Translations under genes and position numbers: made by a program
Notes under the pieces: generated by a model
The model's database searches: none
Seen by the model: the letters and a program-made list of their open reading frames with translations, nothing else
Told to the model about the DNA's origin: nothing
Source of the DNA: Bifidobacterium sp. N4G05
GTDB lineage: Bacteria > Actinomycetota > Actinomycetes > Actinomycetales > Bifidobacteriaceae
Assembly: GCF_002742445.1 (NCBI RefSeq)
Contig: NZ_NJNQ01000003.1
Coordinates: 301,460-365,459 of the forward strand
Length of the DNA: 64,000 nucleotides
Reading direction: 5' to 3'
In this document: in pieces, positions 1 through 64,000 of the stretch
Layout: every line of letters begins with the position of its first letter
How positions within the stretch are numbered: the stretch's first letter is position 1

Positions 1-252
1 CATATATGTGTTGAAACGGTCCGACAATGATTTTGCGCCGTCATCGGAACGGTCATCGGACTGCACGAAAATCGTTTCACCAGCATCTTGCAGGCGATTG
101 CGAATCTTCCTTTTCAGCGCAACATCGGAAACCTCGCCCAGCCCTTCCGATGTGGTTCGTGGACGATTGCCATTCAACGGATCACCGTTAGGATTGGCAT
201 TATTAGCCGCAAAAACGACTGCGAAATCAATCTTATTTTCCAAAGCTGCCAT
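1..252 (-). CDS. cas7c: Cas7c (Csd2), type I-C Cascade backbone subunit, N-terminal part
   Basis: The reverse strand from the ATG at 252 reads 84 codons to the window edge without a stop. The translation contains NANPNGDPLNGNRPR, then VSDVALKRKIRNRL, the typical N-terminal signature of Csd2/Cas7c proteins. Cas7 subunits polymerise along the crRNA guide and form the backbone of the type I-C interference complex. Their spacing forces every sixth guide base out of the duplex. The gene begins 60 bp after the cas8c stop, so cas5c-cas8c-cas7c is probably one transcript. The remaining C-terminal part, and any cas4, cas1, cas2 and CRISPR array, lie outside the window. The family call is firm; nothing can be said about the rest of the protein. 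Confidence 0.93.
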   Translation of the reverse strand, partial: MAALENKIDFAVVFAANNANPNGDPLNGNRPRTTSEGLGEVSDVALKRKIRNRLQDAGETIFVQSDDRSDDGAKSLSDRFNTYM

Positions 253-312
253 GATAATGACTCCTTAACTTTTTCTTGGATAATTAACGTCGATAACTTC
301 AAAAACTAAACG

Positions 313-2190
313 CTAGTTTTCTTTGCTCTTCTGGGATGCTTCTTGCGCTTTACGCATAGACTCCCTTCGCTGGCATGAATAACCGAGCAGAAAGAGCGGT
401 GAAAGTGCACGGTTATCTTCGAAGTCTCCTTCTTTGAAAAGCGCCATGACCTCATCCACGCTGTTCTGGAACCAAGGCGCGCCATTCGCTGATTTCAGGT
501 AGGGCATCAGTTGCTTCCACAGCGTTCCCCATGTTGCAAACGGCTTTGCGACGAAATTGCTCATGAGCTTAACAGCATTGGTCGGACGGGTGTCACTGAT
601 TCCTTGCTTGTACAGGACGCCGTTTTCAAAGCGGTCCGCGAGTGCCAGCAATCTCCCGTATAAATAGTCGCGGTCATTTCGTGTTGGTTCAAGGTACATG
701 GATATCGTGTCCTCCTGTTTGTTTTGCTTCCTCGCGTCATCAATGTAATGTTTTTTCCATAGGCTGCATGCGATTTCAAAATCTCTTAGCCATGCTCCTG
801 GAGCGTCATATCCCATAGGTTTAGTGACTCTGTGGTATGTGGCGTCCAATATGGAACGGGGAAGCGATTCTCCTCCGAACATGCATTCTATAAGCTGCTT
901 TTTCGTGTTTTTCGCAAAACGTTTATAGGCTTTGCTGCTTCTGTCTGACACGTTGTATGCACAGCTGATGATGTCAGCAAATGGTGGCGCACCTTCATAT
1001 GTGACAAACTTCTTCTTTTCTTTGTCGTATATTTTCAACGGCCATGCTGCATCAACATGCCACTGCAGAATACTTTCGACATATTCGTCTCTCGAAAGTT
1101 CACGATAATACGTAACGCTCAAACGTCCAGACGTCGCCGCATCCAGAATGACGATCATCATTGGATCGGTATGCTTTTTGAGTTTGTTAGCATTGCCATA
1201 TCCGCGCAGTACCTTCGAAAAAACTTTTGCGTATTGAAAGTTTGTTGCGGTCAGCGCATCTGCAACATCGTTGCGTGGAGTTTCCGGCTCGACTACAGCC
1301 GATGAGAACAAAGAGCCAAAATCATAAGAGCCTTCCTGCGGGTCGAGTTTCGGCTTTTCGTTGGGGTTTTTCACCGAGCAGATGACTATAGCCTGAGTAT
1401 CGGTAATCGTTCCATGATTATTGACCAACCATTGCAGCGTCGAATGTATCTTCTGCGATGTTTCACCATCGACTTGCAAAGCTTCTTCTTTGGAAGCAAA
1501 GCGCCCTCGATAGGTAAAATTCGATGAATCGTTCGCCGATAACAGTTTGGCATTGCCATTGACACTGACAATTTTCTTAGGGAAGTTCAAGATCGGAGTA
1601 TATAGGTCCTCTCCAAACATATCCTTTCCTATTTTCTGACGATCATGTCGTAAATAGGAAATCCATTGTGCCTGTATATCGGGATCATTCGAGACATCTG
1701 AGTTTTGCAGCCCAATTTCAACTTCGAAGCAAACGCCTGCTTTTCGGTCTTTTTCGGTTATTTCCACATTGAACCGAGCGGCTTCTTCGCTGATGCTGTG
1801 TTCCGAAACGCATCGATAGATGGCATTGAGTTTGACGTTATCACCCTTCCAAGCGGCAAGCTGCTCCAAATACATGGAGGTTTTCTTCTCGTCGAAATGC
1901 AAATCGAGATATTGGAGTTGATCAAACAGAGGATGCGGCACCGGCTTGCTGGTACGTCCCATGGAACTTTCTGTGCACGGGATGACAATCGTTTGTTTTT
2001 CCCTCAGAAGCCGTAGTATCTCACCATTCCCGTTTACCCCTAGCGTCAATAGTGTCGGAAGTGTCGTATGCCCCGGAGGAATCAAGGCTTTCCTAATGTC
2101 AAGCGTAGAACCGTCGCCACTTCTCGGAATTTTTCCGGCGGCGTTGTGCACAGATTCGTTGATAAGCAACAGATTGTTCGACAGGCTCAT
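313..2190 (-). CDS. cas8c: Cas8c (Csd1), type I-C Cascade large subunit
   Basis: This encodes a protein of about 625 residues, a normal size for Csd1/Cas8c. The family's large subunit recognises the PAM and helps to open target DNA. The gene sits between cas5c and cas7c in the canonical I-C order. The first possible start is a GTG at 2193, directly after the cas5c TGA. The ATG at 2190 is preferred because an AGGAG sequence inside the end of cas5c lies about six bases upstream. The genes are effectively contiguous, which suggests translational coupling. Recognisable stretches include GRLSVTYYRELSRDEYVESI and a C-terminal PLFLLGYSCQRRESMRK, typical of the Csd1 C-terminal end. No frameshift or truncation is visible. 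Confidence 0.93.
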   Translation of the reverse strand: MSLSNNLLLINESVHNAAGKIPRSGDGSTLDIRKALIPPGHTTLPTLLTLGVNGNGEILRLLREKQTIVIPCTESSMGRTSKPVPHPLFDQLQYLDLHFDEKKTSMYLEQLAAWKGDNVKLNAIYRCVSEHSISEEAARFNVEITEKDRKAGVCFEVEIGLQNSDVSNDPDIQAQWISYLRHDRQKIGKDMFGEDLYTPILNFPKKIVSVNGNAKLLSANDSSNFTYRGRFASKEEALQVDGETSQKIHSTLQWLVNNHGTITDTQAIVICSVKNPNEKPKLDPQEGSYDFGSLFSSAVVEPETPRNDVADALTATNFQYAKVFSKVLRGYGNANKLKKHTDPMMIVILDAATSGRLSVTYYRELSRDEYVESILQWHVDAAWPLKIYDKEKKKFVTYEGAPPFADIISCAYNVSDRSSKAYKRFAKNTKKQLIECMFGGESLPRSILDATYHRVTKPMGYDAPGAWLRDFEIACSLWKKHYIDDARKQNKQEDTISMYLEPTRNDRDYLYGRLLALADRFENGVLYKQGISDTRPTNAVKLMSNFVAKPFATWGTLWKQLMPYLKSANGAPWFQNSVDEVMALFKEGDFEDNRALSPLFLLGYSCQRRESMRKAQEASQKSKEN

Positions 2191-2193
2191 CAC

Positions 2194-2901
2194 TCACTCC
2201 TCTCCCACCGGCTGCAGATTGCTCCCCAAAGCGAATTCCTTAACACTCTGGTTTTTCCTGATAATTCGTCCATCCAATTTCGTGGATTCCGGACGCTCAA
2301 ATTCGATGATGCCGTCGGACATAACAGGCGACCAGAATCGGGCGATAAAATCGTGGTCCTCGTTTTCATCCGGATACGTGAATCCATGGAACATGTATCC
2401 CATATTCCACTCGCCATAACCGTCATAAAACCCTTCGCCAGATCCGAACTCACATGGTTCCACATACCCCTGGCACTCGCGCGTCCCCAAGAATATGTCT
2501 CGGCGACCGCCTTTCTGAACGGATCTCAAGGCGATATTATGATGTTTGTTTTCGTCGCGGTCAGCGACAAGATCTTCACGCTGATCATTCCATTCGAAAT
2601 GAGCCAAAACCTGATAACGCACGTCTTTGAGATATGTGTAGTACGAAAGATCATTGCCACCGCTCATTTTGATGGGTCGAATTCCCTTTCCTTCAGTCTG
2701 AACTCTGTTCATCACACGAACAGCGTCAATAACCCACATAAAAGTTGGCTTCCAATAGATGCTTTCCGTAATGCCTTTCAAAGCTTGGTACGTTGGCACC
2801 TGATACGAAAATTTCTCACCCCCAACACGTGTTGCCGCTTCCGAGAACAACGCATATCTGCCTGATACCTCATATTCAATTGAGTTGCGATGTCGTTGCA
2901 T
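2194..2901 (-). CDS. cas5c: Cas5c (Csd5), crRNA-processing and handle-binding Cascade subunit
   Basis: A 235-residue protein with the Cas5c hallmark [19 protein letters not shown] followed by [19 protein letters not shown]. In type I-C systems there is no Cas6. Cas5c cleaves the repeat at the base of its hairpin and keeps the resulting 11-nt 5' handle. The start codon at 2901 is preceded by GAAGGAG with good spacing. It heads the cas5c-cas8c-cas7c unit and has its own promoter: on the minus strand TATATT (2942-2947) is a strong -10 and TGTACA (2965-2970) a fair -35, spaced by 17 bp. That promoter is the predicted target of the guide-like RNA described at 3039-3130. Confidence 0.94.
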
Positions 2902-2941
2902 ATAACTCCTTCGTTAATCGTTCCCTCAACCAGTCACTGTC

Positions 2942-2975
2942 AATATAGCACATTTTACGCTTGTTGTACATAGAA
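2942..2975 (-). promoter_or_regulatory. cas5c operon promoter with embedded TTC-flanked protospacer
   Basis: On the minus strand, -10 TATATT is at 2942-2947 and -35 TGTACA at 2965-2970 with a 17-bp spacer, about 40 bp upstream of the cas5c ATG. The minus-strand sequence starting at 2972 (TATGTACAACAAGCGTA) matches 16 of 17 bases with the sequence that follows the solitary CRISPR-like repeat at 3068. The three bases just 5' of it (2975-2973) read TTC, the known type I-C PAM. The protospacer therefore covers the -35 and reaches into the spacer region. The promoter elements were read by eye and the repression is an inference. Confidence 0.75.
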
Positions 2976-3018
2976 CTCTTTGAGTGTTTCTCAATCAACA
3001 ATCAACCAGTTATTCTTG

Positions 3019-3130
3019 TATAAGTGGGTTTTCCTACTGTCGCCACATTCATGGCGTGGATTGAAAATATGTACAACATGCGTATTTACCAAACGAAACT
3101 CTCCTGCAGATTCCCATCGATCTGCAGGAG
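3019..3130 (+). ncRNA. predicted Cas-regulating (CreR/CreA-like) guide RNA with a degenerate I-C repeat
   Basis: A single degenerate type I-C repeat lies at 3039-3067. It keeps the GTCGC start, a short stem (CGCCA at 3041-3045 with TGGCG at 3052-3056) and the conserved 3' part GCGTGGATTGAAAA. Cas5c-type cleavage below the stem would leave an 11-nt handle (3057-3067), so the guide would begin at 3068. Guide bases 1-11 and 13-17 match the cas5c promoter next to a TTC PAM. A 33-nt guide ends at 3100, and a perfect 11-bp hairpin occupies 3101-3130. A candidate plus-strand promoter is TCAACA (2995-3000), 18 bp, TATAAG (3019-3024), which would start transcription about eight bases before the repeat. 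Cas-regulating RNAs of this design are known from other type I systems. The function here is inferred. Confidence 0.75.
3101..3130. terminator. perfect 11-bp hairpin between the guide RNA and the cas3 3' end
   Basis: CTCCTGCAGAT (3101-3111) is the exact reverse complement of ATCTGCAGGAG (3120-3130), with an 8-nt loop. It lies 14 bp downstream of the cas3 stop (minus strand), where it is followed by GTTTCGTTT, a weak U tract. It also lies exactly at the 3' end of the predicted guide on the plus strand. It may terminate both transcripts, or it may stand in for the second repeat hairpin of the mini-crRNA. Confidence 0.6.
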
Positions 3131-3143
3131 AACCACTGCCCTT

Positions 3144-5561
3144 TCATATCATCAACAGAGACATGTCCGTCTCTGTCACCACGCCATATTCGCCTTTGTA
3201 ATAATCTCCATTCAGAACGCAAATATCGAAATCCTCGTTAGCGATGGAAATCGCATGTTTTTCGTTCAAAATCTTGTATTCGTAATCGAAAAGGGAAACC
3301 GTGTATTCCTGTAGCCGCCGCAGAATCGCAATCTTCTCCCTCAACTCACCGTGGCCCAACATATCCAGTAATTCCATCGCATTGCCATAGGGAACCACAA
3401 CATTGTGCGTGATTTTCGGAATCACACGATATTCATTGCCGACCGTTTTGAACGCCTGGGCAAAAAACGGATTGTATCTCTCCCCCATCGTATTGTTCTC
3501 GAATTGCTTACGTTGGCTTTCGTTGTATGCCAGCAACTCATAAATCGTTTTTCCAGCGTTTTCCTTTTTCCAAAGCGGACCATCCAGCAAACTATTGCCG
3601 CCATATCGATCCTCACTTTGAAGCAGCATGCCATAAAACTCATTGAGCATGCCAGTAGAAAGCAGATCAGCATCAGGATGCTCACCCATAATCTGCAAAG
3701 TGAGCTTTTTGCCTCTGTGAATCTCTGGAAGATAGTCCTTGAACCTTTCCTCACCTTGCAACGGATAGACATACACATCCTTGATTTCTTTCGATTCACC
3801 ATTCCTGTTGCACCTGCCAGCCGCTTGCATAATGCTATCCAGACCAGCCATCGCCCTGACTACGCATGCGAACGAAAGGTCCACTCCCGCTTCGATAAGC
3901 TGAGTGCTTACGCAAATCACCGGCTTGGAATCATGAGGATCAGTTAACACCTTTATTCTCGCTAACTGGTCTGCCCTATGTTTGCCACACATGGCAGTAC
4001 TCAAATGAATCAACTCAAACTGCCCGCCAGCATTGAGCTCTTGCAAACACTGATACATTTTGCGCGCTTCACTCTTCGTGTTGACGATAGACAGGCAATT
4101 GCCGTTCCGAAGTGCCTGCTCATATATGATGTTCGCAAGTTCCTCGCAACTCTTGCTTTCCTGTGAAGCAATAATCCGGGTACGCTTGAGCTTCTCTTCG
4201 TAACCATCAGTATTGTCGATAAGATCAGGCTCGTCTGACAGACGCAGATTCTTTCGCGCCGTTCGTTCCAATAAAGGCTGCGTAGCTGAGCACAGCAGAA
4301 TAGTCGAGTCCAATATCGTCGAAAGAAAACTCACAACTTCATTAAACGGATTGATGATATTCAACGGAAGCGACTGAATCTCATCAAAAATGATGACGCT
4401 ATTGGCCATGTTGTGGAATTTACGAAGTTTCGTACCACGCGCCGACATAACCGTTTCCAAGAATTCGACCATCGTAGTCACGATGATCGGATTATCCCAA
4501 CGTTCAGACGCCAGTTTACGTTGACGTTCCTTCGCATCCTCTTCCTCACTTGTGCCGATAGATCCCGTGTTATCGGAATTCTGAAGGCCCGCGGTGGAGT
4601 AATGCTCCAACACAATATTGCTGTCAGCATCCAGACCAAGCATATTCCGGAATGTTGCCACGGTCTGTGACGTAATAGACAAGTACGGAATCACATAAAT
4701 GATTCGTCTTTTCCCTGTTTCCAAAGCATGATGCAAGGCGAAATTCAACGAAGCCAACGTTTTACCGCCTCCGGTCGGAACCGACAATCGGTAAATCCCT
4801 GTCTCCCTGCTCCCAGCTTGACGGCACTGTTCCGTAATCTGTTGACGGATTTTATTGATTTCGGATGTCGAATCGAATGATTTCATGCTTTCGTCAAGAC
4901 GGCGAATCAGTTCCGACCAATCCGCCTTGATCGGATGATATTGCTCTTTCGTCTCAAAATAAGCCGTATCTGTTCTATCGGCATCAATCAAACGAGAATA
5001 AACGTATTTAACTAGTAATCCCGAGTAGAAATAACGACTATCTTTCGACAATTTCAGCGATTTAGTTCGTCCTGCAAAATCGAAAACATCTTTTTCGGCC
5101 TGCTGGAAGGTGTCTTGCAAGTCGAGGTCCAAATCATGTAGCCCCTGTTTGATCTCCCCATACGCATATTTAGGATTCTGTTTATCTGCTTCCGTAAAAC
5201 CTGTGAGAAAAGCCTCATCACCGATTTCATTGATGCAATCAGGAAGCTCTCCATGATGTTTTGCAATAACAAGTTCAAGAATCTCTTTCACGATTTCCGC
5301 TGCCGAATTCGAAATCGGCAGGTCATTGACGACGAACGCACCCTGCCTCGCATGAGGAATCTCACCACGACGTCCCTTGCCTGATATCAGATACGTTTGA
5401 AACTGTTGCGCGACCTTTCCAACATCATGCAGGAGCGCCGCCATTCGCGGAATCTGAGAAAACTCCGATTCATAGCTTTCCGCTAAGTCACCCGCATTGT
5501 GAAGATGGTCACGCAACGTCTGCACACCGCCATCCGCGTCCTTGTGCGCCAGCAAAGTCAT
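3144..5561 (-). CDS. cas3: Cas3, type I-C HD nuclease-helicase
   Basis: An 805-residue protein with an N-terminal HD nuclease domain (AALLHDVGKVAQQF near residue 40) followed by a superfamily 2 helicase. Walker A is SVPTGGGKTLASLNFAL, the DEAD-like box is IIFDEIQSLP, and the C-terminal helicase half carries VSTQLIEAGVDLSF and MQAAGRCNRNGE. Cas3 is recruited by target-bound Cascade to nick and degrade DNA. The open frame extends to a TTG at 5588. The ATG at 5561 is chosen because it has AAGGAG eight bases upstream. It is transcribed separately from cas5c, with a 242-bp gap in between that holds the predicted guide RNA. All catalytic motifs appear intact. Confidence 0.95.
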   Translation of the reverse strand: MTLLAHKDADGGVQTLRDHLHNAGDLAESYESEFSQIPRMAALLHDVGKVAQQFQTYLISGKGRRGEIPHARQGAFVVNDLPISNSAAEIVKEILELVIAKHHGELPDCINEIGDEAFLTGFTEADKQNPKYAYGEIKQGLHDLDLDLQDTFQQAEKDVFDFAGRTKSLKLSKDSRYFYSGLLVKYVYSRLIDADRTDTAYFETKEQYHPIKADWSELIRRLDESMKSFDSTSEINKIRQQITEQCRQAGSRETGIYRLSVPTGGGKTLASLNFALHHALETGKRRIIYVIPYLSITSQTVATFRNMLGLDADSNIVLEHYSTAGLQNSDNTGSIGTSEEEDAKERQRKLASERWDNPIIVTTMVEFLETVMSARGTKLRKFHNMANSVIIFDEIQSLPLNIINPFNEVVSFLSTILDSTILLCSATQPLLERTARKNLRLSDEPDLIDNTDGYEEKLKRTRIIASQESKSCEELANIIYEQALRNGNCLSIVNTKSEARKMYQCLQELNAGGQFELIHLSTAMCGKHRADQLARIKVLTDPHDSKPVICVSTQLIEAGVDLSFACVVRAMAGLDSIMQAAGRCNRNGESKEIKDVYVYPLQGEERFKDYLPEIHRGKKLTLQIMGEHPDADLLSTGMLNEFYGMLLQSEDRYGGNSLLDGPLWKKENAGKTIYELLAYNESQRKQFENNTMGERYNPFFAQAFKTVGNEYRVIPKITHNVVVPYGNAMELLDMLGHGELREKIAILRRLQEYTVSLFDYEYKILNEKHAISIANEDFDICVLNGDYYKGEYGVVTETDMSLLMI

Positions 5562-6132
5562 AATCTGCTCCTTCACAGATATGTTCAAGCACCCCTACAT
5601 TACCATAGCGTTACAGTTCTCACGAGCATTGCAACGAGGTTCGGCATATAGAGGCAGAAGACTTTCAAGTGGAATAATCCGCATATACGCATACTCATTG
5701 GTATACCTATTCATATCTTTCCATTTTCAATTCCAAATGGAAAGATATGAATATTTTTGCGTTAGCTACACTTAATCGAATAAGTGTAGCTAAATTCCGC
5801 GTTAGCCACATTTATTCGCACATAGAAAAAGCCGGACAGCGGATTCTTGGAATCCACCCACTTGGGCGAACCCGTTGAATCCGCCGTCCGGCGGCGCGAC
5901 TGCTTCTCAAGAATGTGTGCTTGACTCACATGGATGGTACTGAGAACCATTCGCTTAACGATCTGTTTCCGTGCGCGCCAACCGCGTAAGGAACGCGGCT
6001 GCGCGGCACGGACACAAATCAAGTCTTGAGTGGACTCGAGCCGCGGTGGGCAACGCCACGGCGGCTCGAAAGCCAAGGGATTACTCTAGCCGCAGCTTGG
6101 AATAATCACAAGCCGACCGAGCTTCGTTCAGT
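5562..6132. other. gene-free hairpin-rich region between cas3 and ileS
   Basis: I find no credible gene in this 570-bp stretch. It holds at least five inverted repeats. 5708-5726/5735-5753 is a perfect 19-bp stem with an 8-nt loop. 5762-5774/5781-5793 is a perfect 13-bp stem. 5831-5846/5877-5892 is a 16-bp stem with one G.T-type mismatch. 5968-6012 is a GC-rich bulged stem. 6037-6049/6056-6068 is a 13-bp stem with one mismatch. The last is about 65 bp beyond the ileS stop and could end ileS transcription, although it has no U tract. The 5' end of cas3 transcription must also lie here; no convincing promoter was found. Confidence 0.6.
5708..5819. repeat. two adjacent palindromes plus a direct half-copy
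   Basis: The first palindrome (arms 5708-5726 and 5735-5753, perfect 19 bp) is AT-rich. The second (arms TTAGCTACACTTA at 5762-5774 and TAAGTGTAGCTAA at 5781-5793) follows after 8 bp. A diverged copy of the left half, GCGTTAGCCACATTTATTCG, begins at 5799, exactly 40 bp after GCGTTAGCTACACTTAATCG at 5759. Together they look like a small repeat array or the remnant of a mobile or integration site upstream of the cas genes. No coding potential is seen. Confidence 0.6.
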
Positions 6133-9100
6133 TCAGGCCTTGGCGACCTCGACGTTCAGCTCATCGCCGGCAGTCACTTCGAAGGAAGTGGCGAGCGTCT
6201 CGGAGGAGACAAGTTCCTTGAACTGTTCGACCTTGGCCACGTCTTCGGCGGGCACAACGAGCTTCAGTGCGATACGGTCGGAGATCTGCAGATCGGCGGC
6301 CTTGCGGGCGTCCTGCACGGCGCGGATCACGTCGCGGGCATAGCCTTCTGCGATCAGATCGTCGTTCAGCTCGGTGTCGAGGATCACGAAGCCACCGGTC
6401 GGCAGTGCAGCACTTACAGAGTTGGCGGCCTCTTCGGCGTTCTTCTCCTCCACGCTGTTAATCAGCTCATATTCGCCTTCCTCAAGCACGATCTCACCGT
6501 TCGGAGTCTCACATACCGGAGCGCCTTCGGCGTTCACATGCCATGCGCCGGACTTGGAAGCCTTGATGGCGAACTGCACGTCCTTGCGCAGGCGCTTGCC
6601 TGCCACGCGAGCGTTCACACGCAGCTCGTTGATGATCTTCAAGCCTTGGGCTTCGGCATCTTCAAGCGTGCACAATTCAACGTTCTTCACGTTCAGTTCG
6701 GATTTCAGAATCTCGTCGTATGCGGCCACGGCGGTAGTGTTTTCCACCACAACGGTCAGCTTGGACAGCGGCTGGCGCACGCGAATCTGCTTCGTCTTAC
6801 GCATAGACAGGGTGCCAGACACGACCTCGCGCACCTTCTCCATCGCATCAACCAGAGCCGGATCGTCAACAAGCACGCGGCCCAGTTCTGTTGCCTCTCC
6901 GGTCTGCTCGTCGGCAAGGAATGGCCAGTCGGCCAGATGCACGGATTCACCACCGGTCAGGCCACGCCACACGGCTTCCGCTTCCATCGGAGCAAGCGGT
7001 GCGATCACGCGCATGAATGCTTCAAGCACGGTGTACAGCGTGTTGAACGCGTTCGCATCCTCGTTCCAGAAACGGTCACGATTGTTGCGGATGTACCAGT
7101 TGGTGAGCATGTCGATGAAATCGGACACGGCTTCACATGCATCGGAAATCAGGAAGTCATCCAGCGAATGCTGCGTCTTCTCGATCAGTCGGCGGGTACG
7201 TGCCAGCAGATAACGGTCCATTTCCGGCAGTGCGGCAACCTCATCGGCACGCAGCGCACGAGCATCGAAACCAGCACCATTATTAGCAGCGTTCGCATAC
7301 AGGGTGAAGAAGTAGTACGAGCTCCACACCGGCAGCATGACCTGGCGAACGGTGTCACGAATGCCATCGGCGGTCACGATCAGATTGCCGCCGCGCAGAA
7401 TCGGCGAGCTCATGAGGAACCAACGCATGGCGTCGGAACCGAAATCGTTGAACACACCGTTCACGTCCGGATAGTTACGCAGATGCTTCGACATCTTCTG
7501 GCCGTCGGAGCCAAGCACGATGCCGTGGCAGATCACGTTCTTGAATGCCGGCTTGTCGAACAGGGCGGTCGCCATGATGTGCTGCACGTAGAACCAGCCA
7601 CGGGTCTGGCCGATGTATTCCACAATGTAATCACACGGGAAATGCTGTTCGAAGGTTTCCTTGTTTTCGAACGGGTAATGGTACTGGGCGAAGCTCATGG
7701 AACCGGATTCGAACCAGCAGTCCATCACGTCGCTGATGCGGTGCATATGGCTCTTGCCGGTCGGATCGTCCGGGTTGACGCGCGTCAGCTCATCAATGTA
7801 CGGGCGGTGCATGTTGACATTGCCCTCATGGTCGCGCGGATAGTCACCGAAGTCGGCCTTCAGCTCCTCCAACGAACCGTACACGTCCACGCGTGGATAC
7901 TTAGGATCATCGGACACCCACACCGGAATCGGGGAACCCCAGAAACGGTTACGGGAAATGGACCAGTCACGTGCGTTGGCGAGCCATTTACCGAACTGGC
8001 CGTCCTTCACATTGCCCGGAATCCAGTTGATCTGCTGATTCAGTTCGAGCAGACGGTCCTTGATCTTGGTGACAGACACGAACCAGGAGCTCACCGGCTT
8101 GTAGATCAGCGGAGTGGCGCAACGCCAGCAGTGCGGGTAGGAGTGCACGTAGCTCTTCTCCTGGAAAAGGATCGCGCGCTGATCTTCCGGAATGCGCTCC
8201 AACGGGCCGTCGCCGGCACGCAGGTTACGCAGGATCGGCTTGTTCGCATCGAACACATACATGCCCTCGTAATCCGGGCACAGCGAAGTGAACTTGCAGC
8301 CCGCGTCGAGCACATCAACGCTCTTGATGCCCTTGGCGTTGAGCGTATTCATATCGTCTTCACCGTACGGAGCCTGATGCACGAGGCCGGTACCTTCAAC
8401 GGTGTCGACATAGTCGGCGGTGAAGATCTGATAGCCTTCCGGACCCGGAACCTTGCCTTCGACGGCGTTCTCGTCGCCTGCGAAGTACGGGAACACCGGG
8501 TAGTAGCGCCAGCCTTCCATTTCGGCACCCTTGAGTTCGCGCACGATCTCATAGTTCTCGCCGAGTTCCTTGGCGTAAGAACCGAGCAGCGGCTTGCCCA
8601 GATAGAACTTCTTGCCAGCGAACTTGCCTTCGGTCGGACGCACTTCCACATAGTCGATGTCTGCGCCGACCACAATAGCAAAGTTGGTGGGAACGGTCCA
8701 CGGCGTAGTGGTCCAGAACACCGCGTAGGCGTCTTCCTCATCGCGCAGCTTCACGGCCACGGACACGGTGGTGTCTTGACGATCCTGATACACGTCGGCA
8801 TCCATGCGCAGCTCATGCGCGGAAAGCGGCGTCTGATCCTTCGGGCAGTACGGCAGCACGCGGTAGCCCTGATATGCGAGGCCCTTGTCGTACAGCTGCT
8901 TGAACGCCCACATCACGGATTCCATGTATGGAATGTTCAGCGTCTTATAGCCATGCTCGAAATCGACCCAACGTGCCTGACGGTGCACGTAGTCCTTCCA
9001 CTCGTTGGTGTACTTGAGCACGGAGGCACGGCAGGCATCATTGAACTTGTCGATGCCCATTTCCTTGACCTGATCGACCGAATCGATGCCCAGTTCCTTC

Positions 9101-9444
9101 TGGGCTTCAAGTTCGGCCGGCAGACCGTGCGTATCCCAACCGAACACACGATTGACCTTGTGGCCCTTCATGGTCTGGTAACGCGGAATCACATCCTTGG
9201 CGTAACCGGTCAGCAGGTGGCCGTAATGCGGCAGACCGTTGGCGAACGGAGGGCCGTCGAAGAACACGAATTCGTTCTGGCTGTGATCGCCGGAAGGACG
9301 GCGTTCAATGGACTTCTGGAAAGTGTCGTCCTTCTCCCAATAATCAAGGACGGATTCTTCCAGCTTTGGGAAACTGGGGTTCGGCGCTACATTGGCGCTC
9401 TGCTCACCCGCAGCTGCCTTCGGATACACGTTGTTTTCGCTCAC
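6133..9444 (-). CDS. ileS: Isoleucyl-tRNA synthetase
   Basis: A 1103-residue class I aminoacyl-tRNA synthetase that charges tRNA-Ile. The HIGH-type signature is HYGH (residues 73-76, in ANGLPHYGHLLTGY). The KMSKS loop reads KMSKH (in GSDGQKMSKHLRNYPD). The editing-domain stretch FWTTTPWTVPTNFA and the WCW-like PHCWRCATPL region are present. The length and the HYGH/KMSKH variants fit the eukaryote-like IleRS group found in bifidobacteria. That group is associated in the literature with natural mupirocin tolerance; this is family knowledge and not shown here. The start at 9444 follows GAGGAGATACG. Expression is expected to respond to uncharged tRNA-Ile through the T-box leader upstream. Confidence 0.97.
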   Translation of the reverse strand: MSENNVYPKAAAGEQSANVAPNPSFPKLEESVLDYWEKDDTFQKSIERRPSGDHSQNEFVFFDGPPFANGLPHYGHLLTGYAKDVIPRYQTMKGHKVNRVFGWDTHGLPAELEAQKELGIDSVDQVKEMGIDKFNDACRASVLKYTNEWKDYVHRQARWVDFEHGYKTLNIPYMESVMWAFKQLYDKGLAYQGYRVLPYCPKDQTPLSAHELRMDADVYQDRQDTTVSVAVKLRDEEDAYAVFWTTTPWTVPTNFAIVVGADIDYVEVRPTEGKFAGKKFYLGKPLLGSYAKELGENYEIVRELKGAEMEGWRYYPVFPYFAGDENAVEGKVPGPEGYQIFTADYVDTVEGTGLVHQAPYGEDDMNTLNAKGIKSVDVLDAGCKFTSLCPDYEGMYVFDANKPILRNLRAGDGPLERIPEDQRAILFQEKSYVHSYPHCWRCATPLIYKPVSSWFVSVTKIKDRLLELNQQINWIPGNVKDGQFGKWLANARDWSISRNRFWGSPIPVWVSDDPKYPRVDVYGSLEELKADFGDYPRDHEGNVNMHRPYIDELTRVNPDDPTGKSHMHRISDVMDCWFESGSMSFAQYHYPFENKETFEQHFPCDYIVEYIGQTRGWFYVQHIMATALFDKPAFKNVICHGIVLGSDGQKMSKHLRNYPDVNGVFNDFGSDAMRWFLMSSPILRGGNLIVTADGIRDTVRQVMLPVWSSYYFFTLYANAANNGAGFDARALRADEVAALPEMDRYLLARTRRLIEKTQHSLDDFLISDACEAVSDFIDMLTNWYIRNNRDRFWNEDANAFNTLYTVLEAFMRVIAPLAPMEAEAVWRGLTGGESVHLADWPFLADEQTGEATELGRVLVDDPALVDAMEKVREVVSGTLSMRKTKQIRVRQPLSKLTVVVENTTAVAAYDEILKSELNVKNVELCTLEDAEAQGLKIINELRVNARVAGKRLRKDVQFAIKASKSGAWHVNAEGAPVCETPNGEIVLEEGEYELINSVEEKNAEEAANSVSAALPTGGFVILDTELNDDLIAEGYARDVIRAVQDARKAADLQISDRIALKLVVPAEDVAKVEQFKELVSSETLATSFEVTAGDELNVEVAKA

Positions 9445-9452
9445 CGTATCTC

Positions 9453-9669
9453 CTCGTAGGTTCTTACTATTTGTCTCCTACGAGGACGATGGCATCGCGC
9501 CCATCCGGACGCCGCCACCGCGGTACCACCTCGTTTGCCATGCTTTTGTGACGCGCACGACCGCTCGTATGTTCGGCTGTTCGGGCCTTCCCGCCGGGTC
9601 TAATAAGCCGCTGACACGACCGTTCTTCCGGAAGCTCCCCGCTGATAACGGATCATCGCTCGCATTTCG
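9453..9669 (-). promoter_or_regulatory. T-box leader of ileS (tRNA-Ile sensing)
   Basis: On the minus strand the leader carries the conserved T-box bulge core GGTGGTACCGCGG (9518-9530) preceded by AACGA. Further upstream is a short stem I region with an ATC triplet (9644-9646) inside GTTATCAGCGGGGAGC, which fits an isoleucine specifier. The stem I looks very short, as in actinobacterial T-boxes that control translation rather than termination. The distal part pairs CTCCTCGTAGG-like sequence near the ileS ribosome-binding site with the upstream CCTCGTAGGAG copy, a plausible sequestrator. A -10 TATAGT lies at 9676-9681. Confidence 0.88.
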
Positions 9670-9796
9670 GTTGTCACTATAGCATGCGGCGCGAACTATT
9701 TCGCTTGTTTTTCATGATTATGGACGATTCTTTAGTAGGATTCACAAGAATGAAAAAGTAAAAAGAAACACCAGACGCGTAACGTCTTAAGCATCA

Positions 9797-10822
<1,026 letters not shown>

Positions 10823-10825
10823 TTA

Positions 10826-10838
10826 GTAAATCGTTTAC
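10826..10838. promoter_or_regulatory. candidate LacI-type operator
   Basis: GTAAATCGTTTAC has 5-bp inverted arms (GTAAA/TTTAC) around TCG, close to the usual central CG of LacI operators, and lies just upstream of the lacI-type gene. It was found by eye only; autoregulation is inferred. Confidence 0.55.
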
Positions 10839-11015
10839 CTCATGAAAGGATAACCTATTATTGATATAACGACAAACCAAGCGAGATTTGTGCAACGATT
10901 ACGCAAGCCAATTATAATCGTTGCTCATGCAGCAGTCTCATGAACGTATGACGGAACAGTCTTCACGGAAGGCAGGCTGGCCGCAGCCGAATACCATGCA
11001 CGGCAAAGACAATAA

Positions 11016-11059
11016 GAAATCCCTTGCTTCGAAACCGCAATTCCAAAGCAAGGGATTTT
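11016..11059. terminator. terminator hairpin downstream of the ABC exporter operon
   Basis: AAATCCCTTGCTT (11017-11029) pairs perfectly with AAGCAAGGGATTT (11046-11058), with a 16-nt loop. It lies about 120 bp past the stop of the second ABC gene (minus strand). It could also act on the plus strand, where it is followed by TTC. The rest of 10839-11180 shows no convincing gene. Confidence 0.6.
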
Positions 11060-11180
11060 CCAGAGGATCCATGCCGTTCAAGGCCACCGGCCATAAGGGC
11101 GGCATCAGCCGACAGGGCTCGAAGCGCGGCTAGTATAACTAGCGTACGCTCGCATCGCTCCAATTCAGGAGACCATTCGA

Positions 11181-13238
11181 TTATTCGAGTTCCACGGCTC
11201 CCGTGTACAGCTGGTAGTATTCGCCCTTCTGCGCGATGAGCTCGTCGTGCGAACCACGTTCGATGATACGGCCATGGTCGAGCACCATGATCACGTCGGA
11301 ATTGCGCACGGTGGACAGGCGGTGAGCGATCACGAACACGGTGCGACCCTTCATGAGGTTGTCCATGCCAGCCTGCACCACCTCTTCGGTACGGGTGTCG
11401 ATGGACGAGGTAGCCTCGTCGAGGATCATGGCCGGCGGATCGGCCACGGCTGCACGAGCGATGGAAATCAGCTGACGCTGGCCCTGAGACAGACCGGAAC
11501 CATCGCCTTCGAGCACAGTCTGGTAGCCGTTGGGCAGCATGCGGATGAAGCCGTCGGCGTTCGTGAGCTTCGCCGCTTCGATGCATTCCTCGTCGGTGGC
11601 GTCGAGTCGACCGTAACGGATGTTGTCCATCACCGTGCCTGTGAACAGATTCACGTCCTGCAGCACCACACCCAGCGAACGACGCAGATCCGGCTTGCGG
11701 ATGCCTTTGACGAAAATGCCGTCGTACAGAATCATGCCGTCTTGAATGTCATAGAAACGGTTGATCAGGTTAGTCACCGTGGTCTTACCGGCACCCGTGG
11801 CACCGACCAATGCGATCTTCTGCCCGGGCTTGGCGAACCAAGTGATGTCATGCAGCACCGGCTTGTTGGGGTTGTAGCCGAAGGTCACGTCGGTGAAGCG
11901 CACATCGCCCTGCAGCAGGGTGAGGCGTCCATCCGGCGAAGTGATAGCGGTTTCACGGGCCTTCATGGCCACTTCGGCGGCACGTGGGCTCAAGGATTGC
12001 GCGGCCTTGAGCGAACGGGTGCCGTCATCGCCTTCCTCGCGCTTCCACGCCCAGTGGCCGGTTTCGTGGTCGACTTCGGTCATTGTGCGACCGTCTTCGC
12101 CGAGTTCCACATTCACCAAGGTCACGGAACCGCCGTCATCTTCCGGCTGTTCGTCCATGAGCGCGAAAATGCGGGAAGCACCGGCGAGCGCCATCATCAC
12201 CATGTTGAATTGCATGGACACTTGGCCAAGCGGGTTCACAAAGGAACGAGACAACGTCAATAGCGAAATCAGCGTACCCAAGGTGAGCGGGCCAGTACCG
12301 GACAATCCGAAGTTTCCAAGTCCGCTAATCGCAGCAAATCCGCCGAAAATCGCCAGCAGAATGTACAGCAGGTAGCCCATGTTGCCTACGATCGGCATGG
12401 TCACATTGCCCCACGTGTTCGCTTCGGCGGAAGCTTCGAAGAGTTCTTCGTTCTTCTTGTCGAAAGTGGTTTGGGTGGCGTCTTCGTGGTTGAAGACCTT
12501 GATGACCTTCTGGCCGTTGACAGCTTCTTCCACGAATGCGTTCACATCGCCGATGGCGATCTGCTGCTTGACGAAGTAACGTCCGGAGCGGGAAACAACC
12601 TTGCGTACCACCACAAACAGGATCACGGTGAAGGCGAGCACGAAAATGGTGACGGGCACCGACAGCCACAGCATGGAGACGAGCGCCGCGAGCGCAGACA
12701 CCGCAGACGAGAACATTTGCGGGAACGACTGGCTAATGGCCTGACGCAATGTGTCGGTGTCGTTGGTGTAACGGCTCATAATGTCGCCGTGTTCGTTGGT
12801 GTCGAAGTAGCGGATCGGCAGGGTCTGCTGATGGGCGAACATGTCGTCGCGAATCTTCTTCAACGTGCCCTGTTCCACAGTGACGATAACCCACTGCCAC
12901 AGCCAGCTGCAGAAAATACCAGCCACATACAGGCATGCCATAAGCGTCAACGCACGCAGCAACGGCATCCAATCAGGATTGGTGGCACCAACCATCGGCA
13001 GAATGTACGTATCGACCAGCGACTGTAGGAACAGTGACGATCCGGCCTGCGCTGCGGCTCCGACAAGAATGCACACTACTACGAGCGCCACACGCCATTT
13101 GTATTGGAAGATGTAGCCGAAAATACGCTTGGTGGTGCCCGGTGCGGCTTTCTGCATCGGCGGCTTGCCATGCGATTGCTGCATGCCGGCCGCGTTGTTG
13201 TTGTCTTTGGATTTCAATGCGGAAGTTTGTTCAGTCAT
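11181..13238 (-). CDS. ABC multidrug-type exporter half-transporter, catalytically competent subunit
   Basis: A 685-residue protein with an N-terminal six-helix ABC transmembrane domain (about residues 40-340) and a C-terminal ATPase. Walker A is GATGAGKTT, the signature is LSQGQRQ, Walker B is MILDEATSSID with the catalytic Glu, and the switch region is VIAHRLSTV with the H-loop His. An unusual acidic insertion of roughly 70 residues separates the two domains. The ATG at 13238 follows AGGAGGCAACAG, which settles the start against an upstream in-frame methionine. The stop of the partner gene is 13 bp upstream, so the two are co-translated and probably form a heterodimer at the membrane. Substrates cannot be told from sequence; drugs, peptides or bile compounds are possible. 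Confidence 0.93.
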   Translation of the reverse strand: MTEQTSALKSKDNNNAAGMQQSHGKPPMQKAAPGTTKRIFGYIFQYKWRVALVVVCILVGAAAQAGSSLFLQSLVDTYILPMVGATNPDWMPLLRALTLMACLYVAGIFCSWLWQWVIVTVEQGTLKKIRDDMFAHQQTLPIRYFDTNEHGDIMSRYTNDTDTLRQAISQSFPQMFSSAVSALAALVSMLWLSVPVTIFVLAFTVILFVVVRKVVSRSGRYFVKQQIAIGDVNAFVEEAVNGQKVIKVFNHEDATQTTFDKKNEELFEASAEANTWGNVTMPIVGNMGYLLYILLAIFGGFAAISGLGNFGLSGTGPLTLGTLISLLTLSRSFVNPLGQVSMQFNMVMMALAGASRIFALMDEQPEDDGGSVTLVNVELGEDGRTMTEVDHETGHWAWKREEGDDGTRSLKAAQSLSPRAAEVAMKARETAITSPDGRLTLLQGDVRFTDVTFGYNPNKPVLHDITWFAKPGQKIALVGATGAGKTTVTNLINRFYDIQDGMILYDGIFVKGIRKPDLRRSLGVVLQDVNLFTGTVMDNIRYGRLDATDEECIEAAKLTNADGFIRMLPNGYQTVLEGDGSGLSQGQRQLISIARAAVADPPAMILDEATSSIDTRTEEVVQAGMDNLMKGRTVFVIAHRLSTVRNSDVIMVLDHGRIIERGSHDELIAQKGEYYQLYTGAVELE

Positions 13239-13251
13239 CTGTTGCCTCCTT

Positions 13252-15063
13252 TCACTGCAGTTCCTCAGGTTGAGCCTGATTCTTGGTTTGCGATTCGTAG
13301 ATGGAACGGTATTCGTCGCAGTTTTCGAGCAGTTGTTCATGCGTGCCGGCTGCCATGATGCGGCCATGGTCCATGACGAGAATCATGTCGGATTCCTGCA
13401 CAGAGGCCACACGCTGGGCGATGATGATCTTCGTGGTGTCGGGAATCTCATGATGGAATGCGGTACGAATCAGCTGATCGGTTTTGGTGTCGACCGCGGA
13501 TGTGGAATCGTCGAGGATCAGGATTTTCGGCTTTTTCAGCAACGCACGCGCAATGCACAGACGCTGGCGCTGGCCGCCGGAAACGTTGGTACCGCCCTGT
13601 TCGATGTACGTATCGTACTTGTCGGGGAATTCCTGAATGAAGCCGTCAGCCTGCGCAAGCTGGCACGCGTGGCGAATCTCTTCATCAGTGGCGTTTGGAT
13701 TGCCCCAACGCAGGTTTTCGGCAATGGTTCCGGAGAAGAGCACGTTCTTTTGCAACACCATGGCAACCTGATCACGCAATACTTCCAAATCGTAATCGCG
13801 CACATCCACACCGCCGACCTTCAGCGAGCCTTCGGTCACGTCATACAAACGTGGCACAAGCTGCACCAAACTGGACTTTGCGGAACCGGTGCCGCCGACG
13901 ATGCCGATGGTCATGCCGGAACAAATCTTCAAATCAATATCGTCAAGCACCGGCTTTTCGGAAGTGGAGGAATAACGGAAGGTGACATGGTCGAAATCGA
14001 TCTCGCCATTCTTCACTTCCTTGACAGGATCAGCCGGATTCGTAACCGTGCTTTCCTCGTTCAGCACCTGGCAGATACGTTCGGCGGAAGCCTGCGAAAT
14101 AATGCACATCACGAAGATCATCGACAGCATCATCATGGCCATGAGAATCTGCATGGCGTAGGTGACTAGTGCGGTCAGATCGCCGGTGGTGAGGCCTAGG
14201 GCCGCATTGTTGCCGGACGCCACGATCTGCCGGGCGCCCATCCACGCGATGAGCAGCATGGACACGTACACGCACAGCATCATAAGCGGATTGTTGAAGC
14301 TCATAATGCGTTCGGCCTTGGTGAAGTCCCTGAAGATACGCTCGGAAATACGGTTGAACTTTTCGGTTTCGTGGCTTTCGCGATTGTAAGACTTGACCAC
14401 GCGGATGCCTTGCAGGTTCTCGTCGACCACGTTGTTGAGCTTGTCGTACGTGTGGAACACGCGTTCGAACACCGGGTGCACCAGCACCACCAGGCCACAC
14501 AAGCCGATGGCGAGCACTGGAATGCAGGCGAGGAACACCAAAGAGATGGATGGGCTGATGCGGAAGGAGAAGATCCACGCCACAATCACCATGATCGGAG
14601 CACGCACACCCATGCGGATGATCATCGAATACGCGTTCTGCAGGTTGGTCACATCGGTGGTCAGTCGTGTGATGATCGAACCGGTGGAGAAACGGTCGAT
14701 ATTGGTGAAGCTGTAGCCTTGCACCTTCTCAAACTGATCGTGACGCAGATTCTTCGCGAATCCGGCACCTGCGATAGCCGAGAACTTTCCAGCCAAAAAG
14801 CCGGATGTCAGCGAAACTACCGAGCAAATCAGCAGAATCAAGCCGAATTTCAAAATCGCCGGCATGCTGCCACCGCTGATGCCCTCATCAATCAGCGATG
14901 CCATGACAGTCGGAATAAGGATTTCCAGCACGCTTTCCACGGCTACGAATGCCGGGGAGAGCAGACTGGCTTTTTTGTATTCGCGCAGGGATTTGCCCAG
15001 TGTGCGAATGACGTGCTGCTTTGGTTTCGGCGCTGCGGACGCCGTCGCGTTTGCCGTTGTCAC
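13252..15063 (-). CDS. ABC multidrug-type exporter half-transporter, degenerate-site subunit
   Basis: A 603-residue half-transporter with six transmembrane helices (about residues 35-330) and an ATPase with Walker A GGTGSAKSS, signature VSGGQRQ and Walker B ILILDDSTSAVD. Asp replaces the usual catalytic Glu after Walker B, and the H-loop reads IIIAQRVASV with Gln in place of His. These are the standard changes in the degenerate half of heterodimeric exporters such as LmrCD or TM287/288. The gene lies 38 bp after the marR-type gene and 13 bp before its partner. The three form one operon under the MarR operator. Export through the cytoplasmic membrane is firm; the substrate is unknown. Confidence 0.93.
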   Translation of the reverse strand: MTTANATASAAPKPKQHVIRTLGKSLREYKKASLLSPAFVAVESVLEILIPTVMASLIDEGISGGSMPAILKFGLILLICSVVSLTSGFLAGKFSAIAGAGFAKNLRHDQFEKVQGYSFTNIDRFSTGSIITRLTTDVTNLQNAYSMIIRMGVRAPIMVIVAWIFSFRISPSISLVFLACIPVLAIGLCGLVVLVHPVFERVFHTYDKLNNVVDENLQGIRVVKSYNRESHETEKFNRISERIFRDFTKAERIMSFNNPLMMLCVYVSMLLIAWMGARQIVASGNNAALGLTTGDLTALVTYAMQILMAMMMLSMIFVMCIISQASAERICQVLNEESTVTNPADPVKEVKNGEIDFDHVTFRYSSTSEKPVLDDIDLKICSGMTIGIVGGTGSAKSSLVQLVPRLYDVTEGSLKVGGVDVRDYDLEVLRDQVAMVLQKNVLFSGTIAENLRWGNPNATDEEIRHACQLAQADGFIQEFPDKYDTYIEQGGTNVSGGQRQRLCIARALLKKPKILILDDSTSAVDTKTDQLIRTAFHHEIPDTTKIIIAQRVASVQESDMILVMDHGRIMAAGTHEQLLENCDEYRSIYESQTKNQAQPEELQ

Positions 15064-15101
15064 TACTTGTCCTTTCCTTTTATTTTTACCTATGACGTGT
15101 G

Positions 15102-15815
15102 TTACTTGCGATTGCGCGCAATCGCCATTTCCTGCGATATCCGCAGTACGTGCGAGACGTACTCATCACGAGCATCGCGATTATTCGAGGCATAGTCATC
15201 GCATGTTTTTTGCGGAACCTGCGATTCTTGCGGAACTTGCGATTTGCTTGCGTCCTGTTCCTGTATTTCCAAACTTGGATATCGACTTTCGTCTCCGATC
15301 AAACCTGTTTTCACCAGATTCGTCTGCATGATGTCGAGCACGTGCATGAATTGGCGGATCTGATCGTCTTCAAGGCCTTCCAGCAGGATTCGTTCCATGT
15401 TTTTCGCATTGTCGCGCAAGACTTCGGCGATATGCCTTGATTTGTCCGTCAACACGATTTTCTTCAGTCGTGCGTCGCGTTTCACCGGTTCGCGCGCGAT
15501 CAGGCCCTTCTGCTCCATCAGCCCCAGCACCCGGCATGATGTGGATCGGGTCACGCCGAAGCGTTGCTCGATGTCTTGAGGAAAGATTTCCTCGTTGTCA
15601 TGCCGTGCGAGATACACGATGACGTCAACGTTGCCGTTGCTGATGTCTTCCGCCGCTTCAGGGCGGGTGACGCGCAGATACCGGTTGACCACGTTGTGCA
15701 GCGAGCGAATGGCCACGCTGGGGGGCTTTGCCAAGCCGCTTTCCCAGACTTCGAAGAGTCGCGAGCCAGTCGGTTCCTTGTATTGTTCGTTCGTCACTTC
15801 TGTCACAGCGTACAT
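15102..15815 (-). CDS. MarR-family transcriptional regulator of the ABC exporter operon
   Basis: A 237-residue protein with a MarR winged helix (EIFPQDIEQRFGVTRSTSCRVLGLMEQKGLIAREPVKRDARLKKI... split here by description; residues about 75-125). It is longer than usual because of a polar C-terminal tail of about 60 residues rich in Gln, Ser and Asp. The reading frame is open to 15953, but the ATG at 15815 is chosen because the two operator copies and a promoter lie directly upstream. -35 TTGTTG, 17 bp and -10 TATACA would place the transcription start only a few bases from this ATG. The mRNA may therefore be leaderless; no Shine-Dalgarno sequence is visible. It most likely represses itself and the exporter until a drug-like ligand binds. 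Confidence 0.88.
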   Translation of the reverse strand: MYAVTEVTNEQYKEPTGSRLFEVWESGLAKPPSVAIRSLHNVVNRYLRVTRPEAAEDISNGNVDVIVYLARHDNEEIFPQDIEQRFGVTRSTSCRVLGLMEQKGLIAREPVKRDARLKKIVLTDKSRHIAEVLRDNAKNMERILLEGLEDDQIRQFMHVLDIMQTNLVKTGLIGDESRYPSLEIQEQDASKSQVPQESQVPQKTCDDYASNNRDARDEYVSHVLRISQEMAIARNRK

Positions 15816-15823
15816 AGTAAACC

Positions 15824-15852
15824 GTTGTATATGCAACTGTTGCACATGCAAC
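15824..15852. promoter_or_regulatory. tandem MarR operator pair overlapping the promoter
   Basis: Two near-identical palindromes, GTTGTATATGCAAC (15824-15837) and GTTGCACATGCAAC (15839-15852), lie 15 bp apart and cover the -10 and spacer of the predicted marR promoter. This fits steric repression by the adjacent MarR protein. Confidence 0.75.
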
Positions 15853-15934
15853 AATCGGCGTGTCGCACGTATCCGCTTGCCCTGAAAATCGTCATAAAGC
15901 AACAACCCCAGAGCAACCTTCCGACAATGCAAAG

Positions 15935-15986
15935 GCCGGGAAATCAGGTCCACACCGGTTCAGAGCAACGGACCAGATTCCCCGGC
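15935..15986 (-). terminator. terminator of the first GH3 gene
   Basis: Long inverted repeat 15935-15951/15970-15986, 17 bp with two mismatches, 22 bp past the GH3 stop on the minus strand. It is followed there by CTTTGC. Confidence 0.65.
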
Positions 15987-16008
15987 TTAAGCCTTGAATC
16001 CCGCGAAA

Positions 16009-18255
16009 CTACTTGGTGAGTTCAGCATATTCGGCAAGCATGTATTCGAAGACCTGCTTGCCATCGGCACCCATCAGCACCGACATGCTGTTGATTGGCA
16101 TGGAATCGAGGAACAGACGGGTCATGTCATTGTCGGGCACGATCGGCATGCGGCCGGCTTCACCTTCGGCACGCAGCTTCTCAAGCACCTTGGAGCCGAG
16201 CGGATCCTTGCGCCATTCCATGAAGTTGGACCATTCGGTGAGCAGCTGGGCCTTGCCGTCGCCGTCGAGCTCCACTACCGCGGAACCGGCGATGTCACGG
16301 CTGGACGTGCCGACCTCGATGGTGTATTCGCCGCTCTCCACGTGCCAGTCGTTGAACTTCTCAGACCAGTAGGCGAAGGCGCGATCGTCGAGCTCAAAGG
16401 AGACTTCGGCGGATTCGCCGGCCTTGAGGAACACCTTCTTGAAGCCCTTGAGCTCGTGCTTCGGACGAGCCACGTCGGCCTTGCCGGGAGCCACGTACAC
16501 CTGCACGGTTTCGGCGGCGTCAACATTCGAGGTGTTCTTGACCACTGCGCTGACGGATGCGGTGCAAGCACCGGTCTTGACGGCCTTCACGTCGCTTACT
16601 TCGAACGTGGCGTAGCTCAAGCCGAAGCCAAACGGGTAGTCGACGGCCTTGTTATAGGTGTCGTAGTAGCGGTACCCCACGAACACGCCTTCGCCGTAGT
16701 CGACATGACCCTCTTCGCCCGGCCAGTTGATGGTGCTTGGGTCGTCGTTGATGTCGAACGGAATGGTCTGCGCAAGCTTGCCGGACGGGCTCACCTTGCC
16801 GAACAGCACGTCGGCGAGCGCCGGACCGCCGGACTGGCCGAGCAGCCAGGATTCGAGGATGCCCTTGGCGTTCTTGGCCCATGGTGCCACGGTGACGACG
16901 GAACCGTTGGAGAGCACGACCACAACGTTCTTGTTTTCGGCTGCGACGGCTTCGAGCAGTGCGATCTGCTTGGCCGGCACGTCGAGGGTCTCACGGTCGA
17001 AGCCTTCGGATTCGGCCGCATCAGGAAGCCCTAGGAACATGAGCACCACGTCGGCGCCCTTGGCAGCTTCGACGGCTTCGACTTCGAGTGCCGGATCGGC
17101 CGGTTCGAGGTCGAGGGTGAAACCTGGAGCGAACTTGACATCCACGCCGCGTTCGGCGAGGGTGTCGAGGAAGCTGGTCATCTTGGTTGGGGTGATGTGC
17201 GAGGAGCCGCCGCCTTGGTAGCGCGGGGTACGCGCGAATTCGCCGATGACGGTGACCTTGGCATCGTCAGCGACTGGCAGAATGGCGTCATCGTTCTTGA
17301 GGAGCACCATGGATTCGACGGCGGCCTGATGTGCGACTTCGTCGTGGGCTTCGACGTCGAAGCGATAGTTTTCGATGCTCATGGCCGAGCGGGTCTTGTT
17401 GACCAAGTCGATCATGCCTTGTGCCATGCGGTCGAGCTGTGCCGGTTGGATGCGGCCGTCACGTGCGGCGTAAACGATCTGGTCGTCGGTGTAGCTTGGC
17501 GGCATTTCGAGGTTGAGGCCCGCGTTGAGGGAGGCCACGCGGTTGTGGTCGGCGCCCCAGTCGCTCATGACGATGCCTTGGAAGCCCCATTCGTCGCGCA
17601 GCACGTTGGTGAGCAGCCAGTGATCCTGGGCGGCATGTACGCCATTGATGCAGTTGTATGCGCACATGATGGTCCACGGCTGGGCTTCCTTGACGATGTG
17701 TTCGAATGCCGGGAAGTAGATTTCGCGCAATGCACGCTGGGAGATGTTGGCGCTGACGCGCAGACGGTCGGTCTCCTGGTTGTTGGCGGCGAAATGCTTG
17801 AGCGAGGTGCCGACGCCCTTGGACTGCACGCCTTCGACGATGCCGACCGCCTCGTGGCCGGCCAAATACGGATCTTCGGACCAGTATTCGAAGCAGCGGC
17901 CGCCAAGCGGGTTGCGCTTGATGTTCACGCCCGGGCCGAGGATTACGGCGACCTTCTCTTGAATGCACTCTTCGGCCATGGCTTCGCCGACCTGGTGGAT
18001 GAGTTCCGGGTTCCACGAGCTGGACAGGCCCGCGGCCGGCGGGAAGCAGGTGGCTGGCACGCAGTTGTTCAGGTCGACCTCGCCGGTGGTGGCCGAGTTG
18101 GACTTGCGCAGGCCGTGGGGGCCGTCGGTGATCATGTAGCCGGGAATGCCCTTGGATTCAATGCCCTGCAGATGCCAGGCGTCGCCGCCGGAAGTCAGGG
18201 ATGCTTTCTCTTCAAGTGTCAGGTCATTGATGGAAGGATAGGTTTTTTCGCTCAT
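16009..18255 (-). CDS. Glycoside hydrolase family 3 beta-glucosidase (intracellular)
   Basis: A 748-residue GH3 enzyme. The catalytic domain has KHFAANNQETDR (about 153-164) and the nucleophile motif GIVMSDWGADHN (Asp232). A second alpha/beta domain follows, and a C-terminal fibronectin-III-like domain starts near YPFGFGLSYATFEVSD. No signal peptide is seen, so it acts in the cytoplasm on imported beta-glucosides. The ATG at 18255 follows GAAAGAGGAACGT. It is transcribed divergently from a TetR-type gene at 18522, and three related palindromic motifs fill the shared 266-bp promoter region. The TetR is therefore the likely regulator. The exact sugar linkage (beta-1,2, 1,3, 1,4, 1,6 or aryl) cannot be read from sequence. 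Confidence 0.93.
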   Translation of the reverse strand: MSEKTYPSINDLTLEEKASLTSGGDAWHLQGIESKGIPGYMITDGPHGLRKSNSATTGEVDLNNCVPATCFPPAAGLSSSWNPELIHQVGEAMAEECIQEKVAVILGPGVNIKRNPLGGRCFEYWSEDPYLAGHEAVGIVEGVQSKGVGTSLKHFAANNQETDRLRVSANISQRALREIYFPAFEHIVKEAQPWTIMCAYNCINGVHAAQDHWLLTNVLRDEWGFQGIVMSDWGADHNRVASLNAGLNLEMPPSYTDDQIVYAARDGRIQPAQLDRMAQGMIDLVNKTRSAMSIENYRFDVEAHDEVAHQAAVESMVLLKNDDAILPVADDAKVTVIGEFARTPRYQGGGSSHITPTKMTSFLDTLAERGVDVKFAPGFTLDLEPADPALEVEAVEAAKGADVVLMFLGLPDAAESEGFDRETLDVPAKQIALLEAVAAENKNVVVVLSNGSVVTVAPWAKNAKGILESWLLGQSGGPALADVLFGKVSPSGKLAQTIPFDINDDPSTINWPGEEGHVDYGEGVFVGYRYYDTYNKAVDYPFGFGLSYATFEVSDVKAVKTGACTASVSAVVKNTSNVDAAETVQVYVAPGKADVARPKHELKGFKKVFLKAGESAEVSFELDDRAFAYWSEKFNDWHVESGEYTIEVGTSSRDIAGSAVVELDGDGKAQLLTEWSNFMEWRKDPLGSKVLEKLRAEGEAGRMPIVPDNDMTRLFLDSMPINSMSVLMGADGKQVFEYMLAEYAELTK

Positions 18256-18291
18256 ACGTTCCTCTTTCGCATCGTTTTCTTGAGTTCGTAT

Positions 18292-18420
18292 CGGTTAACC
18301 GGTTTGTGGAATCTCAACCCCGAAATCTTTACTAACCGGTCGGTAGGTACTTTATCAAAACCAACATCACAACACGCCAATCATCTTTGAAAAATCAGTT
18401 AACCGACCGTAAAGTAACTG
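18292..18420. promoter_or_regulatory. operator cluster between GH3 and TetR-1
   Basis: Three related sites: CGGTTAACCG (18292-18301), ACTAACCGGTCGGTAGGTAC (18331-18350) and GTTAACCGACCGTAA (18398-18412). The last is nested in a CAGTTA...TAACTG inverted repeat (18396-18420). The shared core is TAACCG followed by a CGG or CCG half. They are the likely binding sites of the TetR-1 protein for control of itself and the divergent GH3 gene. Confidence 0.6.
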
Positions 18421-18521
18421 CAGTACTCACAACATACGAGAAGACATGGCGTCAACGCATATTTGCAATGCATCGCGGTGCGTACAAGTCGCCATCATGA
18501 AGGGCAAAAGAAAGGATCATC

Positions 18522-19100
18522 ATGGCCAACGAAGAAGTCGACCGAAAAGCGGAGATCCTCAATGCGGCCGTCGAACTGTTTGGAACGCTCGGTTATTACG
18601 GCACTTCCCTGCAAAAAATCGCCGACCGTGTGGGCCTTACCAAGGCCGGCGTACTGCATTATGTCGGCAGCAAAGAGGGTCTGCTCGCTTCCGCATTGGA
18701 CGAGGTCTATGATTCCGAAACGGAAGACATTCTGACCGATATGGTACGTGAGCCGCGCCCGCTGATCGCCAATATGTGGCGCAAAATCGTGGCGGTGAAC
18801 GCACGCAGACCGCTTCAGGTGCACATGTTTTCCACATTGAGTGCCGAAGCGATCGATCCGAACCACCCTGCGCACGAGTATTTCGCCAACCGCGAGCTGC
18901 ATAATGCCGATACCGCACTCAACATTCGTTGGCGCGCGCCCGAAGGCGTTGATACGCGTCGGCTGCTTAATGCGGGATTCGCCATGATGGACGGCGTGCA
19001 GCTGCGCTGGCTGCGCACGCCCGGTCAGGACCTGAACGCCATGTGGGCGGAATGCGAAGACGCCCTGTTCCCCCTGCCCATGTGGGAGGGCTACCGCTGA
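18522..19100 (+). CDS. TetR-family regulator 1 (adjacent to GH3)
   Basis: A 192-residue TetR protein with the N-terminal helix-turn-helix (ILNAAVELFGTLGYYGTSL, then KIADRVGLTKAGVLHYVGSK, residues about 11-50) and a C-terminal ligand domain ending MDGVQLRWLR...FPLPMWEGYR. The same ending recurs in three other TetR genes in this window (23285-23920, 30653-31279, 36912-37541), so they are paralogues. The start follows GAAAGGATCATC. The gene is divergent from the GH3 beta-glucosidase, with candidate operators in between. It most likely senses a beta-glycoside or its product and derepresses the GH3 gene; the ligand is not identifiable from sequence. Confidence 0.9.
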   Translation: MANEEVDRKAEILNAAVELFGTLGYYGTSLQKIADRVGLTKAGVLHYVGSKEGLLASALDEVYDSETEDILTDMVREPRPLIANMWRKIVAVNARRPLQVHMFSTLSAEAIDPNHPAHEYFANRELHNADTALNIRWRAPEGVDTRRLLNAGFAMMDGVQLRWLRTPGQDLNAMWAECEDALFPLPMWEGYR

Positions 19101-19148
19101 CCCCCTATCCTGAAACACATACTTGTCCACTCATACAAGTCCAAATTC

Positions 19149-19376
19149 CTCCAGCCACTGGAGAAATCATCCCGCCAGAAGCCCTTCCAACAGGCAAAAA
19201 CCTCCAGTCACTGGAACAATCACCCCGCCAAGAACGTCATCAGCATCCCAAAACCTCCAGTGACTGGAAGAATCCAGACTCCAAAACCCACCCTAACTGA
19301 CCAGATTCTTCCATTCACTGGAAGAAACACCCCGCTTAGAACCTCACCAGCGTCCCAAAACCTCCAGTCACTGGAA
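19149..19376. repeat. five short palindromes spaced 53-54 bp apart
   Basis: A CTCCAGTCACTGGAA-type palindrome occurs five times, with cores at 19149, 19202, 19255, 19308 and 19362. The right-half core (CACTGGA or GACTGGA) recurs every 53, 53, 54 and 53 bp. The sequence between copies is partly conserved (ACCCCGC, AGAAC, AGCRTCCC, AAAAC), so this is a degraded tandem array and not a CRISPR array with unique spacers. It fills the gap between TetR-1 and glycerate kinase. The function is unknown. Confidence 0.75.
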
Positions 19377-19440
19377 GAAATGGTCACGTCTGGAGGCAGC
19401 TGTTGTAGCCTAAATTTGGGAAGACGTAAAGGAGGCATGT

Positions 19441-20625
19441 ATGCGGATCTTGCTGGCACCGGACTCGTTCAAAGAGGCCGCTTCGGCTGAAGCAATCGCG
19501 CAGGCGATGGCTCGCGGCGTTATGTATGGTAACCCGCAGGCAGAATGCCGGCTTTTACCGCTTTCCGACGGCGGAGAGGGATTGACGCAAGCGTTGGTTC
19601 ACGCCACCGGCGGCACATTGCGCGATGTCGAGACGGTTGATGCGATCGGCCGCCCGATTACCGCACAATATGGCTTTCTTGGCAATAACCACGCTTCTTG
19701 TAATCTCCATACCGCCGTGGTCGAATTGGCTTCAGCAAGCGGACTTGAGCGGGTCTCCCCCGCCGACCGCAATGCGCTGACCGCTTCCACATTCGGCACT
19801 GGCTTGCTGATTCGTGCGGCGATTGATGCCGGAGCGGATCGCATCGTGCTTGGATTGGGCGGTAGCGCCACCACGGATGGCGGTACCGGATTGGCACGCG
19901 CGCTTGGGTTTCGTTTTCTCGATTCGACAGACCACGCTATTCCGCTTGGCGGCGGCGCTCTCGCTGATTTGGTGAAGATTGACGATTCGGAAGTCCCCGA
20001 TTCCGTGAAGAATATTCCAATTATTCTTGCCTGCGATGTCACCAATCCGTTGACTGGCTCCGAAGGCGCCGCCCATGTATTCGCCCCGCAGAAAGGCGCG
20101 AACACAGCACAGGTCGAACTCCTCGATCAGGGACTTGCGAATCTCGCACACGCGATCATGCAATACAATGGCCGCGATATTGAGCGCATTCCCGGTACAG
20201 GCGCCGCGGGCGGTACCGGCGGCGGGATGCTCGGCCTGTTCAATACAACAGTACGGCCGGGAATCGAACTTGTGCTCGATCTTGCGCATGGTCGAGAAGC
20301 ATGCGCATGGGCCGACGTCATCATCACCGGCGAAGGTTCCATTGACAGTCAGACACCGTACGGCAAAGTGCCGAGTGGCATTGCGAAACTGGCGCAATCG
20401 CAAGGAAAACCGACTATCGCCATCGGTGGAACGGTAACCCGCGATTCGCACACCATCGAAGCGCTGAACGAGGCCGGCATTGTCGCGACGTTCGGTATTG
20501 CGCCCGGGCCGGCGGATCTTGCGACGCTGATCGCCGGCACGGAACGCAATGTAGAAATCACCTGTGCCGCAATCGCCAGCACATTGCGCATTACTGCAGC
20601 TACTTCACCCTGCGAATCAGCATGA
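19441..20625 (+). CDS. glxK: Glycerate kinase (GlxK/GarK family)
   Basis: A 394-residue protein of the glycerate kinase type 1 family. It opens with MRILLAPDSFKEAASAEAIA, followed by LLPLSDGGEGLTQAL, LGLGGSATTDGGTGLARALG, and VIITGEGSIDSQTPYGKVPSG. These are the family's conserved blocks. It phosphorylates D-glycerate to a phosphoglycerate for glycolysis. Full length is normal for the family. The start follows AAAGGAGGCATGT. It stands alone downstream of the palindrome array, and no partner genes for glycerate or glyoxylate metabolism adjoin it, so its physiological source of glycerate is unclear. It converges with the second GH3 gene and shares a terminator hairpin with it. Confidence 0.95.
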   Translation: MRILLAPDSFKEAASAEAIAQAMARGVMYGNPQAECRLLPLSDGGEGLTQALVHATGGTLRDVETVDAIGRPITAQYGFLGNNHASCNLHTAVVELASASGLERVSPADRNALTASTFGTGLLIRAAIDAGADRIVLGLGGSATTDGGTGLARALGFRFLDSTDHAIPLGGGALADLVKIDDSEVPDSVKNIPIILACDVTNPLTGSEGAAHVFAPQKGANTAQVELLDQGLANLAHAIMQYNGRDIERIPGTGAAGGTGGGMLGLFNTTVRPGIELVLDLAHGREACAWADVIITGEGSIDSQTPYGKVPSGIAKLAQSQGKPTIAIGGTVTRDSHTIEALNEAGIVATFGIAPGPADLATLIAGTERNVEITCAAIASTLRITAATSPCESA

Positions 20626-20676
20626 CATTATGCAAGACAGAACATTATGCAAGACAGAAATGTTACGTGAAATTAC

Positions 20677-20714
20677 ATGAGCCGCCCACGATCAGTATTC
20701 CGTAGGCGGCTCAT
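20677..20714. terminator. bidirectional terminator between glxK and GH3
   Basis: ATGAGCCGCC (20677-20686) pairs with GGCGGCTCAT (20705-20714) between two convergent genes. Just upstream, a 17-bp tandem duplication (20625-20641 and 20642-20658) follows the glxK stop. Confidence 0.65.
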
Positions 20715-20764
20715 ATCAGATCGTGTCGATTATTGGGTTCTGTGACACGGTTTATTTCGTTTGC

Positions 20765-23107
20765 TTACGCGACAGTGAAGGTGGTGCGCTTCAGGTCTTC
20801 GCGGCGGCTGGAGTGGCCGATAAGCACTTCGAATTCGCCCGGTTCGACGATTCGGTTGGCTTCAGAATCGACGATGGTGCAGTCGGAAACAGGAATATCG
20901 AATACGACGGTCTTGCTTTCGCCTGGTTCGAGTTTTACACGCTGGAATGCCTTGAGTTCACGATCAGTCCAGCTGTAGGAGGTCACGATGTCGCCGATGT
21001 AGAGCTGCACTACTTCCGTGCCCTTGCGATCGCCCGTATTGGTGAGGGTGATTTCAGCATGCACGGTGTCGGTTTCGCCGAATGCGCCGGATTCCGGAAC
21101 GTTGGTGACCGTCGGTTCGCCGTATTCGAACGTGGTGTAGCTCAGACCTTCGCCGAATGCGAATGCCGGATCCTGTGTGAGGTCGGCGTAGCGGTTGCCG
21201 TGCTGGCCGCGAATCTGGTTGTAGTAGACCGGCAGCTGACCTGCATGGCGTGGGAAGGCGATCGGCAGGCGTCCGCTCGGCTCGGTTTCTCCGAGGATGA
21301 TTTCGGCGATGGCCTGGCCGCCCTTCATGCCCGGGCTTGGAGCCCACAGCAGAGCCGAAGTGCCTTCGGCCGGAGTTTCGTCAACAATCACACCGTTGGT
21401 ACCGATCACGGATGCCGGCAGCACCTGCGGCTTGGAACTGACGAGCACCACCACGAACGGCTTGCCGGTTTCGCGAGCCACGTTCGACAGCGCATCGATC
21501 AGTGCATTCTGTCCGCCAAGCAGTTCGAGCGTGGCGGTAGAGCAGCCTTCACCAATGGCCTGAATCACATCGCCCACCACGGCCACGATCAGGTCGCTTT
21601 GGCGAGCGTTTTCCACAGCCTCGTCAAGCAGCACGCGGTCAAGCTTAGCGGAAACGCCGATCTTCGGGCGAGGCTGGCCATCCGGATAGAACTCGCCTTC
21701 CGGATCGGGCGCCAAATCCACGATGTTGGCACCGCGAGAGTACACGACCTCGCAACTTTCCGGAGCGAGTTGCTTGAAACCATCAAGCACGGTGGTGATC
21801 ATTTCACGCGGATGGCCATCAGGCATCCAGTTGATCTGGCCGGAGCTGCCGGCCCAGTCTCCCAACTGGGTCTGGGCGTCATCGGCGAGCGGGCCAACGA
21901 CCGCGATACGCTTCGTACCGGCCACGTTGAACGGCAGCGAACCGTTGTTCTTCAGCAATGCCACGGCTTCGCGAGCCACTTCAAGGTTGAGCTGCTGATG
22001 CTCTTCGGAACCGATCACTGCATCGATACGCTTCTGGTCGGGCAAGCGTGGATCTTCGAACAGTCCAAGACGGAACTTCAGTGCGAGAATACGAGCCACG
22101 GCGGCATCGATCAACGATTCGTCAAGCAGACCGGTCTTCACGGCTTCGATCGCACCCTCGTAGAACTTTGGCGTGGTCATCACCAAGTCGTTGCCGGACT
22201 TGACCGCATCGGCAGCAGCCTGTGCATAGTCAGGCTTGACCTTCTGCTCCCACACGGAACGGCCGACGTTGTCCCAATCGGTGATAAGCGTGCCCTGATA
22301 GTTCCAAGCGCCACGCAGCTTGTCGGAAAGCAGCCACTTGTTGAAGGTGACCGGCACGCCTTCGATGGATTCGTAGCCGAGCATGAAGGTGCCGCATCCT
22401 TCCTTGGCTACACGTTCGAACGGCGGAAGGAACCAAGACTCCAGCTTGCGGTGGCTCAGATCGGCTTCGGAAGCGTCACGACCTCCTTGGGTTTCGGAAT
22501 AGCCTGCGAAATGCTTGGCGCATGCGAGGATCGCGTCTTTGGCGAGAGGCTCACCCGCTTTGGCTCCACCCTGATATCCCTTGACGATGGACGATGCCAT
22601 TTCGCCGATCAAGCACGGATCTTCACCAAAGGTTTCGCCCACACGACCCCAACGGGTGTCTCGTGCGATGCACAGCACCGGGGAGAACGTCCAGTGCACA
22701 CCGGTGGCTGACACTTCCTCGGCGGTGGCACGGCCTGCGGCCTGCACTTTTTCGGAATCCCACGTGGTTGCCATGCCCAGCTGCTCCGGGAAAATGGTGG
22801 CTCCCGGCCAGAAGGAATAGCCATGAATGCAGTCGTCGCCGATCACCAGCGGGATGCCGAGACGGGTTTTGGTGTTCACCGTTTCCACGGCTTTCGGCAG
22901 ATCAGACGGCGAGGTGTGCAGAATGGAACCGACATGCTTGTTGACGATCAGATCGTCCAAATCGCCGCTGCGCGCGTCAAGCTGCATCATCTGCCCGACT
23001 TTTTCCTCAAGGGTCATGCGTCCAAGTAGATCAGCGATGCGTTCCTCAGTGGAAAGTTCCGGATTTTTATAGGGCAGATTTGCAGTATTTTCAGTGGTTT
23101 CGGTCAT
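20765..23107 (-). CDS. Glycoside hydrolase family 3 beta-glucosidase (BglX-like)
   Basis: A 780-residue GH3 enzyme. Conserved blocks are PLVIGDDCIHGYSFWPGAT, RDTRWGRVGETFGEDP, CAKHFAGYSETQGGRD and GTLITDWDNVGR with the nucleophile at Asp277. A middle domain (RIAVVGPLADD) and a C-terminal fibronectin-III-like domain (EVVQLYIGDIVTSYS) follow. No signal peptide is seen. The ATG at 23107 is chosen because GAGGAAAG lies upstream. The frame extends to 23245 but that part is not family-like. The domain order resembles BglX. It lies 178 bp downstream of the TetR-2 gene on the same strand. A palindromic TACCAATTGGTA sits in its promoter region, so TetR-2 control is likely. Confidence 0.94.
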   Translation of the reverse strand: MTETTENTANLPYKNPELSTEERIADLLGRMTLEEKVGQMMQLDARSGDLDDLIVNKHVGSILHTSPSDLPKAVETVNTKTRLGIPLVIGDDCIHGYSFWPGATIFPEQLGMATTWDSEKVQAAGRATAEEVSATGVHWTFSPVLCIARDTRWGRVGETFGEDPCLIGEMASSIVKGYQGGAKAGEPLAKDAILACAKHFAGYSETQGGRDASEADLSHRKLESWFLPPFERVAKEGCGTFMLGYESIEGVPVTFNKWLLSDKLRGAWNYQGTLITDWDNVGRSVWEQKVKPDYAQAAADAVKSGNDLVMTTPKFYEGAIEAVKTGLLDESLIDAAVARILALKFRLGLFEDPRLPDQKRIDAVIGSEEHQQLNLEVAREAVALLKNNGSLPFNVAGTKRIAVVGPLADDAQTQLGDWAGSSGQINWMPDGHPREMITTVLDGFKQLAPESCEVVYSRGANIVDLAPDPEGEFYPDGQPRPKIGVSAKLDRVLLDEAVENARQSDLIVAVVGDVIQAIGEGCSTATLELLGGQNALIDALSNVARETGKPFVVVLVSSKPQVLPASVIGTNGVIVDETPAEGTSALLWAPSPGMKGGQAIAEIILGETEPSGRLPIAFPRHAGQLPVYYNQIRGQHGNRYADLTQDPAFAFGEGLSYTTFEYGEPTVTNVPESGAFGETDTVHAEITLTNTGDRKGTEVVQLYIGDIVTSYSWTDRELKAFQRVKLEPGESKTVVFDIPVSDCTIVDSEANRIVEPGEFEVLIGHSSRREDLKRTTFTVA

Positions 23108-23146
23108 GGATTGCTCACTTTCCTCATTGAAGCGATTTCCTTTAAT

Positions 23147-23158
23147 TACCAATTGGTA
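23147..23158. promoter_or_regulatory. candidate TetR-2 operator
   Basis: Perfect 12-bp palindrome TACCAATTGGTA about 40 bp upstream of the GH3 start and downstream of the TetR-2 gene. Confidence 0.5.
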
Positions 23159-23208
23159 GTTTAACGCATCATATGTGCATCCGCAACTCGACATAACCAC
23201 ATCAATGC

Positions 23209-23242
23209 AAAAGGCGAGAGCGCCATCGACCTCCCGCCTTTT
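23209..23242 (-). terminator. terminator after TetR-2
   Basis: AAAAGGCG...CGCCTTTT inverted repeat 43 bp past the TetR-2 stop. On the minus strand it ends GCCTTTTGC. Confidence 0.65.
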
Positions 23243-23284
23243 CACACGAAAACATGCAATGAAATATCAAAAAAGATTCAACAA

Positions 23285-23920
23285 TCAGCGATATGCATCC
23301 CACAACGGGGACGGAAACAGCATGTTTTCCATCTGAGCCCACTCTTTGCACAAATCAACTTCAGGCTCGCGCAACCACCATAATTGCACGCCATCCATAA
23401 TTTCCATGGCCTTACGCACCACCGGACGCATACTCGACTTCCACGAACCCAATTGCGGAGGAATCAGCCAAGGATATTGCGAATAGTTCTCCCAAATATC
23501 GTCCATACGAGCAGTGAATTCATCATGCAACGGATGTTCAGGATTCAACGATTCCGCAGAAAGCACGGTAAACAACTGCACCATCATGCGGCGACGCGAA
23601 TTATGGCGCACCAAATAGCGCAAATATGCAGGAAACAGCGGCGCGGTAGGGTCGCTGCCAGGCATGCCGGACGCGAAGAAATCCTCAGGAGTACCCGTTT
23701 CACCGTAATACTCGTTGAACACCATGGCCAGCATATTGTCTTTATTGCCGACATAGCGGAGCACGCCCTGCTTGGAAATGCCCACCCTGTCGGCCACGTC
23801 CTGGATGGAAATGCCATTGAACCCACGCTCGCTGATCAACTGAACCGCAGCATCCAGCACTTCCGCTCGACGCTCCTGCGGTGATTTTCGGATACGTTTC
23901 GAAGTCTCTTCCTCTGCCAT
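23285..23920 (-). CDS. TetR-family regulator 2
   Basis: A 211-residue TetR paralogue. The helix-turn-helix is VLDAAVQLISERGFNGISI then DVADRVGISKQGVLRYVGNK. The C-terminal domain ends MDGVQLWWLREPE...FPSPLWDAYR, closely like TetR-1 and TetR-4. It follows a GH5 gene by 47 bp and precedes a GH3 gene on the same strand. It may be co-transcribed with the GH5. The recognition helix differs from those of its paralogues, as does the nearby palindrome, so it probably controls its own subset of genes. The ligand is unknown but presumably a beta-glucoside. Confidence 0.9.
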   Translation of the reverse strand: MAEEETSKRIRKSPQERRAEVLDAAVQLISERGFNGISIQDVADRVGISKQGVLRYVGNKDNMLAMVFNEYYGETGTPEDFFASGMPGSDPTAPLFPAYLRYLVRHNSRRRMMVQLFTVLSAESLNPEHPLHDEFTARMDDIWENYSQYPWLIPPQLGSWKSSMRPVVRKAMEIMDGVQLWWLREPEVDLCKEWAQMENMLFPSPLWDAYR

Positions 23921-23967
23921 GATTCCGAGTCTAATGCACCTTGCGTCGATTGCCGTTGATTGACTGC

Positions 23968-25167
23968 CTATGGCACGTCATCGTGAGAGGTATCCGCCCG
24001 AATCCATCCATGACGCCATACGCGAGTCAGATCCCACGCCTCAAGATTGCCGCCGTTGCGAGGATCCCGCGGCGGTTTCCCTTCGCCACTACCCGGTTTC
24101 GCGGAGCGCGCAAGCTGGTAGCTCCAATAGATCTGCCCCGCCGACACGTCCCATGCCGCGCGTTGCAATCGTGACACTTGGCGGTATGCAGCCGATCGGT
24201 TTTGGCTGTGTAGGGCCCACTGATTCTCCACGCACCACTCGCCCACCAGCACGGGAATACGACGAGCCGCCAAACGGATGGCGATGCCACTCGCGCCCAC
24301 CAACATCCGGTACAGCCATGGCAGTCGCCGCGATCGCAGGTACAGCCGGCGTGCCGGTCCCGAGAACAGCGGATCCTCCATCGCGATGAGATACTGATGG
24401 GTGTCGAGCATGACGTTGCGCATGCCAGCACGACGAAACCAACCGCCCCAGCGGAGTAGTCGGAAACCGTCATGGAATACAATCACGGTTTCCGGACGTA
24501 GCACGGCGCGTAACCGGGCGTAAGCGTCGCGGTAGAAGCGCTTCAGAAACCGCAGTGAGACATACGTGCTACCGGAAGCCTCATGAGAGTCTTTCGCCGT
24601 GTTCGACGTGCTATGGAACACCGACCAGCTCACTGGTTCGTTGAGTACTTCGATGCTGTGCAGGGCCGGTTCGTCGCGGTATCGGCGAGCCAATCGTTCC
24701 AGCACGTTCAGCGTGTACTCCACCAAGTCCGTATTCTGCGCCCATTTGCACACACCCGTCAGACCGCCGTTGTCGAAACCGTTCTGCGATTCGGGAACAG
24801 TATGCAGGTCAATCATAATCTTCAATCCCGTCTCCCGCGCCCAGCGGAACGCGCGGTCGAGGTACGTGATGCAGCCCGGATGCCCGGGCCAGTCGCCGAA
24901 GATGAAATACGGTATGGGAATGCGTACGAGGTTGATTCCGTGACCGACGATAATACGGAAATCCTCCAAGGTGATGTAGGTTTCGCGGTGCCGGTGCAGT
25001 TCCTCGGCGAGATTCCGTTCGGACCAGAGGGATACGTGCGTGCGGTGCATCCAGATTTCATCGTCTTCGGCGCTGCGGGTGAACGGTTTCGGATCCATCC
25101 ATTTCTCCAGCACCAGCCAGTTGCCGAGGTTCACGCCGTCGATTCGCTCGTCGATGCCTAGCACCAT
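23968..25167 (-). CDS. Glycoside hydrolase family 5 enzyme (exo-beta-glucanase-like), first copy
   Basis: A 399-residue GH5 protein. It opens with DGVNLGNWLVLEKWMDP, like the Exg1-type exo-beta-1,3-glucanases. The acid/base Glu is in SIEVLNEPVSW and the nucleophile Glu in PVLVGEWCVEN. It has RIPIPYFIFGD and IDLHTVPESQNGFDNGG between them. No signal peptide is apparent. The ATG at 25167 is chosen because the family homology begins a few residues later and GGGCGGTGAG precedes it; a start at 25269 would add about 34 unrelated residues. It is clearly related to the second GH5 at 27256 but richer in GC and Arg codons, with an Arg-rich C-terminal half. That may reflect a different origin. The substrate is unproven. 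Confidence 0.88.
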   Translation of the reverse strand: MVLGIDERIDGVNLGNWLVLEKWMDPKPFTRSAEDDEIWMHRTHVSLWSERNLAEELHRHRETYITLEDFRIIVGHGINLVRIPIPYFIFGDWPGHPGCITYLDRAFRWARETGLKIMIDLHTVPESQNGFDNGGLTGVCKWAQNTDLVEYTLNVLERLARRYRDEPALHSIEVLNEPVSWSVFHSTSNTAKDSHEASGSTYVSLRFLKRFYRDAYARLRAVLRPETVIVFHDGFRLLRWGGWFRRAGMRNVMLDTHQYLIAMEDPLFSGPARRLYLRSRRLPWLYRMLVGASGIAIRLAARRIPVLVGEWCVENQWALHSQNRSAAYRQVSRLQRAAWDVSAGQIYWSYQLARSAKPGSGEGKPPRDPRNGGNLEAWDLTRVWRHGWIRADTSHDDVP

Positions 25168-25308
25168 GCGTCTCACCGCCCTTACGTTCGGGGGTTGCCC
25201 GACTTTTCGCTTCCGCCCATCACAACCCATGGCAAAACCCATTCGGCCCAATGGGCCAAGGAACCGCACATCATTCGCAACGTTCCTTGGTCCATTGTAT
25301 GCACCCCG

Positions 25309-25330
25309 CGAGCGGCCACGCGGCCGCTCG
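25309..25330 (-). terminator. GC-rich hairpin downstream of GH43
   Basis: CGAGCGGCC (25309-25317) pairs perfectly with GGCCGCTCG (25322-25330), with a 4-nt loop, 60 bp past the GH43 stop. No U tract follows. Confidence 0.45.
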
Positions 25331-25389
25331 GAATCGGATCACGGCCGGATCAGGGTCGTTGAATGATCGTGATGGCCGGCCGGGCGGGA

Positions 25390-27036
25390 TCAGTCGACGG
25401 GCTTCGTCTCGTCTGCCTCGTAGTCGAAGAAGTCGAAGTCGGCGGTCTTCTCGTGCAGAGCGGCGTCGGTGACGGCGATGCCGACCATGGTGCCGGTGAA
25501 TTCGCCGTACTTGCAGTATTCGTCGGAGAAGGTGGTGGTGTCGAAGTCGGGTCCGATCTGGGCCCAAGCTTCGCCGTCATAGCTCCACTCGAACCAGGTG
25601 CGGCGACCTTCGATATTCAAACGGAAATAGATCGGCTTGTCTTCCACAGCAACGCGAGTGTCAAGCATTTCCGTCTTTTCACCGTTTTCGAGACGCACAA
25701 TCGAAATCGCGCCGCCGCCAAGCGTCTGTGAATAATACTTGCGCAGGAAAATATTGTTCATGTTGTCGTAGTAGATGGTCAAGCCAGCGCTGTGCTGGTA
25801 GACTTCCGGCTCGAACTCCATTTTGGTGGTTACCGTGGCATACACGCTCGTCAGCTTGCGCGTAAGCAGGCTTGTACGATTCAGCGAGGCAAGCGATTCC
25901 TCACCACGAATACGCAGCCAGCCCGGGCGTTCCGTGGCATTCGCGAACGTGCTCGGCATCTGACGCGGCGAGTAGTACCAGTTCCCCAGCTCGCCGCCAT
26001 CGAAATCGTCAAGGCTTGGAATTTCCGGCATCGGCACATCTGGCAGATTCGGCTCCTCGACTTCAATCTTTGCCAGATTAGAACCGTCAGCCATACGCAA
26101 CCAACCATCAGGCGTCCACTGCATCTTCTGAATGGCGGTTTCACGGCCAAGCGTGCAACGCAATTCCGGCACGAACGGACGGCTGGTCAGATGCACAAGA
26201 TACGTCTCGCCGTTCGGCAGATCCACGTAAGAGCCGTGACCGGACTTCTGCAGCACAGAATCCGGGTTGAAATAGCGCGGCTTGAGATGATCGTCATCGG
26301 CGCGTTCGTTGGATTCCTTAGGCTGTGAGGTGACGAGCGGACCGTTTGGGTCCGGCTCATATGGCCCCCACACGTTACGTGAACGGCCCATGGTCACGGC
26401 GTGGTTGTAGCCAGTGCCGCCCTCGGCGCACATAATGTAATACCAGCCGTCACGCTTGGTCAGATGCGGAGCCTCAATGCAGCCACGATCAGTAGCGCCA
26501 CGCCATATACGCTTCGGATAGCCAACCACATGCTTGGTTTCCGGATCATATTCCACACAGCAGATCACACCCGGCTTCTCATAGCCTTCACGGGTCTCCC
26601 ACTCCAAGCTGACGATGTACTTCTTGCCATTGTCATCATGCAAAATGGACGCGTCGAAACCGGAAGATGTCAGATATACCGGCTCGCTCCACGGACCTTC
26701 AATGCTCTTTGACTTAATCAGATAATTATTCACGTCGAAATAGCGTGCATTCATGGAATTCATAACGCCGTAAATCACGTAGAACATGTCCTCTTCCTCA
26801 CAATACGTGAGACATGGAGCCCAAATGCCCTTCGCGCTCGGCAGCTTGGTGAGGTTCGGCTTCGTATCATCAGTGAGCACGTGGGTGAGCAGCTCCCAAT
26901 GCTTCATATCCTTCGAATGGTAGATCGGAATGCCCGGGAACCATTCGAACGTAGAAACGGCAACATAGTAGTCGTCGCCTTTACGGCAGATGGCCGGATC
27001 AGGATTGAAGCCTTTAAAAATAGGATTTTGCAGCAT
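25390..27036 (-). CDS. Glycoside hydrolase family 43 beta-xylosidase
   Basis: A 548-residue GH43 enzyme of the XynB type, with an N-terminal five-bladed propeller and a C-terminal beta-sandwich. It starts NPIFKGFNPDPAICRKGDDYYVAV... (described in parts): the catalytic base Asp is in FNPDPAIC, the modulating Asp in GFDASILHDDNG, and the acid Glu in GCIEAPHLTKRDGWYY. The STFEWFPGIPIYHSKD stretch is typical of the GH43_11 subfamily. It removes terminal xylose from beta-1,4-xylo-oligosaccharides, in the cytoplasm since no signal peptide is seen. AAAGGAG precedes the start. A TTAGTTACTG half-site (27083-27092) in front of it resembles the TetR-3-type operator. Confidence 0.94.
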   Translation of the reverse strand: MLQNPIFKGFNPDPAICRKGDDYYVAVSTFEWFPGIPIYHSKDMKHWELLTHVLTDDTKPNLTKLPSAKGIWAPCLTYCEEEDMFYVIYGVMNSMNARYFDVNNYLIKSKSIEGPWSEPVYLTSSGFDASILHDDNGKKYIVSLEWETREGYEKPGVICCVEYDPETKHVVGYPKRIWRGATDRGCIEAPHLTKRDGWYYIMCAEGGTGYNHAVTMGRSRNVWGPYEPDPNGPLVTSQPKESNERADDDHLKPRYFNPDSVLQKSGHGSYVDLPNGETYLVHLTSRPFVPELRCTLGRETAIQKMQWTPDGWLRMADGSNLAKIEVEEPNLPDVPMPEIPSLDDFDGGELGNWYYSPRQMPSTFANATERPGWLRIRGEESLASLNRTSLLTRKLTSVYATVTTKMEFEPEVYQHSAGLTIYYDNMNNIFLRKYYSQTLGGGAISIVRLENGEKTEMLDTRVAVEDKPIYFRLNIEGRRTWFEWSYDGEAWAQIGPDFDTTTFSDEYCKYGEFTGTMVGIAVTDAALHEKTADFDFFDYEADETKPVD

Positions 27037-27255
27037 TATTTCTCCTTTGATTTCTGCTTTTTTATTCAGTCACCGCAGTTTTTTAGTTACTGCAGCGTCC
27101 GTCTGGGTCTGCGATGCTCTATTGCTGACACGCTCCAAGGCCGTTCTGGCCGGTTTTTACGATCTTCAACAGAGCATCGCAAACTCCGGCTCGTAACGTT
27201 TTGCGTTACGTTGCGTTGCACTTACGCAAGTTGAATGTTCCCGTAGTTTTCCTTT

Positions 27256-28473
27256 TTAAAGGGTGGAAGGAGAAATAGGGAACCAGTTTTGGGCGATGCA
27301 GCGGCCGAGGTCCCAAGAGTCCCAACCGATCCAGCCGGGGGTGTTGACCGTGTCGGTGAGCAGCTTGTAGTTCCAGTAGTAGAAGCCGTTGCCGTGGCTC
27401 CATGCATTCAACTGCGATTCGGCGACGCCACGGTAGAGAGCACGCTTTTCTTCGTCGCTAAGCGTTTCCGCTTGAGCGCCTTCTTCGCCATTGAGCACGC
27501 TTTGTCCGCCATGGGTATCCACACCGCAGCCGACAGAGTTGAACAAGCACCATTCGCCTACAATCACCGGGAAGTATTCGTTCATTTCAGCAATCATTGG
27601 CGCGTACGTGTTCTTCACGAAATCGTCGTAGCCTTCCACGGTTTGCGGGCAGCCCATCATTTCGGCAGTCATCAAATACTGGTGCGTGTCAAGAATCACG
27701 TTTTCGAATTCCGGCGCAAGTCCGCCGTCTTCGCCGCGCATGAAGTCCTTCCACTGATCGATGCCGAAGCCATCATGGAACACCACGGCCTTGCTCGTCG
27801 GCAATGCACCCTTATCCACATCGCGCAGGCGATGGTATGCGGTGACATAGAAGTCCTTCAGCCAGTCGAATGCGATCGGACCGGTCCCTTCGGCCAGTTC
27901 GGGGTCGACGGCCTTGTATCGTTCAGTCACGTTCATCATTGGCCACGACGTGGTGGTGTTCGGCTCGTTGATGATTTCAATACCCATCAACGCTTCCCTA
28001 TCGCCATAACGCTTGGCGAGACGTTCGAGCACGCTCAACACAAATTCGACTTCTTCCGGCAGCTGCGCCCACTTACACACACCGGAAATACCGCCATTGT
28101 CGAAACCGTTCTGGCTCATCGGAGCGGTATGCAAGTCGATAAGAATGGTCAGACCGTACTTTTCAGCCCAATTGAAGGCCTTGTCAAGCTCATCAATACA
28201 ACCAATGAACGGTGCTCGATCGCCGAAAATAAAATACGGTACCGGAATTCGTACGGAATTCAATCCCCATGATTTGATGGTGGCGAAGTCACGTTCATTG
28301 ACATATTCCGCACGATGCGTTTTGATGCGCGCCTCATACACGGCCGGATCGAGTTGCGTCGGCAGATAGTATTCGTCATCAGCAGTGGTTCCATCGAATA
28401 ATGCCGGGTTCATCCACTTTTCCAGAACCAGCCAGTTACCCAGGTTCACGCCCTTGACGTAATTGAGATCCAT
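27256..28473 (-). CDS. Glycoside hydrolase family 5 enzyme (exo-beta-glucanase-like), second copy
   Basis: A 405-residue GH5 protein with KGVNLGNWLVLEKWMNP at the N-terminus. The acid/base Glu is in GIEIINEPNTT and the nucleophile Glu in PVIVGEWCLFN. IPVPYFIFGDRAPF and IDLHTAPMSQNGFDNGG lie between. It resembles Exg1-like exo-glucanases, but the GH5 subfamily and linkage cannot be assigned by eye. No signal peptide is seen, so it likely trims imported beta-gluco-oligosaccharides or glycosides. The ATG at 28473 has AAGGAG upstream; a methionine eight codons earlier lacks one. A strong 24-bp operator-like motif (28509-28532) shared with the MFS/TetR-3 intergenic region lies in its promoter. Confidence 0.9.
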   Translation of the reverse strand: MDLNYVKGVNLGNWLVLEKWMNPALFDGTTADDEYYLPTQLDPAVYEARIKTHRAEYVNERDFATIKSWGLNSVRIPVPYFIFGDRAPFIGCIDELDKAFNWAEKYGLTILIDLHTAPMSQNGFDNGGISGVCKWAQLPEEVEFVLSVLERLAKRYGDREALMGIEIINEPNTTTSWPMMNVTERYKAVDPELAEGTGPIAFDWLKDFYVTAYHRLRDVDKGALPTSKAVVFHDGFGIDQWKDFMRGEDGGLAPEFENVILDTHQYLMTAEMMGCPQTVEGYDDFVKNTYAPMIAEMNEYFPVIVGEWCLFNSVGCGVDTHGGQSVLNGEEGAQAETLSDEEKRALYRGVAESQLNAWSHGNGFYYWNYKLLTDTVNTPGWIGWDSWDLGRCIAQNWFPISPSTL

Positions 28474-28508
28474 ATGCACTCCTTCGTACGCTTTCAACCG
28501 TAGTTTCT

Positions 28509-28605
28509 ATTACTTAGTAACTACTTAGTTAAATGATAATACGTTTTTCTTCTTTGCGCAATTCGCAACGAAAAAACGTCTGCATACGGCGATTAGTAAC
28601 TAATC
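28509..28605. promoter_or_regulatory. TetR-3-type operators in front of GH5
   Basis: The 24-bp motif at 28509-28532 (ATTACTTAGTAACT followed by ACTTAGTTAA) matches 23 of 24 bases with 30521-30544. A second element, the 15-bp palindrome GATTAGTAACTAATC, lies at 28591-28605. Both carry the TTAGTAACTA core. Confidence 0.65.
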
Positions 28606-28906
28606 ACCGCAGACAAACGTCCTACAACACAACACCGGCTTGCGGAGGTGTCAGGAAAAGTGGGAAACCCACCACCCGGCATCCAACAAACCATTGCCAC
28701 AGCCAAGCCAACATGTTACGCACACATCCACGTCAGCCGGCAAAACTCCCCGTCAGTCCAACACGAACGCGTTACCTGAACACGGAACAAGCGTCACCTT
28801 GATACCATGATCGGCATTGCAAGGATCAGCAAATTCAAAAACCCTCAGCATCGTCATGGGCCCTCCGTGTTCATCACTTTGCAATTGTATGCTTCCTCAC
28901 GGAAGA

Positions 28907-28947
28907 CCCCGGACCCAATCGAGAAGAGGGAAACGATGGATCCGGGG
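28907..28947 (-). terminator. hairpin downstream of the MFS gene
   Basis: CCCCGGA (28907-28913) pairs with TCCGGGG (28941-28947) within 65 bp of the MFS stop. The remaining 28606-28906 shows no gene that I can support. Confidence 0.45.
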
Positions 28948-28969
28948 CGATCGTTCAAGGAAGGATTAC

Positions 28970-30295
28970 TTACTTGACCTTCTTGATGGCCATGATGAAG
29001 AAGCAGCCGATGATAGCCAGGGCGATGGCAGTCGGGAAGGCGAAGTTGTAGCCGAGGCCCACCACGATGGTGGACATGATGACCGGGCCGCACATCTGAC
29101 CAAGGGTGGTGCCCATGTTCAGAATGCCCAGATCCTTGCCAGCCTCTTCCTTGTTCGGCAGCACATCAACGAGCAGAGCCTGATCGACCGCGGAGTAGAC
29201 AGCGTAGCCGAGGCCAGCGATGCCAGCGAACAGGTACATGCCCAGGGTGGACGGGATCAGCCACGGCATGGCGATACCGATAGCGAAGAGCACGGAAGCC
29301 ACGACAACCGGAACCTTACGACGGCCGATGAAATCGGAAACCGGGCCGGAGATGAAGGAGCCGACCAGAGACATGACCATCATGATCATGGAAACGACAG
29401 ACACGGTGACAGCGGATTCCTTGACGGACTGACCAATGTAGTTCTGGATGATGTAGAGCTGGTAGACGTTGATCATCTGGTAGCTCATGATCATGCAGAA
29501 ACGGCCAGCGAAAGCCTTGTAGAAGTCGTGGGCGCCAGCGAACTTCGGCGGACGGAAGGATACGAGGACGTCCTTGAAGGAGCCTTCTTCCTTCGGCAGG
29601 AAGTCAGCGGACTGTTCCTTCGGCAGGATGATCACGGCGACGATGCCGCCGAGGAACATGAGCACGCCCGCGACAGCGAAGCCGGCAGTCAGGTTTTCGA
29701 TGAAGAATGCGCCGATCATGGTACCGATCGGAGCACCGATGGTAGAGCCTGCGCCATAGAAGGCGGACATGGTGCCACGAATGCCGGATGGCACACGGTC
29801 AGACAGCACGGCGACCAGCGGGGCGATCATGCAGTTGAGGCCGAACATGCAGGCGCAGTAGAAGATGGTGAGCAGCACCGCGTTGTGCGTGGTGCCGGTC
29901 AGGAACAGGGTGACGCCACCAAGCACCGCACCGAAAACGATCCACGGAGTACGACGACCGAACCTGGAGCGGGAACGATCGGAGAAGTTGCCGAACATCA
30001 GGTTGGCAACCAGGGATGCCACTGCGGTGAACGCATTGACGATGCCAACGAGAGCATCCGGATCGGCGCCTTCGATGGTCTTGTAGTGCATCGGCAGAAG
30101 CACGGCGGAGACGATGCCGAGACCCGACATCCACAACACGCCGAACAGCAGGAAGCCTGCGCCGAAACGGATGGTGTTGACCTTACTCAGTGGCTTGCCG
30201 GTTTCAGGAGACAGCTGCGGATCCTTGTCCGCAGCGGCGATGTTGGCGTTATAACGCACCAAACGCTCCTCTTTGCTTGCGATTGTTTCACTCAT
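28970..30295 (-). CDS. MFS transporter, probably a beta-glycoside/oligosaccharide importer
   Basis: A 441-residue major facilitator with about 12 transmembrane helices after a hydrophilic N-terminal segment of 40 residues. The MFS signature NFSDRSRSRFGRRTPWI lies between helices 2 and 3, and a second copy, GPVSDFIGRRKVPV, lies in the C-terminal half. The family contains sugar:cation symporters and other solute carriers. Its position among GH5, GH43 and GH42 genes, divergent from TetR-3, suggests uptake of the sugar these enzymes process. GAAGGAGAGAG precedes the start. It is the only sugar permease in this cluster. Substrate assignment is inference. Confidence 0.88.
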   Translation of the reverse strand: MSETIASKEERLVRYNANIAAADKDPQLSPETGKPLSKVNTIRFGAGFLLFGVLWMSGLGIVSAVLLPMHYKTIEGADPDALVGIVNAFTAVASLVANLMFGNFSDRSRSRFGRRTPWIVFGAVLGGVTLFLTGTTHNAVLLTIFYCACMFGLNCMIAPLVAVLSDRVPSGIRGTMSAFYGAGSTIGAPIGTMIGAFFIENLTAGFAVAGVLMFLGGIVAVIILPKEQSADFLPKEEGSFKDVLVSFRPPKFAGAHDFYKAFAGRFCMIMSYQMINVYQLYIIQNYIGQSVKESAVTVSVVSMIMMVMSLVGSFISGPVSDFIGRRKVPVVVASVLFAIGIAMPWLIPSTLGMYLFAGIAGLGYAVYSAVDQALLVDVLPNKEEAGKDLGILNMGTTLGQMCGPVIMSTIVVGLGYNFAFPTAIALAIIGCFFIMAIKKVK

Positions 30296-30376
30296 GAAAC
30301 TCTCTCCTTCGATTCATGTTTCAGTAGTGTTTTCTGTGATATTCCTGTTTTCCGATAGGGCCTCTCTGCCCAGTCA

Positions 30377-30635
30377 ACTAACTACCACTTGGTAACTAGC
30401 TGGTTTTCATCATAGATGCCTTCTCAAAAGAACGCAAGTCAGACGCGAATTTTTCCGACGGCAGCGTTTTTCGAATAGCAATCCACAACGATTCGCCCCA
30501 TGCAGAAAACTTCAGTTTTTATTACTTAGTAACTGCTTAGTTAAAGCATATTACAATCTCTTGTATCTGTCATTTTCCGGCGTGTCCCAACGTTTCTACC
30601 ACACTTCCTCTCCCCCTTCTTGTAACTTAGTAAGC
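30377..30635. promoter_or_regulatory. operator region between MFS and TetR-3
   Basis: Three sites share the TTAGTAACT/TTGGTAACT core. 30377-30403 contains ACTACCACTTGGTAACTAGC. 30521-30544 is the 24-bp motif nearly identical to that before GH5. TGTAACTTAGTAAGC lies at 30621-30635 next to the TetR-3 ribosome-binding site. This region serves both divergent genes. Confidence 0.6.
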
Positions 30636-30652
30636 ACAAGAAAGGAGAACGC

Positions 30653-31279
30653 ATGCGTCGCCGCACCGAAAGCAAAACCAAGAAACGAATGAGCGCAGAA
30701 GACCGCAAGAAAGCGATTCTCGAAACCACGGTCTCCTTCATCTCACAATTCGGATTCTGGGGATTTACTATTCGCGACGTGGCACAAGCTCAGAACATCA
30801 CCGAAGCAGGCCTCCTTTACTACTTCAAATCCAAAGAACAACTCCTTGAAGAAACACTCAAATACGCCGATCGTACTAACCAAATCGCCATTGCAGAGCA
30901 TCTTGGCGTTGAAGGCGTGACCGGCGAAGTCTTGCAAGACGGCATCGCATACCATTGCGATCTCGGACTCAAGGCCATCTCCACGGGAACCGTGGAAACC
31001 AACGCAGGCCGACCCGAAATGGTTCGCCTCTACACCCTGCTCGAAAGCGAGGCCCTAAGCAAAGACCATCCGGTGCACGAGTATTTCGAACAGCGTGAAA
31101 TCAATCTGCTGAAGGAATACACGTTCGCAGCCAAACGAGATGGCGTCGCCGATCCGAAACGCACCGCACTGCAGGTGCTATCCGCCATGGAAGGCTTGCA
31201 ATTGCGGTGGCTCAACGGATCTCACGATATCGATTTCATTGGGGAATGGAAGGCCATGATCGACCTTCTCATTCCCTAA
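30653..31279 (+). CDS. TetR-family regulator 3
   Basis: A 208-residue TetR paralogue with a basic N-terminus (MRRRTESKTKKRMSAEDRKK). The helix-turn-helix is ILETTVSFISQFGFWGFTI then DVAQAQNITEAGLLYYFKSK. The C-terminal MEGLQLRWLNGSHD resembles the other copies, but it is the most divergent of the four and lacks the final W-x-YR end. AAGGAGAACGC precedes the start. It is divergent from the MFS transporter and convergent with the GH42 gene. The near-identical operator motif before MFS/TetR-3 and before GH5 makes it the likely regulator of those genes. Confidence 0.9.
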   Translation: MRRRTESKTKKRMSAEDRKKAILETTVSFISQFGFWGFTIRDVAQAQNITEAGLLYYFKSKEQLLEETLKYADRTNQIAIAEHLGVEGVTGEVLQDGIAYHCDLGLKAISTGTVETNAGRPEMVRLYTLLESEALSKDHPVHEYFEQREINLLKEYTFAAKRDGVADPKRTALQVLSAMEGLQLRWLNGSHDIDFIGEWKAMIDLLIP

Positions 31280-31299
31280 TCGTTCTCTTTTCGCCGATT

Positions 31300-33426
31300 T
31301 CAGCCGGCGATCACCGCAACATTCCAGCGGCCGATCGTCAGCGGATCGCCCTGCTTGACAGCAGCACCTTCCTTCAGCGCGACTTCAGCAGTTGCAGCCT
31401 CATCGACGTTGCCGTCAGTGGCGATGGCAACCGGGGCAACCACCACTTCACCTGCGACCGGGCTTGCAACAGTAACCTCATCAGCCGAATAGTTGAGCAG
31501 ATAGGTCACGTTCTCGCCGCGAGCGTTTACGCCCTGACGAACTGCAATCTGACCCGCGAGCGCGGTTCCGGCACCGGCGACACTGGCATGCTCCACAGCT
31601 TCGCGCATGACCGCACGAATGGAATCGGCGTCAAGCAGGGTGGCGATCCACTCGGCGTCGCCCTTGCCGAACGCGTGACGTGTGACTGCGGCGTAATCCT
31701 TCCAAGCGTAGTGACCGTAGGATGCGAGCACCTCGGTATCGGCGTCGGCGTTCAGCAGTTCGATCAGCGCTTGAGCGTCGGTGGACGCGGTTTCGGCGAG
31801 CGCACCTGCGAATTCCACGGAAACGTGGCCGTTTGGGCGGGTGAACTGGTTGTACGTCATGCCGAACACGTCGGTGAGGTTGTGCGGCGCGCGGTCGTGC
31901 CATACGGTCACCTCGTCGTCGGTCACGAAGGAGCGCATGGTAGAGACGAGGTGTCCGCCGTTGGAGACGAATTCACGCAGGCGATCGGTCGTTTCCTGCG
32001 GAGCACAGTACAGCGCCGGGGTCACAATCATCTCGTATGCGGCCAAACGCTCGGCGGGAGCGTCGGAGGGGATGAAATCGCATTCCACGTTGAGCTCGAA
32101 CAGCGCGTCGTAGACATTGCGCACCACGTCGTTGTATTTGAGGGTGCCGCCGAATGGGAAGCCGGCTTCGATGAGGAACCAGTCGAGCGCGGTCAGCGAT
32201 TCGTTGCTGACCATGATGGCTACTTTGTTGTGCTTCTTCAAGTGGACGAGCCGCTCCCCCACTTCCGGTTTGGCGATCTCGCGACCGAATACGCCGGCTT
32301 CGCGATACGTGGGGTTCGGTTCGAGGTCGTGGCTCAGCAGGCCCTTCCAATATGTTTCAAAGGAATTATGGATGGAGTGCCAGTGCCAGTATTCCACCAT
32401 GTCGGCGCCGGAGGCGAGGTGGGAGTAGGCCTGCAGGCGCAGCTGGCCGGGGAATGGCACCCAGCCGTGCTGGCCTTGGGCCTCGGTTTCGAGCACCAGG
32501 TAGTTCTGGCCGTTCTTGGTGGAGCGGGTCATGTCGCCGCCGAAGGCGATCTCCTTGCCGGTCAGGTCGTCTTCGGTCGGGTGGTAAATGTCCACGCCGG
32601 TGATGTCCACAGCGGTCGCGGCCTTGAAGTGGTCGACGGCCGGCTGCACACCGTAGGAGTATCCGCGCCATTCGAAATCGAAGTTGTGGGTGATGAACTG
32701 GTCGTCATGCGCGTATTCGCGCACGATGTCGGCCTGCCACTGCAGGAAGGCGCGCACCTGATCGCGGCGGAACTTGTCGAATTCGCCGCCCAAGGACTCG
32801 TTGATGGTGGCGGTCACGTCCGGGAAATCCTCCCAGGAGTCGATGCGGTTGGACCAGTAGTCGAGGCCGAAGTGGTGGTTGAGCTCGTTCAGATCGCCGT
32901 GGAACTTCTCGCGCAGATACTTGACGAACAGGCGCTGCATGTCGTTGGACACGGAATCGTAGTACTTGGTTTCATTATCGACCTGGTAGCCGATCACCGC
33001 CGGATGGTCGGCAACGTGGGAGATCAGCTTGCGGATCACGCGCTCACCGTAGAAACGGTAGGTGGCGTTGACAATGTCCATGATCTGGCGGGCGCCGTAC
33101 TTGCCTTCGCCGTTCGGGGTGACCGCGAGCACGCTCGGATCGATCTTGACGAGCCAGCTCGGCACCGCGTAGGTTGGAGTGCCGACGATGACGTCGATAC
33201 CGACACGCTGTGCCGCGTCGAGCGCACGATCCACATAGGTGAAGTCGAACGCACCCGGTTGCGGTTCGCAGGTGCTCCATGTGGATTCGGCAATACGGAT
33301 AACGTTCAGTCCCGCTTCCTTCATCATCCTCATGTCTTCATCGACACGGTCGATGCCTTTCATCATGAGGTATTCGTCGTAATATGCGGCACCGAAAAGA
33401 ATGTGATTTGCCTCGTAACGACTCAT
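31300..33426 (-). CDS. Glycoside hydrolase family 42 beta-galactosidase
   Basis: A 708-residue GH42 enzyme. The acid/base Glu is in GYQVDNETKYYDS (near residue 158) and the nucleophile Glu in NYLVLETEAQGQHGW (near 315). A flavodoxin-like trimerisation domain (MIVTPALYCAPQE) and a small C-terminal beta domain follow. It cleaves terminal beta-galactose in the cytoplasm. Bifidobacterial GH42 enzymes act on galacto-oligosaccharides or galactan fragments; the exact one is not determinable here. GATGGAGGATCC precedes the start. Its long upstream region contains TTACTGATTACTACTT (TetR-3-like) and two copies of the TetR-4-type motif, so control may be shared. Confidence 0.94.
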   Translation of the reverse strand: MSRYEANHILFGAAYYDEYLMMKGIDRVDEDMRMMKEAGLNVIRIAESTWSTCEPQPGAFDFTYVDRALDAAQRVGIDVIVGTPTYAVPSWLVKIDPSVLAVTPNGEGKYGARQIMDIVNATYRFYGERVIRKLISHVADHPAVIGYQVDNETKYYDSVSNDMQRLFVKYLREKFHGDLNELNHHFGLDYWSNRIDSWEDFPDVTATINESLGGEFDKFRRDQVRAFLQWQADIVREYAHDDQFITHNFDFEWRGYSYGVQPAVDHFKAATAVDITGVDIYHPTEDDLTGKEIAFGGDMTRSTKNGQNYLVLETEAQGQHGWVPFPGQLRLQAYSHLASGADMVEYWHWHSIHNSFETYWKGLLSHDLEPNPTYREAGVFGREIAKPEVGERLVHLKKHNKVAIMVSNESLTALDWFLIEAGFPFGGTLKYNDVVRNVYDALFELNVECDFIPSDAPAERLAAYEMIVTPALYCAPQETTDRLREFVSNGGHLVSTMRSFVTDDEVTVWHDRAPHNLTDVFGMTYNQFTRPNGHVSVEFAGALAETASTDAQALIELLNADADTEVLASYGHYAWKDYAAVTRHAFGKGDAEWIATLLDADSIRAVMREAVEHASVAGAGTALAGQIAVRQGVNARGENVTYLLNYSADEVTVASPVAGEVVVAPVAIATDGNVDEAATAEVALKEGAAVKQGDPLTIGRWNVAVIAG

Positions 33427-33445
33427 GGATCCTCCATCGTCTTCA

Positions 33446-33650
33446 TTGACTTGTTACTGATTACTACTTATTTCTGCTGTTTCTGCATCTAAAGCTGTTT
33501 TATATTGCCTGCGATATCTCCGGAACATATCCTTAGAACATTCGTATCTAACAGCCATTAGATATAAGAAATCTAGATCTTCCAGATTTAGTTGTCAAGA
33601 ACCGCATAATTTCAGGCGTGTCTTACCTAACAACCATTAGATAAAACGTT
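33446..33650. promoter_or_regulatory. upstream region of GH42 with two TetR-4-type sites
   Basis: TCTAACAGCCATTAGA (33547-33562) and CCTAACAACCATTAGA (33626-33641) closely match TCTACCGTTCATTAGA upstream of TetR-4 (37558-37573). A different, TetR-3-like element (TTGTTACTGATTACTACTT) lies at 33451-33469. Confidence 0.55.
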
Positions 33651-33711
33651 TCCTTAGTCGACAAATACCCAAATCAGCACCAACAAATGCGCCAAACACT
33701 TCATCGCTGCA

Positions 33712-34905
33712 TCATTGCTGCCCACCAGCAAATTTCAACACATCACCCGCCATTGCGGCAGGGAAACAGGCATGAAAATGCCACGTATCCCCCTCGGAAG
33801 ACGTTCGAGCAAATCCTCCTACAGATTCAATCCAACGCCTATGCAAAGCCAAACCCTTTTTCGACAACGGCTTATCAGGAAACAAACTTCGTAATGAAAC
33901 ATCATTCACCGAATCCACATGAACCCAATTATCATCATGCACACCAACAGCAATGTAGTACGTGCCCTCAGGACTCCCATGCACGGCAATATTCGTATAC
34001 AATTCATGAACTAAAGAAAGAATCTCTCGAACATAATTACCGTCAAGATTATTCAAATTATCTATCTCTATTTTCGTCTGCCCATGAAAGCCAAGTTCTC
34101 GTAAAAAAGCATCCCCCTGTTCGCTGATACCCCGTAATTCAGCAAGGTAAGCGTGTTCATCCTGTTGAGACTCTTGCCGATCGCTGCCATGCATCATGTC
34201 AACAACATCCCGCACCTCATGCAAGGTTTCAACAACAAGCGTTCGCAACTTTCTCATCTCATGTTTGTCGGACGGATTCTCAGCATCCAACATAAATCCA
34301 TCCAGCACAATCGCCATATATGTCAAATTACCTGCGATTGAATCATGAATTCGACCAGCCAACATATGTTCCCTACGCAAATATTCAACATGCTGGCTGA
34401 GCTTCTCATATTTCAGTTCATTTCGCCGAGCCTGATCAACAAATTCTTTCCACGCGAGTGATTTTCCAATAAAAAATGCGAAAAACATAACAAAAATCAG
34501 CATGACGTACTCGTTCAACGGCACACCGTCAGCATTAAACCGCCACATTCGAACCGTCGACACCGCCAACGGATACAACACGTCCCACCACGATGTGATC
34601 CGCATTCCCACATATCCCAAAGCCAGCCAAGTCCCCCACAAAAGACTGGGTCCGCCATCATCAGGAATGAAACAGCATGCCACAAAAGTCAAAAGCACAA
34701 TATTGCAGCACACACGGGGTCTCCATGGCATCAATACAAGAGACAACACATGCACGCACACGAACAAAGCTGTCGCCGCACCTACGGGAGGGAATATCAA
34801 CGTTTCCACAACAGTCATGGCAACGCAAACCACTATCAGCAAGTATTGAACATGATTAACGCACCACGACGCCAACGACTTCAGCTTGTCAGTTTTCACG
34901 CCCAT
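33712..34905 (-). CDS. Membrane sensor histidine kinase (HisKA_3-like)
   Basis: A 397-residue protein with about four or five N-terminal membrane segments (residues 20-150), a coiled-coil linker (155-180), a HisKA_3-type phosphoacceptor motif AGRIHDSIAGNLTYM (His187) and a C-terminal ATPase-like domain. The N-box is HELYTNIAVHG and the G2-like motif is SKKGLALHRR. The usual DxGxG G1 box is not obvious, so ATP binding may be weak or divergent. It overlaps the end of the LuxR-type response regulator gene by 17 bp and is therefore translated with it. The signal is unknown. Confidence 0.85.
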   Translation of the reverse strand: MGVKTDKLKSLASWCVNHVQYLLIVVCVAMTVVETLIFPPVGAATALFVCVHVLSLVLMPWRPRVCCNIVLLTFVACCFIPDDGGPSLLWGTWLALGYVGMRITSWWDVLYPLAVSTVRMWRFNADGVPLNEYVMLIFVMFFAFFIGKSLAWKEFVDQARRNELKYEKLSQHVEYLRREHMLAGRIHDSIAGNLTYMAIVLDGFMLDAENPSDKHEMRKLRTLVVETLHEVRDVVDMMHGSDRQESQQDEHAYLAELRGISEQGDAFLRELGFHGQTKIEIDNLNNLDGNYVREILSLVHELYTNIAVHGSPEGTYYIAVGVHDDNWVHVDSVNDVSLRSLFPDKPLSKKGLALHRRWIESVGGFARTSSEGDTWHFHACFPAAMAGDVLKFAGGQQ

Positions 34906-35560
34906 CCATTTCCATCCATCGAATCACCGCCTGCGTTCTGTTCTTAGCGCCCAATTTCCTCATGACTCTTCGGACGTACGTTTTCACCGTAGGCTCCCCA
35001 ATACCAAGCTTGGCACTAATTTCTTTTGAGGTGAAACACAAAACGCACAGCTGCATCACTTCCCTCTCCCGCTGCGAAAACGCCTCGCAAACGCCCTCTT
35101 TCCACCCTTCATTCAGCAGTCTTTCATGTGACTCCTGCGCATTTTCAGAAGACACATATTCAGCATTCGGACGCCGACCGTTCGCAAGTTCACACAAAGT
35201 CTGGCAAAGACCTCTCACATCCGCCTTGTCAACAAGGCAATCCGCTCCGTTTTCCAACGCGGACGCGCCGTAGCGTTCCAGAGAGAAAGCCGTCATGCCC
35301 ACCAGCGCGATGCGAGCGGTTTCCACGCGAATACAGCGGCAAACATCACAACCGCTCATCCCCTCCAAAGACATATCCACCAGTAACACATCAAGTTGCG
35401 TTTTTGGATCAAGACCCTTTCGTACCGCCGTCGCACCATCAGACGCAGTCCAGCACACATCCGCCAGCGGAAGAATCCGTTCGACCATCAGCTTCATGAC
35501 GCCAAGCGTGAGTTTGTCATTATCCACGATGCCGATTCGTATTCGCTTACCTACATACAT
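34889..35560 (-). CDS. LuxR/NarL-type response regulator
   Basis: A 223-residue response regulator. The receiver domain has the acidic pair VDND (residues 12-15), the phosphoacceptor Asp62 in LLVDMSLEGMSG, and the Thr/Lys positions MTAF and VDKAD. The C-terminal helix-turn-helix of the LuxR type is FSQREREVMQLCVLCFTSKE followed by PTVKTYVRRVMRKLGAKNR. It pairs with the overlapping sensor kinase downstream. No obvious target promoter lies next to it; the DsbA-like gene 112 bp upstream on the same strand is one candidate. Confidence 0.92.
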   Translation of the reverse strand: MYVGKRIRIGIVDNDKLTLGVMKLMVERILPLADVCWTASDGATAVRKGLDPKTQLDVLLVDMSLEGMSGCDVCRCIRVETARIALVGMTAFSLERYGASALENGADCLVDKADVRGLCQTLCELANGRRPNAEYVSSENAQESHERLLNEGWKEGVCEAFSQREREVMQLCVLCFTSKEISAKLGIGEPTVKTYVRRVMRKLGAKNRTQAVIRWMEMDGREN

Positions 35561-35671
35561 GCATTCGCCTACCTACACACATTGCCGCCCGCATGCAAAG
35601 CATAATTCTTCAATATTTCACTCAGCCTGCTGCATCAACTCAATCAAACATCTCAACTCACGGTTGTAATT

Positions 35672-36478
35672 CTAATTCCTGATTGAGTTCCCGATTTCAC
35701 TCTTTTTCGACGTTAATTCACGCACGAAATCATTCGATAAATCATCAAGCGAAAGACCATCCATGGACCATATGTTGCCATCGATACGTATCAGAGGAGT
35801 TGCGAATCCTTCCTTGCCAACAGCAATCAAATCATCTCTCGTGATTGTGTAATTCGTAGCGTACGTCACCCATCGAACATACCGTCCATCAACACTCTTC
35901 TTCGCTATCGAGGAAGGCACACCGGCCTCTTTCGCCCATTGAATTATTTCTTTATCTGGAACTGGTGCGTAATTTACTTCTGATGGTTGATTGCTTTCAT
36001 CATATATTTTCGCAATAAACTTGATAATATGTTCGGGATCATGTTCCGAAATATAAGCAATAGCGCTCGACACTCTACTCGAGTAGGTGTCCGTCGATTT
36101 TCCATCCAAAAAGTTCAGAGGATGAATTTCTATTTTGATTTGCCCTTCTTCATACATTTTTTCGAGCGTATCGTTAAGAATTCGATCAACCTGCCCACAT
36201 GCCGGGCACAAAGGATCCAAATAGATCTCCACCGTGGGAGCTTGCTCCTCTGAGCCTACGAAAGACGCCAAACCACCTTGCTTCGTGGCATTTGAAGGCT
36301 TACTTTCGACATTTTGCAACAAATCGTAAGCTCCGCCAACATCATCACGATGCTTTTCCGCTGTCCCCTGGAGGAAAAACCCCACAAACGCAACAATAAT
36401 TAGAGCTGCGATAATGCACGCAGTGATGAACAACGCAAACCGCTGCTTCTTCTTATCTGACTTGGTTCTTTGGAACAT
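35672..36478 (-). CDS. Membrane-anchored DsbA-like thioredoxin-fold protein
   Basis: A 268-residue protein with one N-terminal membrane segment (about residues 15-37) after a basic cytoplasmic stretch, followed by a DsbA-like domain. The redox motif is CPAC (Cys91-Cys94, in YLDPLCPACGQVDRIL), and TPLIRIDG near the C-terminus carries the cis-Pro loop. This is the design of actinobacterial extracytoplasmic disulfide oxidoreductases, which introduce or shuffle disulfides in exported proteins. It lies upstream of the two-component genes on the same strand. No partner VKOR or DsbB is in the window. Start at 36478 by the hydrophobic segment position. Confidence 0.87.
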   Translation of the reverse strand: MFQRTKSDKKKQRFALFITACIIAALIIVAFVGFFLQGTAEKHRDDVGGAYDLLQNVESKPSNATKQGGLASFVGSEEQAPTVEIYLDPLCPACGQVDRILNDTLEKMYEEGQIKIEIHPLNFLDGKSTDTYSSRVSSAIAYISEHDPEHIIKFIAKIYDESNQPSEVNYAPVPDKEIIQWAKEAGVPSSIAKKSVDGRYVRWVTYATNYTITRDDLIAVGKEGFATPLIRIDGNIWSMDGLSLDDLSNDFVRELTSKKSEIGNSIRN

Positions 36479-36911
36479 ACAATGCCAATCTTCATACGCT
36501 ACAGATTCCTACGGCACCATTATGTCCATCCCCATTTCCCGATCGCCCATTCCATCACCTCTTGTCATCTTCAGATGACAGCACCACTACACCTGGCAGC
36601 CGTTCACGCTGCCTCAAACACGCTTCAAACCCAACATTTCACCCATAACTCGCTTATATATGGCAGAATCACGGATCCGACAGGAGACATCTCGACTATA
36701 TATGGCAGACCTTCCCGGAACAAAGCCAGTTCAGGGGTATTAAAAGGCCTTTTCACCTACTTGACCCGCCATATATAAGCGAGATACAGGCCAATCGGGC
36801 TCTCACAACACCACACACGGCTCTAAAACTTCCAGTCAGAGGAGGAATTACCCCATTTATGCGCCTTTTAGCGTCCTTATTCTTCCAAGGACGCTGAGGG
36901 AGTCATGCGGC
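36479..36911. other. gene-free stretch with inverted-repeat element and palindrome remnant
   Basis: No gene is supported here. It holds the 135-bp inverted-repeat element (36649-36783), a single diverged copy of the 53-bp palindrome unit (about 36825-36880) and a 9-bp hairpin (AGCGTCCTT 36870-36878 with AAGGACGCT 36887-36895) 17 bp from the TetR-4 stop. Confidence 0.6.
36649..36783. repeat. 135-bp element with perfect 16-bp terminal inverted repeats
   Basis: CTCGCTTATATATGGC (36649-36664) and GCCATATATAAGCGAG (36768-36783) are exact reverse complements. A third copy of the arm, CTCGACTATATATGGCAGA (36691-36709), lies inside in direct orientation. No ORF is present. It is compatible with a small non-autonomous element or a paired regulatory site; no target-site duplication was recognised. 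Confidence 0.6.
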
Positions 36912-37541
36912 TTAGCGGTAGCCGTCCCAGATGGGCGAGGGGAAGATCATCTTTTCGAAGGCAAGCCATTCGTCGTAGAAGTCAATGGGCGGCTGGCGGA
37001 GCCAACGCAACTGAATGCCGTCCATTGCCTCCAAACTTTGCCTCACGTATGCCCGCATATTCTCCCAACCACCGATTTCAGGCGGCAGCTTCCAAGTAAA
37101 ACTCGAATAATGCTCCCACACGTATTTCGGTCGATTCTCGAAATAGTCATGCAACGGATGATCCTCGCTGAACGACTCGGTTTCCAACACCATGTATAGC
37201 TGCAACAAGCTGCGTCGGCTCGCATTGTAGCGAACCAAGAATCGCAAGTAGGCGGGGAATAGCATGCCTTCCGGATCGCTGCCCGGCAATCCGGATTTTG
37301 CAAAATCAGCCGGAGTGCCTTCCTGATCATAATTGTCGGTGACTAGCAGCGACAGCAACCGTTCCTTATTGCCAATGTAATGCAGCAATCCAGGCTGGCT
37401 CATGCCAATCGCATCAGCAATATCTTTCAACGATGTACCGTAATACCCCTTTTCCCCGATAAGACGGCTCGCCGCAGCTATGATTTCCTTCTTACGTTCC
37501 TCAGGTGATTTCCGAACGCGCTTCTTCCCCTCATTACCCAT
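36912..37541 (-). CDS. TetR-family regulator 4
   Basis: A 209-residue TetR paralogue. The helix-turn-helix is IIAAASRLIGEKGYYGTSL then DIADAIGMSQPGLLHYIGNK. The C-terminal end is MDGIQLRWLRQPP...FPSPIWDGYR. It is closest to TetR-2 in the middle domain (both have DFAKSGLPGSDPEGMLFPAYLRFLVRYN-type blocks, here cited in part). The operator-like TCTACCGTTCATTAGA (37558-37573) lies just upstream of its start, and two close copies precede the GH42 gene 4 kb away. It therefore probably regulates GH42 as well as itself. It is not obviously linked to the neighbouring ligase gene. Confidence 0.9.
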   Translation of the reverse strand: MGNEGKKRVRKSPEERKKEIIAAASRLIGEKGYYGTSLKDIADAIGMSQPGLLHYIGNKERLLSLLVTDNYDQEGTPADFAKSGLPGSDPEGMLFPAYLRFLVRYNASRRSLLQLYMVLETESFSEDHPLHDYFENRPKYVWEHYSSFTWKLPPEIGGWENMRAYVRQSLEAMDGIQLRWLRQPPIDFYDEWLAFEKMIFPSPIWDGYR

Positions 37542-37557
37542 ACGGAACAGTGTACTA

Positions 37558-37573
37558 TCTACCGTTCATTAGA
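37558..37573. promoter_or_regulatory. candidate TetR-4 operator
   Basis: TCTACCGTTCATTAGA, an inverted repeat with TCTA/TAGA ends, lies 17 bp upstream of the TetR-4 start and matches the two GH42 upstream sites in 12-13 of 16 bases. Confidence 0.55.
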
Positions 37574-37721
37574 CAGGCGAAATCGTATCAAAACACAGCA
37601 TTTCCACTCGCCACATAAAAACGAGCCGATCTTCAACAGACCAGCTCGAAATTACATTCAAAACCACTTCGAGATCACATTCAGTCAGCCTCAGCCAACC
37701 AAAAATATTCGAAAAGCAGTT

Positions 37722-38993
37722 TTACTTCTGGAATACGTCAGGATGCTTTGGATCGCCGGGTTCGTCGGCAAGCACACCTTCGAGCCCTAAGAATTCCTGC
37801 CAGAATTCCAGCGAATTGCCATACGGAGCGGCCTGATGGCCACGCGCCTGCAGGTTCGCCTTCGCCTCAAACACGTCTTCCTCACGAATACCATCGAAAT
37901 ACGATTCGAGACGCTCACGGTTCGTCGGATCGTAGAACAGCGATCCGATGATTTCCGTCAACCGTTCCGCACGCGCTACCGGCAGCGAATCCCAGTGACG
38001 GAATTCAATGAAGTTCTTCAAACGGACGTCATTGAAATGTGTGGAAATCACATGATTGATTTCGTATGCGTTGAGTTCACGATCAGGATACACGTCGTTC
38101 GCATTCTCGTAGAATGCAGGATGATGCAGATCAGTTCCGGGAGTTTCCAACGCTTCCGGAGTGTGCGTCAGATCAGCGAACATCATCGGCGTGCTCAACA
38201 CGTCGACCGCATAATCTTCCCAACCGAAGCGAGAATCGAACAATCCTGGAATAACGTTCGTACGCTGGAAATCCAAATAATCCCACATGCGTTGGCGCAG
38301 CAGCGGATACGGATTCTCCTGCCCCTCGAAATACGGGGTGTTACGGAAGAACCATGCGAGGATCGGACCGACCACCGTACCCAAACGCAGCTTGGAAATC
38401 GCATCCTGTTCGGAAACATAGTCAATGCTGACCTGCGTCGATGCGGAGCAGCGCATCATGCACGGGCCGAACTGGCCGACGCGCCCCAAATACGCGGTCA
38501 TCGACTTGTAACGATCCTTCGGATTGACGGGAATGTCGGCATAGCCGGACTTCGGCTGATACCCGTAATTGACCAAGCGAAAGCCAAGATCGTCAAGTAC
38601 AGGATCGACTTCGCGGCGGAACGCACCATAAATCGTGCGCAGATCTTCCGGCTTATGCAGAATGCCCAGCGAGCATTCCAGCTGACCACCCGGTTCAAGC
38701 GACACAGAAATACCTTCGCGGCCAAGACCAACAAGCCTGCCGTTCTCCCAGTATTCCTTGCTTTCGTCGTAATACGGGCGAATGCGGTTCAGCAACGCCT
38801 CGATGCCATTCTCCTCGTAATAGTTCACGGCGGTATCATCGCTGTTATGCACCGGCAGATGCTCGATTTCCACACCGAAACCGCCGGTTCCGCGCTCTTG
38901 GCAGCCTGATTCGAAGAATTTGACCAGACTTTCCACATGCTTCGGGTTCGGCTCAGTAAGCAGGTGTGCATAAGAAATTCGTGGCGTCGTCAT
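37722..38993 (-). CDS. Glutamate-cysteine ligase family protein
   Basis: A 423-residue protein of the GCS2/plant-type glutamate-cysteine ligase superfamily. Signatures are GTGGFGVEIEHLPV, the active-site stretch VSLEPGGQLECSLG, MMRCSASTQVSIDYV and FIEFRHWDSLP. The family joins glutamate to cysteine or a similar amine using ATP, in the cytoplasm. Bifidobacteria are not generally known for glutathione, so the product may be gamma-glutamylcysteine or another gamma-glutamyl compound. The ATG at 38993 is preferred over an upstream in-frame start because family homology begins right after it. It stands alone between TetR-4 and the activase terminator. Confidence 0.9.
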   Translation of the reverse strand: MTTPRISYAHLLTEPNPKHVESLVKFFESGCQERGTGGFGVEIEHLPVHNSDDTAVNYYEENGIEALLNRIRPYYDESKEYWENGRLVGLGREGISVSLEPGGQLECSLGILHKPEDLRTIYGAFRREVDPVLDDLGFRLVNYGYQPKSGYADIPVNPKDRYKSMTAYLGRVGQFGPCMMRCSASTQVSIDYVSEQDAISKLRLGTVVGPILAWFFRNTPYFEGQENPYPLLRQRMWDYLDFQRTNVIPGLFDSRFGWEDYAVDVLSTPMMFADLTHTPEALETPGTDLHHPAFYENANDVYPDRELNAYEINHVISTHFNDVRLKNFIEFRHWDSLPVARAERLTEIIGSLFYDPTNRERLESYFDGIREEDVFEAKANLQARGHQAAPYGNSLEFWQEFLGLEGVLADEPGDPKHPDVFQK

Positions 38994-39200
38994 GTTGGCA
39001 ATCCTATCGAAACGCATTGATGAGCACGGCGCAATCGCTATACGAAAAACTGATAGCCAACTCTTGCGTATATCGAACCGAATACACATTTTCGGTTAAA
39101 ACAGACATGCTCTGCAAAGCCGGCCAATAATAATTAACAGCTACTAATAAGGTCAGAAGCAATTACCGTTATTTGAAGAATTGTTTGTATATATCAAATG

Positions 39201-39240
39201 AAAATACCGACGCTGAAGATGTTGCCAGCGTCGGTATTTT
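39201..39240. terminator. strong terminator after the activase gene
   Basis: AAAATACCGACGCTG (39201-39215) pairs perfectly with CAGCGTCGGTATTTT (39226-39240), a 15-bp stem with flanking A and T runs, so it can act in both directions. Confidence 0.85.
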
Positions 39241-39281
39241 AGTCAATTCCAGTCAGTGCTTATTGATTTATCCGCCTATGA

Positions 39282-42200
39282 TCAAGCGGATTTTTCGCTT
39301 TGCGCCGTCTCACCCTGCTGCGCGGCCCTGTGAGCCTTCTTAGCGGCCGCGATCATCAGTTTGATGCGGTTGAGCTGGTTCGCTTCGGATGCGCCCGGAT
39401 CGTAGTCGATGGATACGATGTTGGCTTCCGGATGCAGGCGGCGGATCTTGCCGAACATACCTCGGCCGGTCACGTGGTTCGGCAGGCAGGCGAACGGCTG
39501 CGCACAAATCACGTTCGGGCAGCCGGATTCGATGAGCTCAAGGATTTCCGCAGTTAGCAGCCAGCCTTCACCAGCCTGCACACCCACGGAAGTGACCTCG
39601 TCGGCCTTCTTCACAAGTTCCGGCATCGGCAGGTCCTGGGAGAATTTGCCGTGTGCCAAATCGATCGCCTTGTGCACAGGAGCGTTGTACATGTCAAGCG
39701 CCTTGCGCATCAGCGCGTAGCCAAGCTTGTTGCCGCCCATGCCGAGGTAATGCTCGTTCCAGTCGGAAATGTACGGGCGGGTGGTCATGAATTCCATGAT
39801 GCCCGGCACCACAGCCTCGCAATTCTGCGATTCGATCACGTCGACCACATGGTTGTTGGCGTCCGGCTGATATTTGACGAGAATTTCGCCCACCACGCCA
39901 ACGCGCACCTTGCGCGGTTCGTCCTTCAAGGGCAGCGCGTCGAAGGATTTCACAATCTCCTTGACGAGCGTCTGGTACGGCAGATACCCCTTGCCGATGA
40001 ACTTACGTGCCGTCTCGGAATAGCCGTGGTGTTCCAACGTTTCACGCACGATGGTGTTCCACGTGTGATACAGCTGGTTAGCGCTGTCCGGCGTCACCTC
40101 GTACGGACGCACGCGGTACAGGCATTTCATCAGCAGATCGCCGATGATCAGCGCCTTGATAGCACGATGCAACAGCGCCGGCGTGGCTTTGAAACCGGGA
40201 TTATCCTCAATGCCCTGCGTGGAGATGGCGATAACCGGGATCTGCGGGTAACCGGCATCAACCAGCGCCTTGCGAATCAGACCGAAATAGTTTGTGGCTC
40301 GGCACATGCCGCCGGTCTGGGTGATGGCGAGCGCGGTGTGTTCCGGATCGTATTTGCCGTCCAAAATCGCGTCCACGAGCTGACCGATAACCATGATGGC
40401 CGGGTAGCAGGCGTCGTTGTTGACATATTTGAGGCCGGTTTCCACGTTTTCACGGCTGGCGTGTTCGAGAATGTCGAACTTGTAGCCGCCGGAGCGGATC
40501 GCGGATTCCACCAGGGAGAAGTGGATCGGGCTCATCTGCGGAGCCACGATGGTGTAGTCCTTCATGTCTTTGCCGAATGGCACGCGGTTGGCGTACTTCG
40601 ACATGGTGGCGGAATTGTGCGCGGACTTCTTCACTTCGCCGATGCCGTTTTCCGCGGCACGCTTGGATGCGGCTTTAACGGCTTCGGTGAGTTTCGGATT
40701 GGCTTTCATCACGGTGTTAAGCATGACTTGACGGCCCGGAGTCGGCGCTTCAGTTCCGGTCTTGCGGAATTCGCCACGCTTGGCATCGGCTTCGGCGGAT
40801 TCAAGCTGGGCCTGCGCTTCGGCGAGCTGCGCCTGAGCCATTTCCAGCTTGGCTTTCGCTTCAGCCACGGCATCCGATTGCACCGGCTGATCCTGCTTGC
40901 CGGGCACGGCACCGGCCAGAGCGCGGCGATGGTTGCGTTCACGCTCTTCGACGGCTGCTTTGAGTGAGCGAAGGCGGATTTTCGCCGCGCCCAGGTTGGA
41001 GACTTCGTCGATTTTCAGCATGGTGTACACGTCGGCCTTGTCCGCCAGGATCTCCGACACCTGATCGGTGGTGATGGCGTCAAGACCGCAGCCGAAGGAG
41101 TTGAGCTGCACGAGTTCGAGGCCGGGGTACGAAGCGACGAAATTGGCCGCCGCGTACAGACGGGAATGGTAGGCCCATTGATTGGTGACGCGCAGTGGCA
41201 TTTTGGTGACCTTGCGGTCTTCCACATGGCGGAAGCCGTTTGCGTTCTTCTTACGTGGATCGTCTTCATCGGCTGCGAGGAATTCGCTCGGGTTGAGCTT
41301 CTCCCCCGGCTGCAGTTCGCAGATCGAATCTTCAGACAATACCACCATGCCGAGCGAGCATATGGTTTCCGGAATGCCATGGTTGACTTCCGGGTCGATA
41401 TGGTATGGGCGGCCTGCGAGCACGATGCCTCGGCAGTCGTGTTCCTTCATGTAGGCGAGTGCCTTGAGGCCTTCCATTTGCACGTCGTGTTTGAAGACTT
41501 CGTTTTCGGCATATGCCGCTTTGACTGCAATTTCGGCTTCTTCACGGGTCACGTTGGCCCAGGCGAATTCTTCGACGATGCGGTCGACCATGAGTTCATG
41601 GTTGGCCATGTTGAAGTATGGGCGCATGTAGCGGATGCCTTCTTCGCGCAGTTCAGGCATGTTCGCGCCGATGACCACAGGATAGTTGGCTACCACCGGG
41701 CAATTGTAGTGGTTGTCGGTGTTGGGTACCAAGTTCTCTTCGTAGCTAACGCACGGGTAGAAGATGTTTTTCACACCCTTGTTCAGCAACCATTTGATGT
41801 GTCCGTGCACAAGTTTGGCCGGATAGCAAATGTTTTCGGATGCGATTGATTCGATGCCAGTTTCGAACAGTTCGTGCGAGCTTCGTCCGGAAATCATCAC
41901 TTTGAAGCCGAGCGAGGTGAGCAGTGTGAACCAGAACGGATAGTTCTCGTACATGTTGAGTACGCGCGGAATGCCGATTTCACCGCGGGTTGCTTTCTTG
42001 TCGGTGAGTCTGCGGTAGGCGAAGCAACGCTTGTACTTGTAATCGTAGAGGTTCGGTCGATCGGAACGCTTCTTTTTCGCGTCTCCGCCTCGTTCGCAGC
42101 GGTTGCCGGTCACGTAACGGGATCCGTCTTGGAAGGTGGTGATGGTGAGCTTGCAGTGGTTTTGGCACAGCTTGCACACGTCTCGTTCGGAGGTCATCGA

Positions 42201-43298
42201 CAGGTTGTCGAGTTCTTCTCCGTTCAAAATGTTCGATGCGGTATGGCGTACGCCTGCGATCACCGCTTCTTTGGTGTCGGTGGTATCGACGTCTTCGTCT
42301 TCCGCTTCGTCGGCATAGTGCATGCGTGCGGTCAGTGCGGCACCGTATGCGCCCATGAGTCCTGCGATGTTCGGTCGGGTCACTTCACGTTCTGTGAGCA
42401 GTTCGAATGCGCGGAGCACAGCGTCGTTGAGGAAGGTGCCGCCCTGCACCACCACAGTGTCGCCGAGTTCGCCGGAATCACGCAGTTTGATCACCTTGTA
42501 GAGGGCGTTGCGCACTACGGAATAGCACAGGCCTGCGGCGATATCTTCGATGGATGCGCCTTCTTTTTGTGCCTGCTTCACGGACGAGTTCATGAACACG
42601 GTGCATCGGGAGCCCAAATCGACCGGATGGGTAGAGTTGAGCGCCGCTTGGGTGAATTCCTGAATGGTCAGTCCCATGGAAATGGCGAATGTTTGCAGGA
42701 ACGATCCGCAGCCGGACGAGCATGCTTCGTTCACTGCGATGGAGTCGATCACGCCATCGTTGATGGCGAGATATTTCATGTCTTGGCCGCCGATATCGAT
42801 GACGGCGGTGACGCCCGGGCTTACCATTTCGGCACCGCGATAGTGAGCCATGGTTTCCACTACACCTTCGTCAAGATGCAGGCCGGTGGTGATGAGGCCT
42901 TCGCCATAGCCGGTCGCGCAGGATCGTGCGATCCATGCGCCTTCGGGGAGTTCGGCTTGGATTTTTTTGACGATTTGCACGGCTGCCGTCAGCGGGCTGC
43001 CTTCGTTGGTCGCGTAAGAGGACCATACGATTTCGCGATCGTCGTTCACCAATGTCGCTTTGATGGTGGTGGAACCGGCGTCGATGCCCAGGAAGTGCGG
43101 TCCTTGGGCTCCTTCGAGCGTGCCTTGATGGACGTGCTCGCGATGATGTCGTTCGTTGAATGCGGTGCGATCCGATTCGGTAGCGAACAGCGGAGGCATG
43201 GTCGGGGTGTTGGACGGCAAGTTTTCCAGTTCGTCCAGTCGCGCCAGAAGGTCGGCACAGGTTCGTGCTTCGTAATGCTTAGTCAAGGTCGTCACCAT
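39282..43298 (-). CDS. 2-hydroxyacyl-CoA dehydratase activase-related protein, large part
   Basis: A protein of about 1338 residues. It begins with a second BcrAD/BadFG ATPase domain (FLGIDAGSTTIKATLV, IDIGGQDMKYLAI, EACSSGCGSFLQTFA), then a DUF2229 region with Cys clusters (DVCKLCQNHCKLT, NICYPAKLVHGH). An Ala/Gln/Glu-rich helical insertion follows around residues 830-880, and then a dehydratase-subunit-like C-terminal part (MCRATNYFG, NVICAQPFACLPNHVTGRGM). Such proteins bind a 4Fe-4S cluster and use ATP for electron transfer; their role in bifidobacteria is not established. The ATG at 43298 overlaps the preceding gene by 20 bp. In many bacteria both parts are one polypeptide, so this may be a frameshift or a natural split. 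Confidence 0.88.
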   Translation of the reverse strand: MVTTLTKHYEARTCADLLARLDELENLPSNTPTMPPLFATESDRTAFNERHHREHVHQGTLEGAQGPHFLGIDAGSTTIKATLVNDDREIVWSSYATNEGSPLTAAVQIVKKIQAELPEGAWIARSCATGYGEGLITTGLHLDEGVVETMAHYRGAEMVSPGVTAVIDIGGQDMKYLAINDGVIDSIAVNEACSSGCGSFLQTFAISMGLTIQEFTQAALNSTHPVDLGSRCTVFMNSSVKQAQKEGASIEDIAAGLCYSVVRNALYKVIKLRDSGELGDTVVVQGGTFLNDAVLRAFELLTEREVTRPNIAGLMGAYGAALTARMHYADEAEDEDVDTTDTKEAVIAGVRHTASNILNGEELDNLSMTSERDVCKLCQNHCKLTITTFQDGSRYVTGNRCERGGDAKKKRSDRPNLYDYKYKRCFAYRRLTDKKATRGEIGIPRVLNMYENYPFWFTLLTSLGFKVMISGRSSHELFETGIESIASENICYPAKLVHGHIKWLLNKGVKNIFYPCVSYEENLVPNTDNHYNCPVVANYPVVIGANMPELREEGIRYMRPYFNMANHELMVDRIVEEFAWANVTREEAEIAVKAAYAENEVFKHDVQMEGLKALAYMKEHDCRGIVLAGRPYHIDPEVNHGIPETICSLGMVVLSEDSICELQPGEKLNPSEFLAADEDDPRKKNANGFRHVEDRKVTKMPLRVTNQWAYHSRLYAAANFVASYPGLELVQLNSFGCGLDAITTDQVSEILADKADVYTMLKIDEVSNLGAAKIRLRSLKAAVEERERNHRRALAGAVPGKQDQPVQSDAVAEAKAKLEMAQAQLAEAQAQLESAEADAKRGEFRKTGTEAPTPGRQVMLNTVMKANPKLTEAVKAASKRAAENGIGEVKKSAHNSATMSKYANRVPFGKDMKDYTIVAPQMSPIHFSLVESAIRSGGYKFDILEHASRENVETGLKYVNNDACYPAIMVIGQLVDAILDGKYDPEHTALAITQTGGMCRATNYFGLIRKALVDAGYPQIPVIAISTQGIEDNPGFKATPALLHRAIKALIIGDLLMKCLYRVRPYEVTPDSANQLYHTWNTIVRETLEHHGYSETARKFIGKGYLPYQTLVKEIVKSFDALPLKDEPRKVRVGVVGEILVKYQPDANNHVVDVIESQNCEAVVPGIMEFMTTRPYISDWNEHYLGMGGNKLGYALMRKALDMYNAPVHKAIDLAHGKFSQDLPMPELVKKADEVTSVGVQAGEGWLLTAEILELIESGCPNVICAQPFACLPNHVTGRGMFGKIRRLHPEANIVSIDYDPGASEANQLNRIKLMIAAAKKAHRAAQQGETAQSEKSA

Positions 43299-44136
43299 CC
43301 TGATCGGCCTGCAATGCAGCACCGTATGCCACGTACAGGTGAGCGTCGGTCGGAACAATGAATTCGTCCACTTTGCCGTCGAGCGCCCGCTTGAACGCGG
43401 CTCGCAGCTCGGACATGAAGAACAACGGACCGCCCAGGAAGATCACGGTTCCGTGAATCGGGCGCCCGGAGGCAAGGCCTGCAATGGTTTGCGTGGCCAC
43501 TGCGGTGAAGATGGAGGCGGCCAGATCCGGTTTGGCCGCGCCATCGTTGATAAGCGGCTGCAAATCGGTTTTGGCGAACACGCCGCAACGTGATGCGATC
43601 GGATACAGGGTTTCGTATTGCGCGGCCATTTCGTTCAGACCAGCGGCGTCGGTGTCGAGCAGTGTTGCCATCTGGTCGATGAATGCGCCGGTACCGCCTG
43701 CGCAGGAACCGTTCATGCGCTGTTCCGGAGTCGGCTTGAGATAGGTGATTTTTGCATCTTCACCACCAAGCTCGATGATCACGTCAGCCTGCGGATATTC
43801 CTTGTCAATGGCTTCGGTTTCGGCGATGACCTCCTGAACGAAGGGCACGTCGAGGCTGTCTGCAAGAGCAAGACCGCCTGAACCGGTAATGGCCAGACGA
43901 ATCGGCTCGTCGCCTCGGCCAAGCTTTTCCAATTCTTTGTGGATGTCAGCCAGTAGCCCGGCCACGGTGGCGCGCACATTCGCGTGGTGACGCCGATAAT
44001 CGGAGAACAGCGCGTCCGCGAGCGCGTCGGACTGATCGAGCACCACCGCCTTCACAGTAGTGGAACCGATATCAAGACCTACACGCAACGGCTTTGTGCC
44101 GTGCGTTTCGGTCCCGGCTTCTGCTGCTTCAACCAT
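43279..44136 (-). CDS. 2-hydroxyacyl-CoA dehydratase activase, first BcrAD/BadFG domain
   Basis: A 285-residue ATPase of the BadF/BadG/BcrA/BcrD family. The phosphate motif is LRVGLDIGSTTVKAVVLD (residues about 17-34). IELGGEDAKITYL and the Cys-containing NGSCAGGTGAFIDQMA, a cluster/ATP region, follow. It ends VAYGAALQADQDGDDLD. It overlaps the following 1338-residue partner by 20 bp in another frame, so translation is probably coupled. Together they equal the domain order of the fused activase found elsewhere. AGAGGTTG precedes the start. Confidence 0.87.
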   Translation of the reverse strand: MVEAAEAGTETHGTKPLRVGLDIGSTTVKAVVLDQSDALADALFSDYRRHHANVRATVAGLLADIHKELEKLGRGDEPIRLAITGSGGLALADSLDVPFVQEVIAETEAIDKEYPQADVIIELGGEDAKITYLKPTPEQRMNGSCAGGTGAFIDQMATLLDTDAAGLNEMAAQYETLYPIASRCGVFAKTDLQPLINDGAAKPDLAASIFTAVATQTIAGLASGRPIHGTVIFLGGPLFFMSELRAAFKRALDGKVDEFIVPTDAHLYVAYGAALQADQDGDDLD

Positions 44137-44383
44137 GTATCAACCTCTATCGTTCTATCCGCCGGGCTGCATTCCATGGCAGACATGGAAGCCCCTACCC
44201 CGGTTATCCAATCATGTAATCGTAGTCTGTGCCCACGCCTAAGCGCTTCGTGAATGCTCGCAATCAGCATAAAAGGGACGAAACAGTGCATAAACTAGAC
44301 AACCAATCCAGTCAATGTGCCTAATTATGCATCCGGACACTCGACGAACGTCGAAATCGCAAAACCATCCAAACATTTCCATG

Positions 44384-45097
44384 TCAGGATGCGCCGCCTT
44401 CCCCAGCAGAACGGTCTTTGCCGTATATTTCGGGAATGAATCGTGTTTGATCATGTAATTTCGGCCAAATCACCGCTCGCCCGTTTTCCAGTGATTTCGG
44501 CACGTCGATGATGCGTTGGTTGCTGCTTCCGCGGAATTGCAGCAGGGAATCATGTAATTCTTTGATATAACGGCCGTCCACTAGAATGTCGATTAGTTCG
44601 AGCAGTTCGCGCTTATCGGGGCTTTCGCCTTCGCGCATGAGCTCTTCCCACGTGTAGCCGGTCCAGCACCAAATATCTTTGGTATTACCGAACCGTTCGC
44701 GGATTTTTCGTGCGAGAGGCAACAGCACGCCCGTGTTGAGCAATGGTTCACCTCCGAGGAAGGTGATGCCTTGCACATACGATTGGCTTAAGTCATCCAT
44801 GATTTGCGCTTCGAGCTTGTCGTTGTATTCGTGGCCGGCTTGGAAATCCCAGATTGATGTGTTGTAGCATTCCTCGCAATGGAACGGGCAGCCCGACACG
44901 TACAGCGAGCATCGGATGCCTTCTCCGTCGGTCATGAGGAACCGTTTGTAGTCGGCAATCATATTGCGGCTCATGCGATTGGTCCATTGCCCTGCTTTGG
45001 GATTGTTGGAACGAGTTGTGGGGATGAAAGGCCCGCGATTGGTTTCGTCCGCTGCAAAGTCACGACGTTGAATTGCTGGATTCGCGCTGCTGATCAT
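44384..45097 (-). CDS. nrdG: Anaerobic ribonucleotide reductase activating protein
   Basis: A 237-residue radical-SAM enzyme that installs the glycyl radical on NrdD. The cluster-binding motif CPFHCEEC (C-x3-C-x2-C, in YVSGCPFHCEECYN) and the GGEPL motif (TFLGGEPLLNTG) are intact. The N-terminal extension of about 50 residues before the usual NMIADYKRF start is longer than in E. coli. The ATG at 45097 is chosen because AAGGGACAACGT precedes it. A shorter start at an internal Met is possible. It lies 134 bp downstream of nrdD on the same strand, separated by a hairpin. Confidence 0.93.
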   Translation of the reverse strand: MISSANPAIQRRDFAADETNRGPFIPTTRSNNPKAGQWTNRMSRNMIADYKRFLMTDGEGIRCSLYVSGCPFHCEECYNTSIWDFQAGHEYNDKLEAQIMDDLSQSYVQGITFLGGEPLLNTGVLLPLARKIRERFGNTKDIWCWTGYTWEELMREGESPDKRELLELIDILVDGRYIKELHDSLLQFRGSSNQRIIDVPKSLENGRAVIWPKLHDQTRFIPEIYGKDRSAGEGGAS

Positions 45098-45168
45098 ACG
45101 TTGTCCCTTCACGTTTTGCCGTTGCGTCGCGTTTTTGCGATTGCTGCTTGCCTCATGATTATCACAGA

Positions 45169-45200
45169 ATGAAAGAGGGTGGAAATCCACCCTCTTTCAT
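45169..45200 (-). terminator. hairpin between nrdD and nrdG
   Basis: A perfect 14-bp stem (45169-45182 with 45187-45200, loop of 4) lies 32 bp past the nrdD stop and 70 bp before nrdG. It has no strong U run, so it may reduce nrdG transcription or protect nrdD mRNA from 3' decay. Confidence 0.7.
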
Positions 45201-45231
45201 ATTTCGTTTATGTTTGCTGCCAATGCGGCCC

Positions 45232-47631
45232 TTACTTGGCTTCCTCGAACCATTCACGTTCGGAACCGTCGCTCAAGGTGACATGACCGGTTTCACCGCT
45301 CATATGCTTGACGCGGTGCGCGATCTCCTCGTGACGTCCGTGCACCATCGGGCGCTGCACCGGGTTGCCCAAGTAGCCGCAGGTGCGCTTGGTCACGTTG
45401 CAGTGGTCCGGGTCGGAGTTGCCGCACTCCGGGCACTTGAAACCTTCCTCAGTGGGCTCGAAGTCGCCTTGGAATCCGCAATCGTAGCAGCGGTCGATCG
45501 GCGTGTTCGTACCCAGGTAGCCGATGCCGATGTTGTAGGCGTAATCCCACACTGCTTCGAGTGCCTTGGGGTTGGACTGCAGGCACGGGAACTCGCAGTA
45601 GTTGATGAAGCCGCCGGACGCGTAGTACGGGAAGTCCTTCTCGTAGTTGAGCTTTTCCATTGGGGTTGGCTGCAGCCAGACCGGGTAGTGGAAGGAGTTG
45701 GTGTAGAAGTCGTGGTCGGTCACGCCTTCCACTTCGCCGAACTTCTCATGGTCCATACGGTTGAAGCGGTCGGTGAGGGATTCGGCCGGCGTGGAGTACA
45801 CGGAATAGTGGTAGCCTTCCGCGTCGCTCCATTCCTTGCACAGCTCGTTCATGCGCTTGACGATGGACAGTGCGAATTCCTTGCCTTGCGGATCCCAGCC
45901 GTGGTCGCGCATCCAGTTCTTGCCGTAGAACACGCTGGTCGCCTCATACAGGCCAATGTAGCCCAGGGAAACGGTGGCACGTTCGTTGCGGAACAGTTGG
46001 TCGACGCTGTCGTTGGCGCCGAGGCGACCGAAGGCTCCGAAACGGAACAGGGTCGGCGCATTGACCGGCGCGGCCTGCTTGCAACGCATGATACGGAATT
46101 GCAATGCCTGATGAGCCACGGCCATACGCTCGTCGAAGATCTTCCAGAAGCGATCCTTGTCGCCGTGGGATTCCAGTGCGATACGCGGAACGTTCACGGT
46201 GACGACGCCAAGGTTCATGCGTCCGTCTTCCACGTCCTTGCCGGTCGCCGGATCAATCCAACCCTGCAGGAAGGAACGGCATCCCATCGGGGCTTTGAAG
46301 GAGCCGGTGATCTTCACGATGTTCTCGTAGAAGATCACGTCAGGATACATGCGCTTGGTGGCGCATTCGAGGGCGAGCTGCTTCAGATCGTAGTTCGGAT
46401 CGCCCGGATCGGCGTTCACACCATGCTTGATGGTGAACACGAGCTTCGGGAAAATGGCGGTGTGGTGTTCGGAACCGAGGCCGCGGATACGGTTCAGGAA
46501 GATGGCACGCTGAATCTCGCGGGCGAACCAGTCGGTGCCCAAACCGAAGCCAACGGTCACGAATGGGGTCTGTCCGTTCGACACACGATTGGAGTTGATC
46601 TGGTATTCCATGGTCTGCATGGCGTCGTAGATGGCCTTGCGGGTCTGGATCTTCGCCCACACCTCGCGCAGCTGCTGCAAACGGCTGGCATCCTTGTTAA
46701 ACGGCTCGTCCATCGGCAGGGCCGGACGGTCCTTTTCGAAATGCAGACGCTTCGGTTCGACATCCTTGGCCAAGCGTACCTGGCGTTCGGCGATTTCAAT
46801 CGGCAGGTCGTCAGGCATGATCTCATGGGCCTGCTCAAGGAATTTATCGTAATCTTTCCTGGCATATTCAACGAAGTGCTCATCGGCACGGTTGGCGGTC
46901 TGGCCACCATATTGGCTGGAAGCCACGTCCTTCATGATCTGGGTAATCTGCGTGGCAGCGATAGAAATGCTGTTCGGCGAGCCCATCGGCGCGTTGCCGA
47001 GGGTGAAGCCGTTGGCGAGCATATCCCAATAGTTCGGCAGAGAGCAGTTGGATTGTGCGGTGAACGGCGAGTAGTCGGCGTCGTGGAAGTGGATGTCACC
47101 CTTCATATGGGCGTTGGAGACCGCATCCGGCAGCATGGAGAAGGCGGACGCCTTGGACACCGCGCCCGCCAGCAGATCGCGCTGGGTGGAGTAGACGTTG
47201 GAATCCTTGTTGGCGTTCTCGCGCACCAGAGCCTCGTCACGGTTCACCAAACGCTTGACGGCTTCGTTGATGTCGGTGGCCTTGGCACGTTCGATGTCTT
47301 TGTTCAGACGGTAGTTGGTGTATGTGCGCGCCACATCGTACAGGTGGTCTTCGATCAGGCCGTGTTCAACGAGATTCTGGATGTCTTCGATCTTGGCGGG
47401 ACCGTTGTAACGATCCTTGATTTCAGCTTCGACCTGATTGGCGATATCACGGATCAGCTGTTCCTCCTGCGGCCCAATCTTCTTATCAAGGTCGGCGAAG
47501 GCTGACTTCACCGCGCTGATGATGTTGATCGGATCGAAGTCGACCACACGACCGTCGCGCTTCTCAACGAGCACCTTACCGGTTCCCGTTTTAACGGTTG
47601 CGGAGACGGCATTCAGAGCCTGCGTTTCCAT
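45232..47631 (-). CDS. nrdD: Anaerobic ribonucleoside-triphosphate reductase
   Basis: A 799-residue class III ribonucleotide reductase. An ATP-cone is at the N-terminus (VEKRDGRVVDFDPINIISAV). The glycyl-radical domain near the C-terminus has RTCGYLGNPVQRP with the radical Gly, and a zinc site is formed by CYDCGFQ and CPECGN. It makes deoxynucleotides in the absence of oxygen, in line with an anaerobic host. It requires NrdG encoded downstream. Length and motifs are complete. The promoter faces xseA in a 324-bp divergent region with possible NrdR boxes. Confidence 0.97.
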   Translation of the reverse strand: METQALNAVSATVKTGTGKVLVEKRDGRVVDFDPINIISAVKSAFADLDKKIGPQEEQLIRDIANQVEAEIKDRYNGPAKIEDIQNLVEHGLIEDHLYDVARTYTNYRLNKDIERAKATDINEAVKRLVNRDEALVRENANKDSNVYSTQRDLLAGAVSKASAFSMLPDAVSNAHMKGDIHFHDADYSPFTAQSNCSLPNYWDMLANGFTLGNAPMGSPNSISIAATQITQIMKDVASSQYGGQTANRADEHFVEYARKDYDKFLEQAHEIMPDDLPIEIAERQVRLAKDVEPKRLHFEKDRPALPMDEPFNKDASRLQQLREVWAKIQTRKAIYDAMQTMEYQINSNRVSNGQTPFVTVGFGLGTDWFAREIQRAIFLNRIRGLGSEHHTAIFPKLVFTIKHGVNADPGDPNYDLKQLALECATKRMYPDVIFYENIVKITGSFKAPMGCRSFLQGWIDPATGKDVEDGRMNLGVVTVNVPRIALESHGDKDRFWKIFDERMAVAHQALQFRIMRCKQAAPVNAPTLFRFGAFGRLGANDSVDQLFRNERATVSLGYIGLYEATSVFYGKNWMRDHGWDPQGKEFALSIVKRMNELCKEWSDAEGYHYSVYSTPAESLTDRFNRMDHEKFGEVEGVTDHDFYTNSFHYPVWLQPTPMEKLNYEKDFPYYASGGFINYCEFPCLQSNPKALEAVWDYAYNIGIGYLGTNTPIDRCYDCGFQGDFEPTEEGFKCPECGNSDPDHCNVTKRTCGYLGNPVQRPMVHGRHEEIAHRVKHMSGETGHVTLSDGSEREWFEEAK

Positions 47632-47730
47632 TCATCATCCTTTCCGGGTCGGACCCCATCCGACCAGGTTTTCATGCTTTGTTTCGCATGCCATATGTTT
47701 TCTACGTCCATAGACTCTACGCCATAGTCA

Positions 47731-47776
47731 GCACTAAATGTAGTAGCGGCACGCCGACAGTAAGACTATATATTCC
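47731..47776. promoter_or_regulatory. possible paired NrdR boxes upstream of nrdD
   Basis: CACTAAATGTAGTA (47732-47745) and AAGACTATATATTCC (47762-47776) resemble the ACACWATATWTTGTGT-type NrdR box loosely and lie about three helical turns apart. This was read by eye only, and no NrdR gene is in the window. Nothing else notable is seen in 47632-47955. Confidence 0.3.
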
Positions 47777-47955
47777 ATTTTTGGCTTGATTCCGCCATTC
47801 CTTAACCTGTGTGACAAAGGTAACGATTTCGCCACAGAGTGTCGCCCGAGTGTCGATTTGACGCAGGCACCGAAGAGGGACTATACAAGGTGGGGTACCC
47901 TCACACGATTCGAACATGTGTTTCATTTGTCCGCAAGATGATGGAGTCTTGAACT

Positions 47956-49236
47956 ATGACTTGGAACCAGGATTACACACCCCCGGCAGCGCAATCGAAC
48001 AGCAAACCGCTGCCGCGACTGGCCGGCGAAACCACCGCTGACAACCCCTGGCCGGTAAGTCTGCTCAGCGAGAAATTCCACATGGCCGTTGAACGGTGGC
48101 CATCGGTTTGGGTGGCCGGGCAGATCACACAGATCAACACCAGACGTCAGGGCAGTGCCTACATCACGTTGCGCGATGATTATCAGGACATTGCGTTGGA
48201 GGTCAACGGCTTCGGACAGTTCGCCGCAGCAGCCACTCCTTTCGTGCAGGGCGATCGTGTCATCATCCACGGCAAACCGAATCTGTGGATGAAACGCACC
48301 TCCCTGTCTTTACGCGGTGACGCCATCATCGCCGCAGGCGCGGGCGGCAGCCTGAAAGCCATGATCGACGAATTACGCAAGAAGCTTAAAGGCGAAGGAT
48401 TGTTCGACGCCGACCGCAAGCAGCCACTACCAGAGTTTCCGCATTGCATCGGTCTGATTTGCGCCCCGCAGGCCCGCGCGGAAGGCGATGTCATCACCAA
48501 TGTGAGATTGCGTTGGCCTGTTGTCGATTTCAAAGTGACGCATGTGCATGTGCAGGGTGAGCAGTGCCCTTCCGATGTGATCAAGGCGATCGCGCAGATG
48601 GATGCCGATCCCGACGTCGATGTAATCATTGTGGCCCGTGGCGGCGGCGCTTTCGAAGATCTGATCGGATTTTCCGACGAAGGTGTGGTGCGCGCCGCGG
48701 CAGCCGCCCATACGCCGTTGATTTCCGCGATCGGTCATGAGGATGATTGGACATTGCTTGATTTGGTCGCCGACTTGCGTGCATCCACGCCAACGGATGC
48801 GGCAAAGAAAGTCGTGCCAGACGTTCGTGAGCAGATGCAACTCATCAATGTGAACATCGAACGCATGCGCATGCGCATCGACGCCACCGTCAACAATGAA
48901 ACAAGACTGATCGAAGGCTATGCGAACCGTCCAAGCCTTACACAGCCGCTCACCATGCTGGAACCGCATCAGCGTCTCATCGACGACGCAAGAACCCGCA
49001 TGAGAATCGGCTTGACACGTATTCTTGACGACGCAAGTCTCACCATCGAAAAAGCGCACGCTTCACTGACCGCGCTCAGCCCACAATCCACCCTCAACCG
49101 AGGCTATGCGGTAGTGCAGGGAGCGGACGGCCATGTAATCGACGATGCGAACGCTGTGAACACCGGCGACCAACTCACCATGACATTGAAGCACGGCATG
49201 ATCGTGTCCGAAGTCACCACCGTAACGAAGGAGTAG
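47956..49236 (+). CDS. xseA: Exodeoxyribonuclease VII large subunit
   Basis: A 426-residue protein with an N-terminal OB-fold (WVAGQITQINTRRQGSAYITLRDD, cited in parts, about residues 50-75), the catalytic domain containing GLICAPQARAEGDV, IIVARGGGAFEDLIGFSDE and ISAIGHEDDWTLLDLVADLRASTPTDAA in separate blocks, and a C-terminal coiled coil ending LNRGYAVVQ. Exo VII degrades single-stranded DNA in both directions. It is co-transcribed with xseB, whose ATG lies two bases after the xseA stop. ATGGAG precedes the start. The length is slightly below that of E. coli XseA because the coiled coil is shorter. Confidence 0.95.
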   Translation: MTWNQDYTPPAAQSNSKPLPRLAGETTADNPWPVSLLSEKFHMAVERWPSVWVAGQITQINTRRQGSAYITLRDDYQDIALEVNGFGQFAAAATPFVQGDRVIIHGKPNLWMKRTSLSLRGDAIIAAGAGGSLKAMIDELRKKLKGEGLFDADRKQPLPEFPHCIGLICAPQARAEGDVITNVRLRWPVVDFKVTHVHVQGEQCPSDVIKAIAQMDADPDVDVIIVARGGGAFEDLIGFSDEGVVRAAAAAHTPLISAIGHEDDWTLLDLVADLRASTPTDAAKKVVPDVREQMQLINVNIERMRMRIDATVNNETRLIEGYANRPSLTQPLTMLEPHQRLIDDARTRMRIGLTRILDDASLTIEKAHASLTALSPQSTLNRGYAVVQGADGHVIDDANAVNTGDQLTMTLKHGMIVSEVTTVTKE

Positions 49237-49238
49237 CA

Positions 49239-49523
49239 ATGACCAACGAAACCACCCCCGCATCCAGCCTGACCGACAAGGAACGCGAAGCCATCGCACA
49301 AATGCCTTATGAAGAGGCTCGAGATCAGCTCATTCAGGCCGTGCAGGCACTTGAAGCCGGCGGACTTAACCTTGACCAGTCCATGCGCCAGTGGGAGCTT
49401 GGCGAGGCTCTTGCCAAGCGCGCCCAAAGTTTGCTCAGCGAAGTACGCGCCAAGCTTGACGCAGCACAGGCGGAACAGGCCACTGCGGCCAATACCGCTG
49501 GAACGCAAGACAATCTGGCCTGA
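49239..49523 (+). CDS. xseB: Exodeoxyribonuclease VII small subunit
   Basis: A 94-residue, mostly helical protein with the family pattern MPYEEARDQLIQAVQALEAG followed by LDQSMRQWELGEALAKRAQSLL. Several small subunits bind the XseA coiled coil. GAAGGAG inside the end of xseA serves as the ribosome-binding site. An Ala/Gln-rich tail of about 20 residues follows the conserved core. Confidence 0.95.
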   Translation: MTNETTPASSLTDKEREAIAQMPYEEARDQLIQAVQALEAGGLNLDQSMRQWELGEALAKRAQSLLSEVRAKLDAAQAEQATAANTAGTQDNLA

Positions 49524-49666
49524 AAATACCGCCAATACATCGTTTTCCTGACTGTGCGCCACACGTTTTTACAAGGCGTTATATGGCGTACAGTCATGCA
49601 GAAATTTCGGATTTCTTCATTTCGGCACCACACTCGTCCGGAATGTGTGTAGAATGAAGATTCGTT

Positions 49667-49739
49667 GCCTCAGTAGCTCAGTGGATAGAGCACTTCTCTC
49701 CTAAAGAAGGTGTCGTAGGTTCGATTCCTATCTGGGGCA
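49667..49739 (+). tRNA. tRNA-Arg (anticodon CCU)
   Basis: The cloverleaf is complete: acceptor GCCTCAG/CTGGGGC, D arm with AGCTCAGTGGATAGAGC, anticodon arm CTTCT-CTCCTAA-AGAAG giving anticodon CCT, and T arm with GGTTCGATTCC. It is 73 nt long with discriminator A, and CCA is not encoded. It reads the rare AGG codon. Confidence 0.95.
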
Positions 49740-49798
49740 CTTTATTTTATGCGGATACGCAGCCGATACGTCGATACGTAGTTGCGCCGACACTCTTC

Positions 49799-50896
49799 TC
49801 ACACGTCGAATTGCACGGTTGCCAGCAACGCCTTGTGATCACTTCCATCGATTTTCAACGATTTGACCCGACCGGCCAACATGCCGGAATCCAATACGAT
49901 ATGGTCAATGCCCGCAAACGTCGGCACATAATCGATATTCGCAGGCCACGTGAACACCAATCCCCCAGCCGCCTGCTTGGCCGCATCCGTAAACCGCGCT
50001 CCCAAGAAATTGCGGAACGGCGTATGATCGTCGGTCGCATTGAAATCACCCATGAACACGTACCTGCGAGACGTATCGTATCGAAGCCGTCCAAGCTCAT
50101 CCAATGAACGCTTCCACTGTTGCCAATATCCATCGGTCGGAGACGTGGTATGCACCGAAACGAAACGGATCTGCGTCTGACCATCATTGAATGCAACCGT
50201 GGCTCCTGGCATGAACGACGCGCTCGAATCAACATCATCATCAGCTGGATCAACAAGCGGACTCGCCGACCACAAACCATTGCCATACACGCCGTCTGAG
50301 CTTGCCACCTGCGCATACGGCAGCAAATCGCCAATACCAGCCTTGTTCAACTCGTCCACGAAAGCATCGGTCGTTTCCTGCAGCGCCAACACTTCCACAC
50401 GCTCGCTACGCACCACATCGACAATTTCCTGCGCGTCGGCACGACCCTTAAACACATTGCATGTCATCAAACGGGCGTAATCATCCTGCGTATTGGCGGA
50501 CGCTCCCGAAACCGCTGCGATCGCAGCACGCGGAAGCTTCGTCTCATTGTAGAAAAACGGATACTGCCACCATACTTGCAAAGCGATCGCTGCAATCGCA
50601 AGCAATACCGACATTGTTCGTTTCGAAACAATGCCGCAAACCAACGCGATTACTGCAAGAATCGCAAACCAAGGCACCAATGAAACGATGATGGGAACAT
50701 ACGGCCACGCCTGAATCTCAGCAGGCAGTATGTGCGAAACAGTGCCCAGCAAAGCCGCAATCGATAGAATGCCAGCCAGAAAACCGCATATGATATTGCG
50801 CACGCGATGCGACTTAGTTTTCTTCAACGTGCGAATAGGCTTAACAGCCTTCGCCTGCGCCGTACGCGGTTTCGTAGGCGTACCAGACCGTGCCAT
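49799..50896 (-). CDS. Membrane protein of the endonuclease/exonuclease/phosphatase (EEP) family
   Basis: A 365-residue protein with a basic N-terminus, three transmembrane segments (about residues 35-125) and an EEP domain. Metal and catalytic motifs are VLALQETTDAF (Glu), VFMGDFNATDD (Asp, Asn), GIDHIVLDSG and GSDHKALLATV (His). Such proteins hydrolyse phosphodiesters or phosphomonoesters. With the active domain probably outside the membrane, lipids, nucleotides or extracellular DNA are possible substrates. The ATG at 50896 follows TTGGAGGATGT, which favours it over an upstream in-frame start. It is monocistronic. Confidence 0.88.
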   Translation of the reverse strand: MARSGTPTKPRTAQAKAVKPIRTLKKTKSHRVRNIICGFLAGILSIAALLGTVSHILPAEIQAWPYVPIIVSLVPWFAILAVIALVCGIVSKRTMSVLLAIAAIALQVWWQYPFFYNETKLPRAAIAAVSGASANTQDDYARLMTCNVFKGRADAQEIVDVVRSERVEVLALQETTDAFVDELNKAGIGDLLPYAQVASSDGVYGNGLWSASPLVDPADDDVDSSASFMPGATVAFNDGQTQIRFVSVHTTSPTDGYWQQWKRSLDELGRLRYDTSRRYVFMGDFNATDDHTPFRNFLGARFTDAAKQAAGGLVFTWPANIDYVPTFAGIDHIVLDSGMLAGRVKSLKIDGSDHKALLATVQFDV

Positions 50897-51210
50897 ACAT
50901 CCTCCAACATGGGCATTGCGTTCCATCAGTCAATACATCAATCATCAAATCAGCCATCAAAACCGAGTTCATGACGAACGCCATCGGCAATAGTGCGGCT
51001 TTATAGTACCCCAACTTCCACATTCGCTGGCAAATAGTCGCAATCGTCTCCATAAATTTAACGAAAAACAATCGAAACACAAAAATCACCATCTTGCCCC
51101 CAACCATTAAATGCTATTATGCTGGACACATAAGAAATCGTAACTAATGGGGGTACGACGCCTTACGCAAGAGCAATGGCTGCTCATGTATACCGAGAGG
51201 GGGCTATACC

Positions 51211-51885
51211 ATGCTGGAACTTGACCACGTGGGGTTTTCGTATGGAAAACGTCTGATTTTAGACAATGCGAGCGCATTATTCAAAGAAAGTTCGACAACG
51301 GCAATAATGGGACCTTCCGGCTCAGGAAAGACCACTTTGCTGCGTTTGATGGACGGTTCTTTACAACCAGACACTGGCTCCGTCACCATTGATGGCGCAA
51401 ATGTCAATTCCATTGATCGAAAAAATCTTCTCGGATCTTTATGCATGCGCATATTTCAGGATTACAGGCTCATTCCATATCTTGACGTGCGAGAAAACAT
51501 CATGTTGGCGTTTGAAGCGGCGCATAAGGACCTCGGACAAACCAAGATTAAGAAAACTTCCCGCACTGAAAACAACATAATCGATAACTTGCTTGAAGAA
51601 GTGCATTTAGCAGGCTATGCAAACCATTTGGCTGACCAATTGTCAGGAGGAGAGCAGCAACGTGTGGCCATCGCACGCGCGATCGCCATGAAACCACGTG
51701 TGATTCTCGCGGATGAACCCACCGGCGCGCTTGATGAGGAAAATACGCAGGCAATCGCAACATTGCTTTCAGATATTGCCCACAAAGAGCGATCCATTGT
51801 CATAATCGCAACGCATGACGCTACGGTCGCGCAGCACAGTGACCGCATTGTGCGCATTCAGGACCACAAGTTGGTGGAGCAATGA
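51211..51885 (+). CDS. ABC transporter ATPase (MacB/LolD type)
   Basis: A 224-residue ATPase with Walker [10 protein letters not shown], signature LSGGEQQR, Walker [15 protein letters not shown] and the switch IIATHD. It belongs to the FtsE/MacB/LolD group that works with FtsX-like permeases in peptide export, lipoprotein handling or antimicrobial-peptide resistance. GAGAGGGGGC precedes the start. It overlaps the permease gene by ATGA, which ensures coupled translation. An AT-rich promoter-like TATTAT lies near 51115. The GC content is lower than in neighbouring housekeeping genes, hinting at transfer. Confidence 0.92.
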
Positions 51886-54254
51886 ATGGCATGCCTTGCC
51901 ACAGCACTGGAATCACGAAGCACGTTACCTCTGGATATTTGAGATTCCATCCGATGCTCACCATCTCACTCTTTGTGGTGGCATTATTGTCGGCGATGCT
52001 ACCCGCGGTGGCCTTAAACAGCTTGAATCTATACGTACAGGCCGCCAAAGAAGGCGCAGCAGGTCAATCCGGAGGGTACACGTACCAAATTTCAGGAGGC
52101 AGCAACGATGTAGCCGAAGAACTCAGGCAACAAGTCCAAAACGGTAAGGCCATCGGCGTCAAATCCGCACAAGGATCAGTAGGCCTCACCTCCGCCAGCG
52201 GCTCTTCACGAAACACCATCGCAGACATAACTTTTCTAACAGGCCCCTCACGATATGGCACGCTCATCGAAGGGCATCAGCCGTCGCAAAAAAACGAAAT
52301 CTCCCTGTCTCGGGCCGCAGCTGAACAAATTGACGCCCAGCTGGGAGATATAGTCACCGTGCAATGTGACGATTCCGCATTATCAGGCGACTATAAGCTC
52401 ATTGGCATCACCGTCGATGCTGCGAACACCAACACCGTGTACGCAACAGCAGTGTCTTCCAAAGACAATCTCCAAAACATACAAATGTGGCTCACCGACG
52501 ATGACGCTACTGTAAATCAGGGAGAAGTCGCAAAAGAGAGCGCAACCAACAATGTCAATATCGGATACATCAAATCGACAATACGAAATGCCGAAGAAAC
52601 GGTTCGTACTCGCGATCTGCCAGGATGCCAATGGTACGGAATAGTTCTGTTCCTTTGCTTGCTGTGCGTACATATCGCAGTAATGACGGCATTCTTCCGA
52701 GCAGGTCAGTGTTCTGGAGATGCTGTGGTAGAAGCTCTGGTAGCTTGCGGATTCTCCCTCACCACCAGCAGATGGACAGTGTTTCGAGGATTGCTTATTT
52801 GCACAATACCCGGAGCCGCAATTGGCATCGCGGCCGGATATACAGTATTCGGTCTTAGTTACAGGATCATAGGCAACATATTCGCCCAATATTGGGAATG
52901 GCAACCATCAGCAACTTCCCTGCTGTCCATCTTTTTTGTCGCAGCGATTTTGCTGTGCTCGCTATGCTTGACATGGTTGGTTTTGTTCTTCCGCATGTCC
53001 TTTAAGCATGACATCACAACCAGAAACGCATTATGGTACATCATTCTCTCCTCGGCCGTTCTGCTGTTTTCTTGTGTGGCGATAGAACGTTATCATGCAG
53101 CCGCATGGCCGTTTGGCGGATCAGTGGGCTCGGTCATGGGGGCTTGCGCTCTGGGACCTCTGCTCCTTTCACTGCCTTGGCTTTTCCGCACGCCAGCACA
53201 ATGCAATGCGGTAGAACGTACACGAAGTTTGTCTGCCCCAGTATGTGCATTGGCACTCTTATTGTTAGGTGCCAGCTCATTGTTCAGCGGGCAAATGATG
53301 ATAGCGACAGGCAATTCGGATAATGGGCTGTTCATCGCCGATTATTTGACTCAGGATGACTTGAACTATCTTGCCGGCAAATATCCCGAGACTCTAGATA
53401 AAGCCGTCGTGCTCACGGCACCGGATGAATCCCGGTATCTGGTCCGCGCCGCGACTTCCCATGCTTACGATTGCGTCATTCAACATGGCTCCGACGATGC
53501 GGATTGCTACTCAGATTCCGATAATGAAACCACTGTCATGCTTGTTGATAGCAACTCATCTTTGGCCGGTAAAACCAACGACGTTCATATTACTGAAAGC
53601 GGCAACACTGGCATCATTCTCATCGATCCCGCAACCCAAAAAATAACTCAAGCAGCACAAGTATCCACCGAGGGCACCGACTCGCTGCTCAATGATTACA
53701 CCATGCCCGGCGTGGTTCTTGGAATCGACTCACCACAGGCAAAAACGCTTGGCCTTACGCCAAGCAACCGGCATACTCTCGTTATTACTGATTTCCCGTC
53801 AATCGCTTCCGGCGTTCGCGATTCAATCCGATCCGACATCATTAACCGTTGCGGGTATGCATTCATTACCGAACACGACACCACCTCTTACCGCTCCTAC
53901 ATGGCACGCGCCATTGCCATACCAGCTTTGGCCACAATTATCAGCGGCCTGACATTCGCCGCATTGGCCATATCAACACGTCAAACGCAGTCAACATTAC
54001 GCTGGGCGCTTCAAGAATTCGGTGCATCACGATTTCAGCTCATGCGTTTGTTCAGACCCTTAGGAATAACCATGTCGTTGGGATCAACCATAGCCGTATT
54101 CCTGGGATGGCTGGGCTCGCATCCTTGGATTATTGCGCCCGCGAACGAATTCGGCACCACTGGCTGGTGGTGGCTCATACCGCTACCTGTCATTTTTATT
54201 GAAACGGCATTGTTCTGTTGGTGGTTTTCGCTACCTGAGCGCCGCAATCAGTGA
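51882..54254 (+). CDS. FtsX-like ABC permease, large
   Basis: A 790-residue membrane protein with one N-terminal helix (about 28-50), an extracytoplasmic domain to residue 245, a cluster of about six helices (245-470), a second outer domain, and three C-terminal helices (near 665-785). This matches the duplicated FtsX/MacB-like permease plan seen in bacteriocin-resistance and peptide-efflux systems. It is translated with the ATPase through a 4-bp overlap. It has no recognisable substrate domain. The two-component genes at 33712-35560 are of the type that often control such pumps, but they are 16 kb away. Confidence 0.85.
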   Translation: MNGMPCHSTGITKHVTSGYLRFHPMLTISLFVVALLSAMLPAVALNSLNLYVQAAKEGAAGQSGGYTYQISGGSNDVAEELRQQVQNGKAIGVKSAQGSVGLTSASGSSRNTIADITFLTGPSRYGTLIEGHQPSQKNEISLSRAAAEQIDAQLGDIVTVQCDDSALSGDYKLIGITVDAANTNTVYATAVSSKDNLQNIQMWLTDDDATVNQGEVAKESATNNVNIGYIKSTIRNAEETVRTRDLPGCQWYGIVLFLCLLCVHIAVMTAFFRAGQCSGDAVVEALVACGFSLTTSRWTVFRGLLICTIPGAAIGIAAGYTVFGLSYRIIGNIFAQYWEWQPSATSLLSIFFVAAILLCSLCLTWLVLFFRMSFKHDITTRNALWYIILSSAVLLFSCVAIERYHAAAWPFGGSVGSVMGACALGPLLLSLPWLFRTPAQCNAVERTRSLSAPVCALALLLLGASSLFSGQMMIATGNSDNGLFIADYLTQDDLNYLAGKYPETLDKAVVLTAPDESRYLVRAATSHAYDCVIQHGSDDADCYSDSDNETTVMLVDSNSSLAGKTNDVHITESGNTGIILIDPATQKITQAAQVSTEGTDSLLNDYTMPGVVLGIDSPQAKTLGLTPSNRHTLVITDFPSIASGVRDSIRSDIINRCGYAFITEHDTTSYRSYMARAIAIPALATIISGLTFAALAISTRQTQSTLRWALQEFGASRFQLMRLFRPLGITMSLGSTIAVFLGWLGSHPWIIAPANEFGTTGWWWLIPLPVIFIETALFCWWFSLPERRNQ

Positions 54255-54318
54255 CCACTGGATTCGCCTTCGCACATAACCGGAACATAATTGGACTTGG
54301 GCGAATCACGTAACGAAA

Positions 54319-54349
54319 AATCCCGAGGAGCGATGCTCGACTCGGGATT
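54319..54349. terminator. terminator after the 5S rRNA
   Basis: AATCCCGAG (54319-54327) pairs with CTCGGGATT (54341-54349). On the minus strand it ends GGGATTTTTCG, 14 bp past the 5S 3' end. It can also end the FtsX gene on the plus strand. Confidence 0.8.
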
Positions 54350-54362
54350 CAAAAAAGTTTAA

Positions 54363-54480
54363 GTGCGGCGACGTGCTACTCTCCCACACCCTCTCGAGTG
54401 CAGTACCATCGCCGTGCTAGACCTTAGCTTCCGGGTTCGGAATGGGACCGGGCGTCTCACCTAGGCTCTGATCACCGCAA
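54363..54480 (-). rRNA. rrf: 5S ribosomal RNA, solitary copy
   Basis: On the minus strand the sequence shows the 5S core GGTCCCATTCCGAACCCGGA followed by AGCTAAG, closing helix ends TTGCGGTGA/TCGCCGCA and the 3' part GGGAGAGTAGCACGTCGCC. A terminator follows. No 23S or 16S sequence is present in the 440 bp upstream (54481-54920), and the next feature there is an aminotransferase gene. This is therefore a lone 5S gene and not the tail of an rRNA operon. Confidence 0.93.
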
Positions 54481-54840
54481 GATGAAATAATACGCACACA
54501 TGCCTCAATCACCAAATCACGGCGTGTCGCAACACGTTTGACCACATCAGCCGCGCCGTGCTTTTAGCGCTTGCCTCAGGTTCAGGGCGAGCTCCGGAAG
54601 CCGCGTCAACGATGAGCATGTGTACAGTTATTCGAACCAATATCAAGCACACCGAGTCGCGTGGCATACGAATGCAAATCGACCATGATTCAACAGCATA
54701 GTTACCGAAGCATTTAACATGTTACGCGACATGCCATTGACAACCTTCGCTTTTTCTTATCTCAAGTCAGGAAGAAAAGGGTGCTTACCCCTCTTATAGG
54801 GCGGAAACAACGATTGCAATCAACAGAAAAACATATACAA
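54481..54840. other. gene-free leader upstream of the lone 5S
   Basis: This stretch shows no ORF or rRNA. A possible hairpin GGCGTGTCGCAACACG-like pairing lies near 54520. A minus-strand TTGTCA at about 54740 could be a promoter -35, but no clear -10 was found. Confidence 0.4.
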
Positions 54841-54882
54841 AAGACGGTTCCACACGATGTTTCCATCGCACGAAACCGTCTT
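54841..54882 (-). terminator. terminator of the aminotransferase gene
   Basis: AAGACGGTT (54841-54849) pairs with AACCGTCTT (54874-54882), with a nested CGATG/CATCG stem. On the minus strand it ends GTCTTTTGT. Confidence 0.75.
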
Positions 54883-54920
54883 CACCGCAAAAACAACAGT
54901 CTCAACAAGCCATGCAGAAA

Positions 54921-56126
54921 TCAGCCGCGAAGCTTGCTAACGAAATCGCCAAGCCGCTTCAAGCCCTCACGCAACGCCTCGCGCGAGGCCGCATACGACA
55001 GTCGCACATGCGTATCAGCAGTGGCCTCACCGAAATCACGACCAGGCGTCAACGCAACATGCGCTTCCTTCAACGCGCGCTCACAGAACGTCCACGCATC
55101 AAGACCAGTGCTGGAAATATTGAAATACGCATAGAACGCACCATTCGGCTCAACCTCCAACGGCAGACCGATCTCAGCCAATCCGTCAACCACAATGCGA
55201 CGACGCTCCAGCAACTCCTGACGGCGTTCCTCGCACACGGCCAACGTTTCCGGAGTGAAGCACGCGAGCGCCGCATGCTGGGTGGGTGTATGCGCGCACA
55301 GGAAGAAGTTGGTGGCGAGATCGTCCATGGCTTCGAGCGCGTATTCAGGCACGACCATCCAGCCCAGTCGCCAGCCGGTCATACCGAAGAACTTGGAGAA
55401 GCTGGAGCATACGATGGCGTCCGGGTCGCAGGCGAGCACGGATTTCACGTCGGAACCGTCCGGTTCGCGGTCGGCTAGGTCAAGGTAGGTTTCGTCGACG
55501 ATGCGCCATGCGCCGCGTTCTTTCGCCAGATCGCACACGGATTTCAGGGTGTCGAAGGCGATGGTGGTACCGGTCGGGTTCGACGGCGAGGTGATCATCA
55601 CCGCTTTGGTGCGATCCGACCAGTATTCGCGGCATAGTTCCGGTGTGAGATGGAATCGGGTGTCCGCGTTCGTTGGCACGTCCACGACTTTGCCTCCGAA
55701 TGCGCGGACCAGTTCGCGATTGCACGGGTACGACGGGTCGGCGATCAGCACTTCGTCATCCTCGTTCACCGTCAATGCGGCGGCAAGCAGCAGTGCCGTG
55801 GAACCTCCGGCCGTGATTGCAATACGTTTCGGATCGACGCTCACATGGTGGCGTTCCTTGTAGAAATCGGAAATCGCCTGACGTAATTCCGGCAAGCCCA
55901 TTGCAGCGGTATAGGGCAATGGACGGCCATCATACTGTTCGCGCATCGCATCACGCACTGCAGGTGGAGCGCCGAAATCCGGCTCCCCCAAGCTCAACTT
56001 GACCACATCGGTGCCTGCGGCGATCATCTCGTCGGCCATCGCGCCAAACACCATGGCACGGAACGGATTAGCAATCTGGGCGCGGTGCGACATCTGCGGC
56101 AGCGCGCTGTTCTCAGCATTTCCCAT
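54921..56126 (-). CDS. Class I/II pyridoxal-phosphate aminotransferase
   Basis: A 401-residue fold-type I aminotransferase. KLSLGEPDFGAPPAVRDAM opens the domain, ITSPSNPTGT and VDETYLDL carry cofactor-binding Asn and Asp/Tyr, and SSFSKFFGMTGWRLGW carries the Schiff-base Lys. HVRLSYAAS holds the substrate-carboxylate Arg. It likely acts on aspartate, aromatic or branched amino acids; the exact one is not readable. The ATG at 56126 is chosen because the aligned family N-terminus begins there. The frame is open to 56180. It is monocistronic with its own terminator. Confidence 0.92.
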   Translation of the reverse strand: MGNAENSALPQMSHRAQIANPFRAMVFGAMADEMIAAGTDVVKLSLGEPDFGAPPAVRDAMREQYDGRPLPYTAAMGLPELRQAISDFYKERHHVSVDPKRIAITAGGSTALLLAAALTVNEDDEVLIADPSYPCNRELVRAFGGKVVDVPTNADTRFHLTPELCREYWSDRTKAVMITSPSNPTGTTIAFDTLKSVCDLAKERGAWRIVDETYLDLADREPDGSDVKSVLACDPDAIVCSSFSKFFGMTGWRLGWMVVPEYALEAMDDLATNFFLCAHTPTQHAALACFTPETLAVCEERRQELLERRRIVVDGLAEIGLPLEVEPNGAFYAYFNISSTGLDAWTFCERALKEAHVALTPGRDFGEATADTHVRLSYAASREALREGLKRLGDFVSKLRG

Positions 56127-56256
56127 AGTTCGTTTGTATTCTTCAGACGCGACAAATCGCAAACACCGTCTCGCCGCCATTACGCTCGTTTTGAAAACAG
56201 AAAATCACATGTCACGGAAAGCTGGAACCACGAGCATCATGTTCCAGCGGCAAGAA

Positions 56257-56730
56257 TCACGCTTCGACGATTTCGCAGTACAGTCTCTCCAACCGTTCCT
56301 CACGCACTTTTTTGGCGAGCTCGCATTCCCACACCACGATCACTTTCCAGCCCATCGCTTCAAGTTCGGCATGCTGTCTGACATCTCGTTCGTGGTTGCG
56401 CAGCAGTTTCGCACTCCAGAATTCCACATTCGATTTCGGTACGCGGGTGGCTTTCGGGCAGTTTTCATGCATATGCCAGAAACAGCCGTTGATGAACACC
56501 ATCGTACGGTATTTCGGCAACACCACGTCGGGATGCCCCGGATACCGCTTGTCGTTTTTACGGAATCGTAGGCCTTTCGAAAAAAGAAAACTGCGTACCA
56601 TCATTTCGATGGAGGTGTCTTTGCCTCGGATATGCGACATGATGTAACTTCTCGTGCCACGCTCGTATTTCTCTTTTTTTGCGGATTTCCGAGGTTTTCC
56701 GGTCTTCTTAATTTGTTCCTGCGCTGCCAC
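56257..56730 (-). CDS. vsr: Very short patch repair endonuclease
   Basis: A 157-residue Vsr-type endonuclease with SYIMSHIRGKDTSIEMMVRS (described in part), GHPDVVLPKYRTMVFINGCF and FWHMHENCPKA, holding the zinc and catalytic residues. Vsr nicks T:G mismatches that arise from deamination of 5-methylcytosine, so it normally accompanies a cytosine methyltransferase. None is present in this window. The start is a GTG at 56730. No ribosome-binding site is visible, but TTGCCG, 18 bp, CATAAT would place the transcript start near the GTG, so it may be leaderless. Confidence 0.93.
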   Translation of the reverse strand: MAAQEQIKKTGKPRKSAKKEKYERGTRSYIMSHIRGKDTSIEMMVRSFLFSKGLRFRKNDKRYPGHPDVVLPKYRTMVFINGCFWHMHENCPKATRVPKSNVEFWSAKLLRNHERDVRQHAELEAMGWKVIVVWECELAKKVREERLERLYCEIVEA

Positions 56731-56914
56731 AGCACACCATTATGGCAAGATCCGGCAAAATACGGCAAATCAGAAAAGCATCCGGACGAACGCGTGCAAG
56801 TGCGATGCGGATCAACGCGCGTTGCGATCACACATGGCGTACGCTGGAACTTGCAACGCAGCAATATAAATGAATCAACACTGTTCAGACAGTTTACGAA
56901 AGATGGGGTTTGAT

Positions 56915-57919
56915 ATGGCTCGTATTCGTGTTGCGATTCTCGGCGCAGGCCGGATCGCACAGCATATGGCTGACACGTTGGTGAAAATGGCCGCGGACAG
57001 TCGTTATGCGGATTTGGTGGAACCGTATGCTGTCGCCGCACGAGATGCGGGACGTGCGGCTGATTTCGCCGCGAAATACGGTTTTCCAGTTTCATACGGT
57101 TCATATGAGGAACTTGTGGCCGATCCAAACGTGGACTTGGTGTACATCGCTACGCCGCACAATCTTCATGCGGAACAAGCGATATTGTGCATGAAAGCCG
57201 GCAAGGGTGTGCTGGTGGAGAAAGCATTCGGCGCGAATGCGGCACAGGCCCGTAAGATGATATCCGTTTCCAAGGAAACCGGCATGCTATGCACAGAAGC
57301 GATTTGGACGCGATACATGCCATCTCGCGCCATTATCGATAAGATTCTCACTTCCGGTGCGATTGGTGAAATACAGGCGATCGATGCGAACCTGTGTTAT
57401 CCCACCACCGCGAAGGCACGAATCACCGATCCCGCGCTTGCCGGTGGCGCATTGTTGGATGTTGGCGTATATCCAATCAATTTCATCGACATGATCATGC
57501 ATAATGCGCCGATCGCTCGCATTGAATCGTCGATGCGAGCGTACGAAACCGGCGTGGATGCTCATAATTCCATGACGTTCTATTACGAGAACGGCGTGAT
57601 GGCGACCGCGCAAAGTTCGATTCTATGCCATAGCGACCGCATGGGATCCGTGTGGGGAACCGATGGCTATATGGCGTGCCAGAACATTAATAACGTTGAG
57701 GCGATTGACGTGTATGACGGCAATCATACGGTTGTTGCGCATTATGACGTTCCCTCCCAGCTCACCGGCTATGAGTACGAGGTGGCGGCCGCCGCACAGG
57801 CCGTAATCGACGGTCGCATCGAATGCGAGGAAATGCCCCACGCCGACACCCTGCGCATTATGGAACTCATGGATTCCCTGCGCCGCGACTGGAGCCTCAC
57901 CTACCCCTTCGAACGTTGA
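56915..57919 (+). CDS. Gfo/Idh/MocA-family NAD(P)-dependent oxidoreductase
   Basis: A 334-residue oxidoreductase with an N-terminal Rossmann fold (ARIRVAILGAGRIAQHMADT), VYIATPHNLHAE and the catalytic-site-like VEKAFGANAAQARKM; the usual EKP Pro is replaced (EKA). A C-terminal beta-sheet substrate domain follows (GGALLDVGVYPINF). The family reduces or oxidises sugars, polyols, or trans-dihydrodiols. The ATG at 56915 is chosen by homology; an ATG at 56903 is also possible and would add four residues. A 12-bp-stem terminator follows at 57944-57989. It is likely involved in sugar or polyol metabolism, with substrate unknown. Confidence 0.9.
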   Translation: MARIRVAILGAGRIAQHMADTLVKMAADSRYADLVEPYAVAARDAGRAADFAAKYGFPVSYGSYEELVADPNVDLVYIATPHNLHAEQAILCMKAGKGVLVEKAFGANAAQARKMISVSKETGMLCTEAIWTRYMPSRAIIDKILTSGAIGEIQAIDANLCYPTTAKARITDPALAGGALLDVGVYPINFIDMIMHNAPIARIESSMRAYETGVDAHNSMTFYYENGVMATAQSSILCHSDRMGSVWGTDGYMACQNINNVEAIDVYDGNHTVVAHYDVPSQLTGYEYEVAAAAQAVIDGRIECEEMPHADTLRIMELMDSLRRDWSLTYPFER

Positions 57920-57943
57920 GTTCCAATGAGCTCCGATATTAGT

Positions 57944-57989
57944 TTCAGCGTCGGCGGATTGCGATTCCTTTCAAACAGCCGACGCTGAA
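57944..57989 (+). terminator. terminator after the Gfo/Idh gene
   Basis: TTCAGCGTCGGC (57944-57955) pairs perfectly with GCCGACGCTGAA (57978-57989). Confidence 0.7.
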
Positions 57990-58043
57990 GCATTCATTGG
58001 CAGCACATATAATTTCTCCTTGCACTGGTTGAGGAGGAACATT

Positions 58044-60104
58044 ATGGGATTGCTGAGCAAGGTCATGAACGCGCTTATTGGAGAACCATCTGTCTCCAGA
58101 CCTGCGACTCAGCCCGTCCTCAGGACCGCGCAGCAAAACGTTCCCAAGCCCACGCAACAGCAGACGACGCAACACAAGTCCACCGCACAATCACGTCAAG
58201 CGCAACAGCCTACGCAGCCATCCCAATCATCACAATTGGCGCGATCGTCATACCGCGCGCAAACACAAACCACAGCTTGCAATACTTCCGTCACAACGAA
58301 TCGTTCGCGAGCGCAATCTCATGCCAATTCACAACCGGCGCAGAAGCTTATGCCGCAACCGTTGCTTCCCGCCGAACAGATTGCAAGGGCGCGGAATATC
58401 ATCGGCAAAATCGAAAAGCATGATCTGAGTGACGAGCAGATCAGCGCCATCGCCGGAGCTGGTCACAATACGCTGGTGCTTGCAGGTGCGGGAACCGGCA
58501 AAACCACTACTATCGTCGGCTATATCGCATGGTTGCTGAACACAGGAACCGCCACCCCCGAAGAGATTCTGGTGTTATCGTTCACCAAAGCTTCCGCCGA
58601 CGAAATGTCGAGTCGCATCACGCAAAGCACCGGCAAAGTCATCCGCGCATGCACATTCCATAGTCTCGGACTGGAAATCTGCCGTTCCTCCACTATTGCC
58701 AATCGTCCAATTATTGACGGGCATACGTCAAACAATGTGGTGCGTAACGCATTTGAATACTTGCTTGAACACAATGTTTCCTATCGTCTTCTGGCATTTA
58801 AACTCATGTCGCAACAGTTGCTCGATAAATATTCCACAGCTGCACGACTTGAGAATTTTCAGTTACCAACAGACGATTATGCATTCAATCAATATCGTCA
58901 GAATCTTATCGATACCATACAAACCATTATCCAGCATATGCGGTCAAACAATATTGACACTGCTGGAATGCAAACTCTTAACGAACGTTACGGCGGTAAA
59001 AACATCGGTCGCAATCGTGAGATGCTGCAACTCATAGAACCGCTTTATCACGCCTATGTGCAGAATTTCGCAACCAATAATGGTATTGATTTTCCAGGAA
59101 TGATCGTCGATGCCATCAGTTGCGTCAATAATGGCTCATACCGTCATCCATATAAATATGTGCTGATTGACGAATATCAGGACATGTCACGACCGCGTTA
59201 TGAGCTAATCCGCGCGCTTCGCTTGCAACATGATTTCTCATTGTTCTGCGTTGGCGACGATTGGCAGTCGATTTATCGTTTCGCAGGCAGCGACCTTCAT
59301 CTCATTCTCGATTTCGACCGAATTTGGCACGACTGGGGTCCGACCCGCATGTTCCAAATCACCACCACACGGCGTTTCCGGCAAAGCCTCATCGACGCAA
59401 GCGGAGCATTCGTGATGCGCGACACCAATCTGTATGTCAAACACTTGCATAATCCCAGCGATAAGAAGGATTACTCGCTGAAAGCACTTGGCGGGCATAC
59501 TGAGGAAGAACGATTCAATGCAATTGTCGAGCAGTTGCGTAAACTGCCGAAAACCGCGTCCGTACTATTGCTTGGCCGGTATCGCAGTGACATCAATCTC
59601 ATGATTCGTTGCGATCAAGACGGTCTGTTCTCCATTGACCAGAGCACTGGTAATATTCGTTTTCTTGAAAAACCGGATATGGATATTCGTTTCATGACCG
59701 CTCATGCTTCCAAAGGATTACAACGCGATTTCGTATTTCTGCTGTGCTGTTCCGGCGGATTGAAAGGTTTCCCAAGCACGATTCCCGAAGAGCCACTGCT
59801 TGGTCTGCTATTGCCGGAAGTGGAGCGATGCCCGCACGCGGAGGAACGTCGACTGTTTTACGTGGCGATGACCCGATGCAAGAAGAAACTGTTCTTCATC
59901 GTGGATCAGACCCGCCCGTCACGATTCATGTACGAACTGCATAGCAAGATCTGCCCGAACATTTTCCGAGGAGTCAAACTTCCTCCGCAATGCCCGAATT
60001 GCGGCGAAGCCCTAAGCTTGCGGCACAATCGAAACGATCCGAACCGCTCATTCTACGGATGCACCGGCTTCCCGAACTGCCGCTACACCCAACAAGCAAA
60101 ATAA
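58044..60104 (+). CDS. UvrD/Rep-like DNA helicase with a C-terminal topoisomerase-type zinc finger
   Basis: A 686-residue superfamily 1A helicase. After a disordered Gln/Thr/Ser-rich N-terminal segment (about residues 15-115) come Walker A LAGAGTGKTTTIVG, motif Ia SFTKASADEM, Walker B VLIDEYQDMSRPR, motif III GDDWQSIYRFAGSD, motif V MTAHASKGLQRDF and motif VI RRLFYVAMTRCKKKL. The end is a four-Cys finger (CPNCGEAL...YGCTGFPNC) of the type found in topoisomerase I. The arrangement resembles helicase IV-type proteins. GAGGAGGAAC precedes the ATG at 58044. It probably unwinds DNA in repair or recombination. Confidence 0.9.
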   Translation: MGLLSKVMNALIGEPSVSRPATQPVLRTAQQNVPKPTQQQTTQHKSTAQSRQAQQPTQPSQSSQLARSSYRAQTQTTACNTSVTTNRSRAQSHANSQPAQKLMPQPLLPAEQIARARNIIGKIEKHDLSDEQISAIAGAGHNTLVLAGAGTGKTTTIVGYIAWLLNTGTATPEEILVLSFTKASADEMSSRITQSTGKVIRACTFHSLGLEICRSSTIANRPIIDGHTSNNVVRNAFEYLLEHNVSYRLLAFKLMSQQLLDKYSTAARLENFQLPTDDYAFNQYRQNLIDTIQTIIQHMRSNNIDTAGMQTLNERYGGKNIGRNREMLQLIEPLYHAYVQNFATNNGIDFPGMIVDAISCVNNGSYRHPYKYVLIDEYQDMSRPRYELIRALRLQHDFSLFCVGDDWQSIYRFAGSDLHLILDFDRIWHDWGPTRMFQITTTRRFRQSLIDASGAFVMRDTNLYVKHLHNPSDKKDYSLKALGGHTEEERFNAIVEQLRKLPKTASVLLLGRYRSDINLMIRCDQDGLFSIDQSTGNIRFLEKPDMDIRFMTAHASKGLQRDFVFLLCCSGGLKGFPSTIPEEPLLGLLLPEVERCPHAEERRLFYVAMTRCKKKLFFIVDQTRPSRFMYELHSKICPNIFRGVKLPPQCPNCGEALSLRHNRNDPNRSFYGCTGFPNCRYTQQAK

Positions 60105-60216
60105 GCGTGGCATACGTGATGTGAAAGTTTTTTGCTTCCAGAGATCATCTCCAGCTCTTCGCCAATGTCTGCATGTCCTATACTGTGTGCGTAACGCACG
60201 TTGCTTCATTGGTTGA

Positions 60217-60447
60217 GGTTACGGACTGAAGTATATCCCCTCCGGACAGGACGGCGATTGCGCCGCTGCCCTACTCCGCTTCATGGACCGGTTCAGCTTG
60301 GAAGCTTGTTGCGATCTCGTGGATTGCACCCGAACCAAGCCCTTGGGGTCCTGGTTCTTCCGGAAGGATTCCGCGAAATATCACCAAGCAGTGCTCTCCT
60401 ATCGGCACGAGCATGCATTCATGCCAGTCTGGAAAGAACTCTACTGA
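60217..60447 (+). pseudogene. C-terminal remnant of an unidentified gene
   Basis: A 76-codon open stretch reads GYGLKYIPSGQDGDCAAALL, RFMDRFSLEACCDLVDCTRT and KPLGSWFFRKDSAKYHQAVL..., ending PVWKELY-stop. It looks protein-like (mixed charged and aromatic residues, natural C-terminus) but begins right after an in-frame TGA, with no start codon or ribosome-binding site. I do not recognise the family. It lies between the helicase and the YefM-YoeB locus, in a patch with other gene damage. The rest of 60105-60514 shows nothing else. Confidence 0.45.
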
Positions 60448-60514
60448 TTTCTTGAGCCCCGCTTTGCGTGATGAACCTCCCGACCTCACGATTCACCCAT
60501 TTTGTGAGGTCGGA

Positions 60515-60784
60515 TCATGACCATTCTTTACTGTAGTGGCTTTTGGCGGAGAGAATGGTGATGCCATCATCGTCGATTGTGTAGACGAGCCTGTTCGCCG
60601 AGTCGATTCTACGTGACCATGCTCCTTGAAGAGCCCATTTAAGAGGTTCGGGTTTGCCGATGCCCTCAGCAGGCGATCGCATGGCATCTTTTATCAGCAA
60701 GTTGATTCGCTTGAAAGTTTTGGGATCCTGCCTCTGCCAGTACAGATAGTCATCCCATGCGTCTTCCGTCCACGAGAGAATCAC
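60515..60784 (-). CDS. yoeB: YoeB-family mRNA interferase toxin
   Basis: An 89-residue toxin with MILSWTEDAWDDYLYWQRQD, INLLIKDAMRSPAEGIGKPE, LQGAWSRRIDSANRLVYTID and the C-terminal HY pair in SAKSHYSKEW. In the family, Glu, Arg and the terminal His-Tyr form the RNase site and cut mRNA on the ribosome. The conserved Glu (GKPEPLK), Arg and His-Tyr are present, though the C-terminus extends four residues beyond the usual end. The start is GTG, sharing one base with the antitoxin TAG stop, so expression is tightly coupled. Confidence 0.9.
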   Translation of the reverse strand: MILSWTEDAWDDYLYWQRQDPKTFKRINLLIKDAMRSPAEGIGKPEPLKWALQGAWSRRIDSANRLVYTIDDDGITILSAKSHYSKEWS

Positions 60785-61053
60785 TATTTCCCCTCTTGCT
60801 CGATCAGGTCATGACGAATAGTCTGCCTTGACTTAACTTGAGCCAATCCCCTTTGTACCTTGTCCATAAGGTAAGGATTCTCATAGATATGCAGCGTCTC
60901 CATAAGGGAGTCGTAGTCACTAGCACTCATTACGACGATATTGTCTTTCGGGTCTGAATTCGTAACGAGGATCGCGTCGGCATCCTCGTTTGCCTTCCTC
61001 ATGTAGGACTTAAGTTCCTTGCGAAAATTACTGTATGCGATTGCTGTAACCAT
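60784..61053 (-). CDS. yefM: YefM-family antitoxin
   Basis: An 89-residue antitoxin of the Phd/YefM fold (VTAIAYSNFRKELKSYMRKA then VVMSASDYDSLMETLHI). It binds and neutralises YoeB with its flexible C-terminus and represses the operon. The ATG at 61053 follows AGGAGGTTATGGGTA; an upstream in-frame ATG at 61080 lacks a good site. TGTACA-containing operator sequence lies directly upstream. The pair sits inside a damaged region between a gene remnant and a truncated helicase gene. Confidence 0.9.
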   Translation of the reverse strand: MVTAIAYSNFRKELKSYMRKANEDADAILVTNSDPKDNIVVMSASDYDSLMETLHIYENPYLMDKVQRGLAQVKSRQTIRHDLIEQEGK

Positions 61054-61073
61054 TACCCATAACCTCCTATGAT

Positions 61074-61092
61074 TGTACAAGATATTGTACCA
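61074..61092. promoter_or_regulatory. YefM-type operator
   Basis: TTGTACAA (61074-61081) and a TTGTACC half (61085-61091) lie just upstream of yefM. TGTACA palindromes are the known core of YefM-YoeB operators, so autoregulation is well supported. Confidence 0.75.
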
Positions 61093-61235
61093 CTTTATTT
61101 GTTACCGAAAAATTCACAACGCCAAGAAACCTCGTCACCTGTTGTTTTGTTTCAATCTTTGGGCTTGGCGCAATCACCCCCGTTGTATCCTGGATCTGAT
61201 TTTTCGACAAGAAAGGAAGCCATGACGCCACGTAA

Positions 61236-63929
61236 GATCATCAATGTTTTGGTAGTTCGAATCTCACCATTAACGCACTGAATTCCAATCGCGAATGGAA
61301 CCTTAAGGTCGCCTCCACCAATCAAAGTGGTCTTGCACGACAGCTTGAAGAGGAAATTGATTCGCAAATCAGCGAATCCAAGCCGCTCACCGACGCTTGG
61401 CTTGCATTATACGAGGAAGATTTCAAGAAATACGCACCGCCTCGTCAGCCGAATCGCAGGCAGAACAACGATTCCGACGCAGCCATCACCCCGAATGCCA
61501 TGCAGGTCGAAGCGTTGATGAATCTTGTGCAACTGCGCAAACAGGGCGAAAGCCGTGCGATTATTATTTCGGCAACGGGCACCGGCAAAACGTATCTGTC
61601 CGCATTCGACGTGCGCCAATATAAGCCGAATCGCATGCTGTACATCGCCCAGCAGGAACAAATTCTCAAAAAAGCGCGGGAATCATATCAGAAAGTGCTT
61701 CGTTGCACCGATGCTGAGCTTGGATTATTTTCCGGAACAAGTAAAGAGCATGATCGTAAATATGTGTTTGCCACTGTGCAAACCATGTCTCGTCCGGAAA
61801 TTCTTGCACAATTCAGCAAAAACGATTTCGATTATATTTTGATCGACGAAGTTCACCATACCGCCGCGGATTCATATAAGAGAATTATTGATTATTTCAC
61901 TCCTGATTTCATGCTTGGTATGACGGCAACGCCGGAACGTACTGACGGTGCGAATATTTTTGAATTATTTGGCAATAACGTTGCGTATGAGATTCGCTTG
62001 CAGAAGGCGCTTGAAGAGGATATGCTCTGCCCGTTCCACTATTACGGGGTTGGCGAATATATCAAGGAAGCGCCGGACGGCAAGTTTATGGGGCAGCAGG
62101 TTTCCGCTAATTCCATGACAGACAAGGATCGCACTGAGTTTTCCCGTTGGCTCGAACAGCTCACCGACCCTAATCGCGTGCGCTATATCATCGACAAAAT
62201 CCAGATTTACAGCGAAGCCGGAACCGATGTGCGCGGTTTGGTGTTCTGTTCTCGCCGTGATGAGGCGAAACGTCTGTCCGCCATGTTCAACGAGCAGGTG
62301 AATCAGCAGGCGGAACGACCGTATCGCACGAAAGCCATTACCGGCGAAAACTCGCAAGCTGAACGTGACGAAGCTGTCAAACAGCTGGAAAATGGCGAAC
62401 TTGACTATATCTTCACCGTTGATTTATTCAATGAAGGTGTGGATATTCCTCATATCAACCAAATTGTTATGCTTCGTCAAACGCAGTCGAGCATTATTTT
62501 CACACAGCAGCTCGGCCGAGGTTTACGTAAGGCAAGCGGTAAAGATTCGGTTGTAGTGATTGATTTTATTGGCAATTACGCCAATAATTATTTGATTCCG
62601 ATCGCATTGTATGGCAATACTGGCGATCGTGATGTGGCCCGTAAGAATCTTCAACGCGAGTCCATCGGCATTTCTTCGATCAGTTTCGATAAAATCGCCC
62701 GCGAGCGCGTGCTCGCTTCGCTTGATACCGCTGATTTGTCGGATATGAAGCTGTTGAGCAAGCAGTATCAGCAGATGCGCTATGAGTTGGGGCGTATTCC
62801 GATGTTGATGGATTTCGCGCATCGCGATGCGTCGTTGGTATTCACGTTGGCTTCGAAGAATAACGATTATCTGTCGTTCGTGGTCTCTCGTGAGAAGAGT
62901 CTGTCGCGCGGCAAGCATGCGTCGGCTTCGTATGTGGAGCAGCTTGAACCGGTGTCAAACGCGCAGTCTGGTGTGCTGAAAATGTTGACTGCGACTCAGT
63001 TGCGTGGTTTGCGCCCGCATGAGTCGTTGATTCTCGCTGTGCTCTGTGGTTTGGACTGGCATCATATTGATGCGGATTGTTCTGACGATGCGGCCGCATT
63101 ATTCGAAAGTTTTTCCGCGCAGCACAGCCTAAGCCTGCCTGATTTGCAAACATTATTGTCTGCGCTGTTCCCTTATGCCGATAAGAGTATTCAGCAGTGT
63201 GATTCTGCTTTTTCCACGTTAGGTTATTCGTATTTCACGAGTGCGAATCGTACTCGTTTCGGCAATACTTCCTTGGTTTACATGCATGATGATGGATCAT
63301 ACGTTTTGACTCAGGAATGCGAATCGATGCTCCAACATTCAACATTCCGCACGTTTTTCACGGACACTATCGAAGCTAGCTTGTTTAATGCTCTTGCACT
63401 GTCACGGGAGGCTCGCAAGCGTCGCGTTACGCCAGATCATGGGTTCATATATGGCGAGAAATACAGTCTCGCTGACGTCATGCAGCTATGCGCATGGAAG
63501 GATGAGCAGATTCCGCAGAACGTGGGCGGATATAAGCTTGACACCGATACGAATTCCTTGCCGATTTTCATTAAATATGAGGCAAGTCAGTATGGCGATC
63601 GTTTCTTGAATCCTGAAGAAATTGAATGGTTCAGCAAGAATAATCGTTCTTTGCGATCTCCTGAATTCAAATGGATGCTTGACGGCACGGAGCATGCGTC
63701 GGAATGGAGGAATCGTCATTTTATTCCCATTTTTATTCGCCGTAAAGTTGAGGAGAAGGAGAAATCCTACTATTATGTCGGTTCCGCAGTGGCCGTCAAC
63801 GATGCGCACGAATCAGTGAATATTGCGGATGATGGCACCCAATCGAAAGTTGTGATCTCCACACTGAAACTCATAAAACCGGTTGATCCCGAACTCTACC
63901 GTCACCTCACCGGCAATGCCGCGTTCTGA
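61236..63929 (+). pseudogene. 5'-truncated DEAD/DEAH helicase (PLD nuclease-helicase-DUF3427 family)
   Basis: The frame is open from 61236; the first good ATG is at 61500 (809 residues). Before that ATG the same frame encodes FGSSNLTINALNSNREWNLK, which is the last motif of a phospholipase-D-like nuclease domain. The helicase follows: SATGTGKT (Walker A), IDEVHHTAAD (DEAH-like), GMTATPERTDG, FTVDLFNEGVDIP and QLGRGLRKASGKD, then a DUF3427-type C-terminus. The family normally has a complete N-terminal PLD domain; here about 150-200 residues are missing. A start with GAAAGGAAGCC at 61222 encodes only 19 codons in another frame, as if a deletion joined the original 5' end to the PLD tail. The product may still be made from 61500. 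Confidence 0.8.
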
Positions 63930-64000
63930 ATAACCGTCGGCGTGGCGGCTCTGTTTGCAGCCGCCGCACCGATCAATCAATTAATCAATCAGCGGTTTCC
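63930..64000. other. window edge, no feature
   Basis: Only a possible GGCGGCT...AGCCGCC hairpin (63946-63969) that could terminate the helicase gene; nothing else is visible. Confidence 0.4.

What the first reader, a model, noticed from the sequence alone, without database searches (positions are those of the whole stretch)
3031..3130. Solitary degenerate CRISPR repeat plus guide that targets the cas5c promoter: a predicted type I-C Cas-regulating RNA
Between cas3 and cas5c, a single I-C-like repeat (3039-3067) is followed by TATGTACAACATGCGTA. The minus strand of the cas5c promoter reads TATGTACAACAAGCGTA from 2972 downwards, 16 of 17 identical. It is directly preceded by 5'-TTC (2975-2973), the type I-C PAM, and overlaps the -35 element. 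A guide start at 3068 follows independently from the expected 11-nt Cas5c handle. Together these would be very unlikely by chance. The prediction is that Cascade loaded with this RNA represses its own operon, as CreR/CreA-type RNAs do in other type I systems. I do not know of this being described for bifidobacterial I-C loci, and I could not search.
Basis: partly seen in the sequence, partly recalled or inferred. Interest (0 to 1): 0.96.

Follow-up and report, generated by a model that had tools for sequence, protein, structure and literature searches.

The report
Type I-C CRISPR self-silencing guide RNA
Beside its CRISPR immune genes this Bifidobacterium carries a lone CRISPR-like guide that matches the predicted on-switch of those same genes and likely makes an RNA that would turn them down; such a pair, mostly with different letters, is present in 11 of the 12 Bifidobacterium genomes found here with this kind of system.

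Summary
A solitary degenerate type I-C repeat (3039-3067) is followed by a guide that matches the cas5c upstream minus strand (2972-2956) at 16 of 17 positions, in register with the 11-nt handle and a 5'-TTC flank. The one mismatch is at position 12, which type I complexes flip out (recalled). The target covers the predicted -35 box.

Eleven of 12 Bifidobacterium genomes with a close I-C Cas5c carry such a pair. Guide and target changed together: 5-11 positions on both sides, 0-3 on one side only. Mismatches concentrate at positions 6 and 12; pairing fades at 15-17 and is gone at 18. Thirteen of 59 other loci, all Bacillota by record title, also have a pair. Shuffled-guide, register and flank controls are far lower.

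Best explanation: a CreR-type cas-regulating RNA by which I-C Cascade represses its own operon. Transcription, processing and repression are inferred. One review passage lists CreR for I-B, I-E and V-A. I found no I-C case, but two key surveys could not be read. In the window's group the element lies downstream of cas3, so cas3 would escape this control.

The parts
3039..3067 (+). solitary degenerate type I-C repeat (pseudo-repeat) with hairpin CGCCA/TGGCG
   Evidence: array repeat of the same genome for comparison; the hairpin alone is weak (z -1.15)
3057..3067 (+). predicted 11-nt 5' handle TGGATTGAAAA (array: TGGATTGAAAT)
   Evidence: the 11-nt Cas5c handle is recalled knowledge
3068..3084 (+). 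guide, 17 nt, 16 of 17 identical to the cas5c upstream protospacer
3100..3131 (+). 13-bp hairpin after the guide; possible 3' end of the RNA or stand-in for the 3' repeat hairpin, and perhaps also the end of the cas3 transcript on the other strand
   Evidence: fold; roles inferred; the terminator scan found none
2956..2972 (-). protospacer over the predicted cas5c promoter
2973..2975 (-). 5'-TTC PAM
   Evidence: TTC also flanks 6 of 10 spacer-phage matches of the same genome's array
2942..2970 (-). predicted cas5c promoter TGTACA-17-TATATT with extended -10
   Evidence: consensus match; 0.8 expected in shuffles
2194..2901 (-). cas5c (TIGR01876)
313..2193 (-). cas8c/csd1 (TIGR01863; 202.9 bits, cut-off 218.65, near full length)
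1..252 (-). cas7c, first 84 codons in the window, complete in L009
   Evidence: TIGR02589
3144..5588 (-). cas3, upstream of the targeted promoter

Best explanation
Window 3039-3131 is a solitary degenerate type I-C repeat with a guide that matches 16 of 17 positions of a TTC-flanked site over the predicted cas5c promoter, and it likely makes a CreR-type RNA that would guide Cascade (Cas5c-Cas8c-Cas7c) to block that promoter, so the system would repress its own Cascade and adaptation genes. Shown by sequence: the repeat, register, TTC, the short match, freedom at positions 6 and 12, and joint change of guide and target across Bifidobacterium. Inferred: transcription of the + strand, cleavage by Cas5c to leave UGGAUUGAAAA at the 5' end, loading into Cascade, and binding without Cas3 cleavage because pairing is limited to about 17 nt. 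Also inferred, as reviews say of other CreRs: relief of repression when array crRNAs or anti-CRISPR proteins take Cascade away. Here cas3 is predicted to escape this control, whereas in seven other Bifidobacterium genomes the target lies 22-88 nt upstream of the estimated cas3 start.
For: Register: among 137 solitary repeat ends (up to 2 mismatches) in 92 loci, 17 guides match a TTC site at all ten key positions (1-5, 7-11) at the predicted register and 0 at eight other registers; at 9 of 10 or more it is 24 against 0-7. Shuffled guides: with ends of at most 1 mismatch in 84 loci, 23 of 32 guides reach 9 of 10 or more at TTC, 0.35 expected; 17 are perfect, none in 20 shuffles of each. Other flanks: perfect matches 17 among 5,376 TTC sites against 4 among 251,230 others; 9 of 10 or more, 23 against 23. 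Survey: 24 of 71 loci with the upstream region held carry a pair, 11 of 12 Bifidobacterium and 13 of 59 others; 12 control settings of flank or register give 0-4 loci. Position tally over 23 pairs: mismatches at 6 in 15, at 12 in 16, at 13-17 in 1, 2, 5, 8 and 9, at 18 in 20; positions 6 and 12 and those from 13 on were not used in the selection. Joint change: relative to the window, nine genomes changed 5-11 of 15 positions on both sides and still match, 0-3 on one side only. One genome of another genus, tested after the criteria were written down, has it too (G154). TTC flanks 6 of 10 spacer-phage matches of this system. All seven cas genes are open; Cas5c, Cas7c and Cas1c pass type I-C models and Cas8c scores just below its cut-off.
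Against: No RNA or expression data. No + strand promoter by consensus, and the cas5c promoter itself is only a consensus match (0.8 expected). G040 and G060, with identical Cas5c, have one more target mismatch at position 10 (15 of 17). G086 has I-C but no element. Of five genomes of other genera of the family, four have none. 46 of 59 other loci show none by this scan, and three of its 13 hits (L075, L081, L086) are weak. The genomes are related, so counts are not independent; G000, G040 and G060 share one guide, and the highest foreign guide-target score (12 of 15, similar species) equals the lowest own score. The pseudo-repeat hairpin is matched by 20 of 200 shuffles, and the guide can fold on itself in the free RNA. 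The newest array spacer targets the genome's own repeats, so interference may be blocked in this strain.
Confidence: 0.9

Rival explanations
1. The two copies are paired operators of an ordinary protein repressor: an inverted repeat across the cas5c promoter region, with no guide RNA.
For: The guide copy is partly self-complementary, as operators often are. The copies face each other upstream of cas5c.
Against: Across loci one copy adjoins an I-C repeat end in one register and the other adjoins TTC, far above other registers and flanks. Sequences differ among most species while the match persists, with freedom at positions 6 and 12 and loss from 18. A protein operator would be expected to keep its sequence.
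Confidence: 0.03
2. It is a relic: a dead one-spacer array or a spacer once taken from the own promoter, now without function.
For: The repeat is degenerate and solitary; the array holds a self-derived spacer, so such spacers are acquired.
Against: Guide and target differ jointly among diverged genomes, and unselected positions 13-15 stay matched in 22, 21 and 18 of 23 pairs while 6 and 12 drift.
Confidence: 0.03
3. It is an RNA anti-CRISPR (Racr) or phage-derived mini-array that occupies Cas proteins, rather than a regulator with a target.
For: A solitary I-C repeat from a B. pseudocatenulatum prophage (RacrIC1) inhibits type I-C immunity (PMC10651486, passages and section 9 read).
Against: The element lies between cas3 and cas5c, and its guide keeps matching the cas upstream region. 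Exact patterns of three guides were absent from viral contigs.
Confidence: 0.02
4. It is the antitoxin RNA of a CreTA-like addiction module whose toxin has been missed.
For: CreA RNAs have the same anatomy and the same 1-5 and 7-11 pairing (PMC8501985, passages read).
Against: The only place of TTC plus seed found in the own genome is upstream of cas5c, and the gene that follows is cas5c. A tiny RNA toxin was not searched for and cannot be excluded.
Confidence: 0.02

Closest known systems
CreR (cas-regulating RNAs); PMC13131331 names types I-B, I-E and V-A, PMC12737573 says type I and V-A (passages read); primary paper, Liu et al. 2023, recalled and not read
   Same: Repeat-derived guide in the cas locus with limited complementarity to the cas promoter; predicted autorepression by the own effector
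   Different: Subtype I-C, whose repeat is processed by Cas5c rather than Cas6 (recalled); one pseudo-repeat plus a 3' hairpin; no experiment yet
crRNA-like regulatory elements of Shmakov et al. 2023 (reference seen; text not held; content recalled)
   Same: Stand-alone repeats whose spacers partly match cas promoters, mostly in type I
   Different: Whether I-C bifidobacterial loci are in its tables could not be checked
CreA of CreTA modules (PMC8501985, passages read; PMC9458426, abstract read)
   Same: Degenerate repeat, TTC-flanked partial target, pairing at 1-5 and 7-11
   Different: Target lies upstream of cas5c, not of a toxin; no toxin known here
RacrIC1, RNA anti-CRISPR from a Bifidobacterium prophage (PMC10651486, passages and section 9 read)
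   Same: Solitary I-C repeat that engages I-C Cas proteins
   Different: Element here is in the host cas locus and has a maintained promoter-matching guide
Natural single-guide (long tracr) RNA of type II that represses cas expression (recalled; cited title seen)
   Same: Guide RNA that turns the effector on its own promoter
   Different: Class 2 effector and tracrRNA, unrelated origin

Membership tests
CreR | Repeat-derived element in the cas locus outside the array | tested here: met
   Solitary repeat end at -165 of cas5c; array about 6 kb away on the other side
CreR | Guide partly matches the cas promoter next to the PAM of the system | tested here: met
   16 of 17 beside TTC, over the predicted promoter; TTC in 6 of 10 phage matches
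CreR | Guide-promoter pairing maintained in evolution | tested here: met
   11 of 12 Bifidobacterium genomes, joint changes
CreR | RNA is made and processed by the Cas RNase | not testable with these tools
   No expression data; a repeat hairpin and handle are present
CreR | Effector-dependent repression of cas | not testable with these tools
   Needs a reporter
CreR | No coupled toxin gene | tested here: inconclusive
   cas5c is the gene that follows the target; no search for a small RNA toxin was made
Type I-C CRISPR-Cas | Cas3, Cas5c, Cas8c, Cas7c, Cas4, Cas1c, Cas2 with I-C repeats | tested here: met
   Cas8c slightly below its curated cut-off; the Cas3, Cas4 and Cas2 models are not I-C specific
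CreTA | Guide targets a toxin promoter | tested here: not met
   The one TTC-plus-seed place found in the genome is upstream of cas5c
Racr (RNA anti-CRISPR) | Carried by a mobile element | tested here: not met
   Between cas3 and cas5c of the cas locus

The most novel reading that the evidence does not exclude
Type I-C systems carry their own ancient class of cas-regulating RNA: one Cas5c-type pseudo-repeat, a 17-nt guide and a 3' hairpin that stands in for the second repeat. It is kept by guide-promoter co-evolution throughout Bifidobacterium and in scattered Bacillota. In one bifidobacterial group the RNA and its promoter sit downstream of cas3, so Cascade and adaptation are autoregulated while the Cas3 nuclease is not.
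Probability: 0.55. Interest if true: 0.72.

Novelty: new member of a known kind. Interest (0 to 1): 0.64.

Why it matters
[quoted passage not shown] breve (PMC12838274, passages read). A built-in autorepressor would set how much Cascade those cells hold, would be expected to react to array crRNAs and to anti-CRISPRs, and could be removed to test its effect on editing and immunity. The joint changes across species give an evolutionary footprint of what Cascade needs for promoter binding without cleavage: positions 1-5, 7-11 and about 13-15, with 6 and 12 free. The two placements relative to cas3 make it testable whether cells gain from regulating the nuclease separately.

Tried and rejected
A second target of the guide near the cas3 start of the own genome: best TTC-flanked match 7 of 10, any flank 8 of 10, rejected. 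An element in G086: none, also with relaxed repeat ends. Exact patterns of three guides in viral contigs: none. Rfam over 2850-3250: one match below its threshold, taken as chance. A search of 396 genomes drawn from the phylum for Cas5c at E 1e-20 gave only the own genome. An intrinsic terminator with a T run: none found in 2880-3200. Literature: nine searches listed no paper that by title or abstract start treats CreR in type I-C or in bifidobacteria. Five of the nine listed only part of their hits (25 of 135, 30 of 450, 15 of 17, 15 of 26, 30 of 78), and the library lacks most subscription papers. Considered and rejected: protein operator, relic, Racr, CreTA (see rivals). Hits that I would not defend singly: L075, L081, L086.

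Rows dropped and overlaps: the tally leaves out one of 24 pairs (G031, repeat end with 3 mismatches). One search set aside 16 of 87 loci because the upstream region was not held; two 9-of-10 hits (L019, L050) are not in its count. L010-L014 are the same genomes as G012, G025, G085, G095 and G098 (contig lengths), counted once in the 12; both versions were scanned, but only the longer ones gave hits. One search did not count positions changed on both sides without a match. Freedom at 6 and 12 was written into the scans from recalled type I biology before the tally. The phage flanks come from 6 of the 13 records listed. In one search the Cas3 query has an M as first residue.

Full report
What is there. 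The window starts inside cas7c of a type I-C system and reads, all on the minus strand, cas7c (part), cas8c, cas5c and cas3. The same contig continues with cas4, cas1c, cas2 and an array of 58 repeats. cas3 ends at 3144 and cas5c starts at 2901. In the 242-nt gap lies, on the opposite strand, a solitary I-C-like repeat (3039-3067) and a guide from 3068. The guide's first 17 nt match the cas5c upstream region at 16 positions, directly after TTC. The promoter scan of 2880-3200 found one promoter-like site, TGTACA-17-TATATT with TG before the second hexamer, at 2970-2942 on the minus strand; 0.8 are expected in shuffles. The target 2972-2956 covers its first hexamer.

Is it chance? In 2000 shuffles of the gap the best match to the guide was 14 of 17 (one shuffle), and 12 of 17 beside TTC (two shuffles); observed 16 beside TTC. 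In the window the guide recurs nowhere else within 3 mismatches, and TTC plus seed occurs once in the genome, as does its reversed control.

Does it recur in relatives? Of 112 genomes of the genus, 18 have some Cas5 match and 12 a close I-C Cas5c. Eleven of these 12 carry the same anatomy: a solitary repeat end on the strand opposite to cas, a guide in the same register, and a TTC-flanked match upstream of the first gene. In four (the window genome G000, G001, G040, G060) the pair sits between cas3 and cas5c; in seven it sits upstream of cas3, with the target 22-88 nt before the estimated cas3 start and cas3 and cas5c only 18-134 nt apart by the protein matches. Promoters were not scanned in those genomes. 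The exception is G086. G000, G040 and G060 share one guide; the other eight genomes have eight different guides. Relative to the window, nine diverged genomes (these eight and G154 of another genus) changed 5-11 of 15 positions on both guide and target and still match, and 0-3 positions on one side only. Own pairs match at 12-15 of 15, foreign ones at 5.5 on average over 126 comparisons; the highest foreign score, 12 between similar species, equals the lowest own score. The genomes are related, so these are not independent events. G001 is probably B. adolescentis: its repeat and its count of 86 fit the table of PMC4521832 (passages read).

The 5+1 signature. Over 23 pairs, positions 6 and 12 mismatch in 15 and 16, near the level expected without constraint. 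Positions 13 to 17, which were not used to select the pairs, mismatch in 1, 2, 5, 8 and 9, and position 18 in 20; positions 19-30 mismatch in 13-21. This is how a type I complex reads a target (every sixth base flipped out; recalled), and CreA RNAs pair at 1-5 and 7-11 (PMC8501985, passages). The window's single mismatch is at 12, that of G001 within the first 12 is at 6, and several others mismatch at both.

Controls. Among 137 solitary ends in 92 loci, 17 guides match perfectly at the ten key positions at the predicted register and none at eight other registers; at 9 of 10 or more the counts are 24 against 0-7. With ends of at most one mismatch, 23 of 32 guides reach 9 of 10 at TTC against 0.35 expected from shuffled guides. 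Perfect matches: 17 among 5,376 TTC sites against 4 among 251,230 other sites; at 9 of 10 or more, 23 against 23. Over 71 loci with the upstream region held, 24 have a pair, and twelve other flank or register settings give 0-4. Outside Bifidobacterium 13 of 59 loci have one, among them Paenibacillus dendritiformis, Cytobacillus eiseniae and Pullulanibacillus pueri; by their titles all 13 are Bacillota (classification recalled). Three of the 13 are weak. The loci were the 80 best Cas5c matches of a capped scan, so the share among all I-C systems is unknown.

Out of sample. After writing down the criteria I tested five genomes of other genera in the family: one (G154, where cas3 is inverted) has a perfect ten-position pair with a mismatch at 6; four have none, one of them with a stop in cas5c. 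So the element is nearly universal in the Bifidobacterium I-C genomes examined but not in the family.

PAM in this system. Ten matches of the own array's spacers to phage DNA in six records include six with TTC directly 5', the others TTG, TTG, TTT and CTC.

RNA anatomy. The pseudo-repeat folds into a short hairpin (-7.5 kcal/mol, z -1.15, matched by 20 of 200 shuffles), and the 100-nt stretch folds far better than shuffles (z -5.06), mainly through a 13-bp hairpin at 3100-3131. In the folds of the 11 bifidobacterial elements a strong hairpin follows within about 50 nt of the guide start. Mature I-C crRNAs keep the hairpin of the next repeat at their 3' end (recalled), so this hairpin may replace the missing second repeat; that is inference. 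In the window group it may also end the cas3 transcript.

How it most likely works. Shown: anatomy, register, TTC, overlap with the predicted promoter, joint change. Inferred: transcription, Cas5c cleavage, Cascade loading, promoter block, sparing from Cas3 by the short pairing, and relief by competing crRNAs or anti-CRISPRs, as described for CreR in reviews (PMC12737573 and PMC12948488, passages). In the window group cas3 lies upstream of the target and shows no comparable match of its own, so Cascade and adaptation would be autoregulated without Cas3.

Known or new. The mechanism is the CreR mechanism. One review passage lists I-B, I-E and V-A (PMC13131331), another says type I and V-A (PMC12737573). 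Nine searches, five of them with partial listings, showed me no I-C or bifidobacterial case. The two primary surveys (Shmakov 2023, Liu 2023) were not readable here and may contain I-C predictions. I therefore file it as a new member of a known kind.

Against. There is no RNA evidence and no recognisable + strand promoter. G040 and G060 have a further mismatch at position 10. The strain's newest spacer targets its own repeats, so interference may be off in this strain; promoter binding would not need Cas3.

Noticed in passing
G000:C6:298314-298348 (array in L009), outside the window: The spacer next to the cas2 side of the array (inferred leader end) is an exact 35-nt antisense copy of a repeat-spacer junction of the same array, TTC-flanked; its first 27 nt match 51 repeat copies, and the fixed repeat end TGGATTGAAA puts TTC beside each. 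The newest spacer thus targets the array itself.
   Followed up: partly
L131-L136 (phage records): Array spacers of this genome match Bifidobacterium phages BP1, BD811P1, BD811P2 and unnamed gut phage sequences, one perfectly and the others with 1-5 mismatches.
   Followed up: partly
L115, L116 (G060, G040): Cas5c is 100% identical to the window's in two other species-level genomes, but the target has a change at position 10 that the guide does not follow.
   Followed up: yes
L118 (G086): The one Bifidobacterium I-C genome of 12 without the element, a natural contrast for cas expression.
   Followed up: partly
L127 (G154): cas3 is inverted relative to cas5c and the element sits between the two divergent genes.
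   Followed up: no
window 3065-3087: The guide folds back on itself in the free RNA (9 pairs), which would hide the seed until loading.
   Followed up: no
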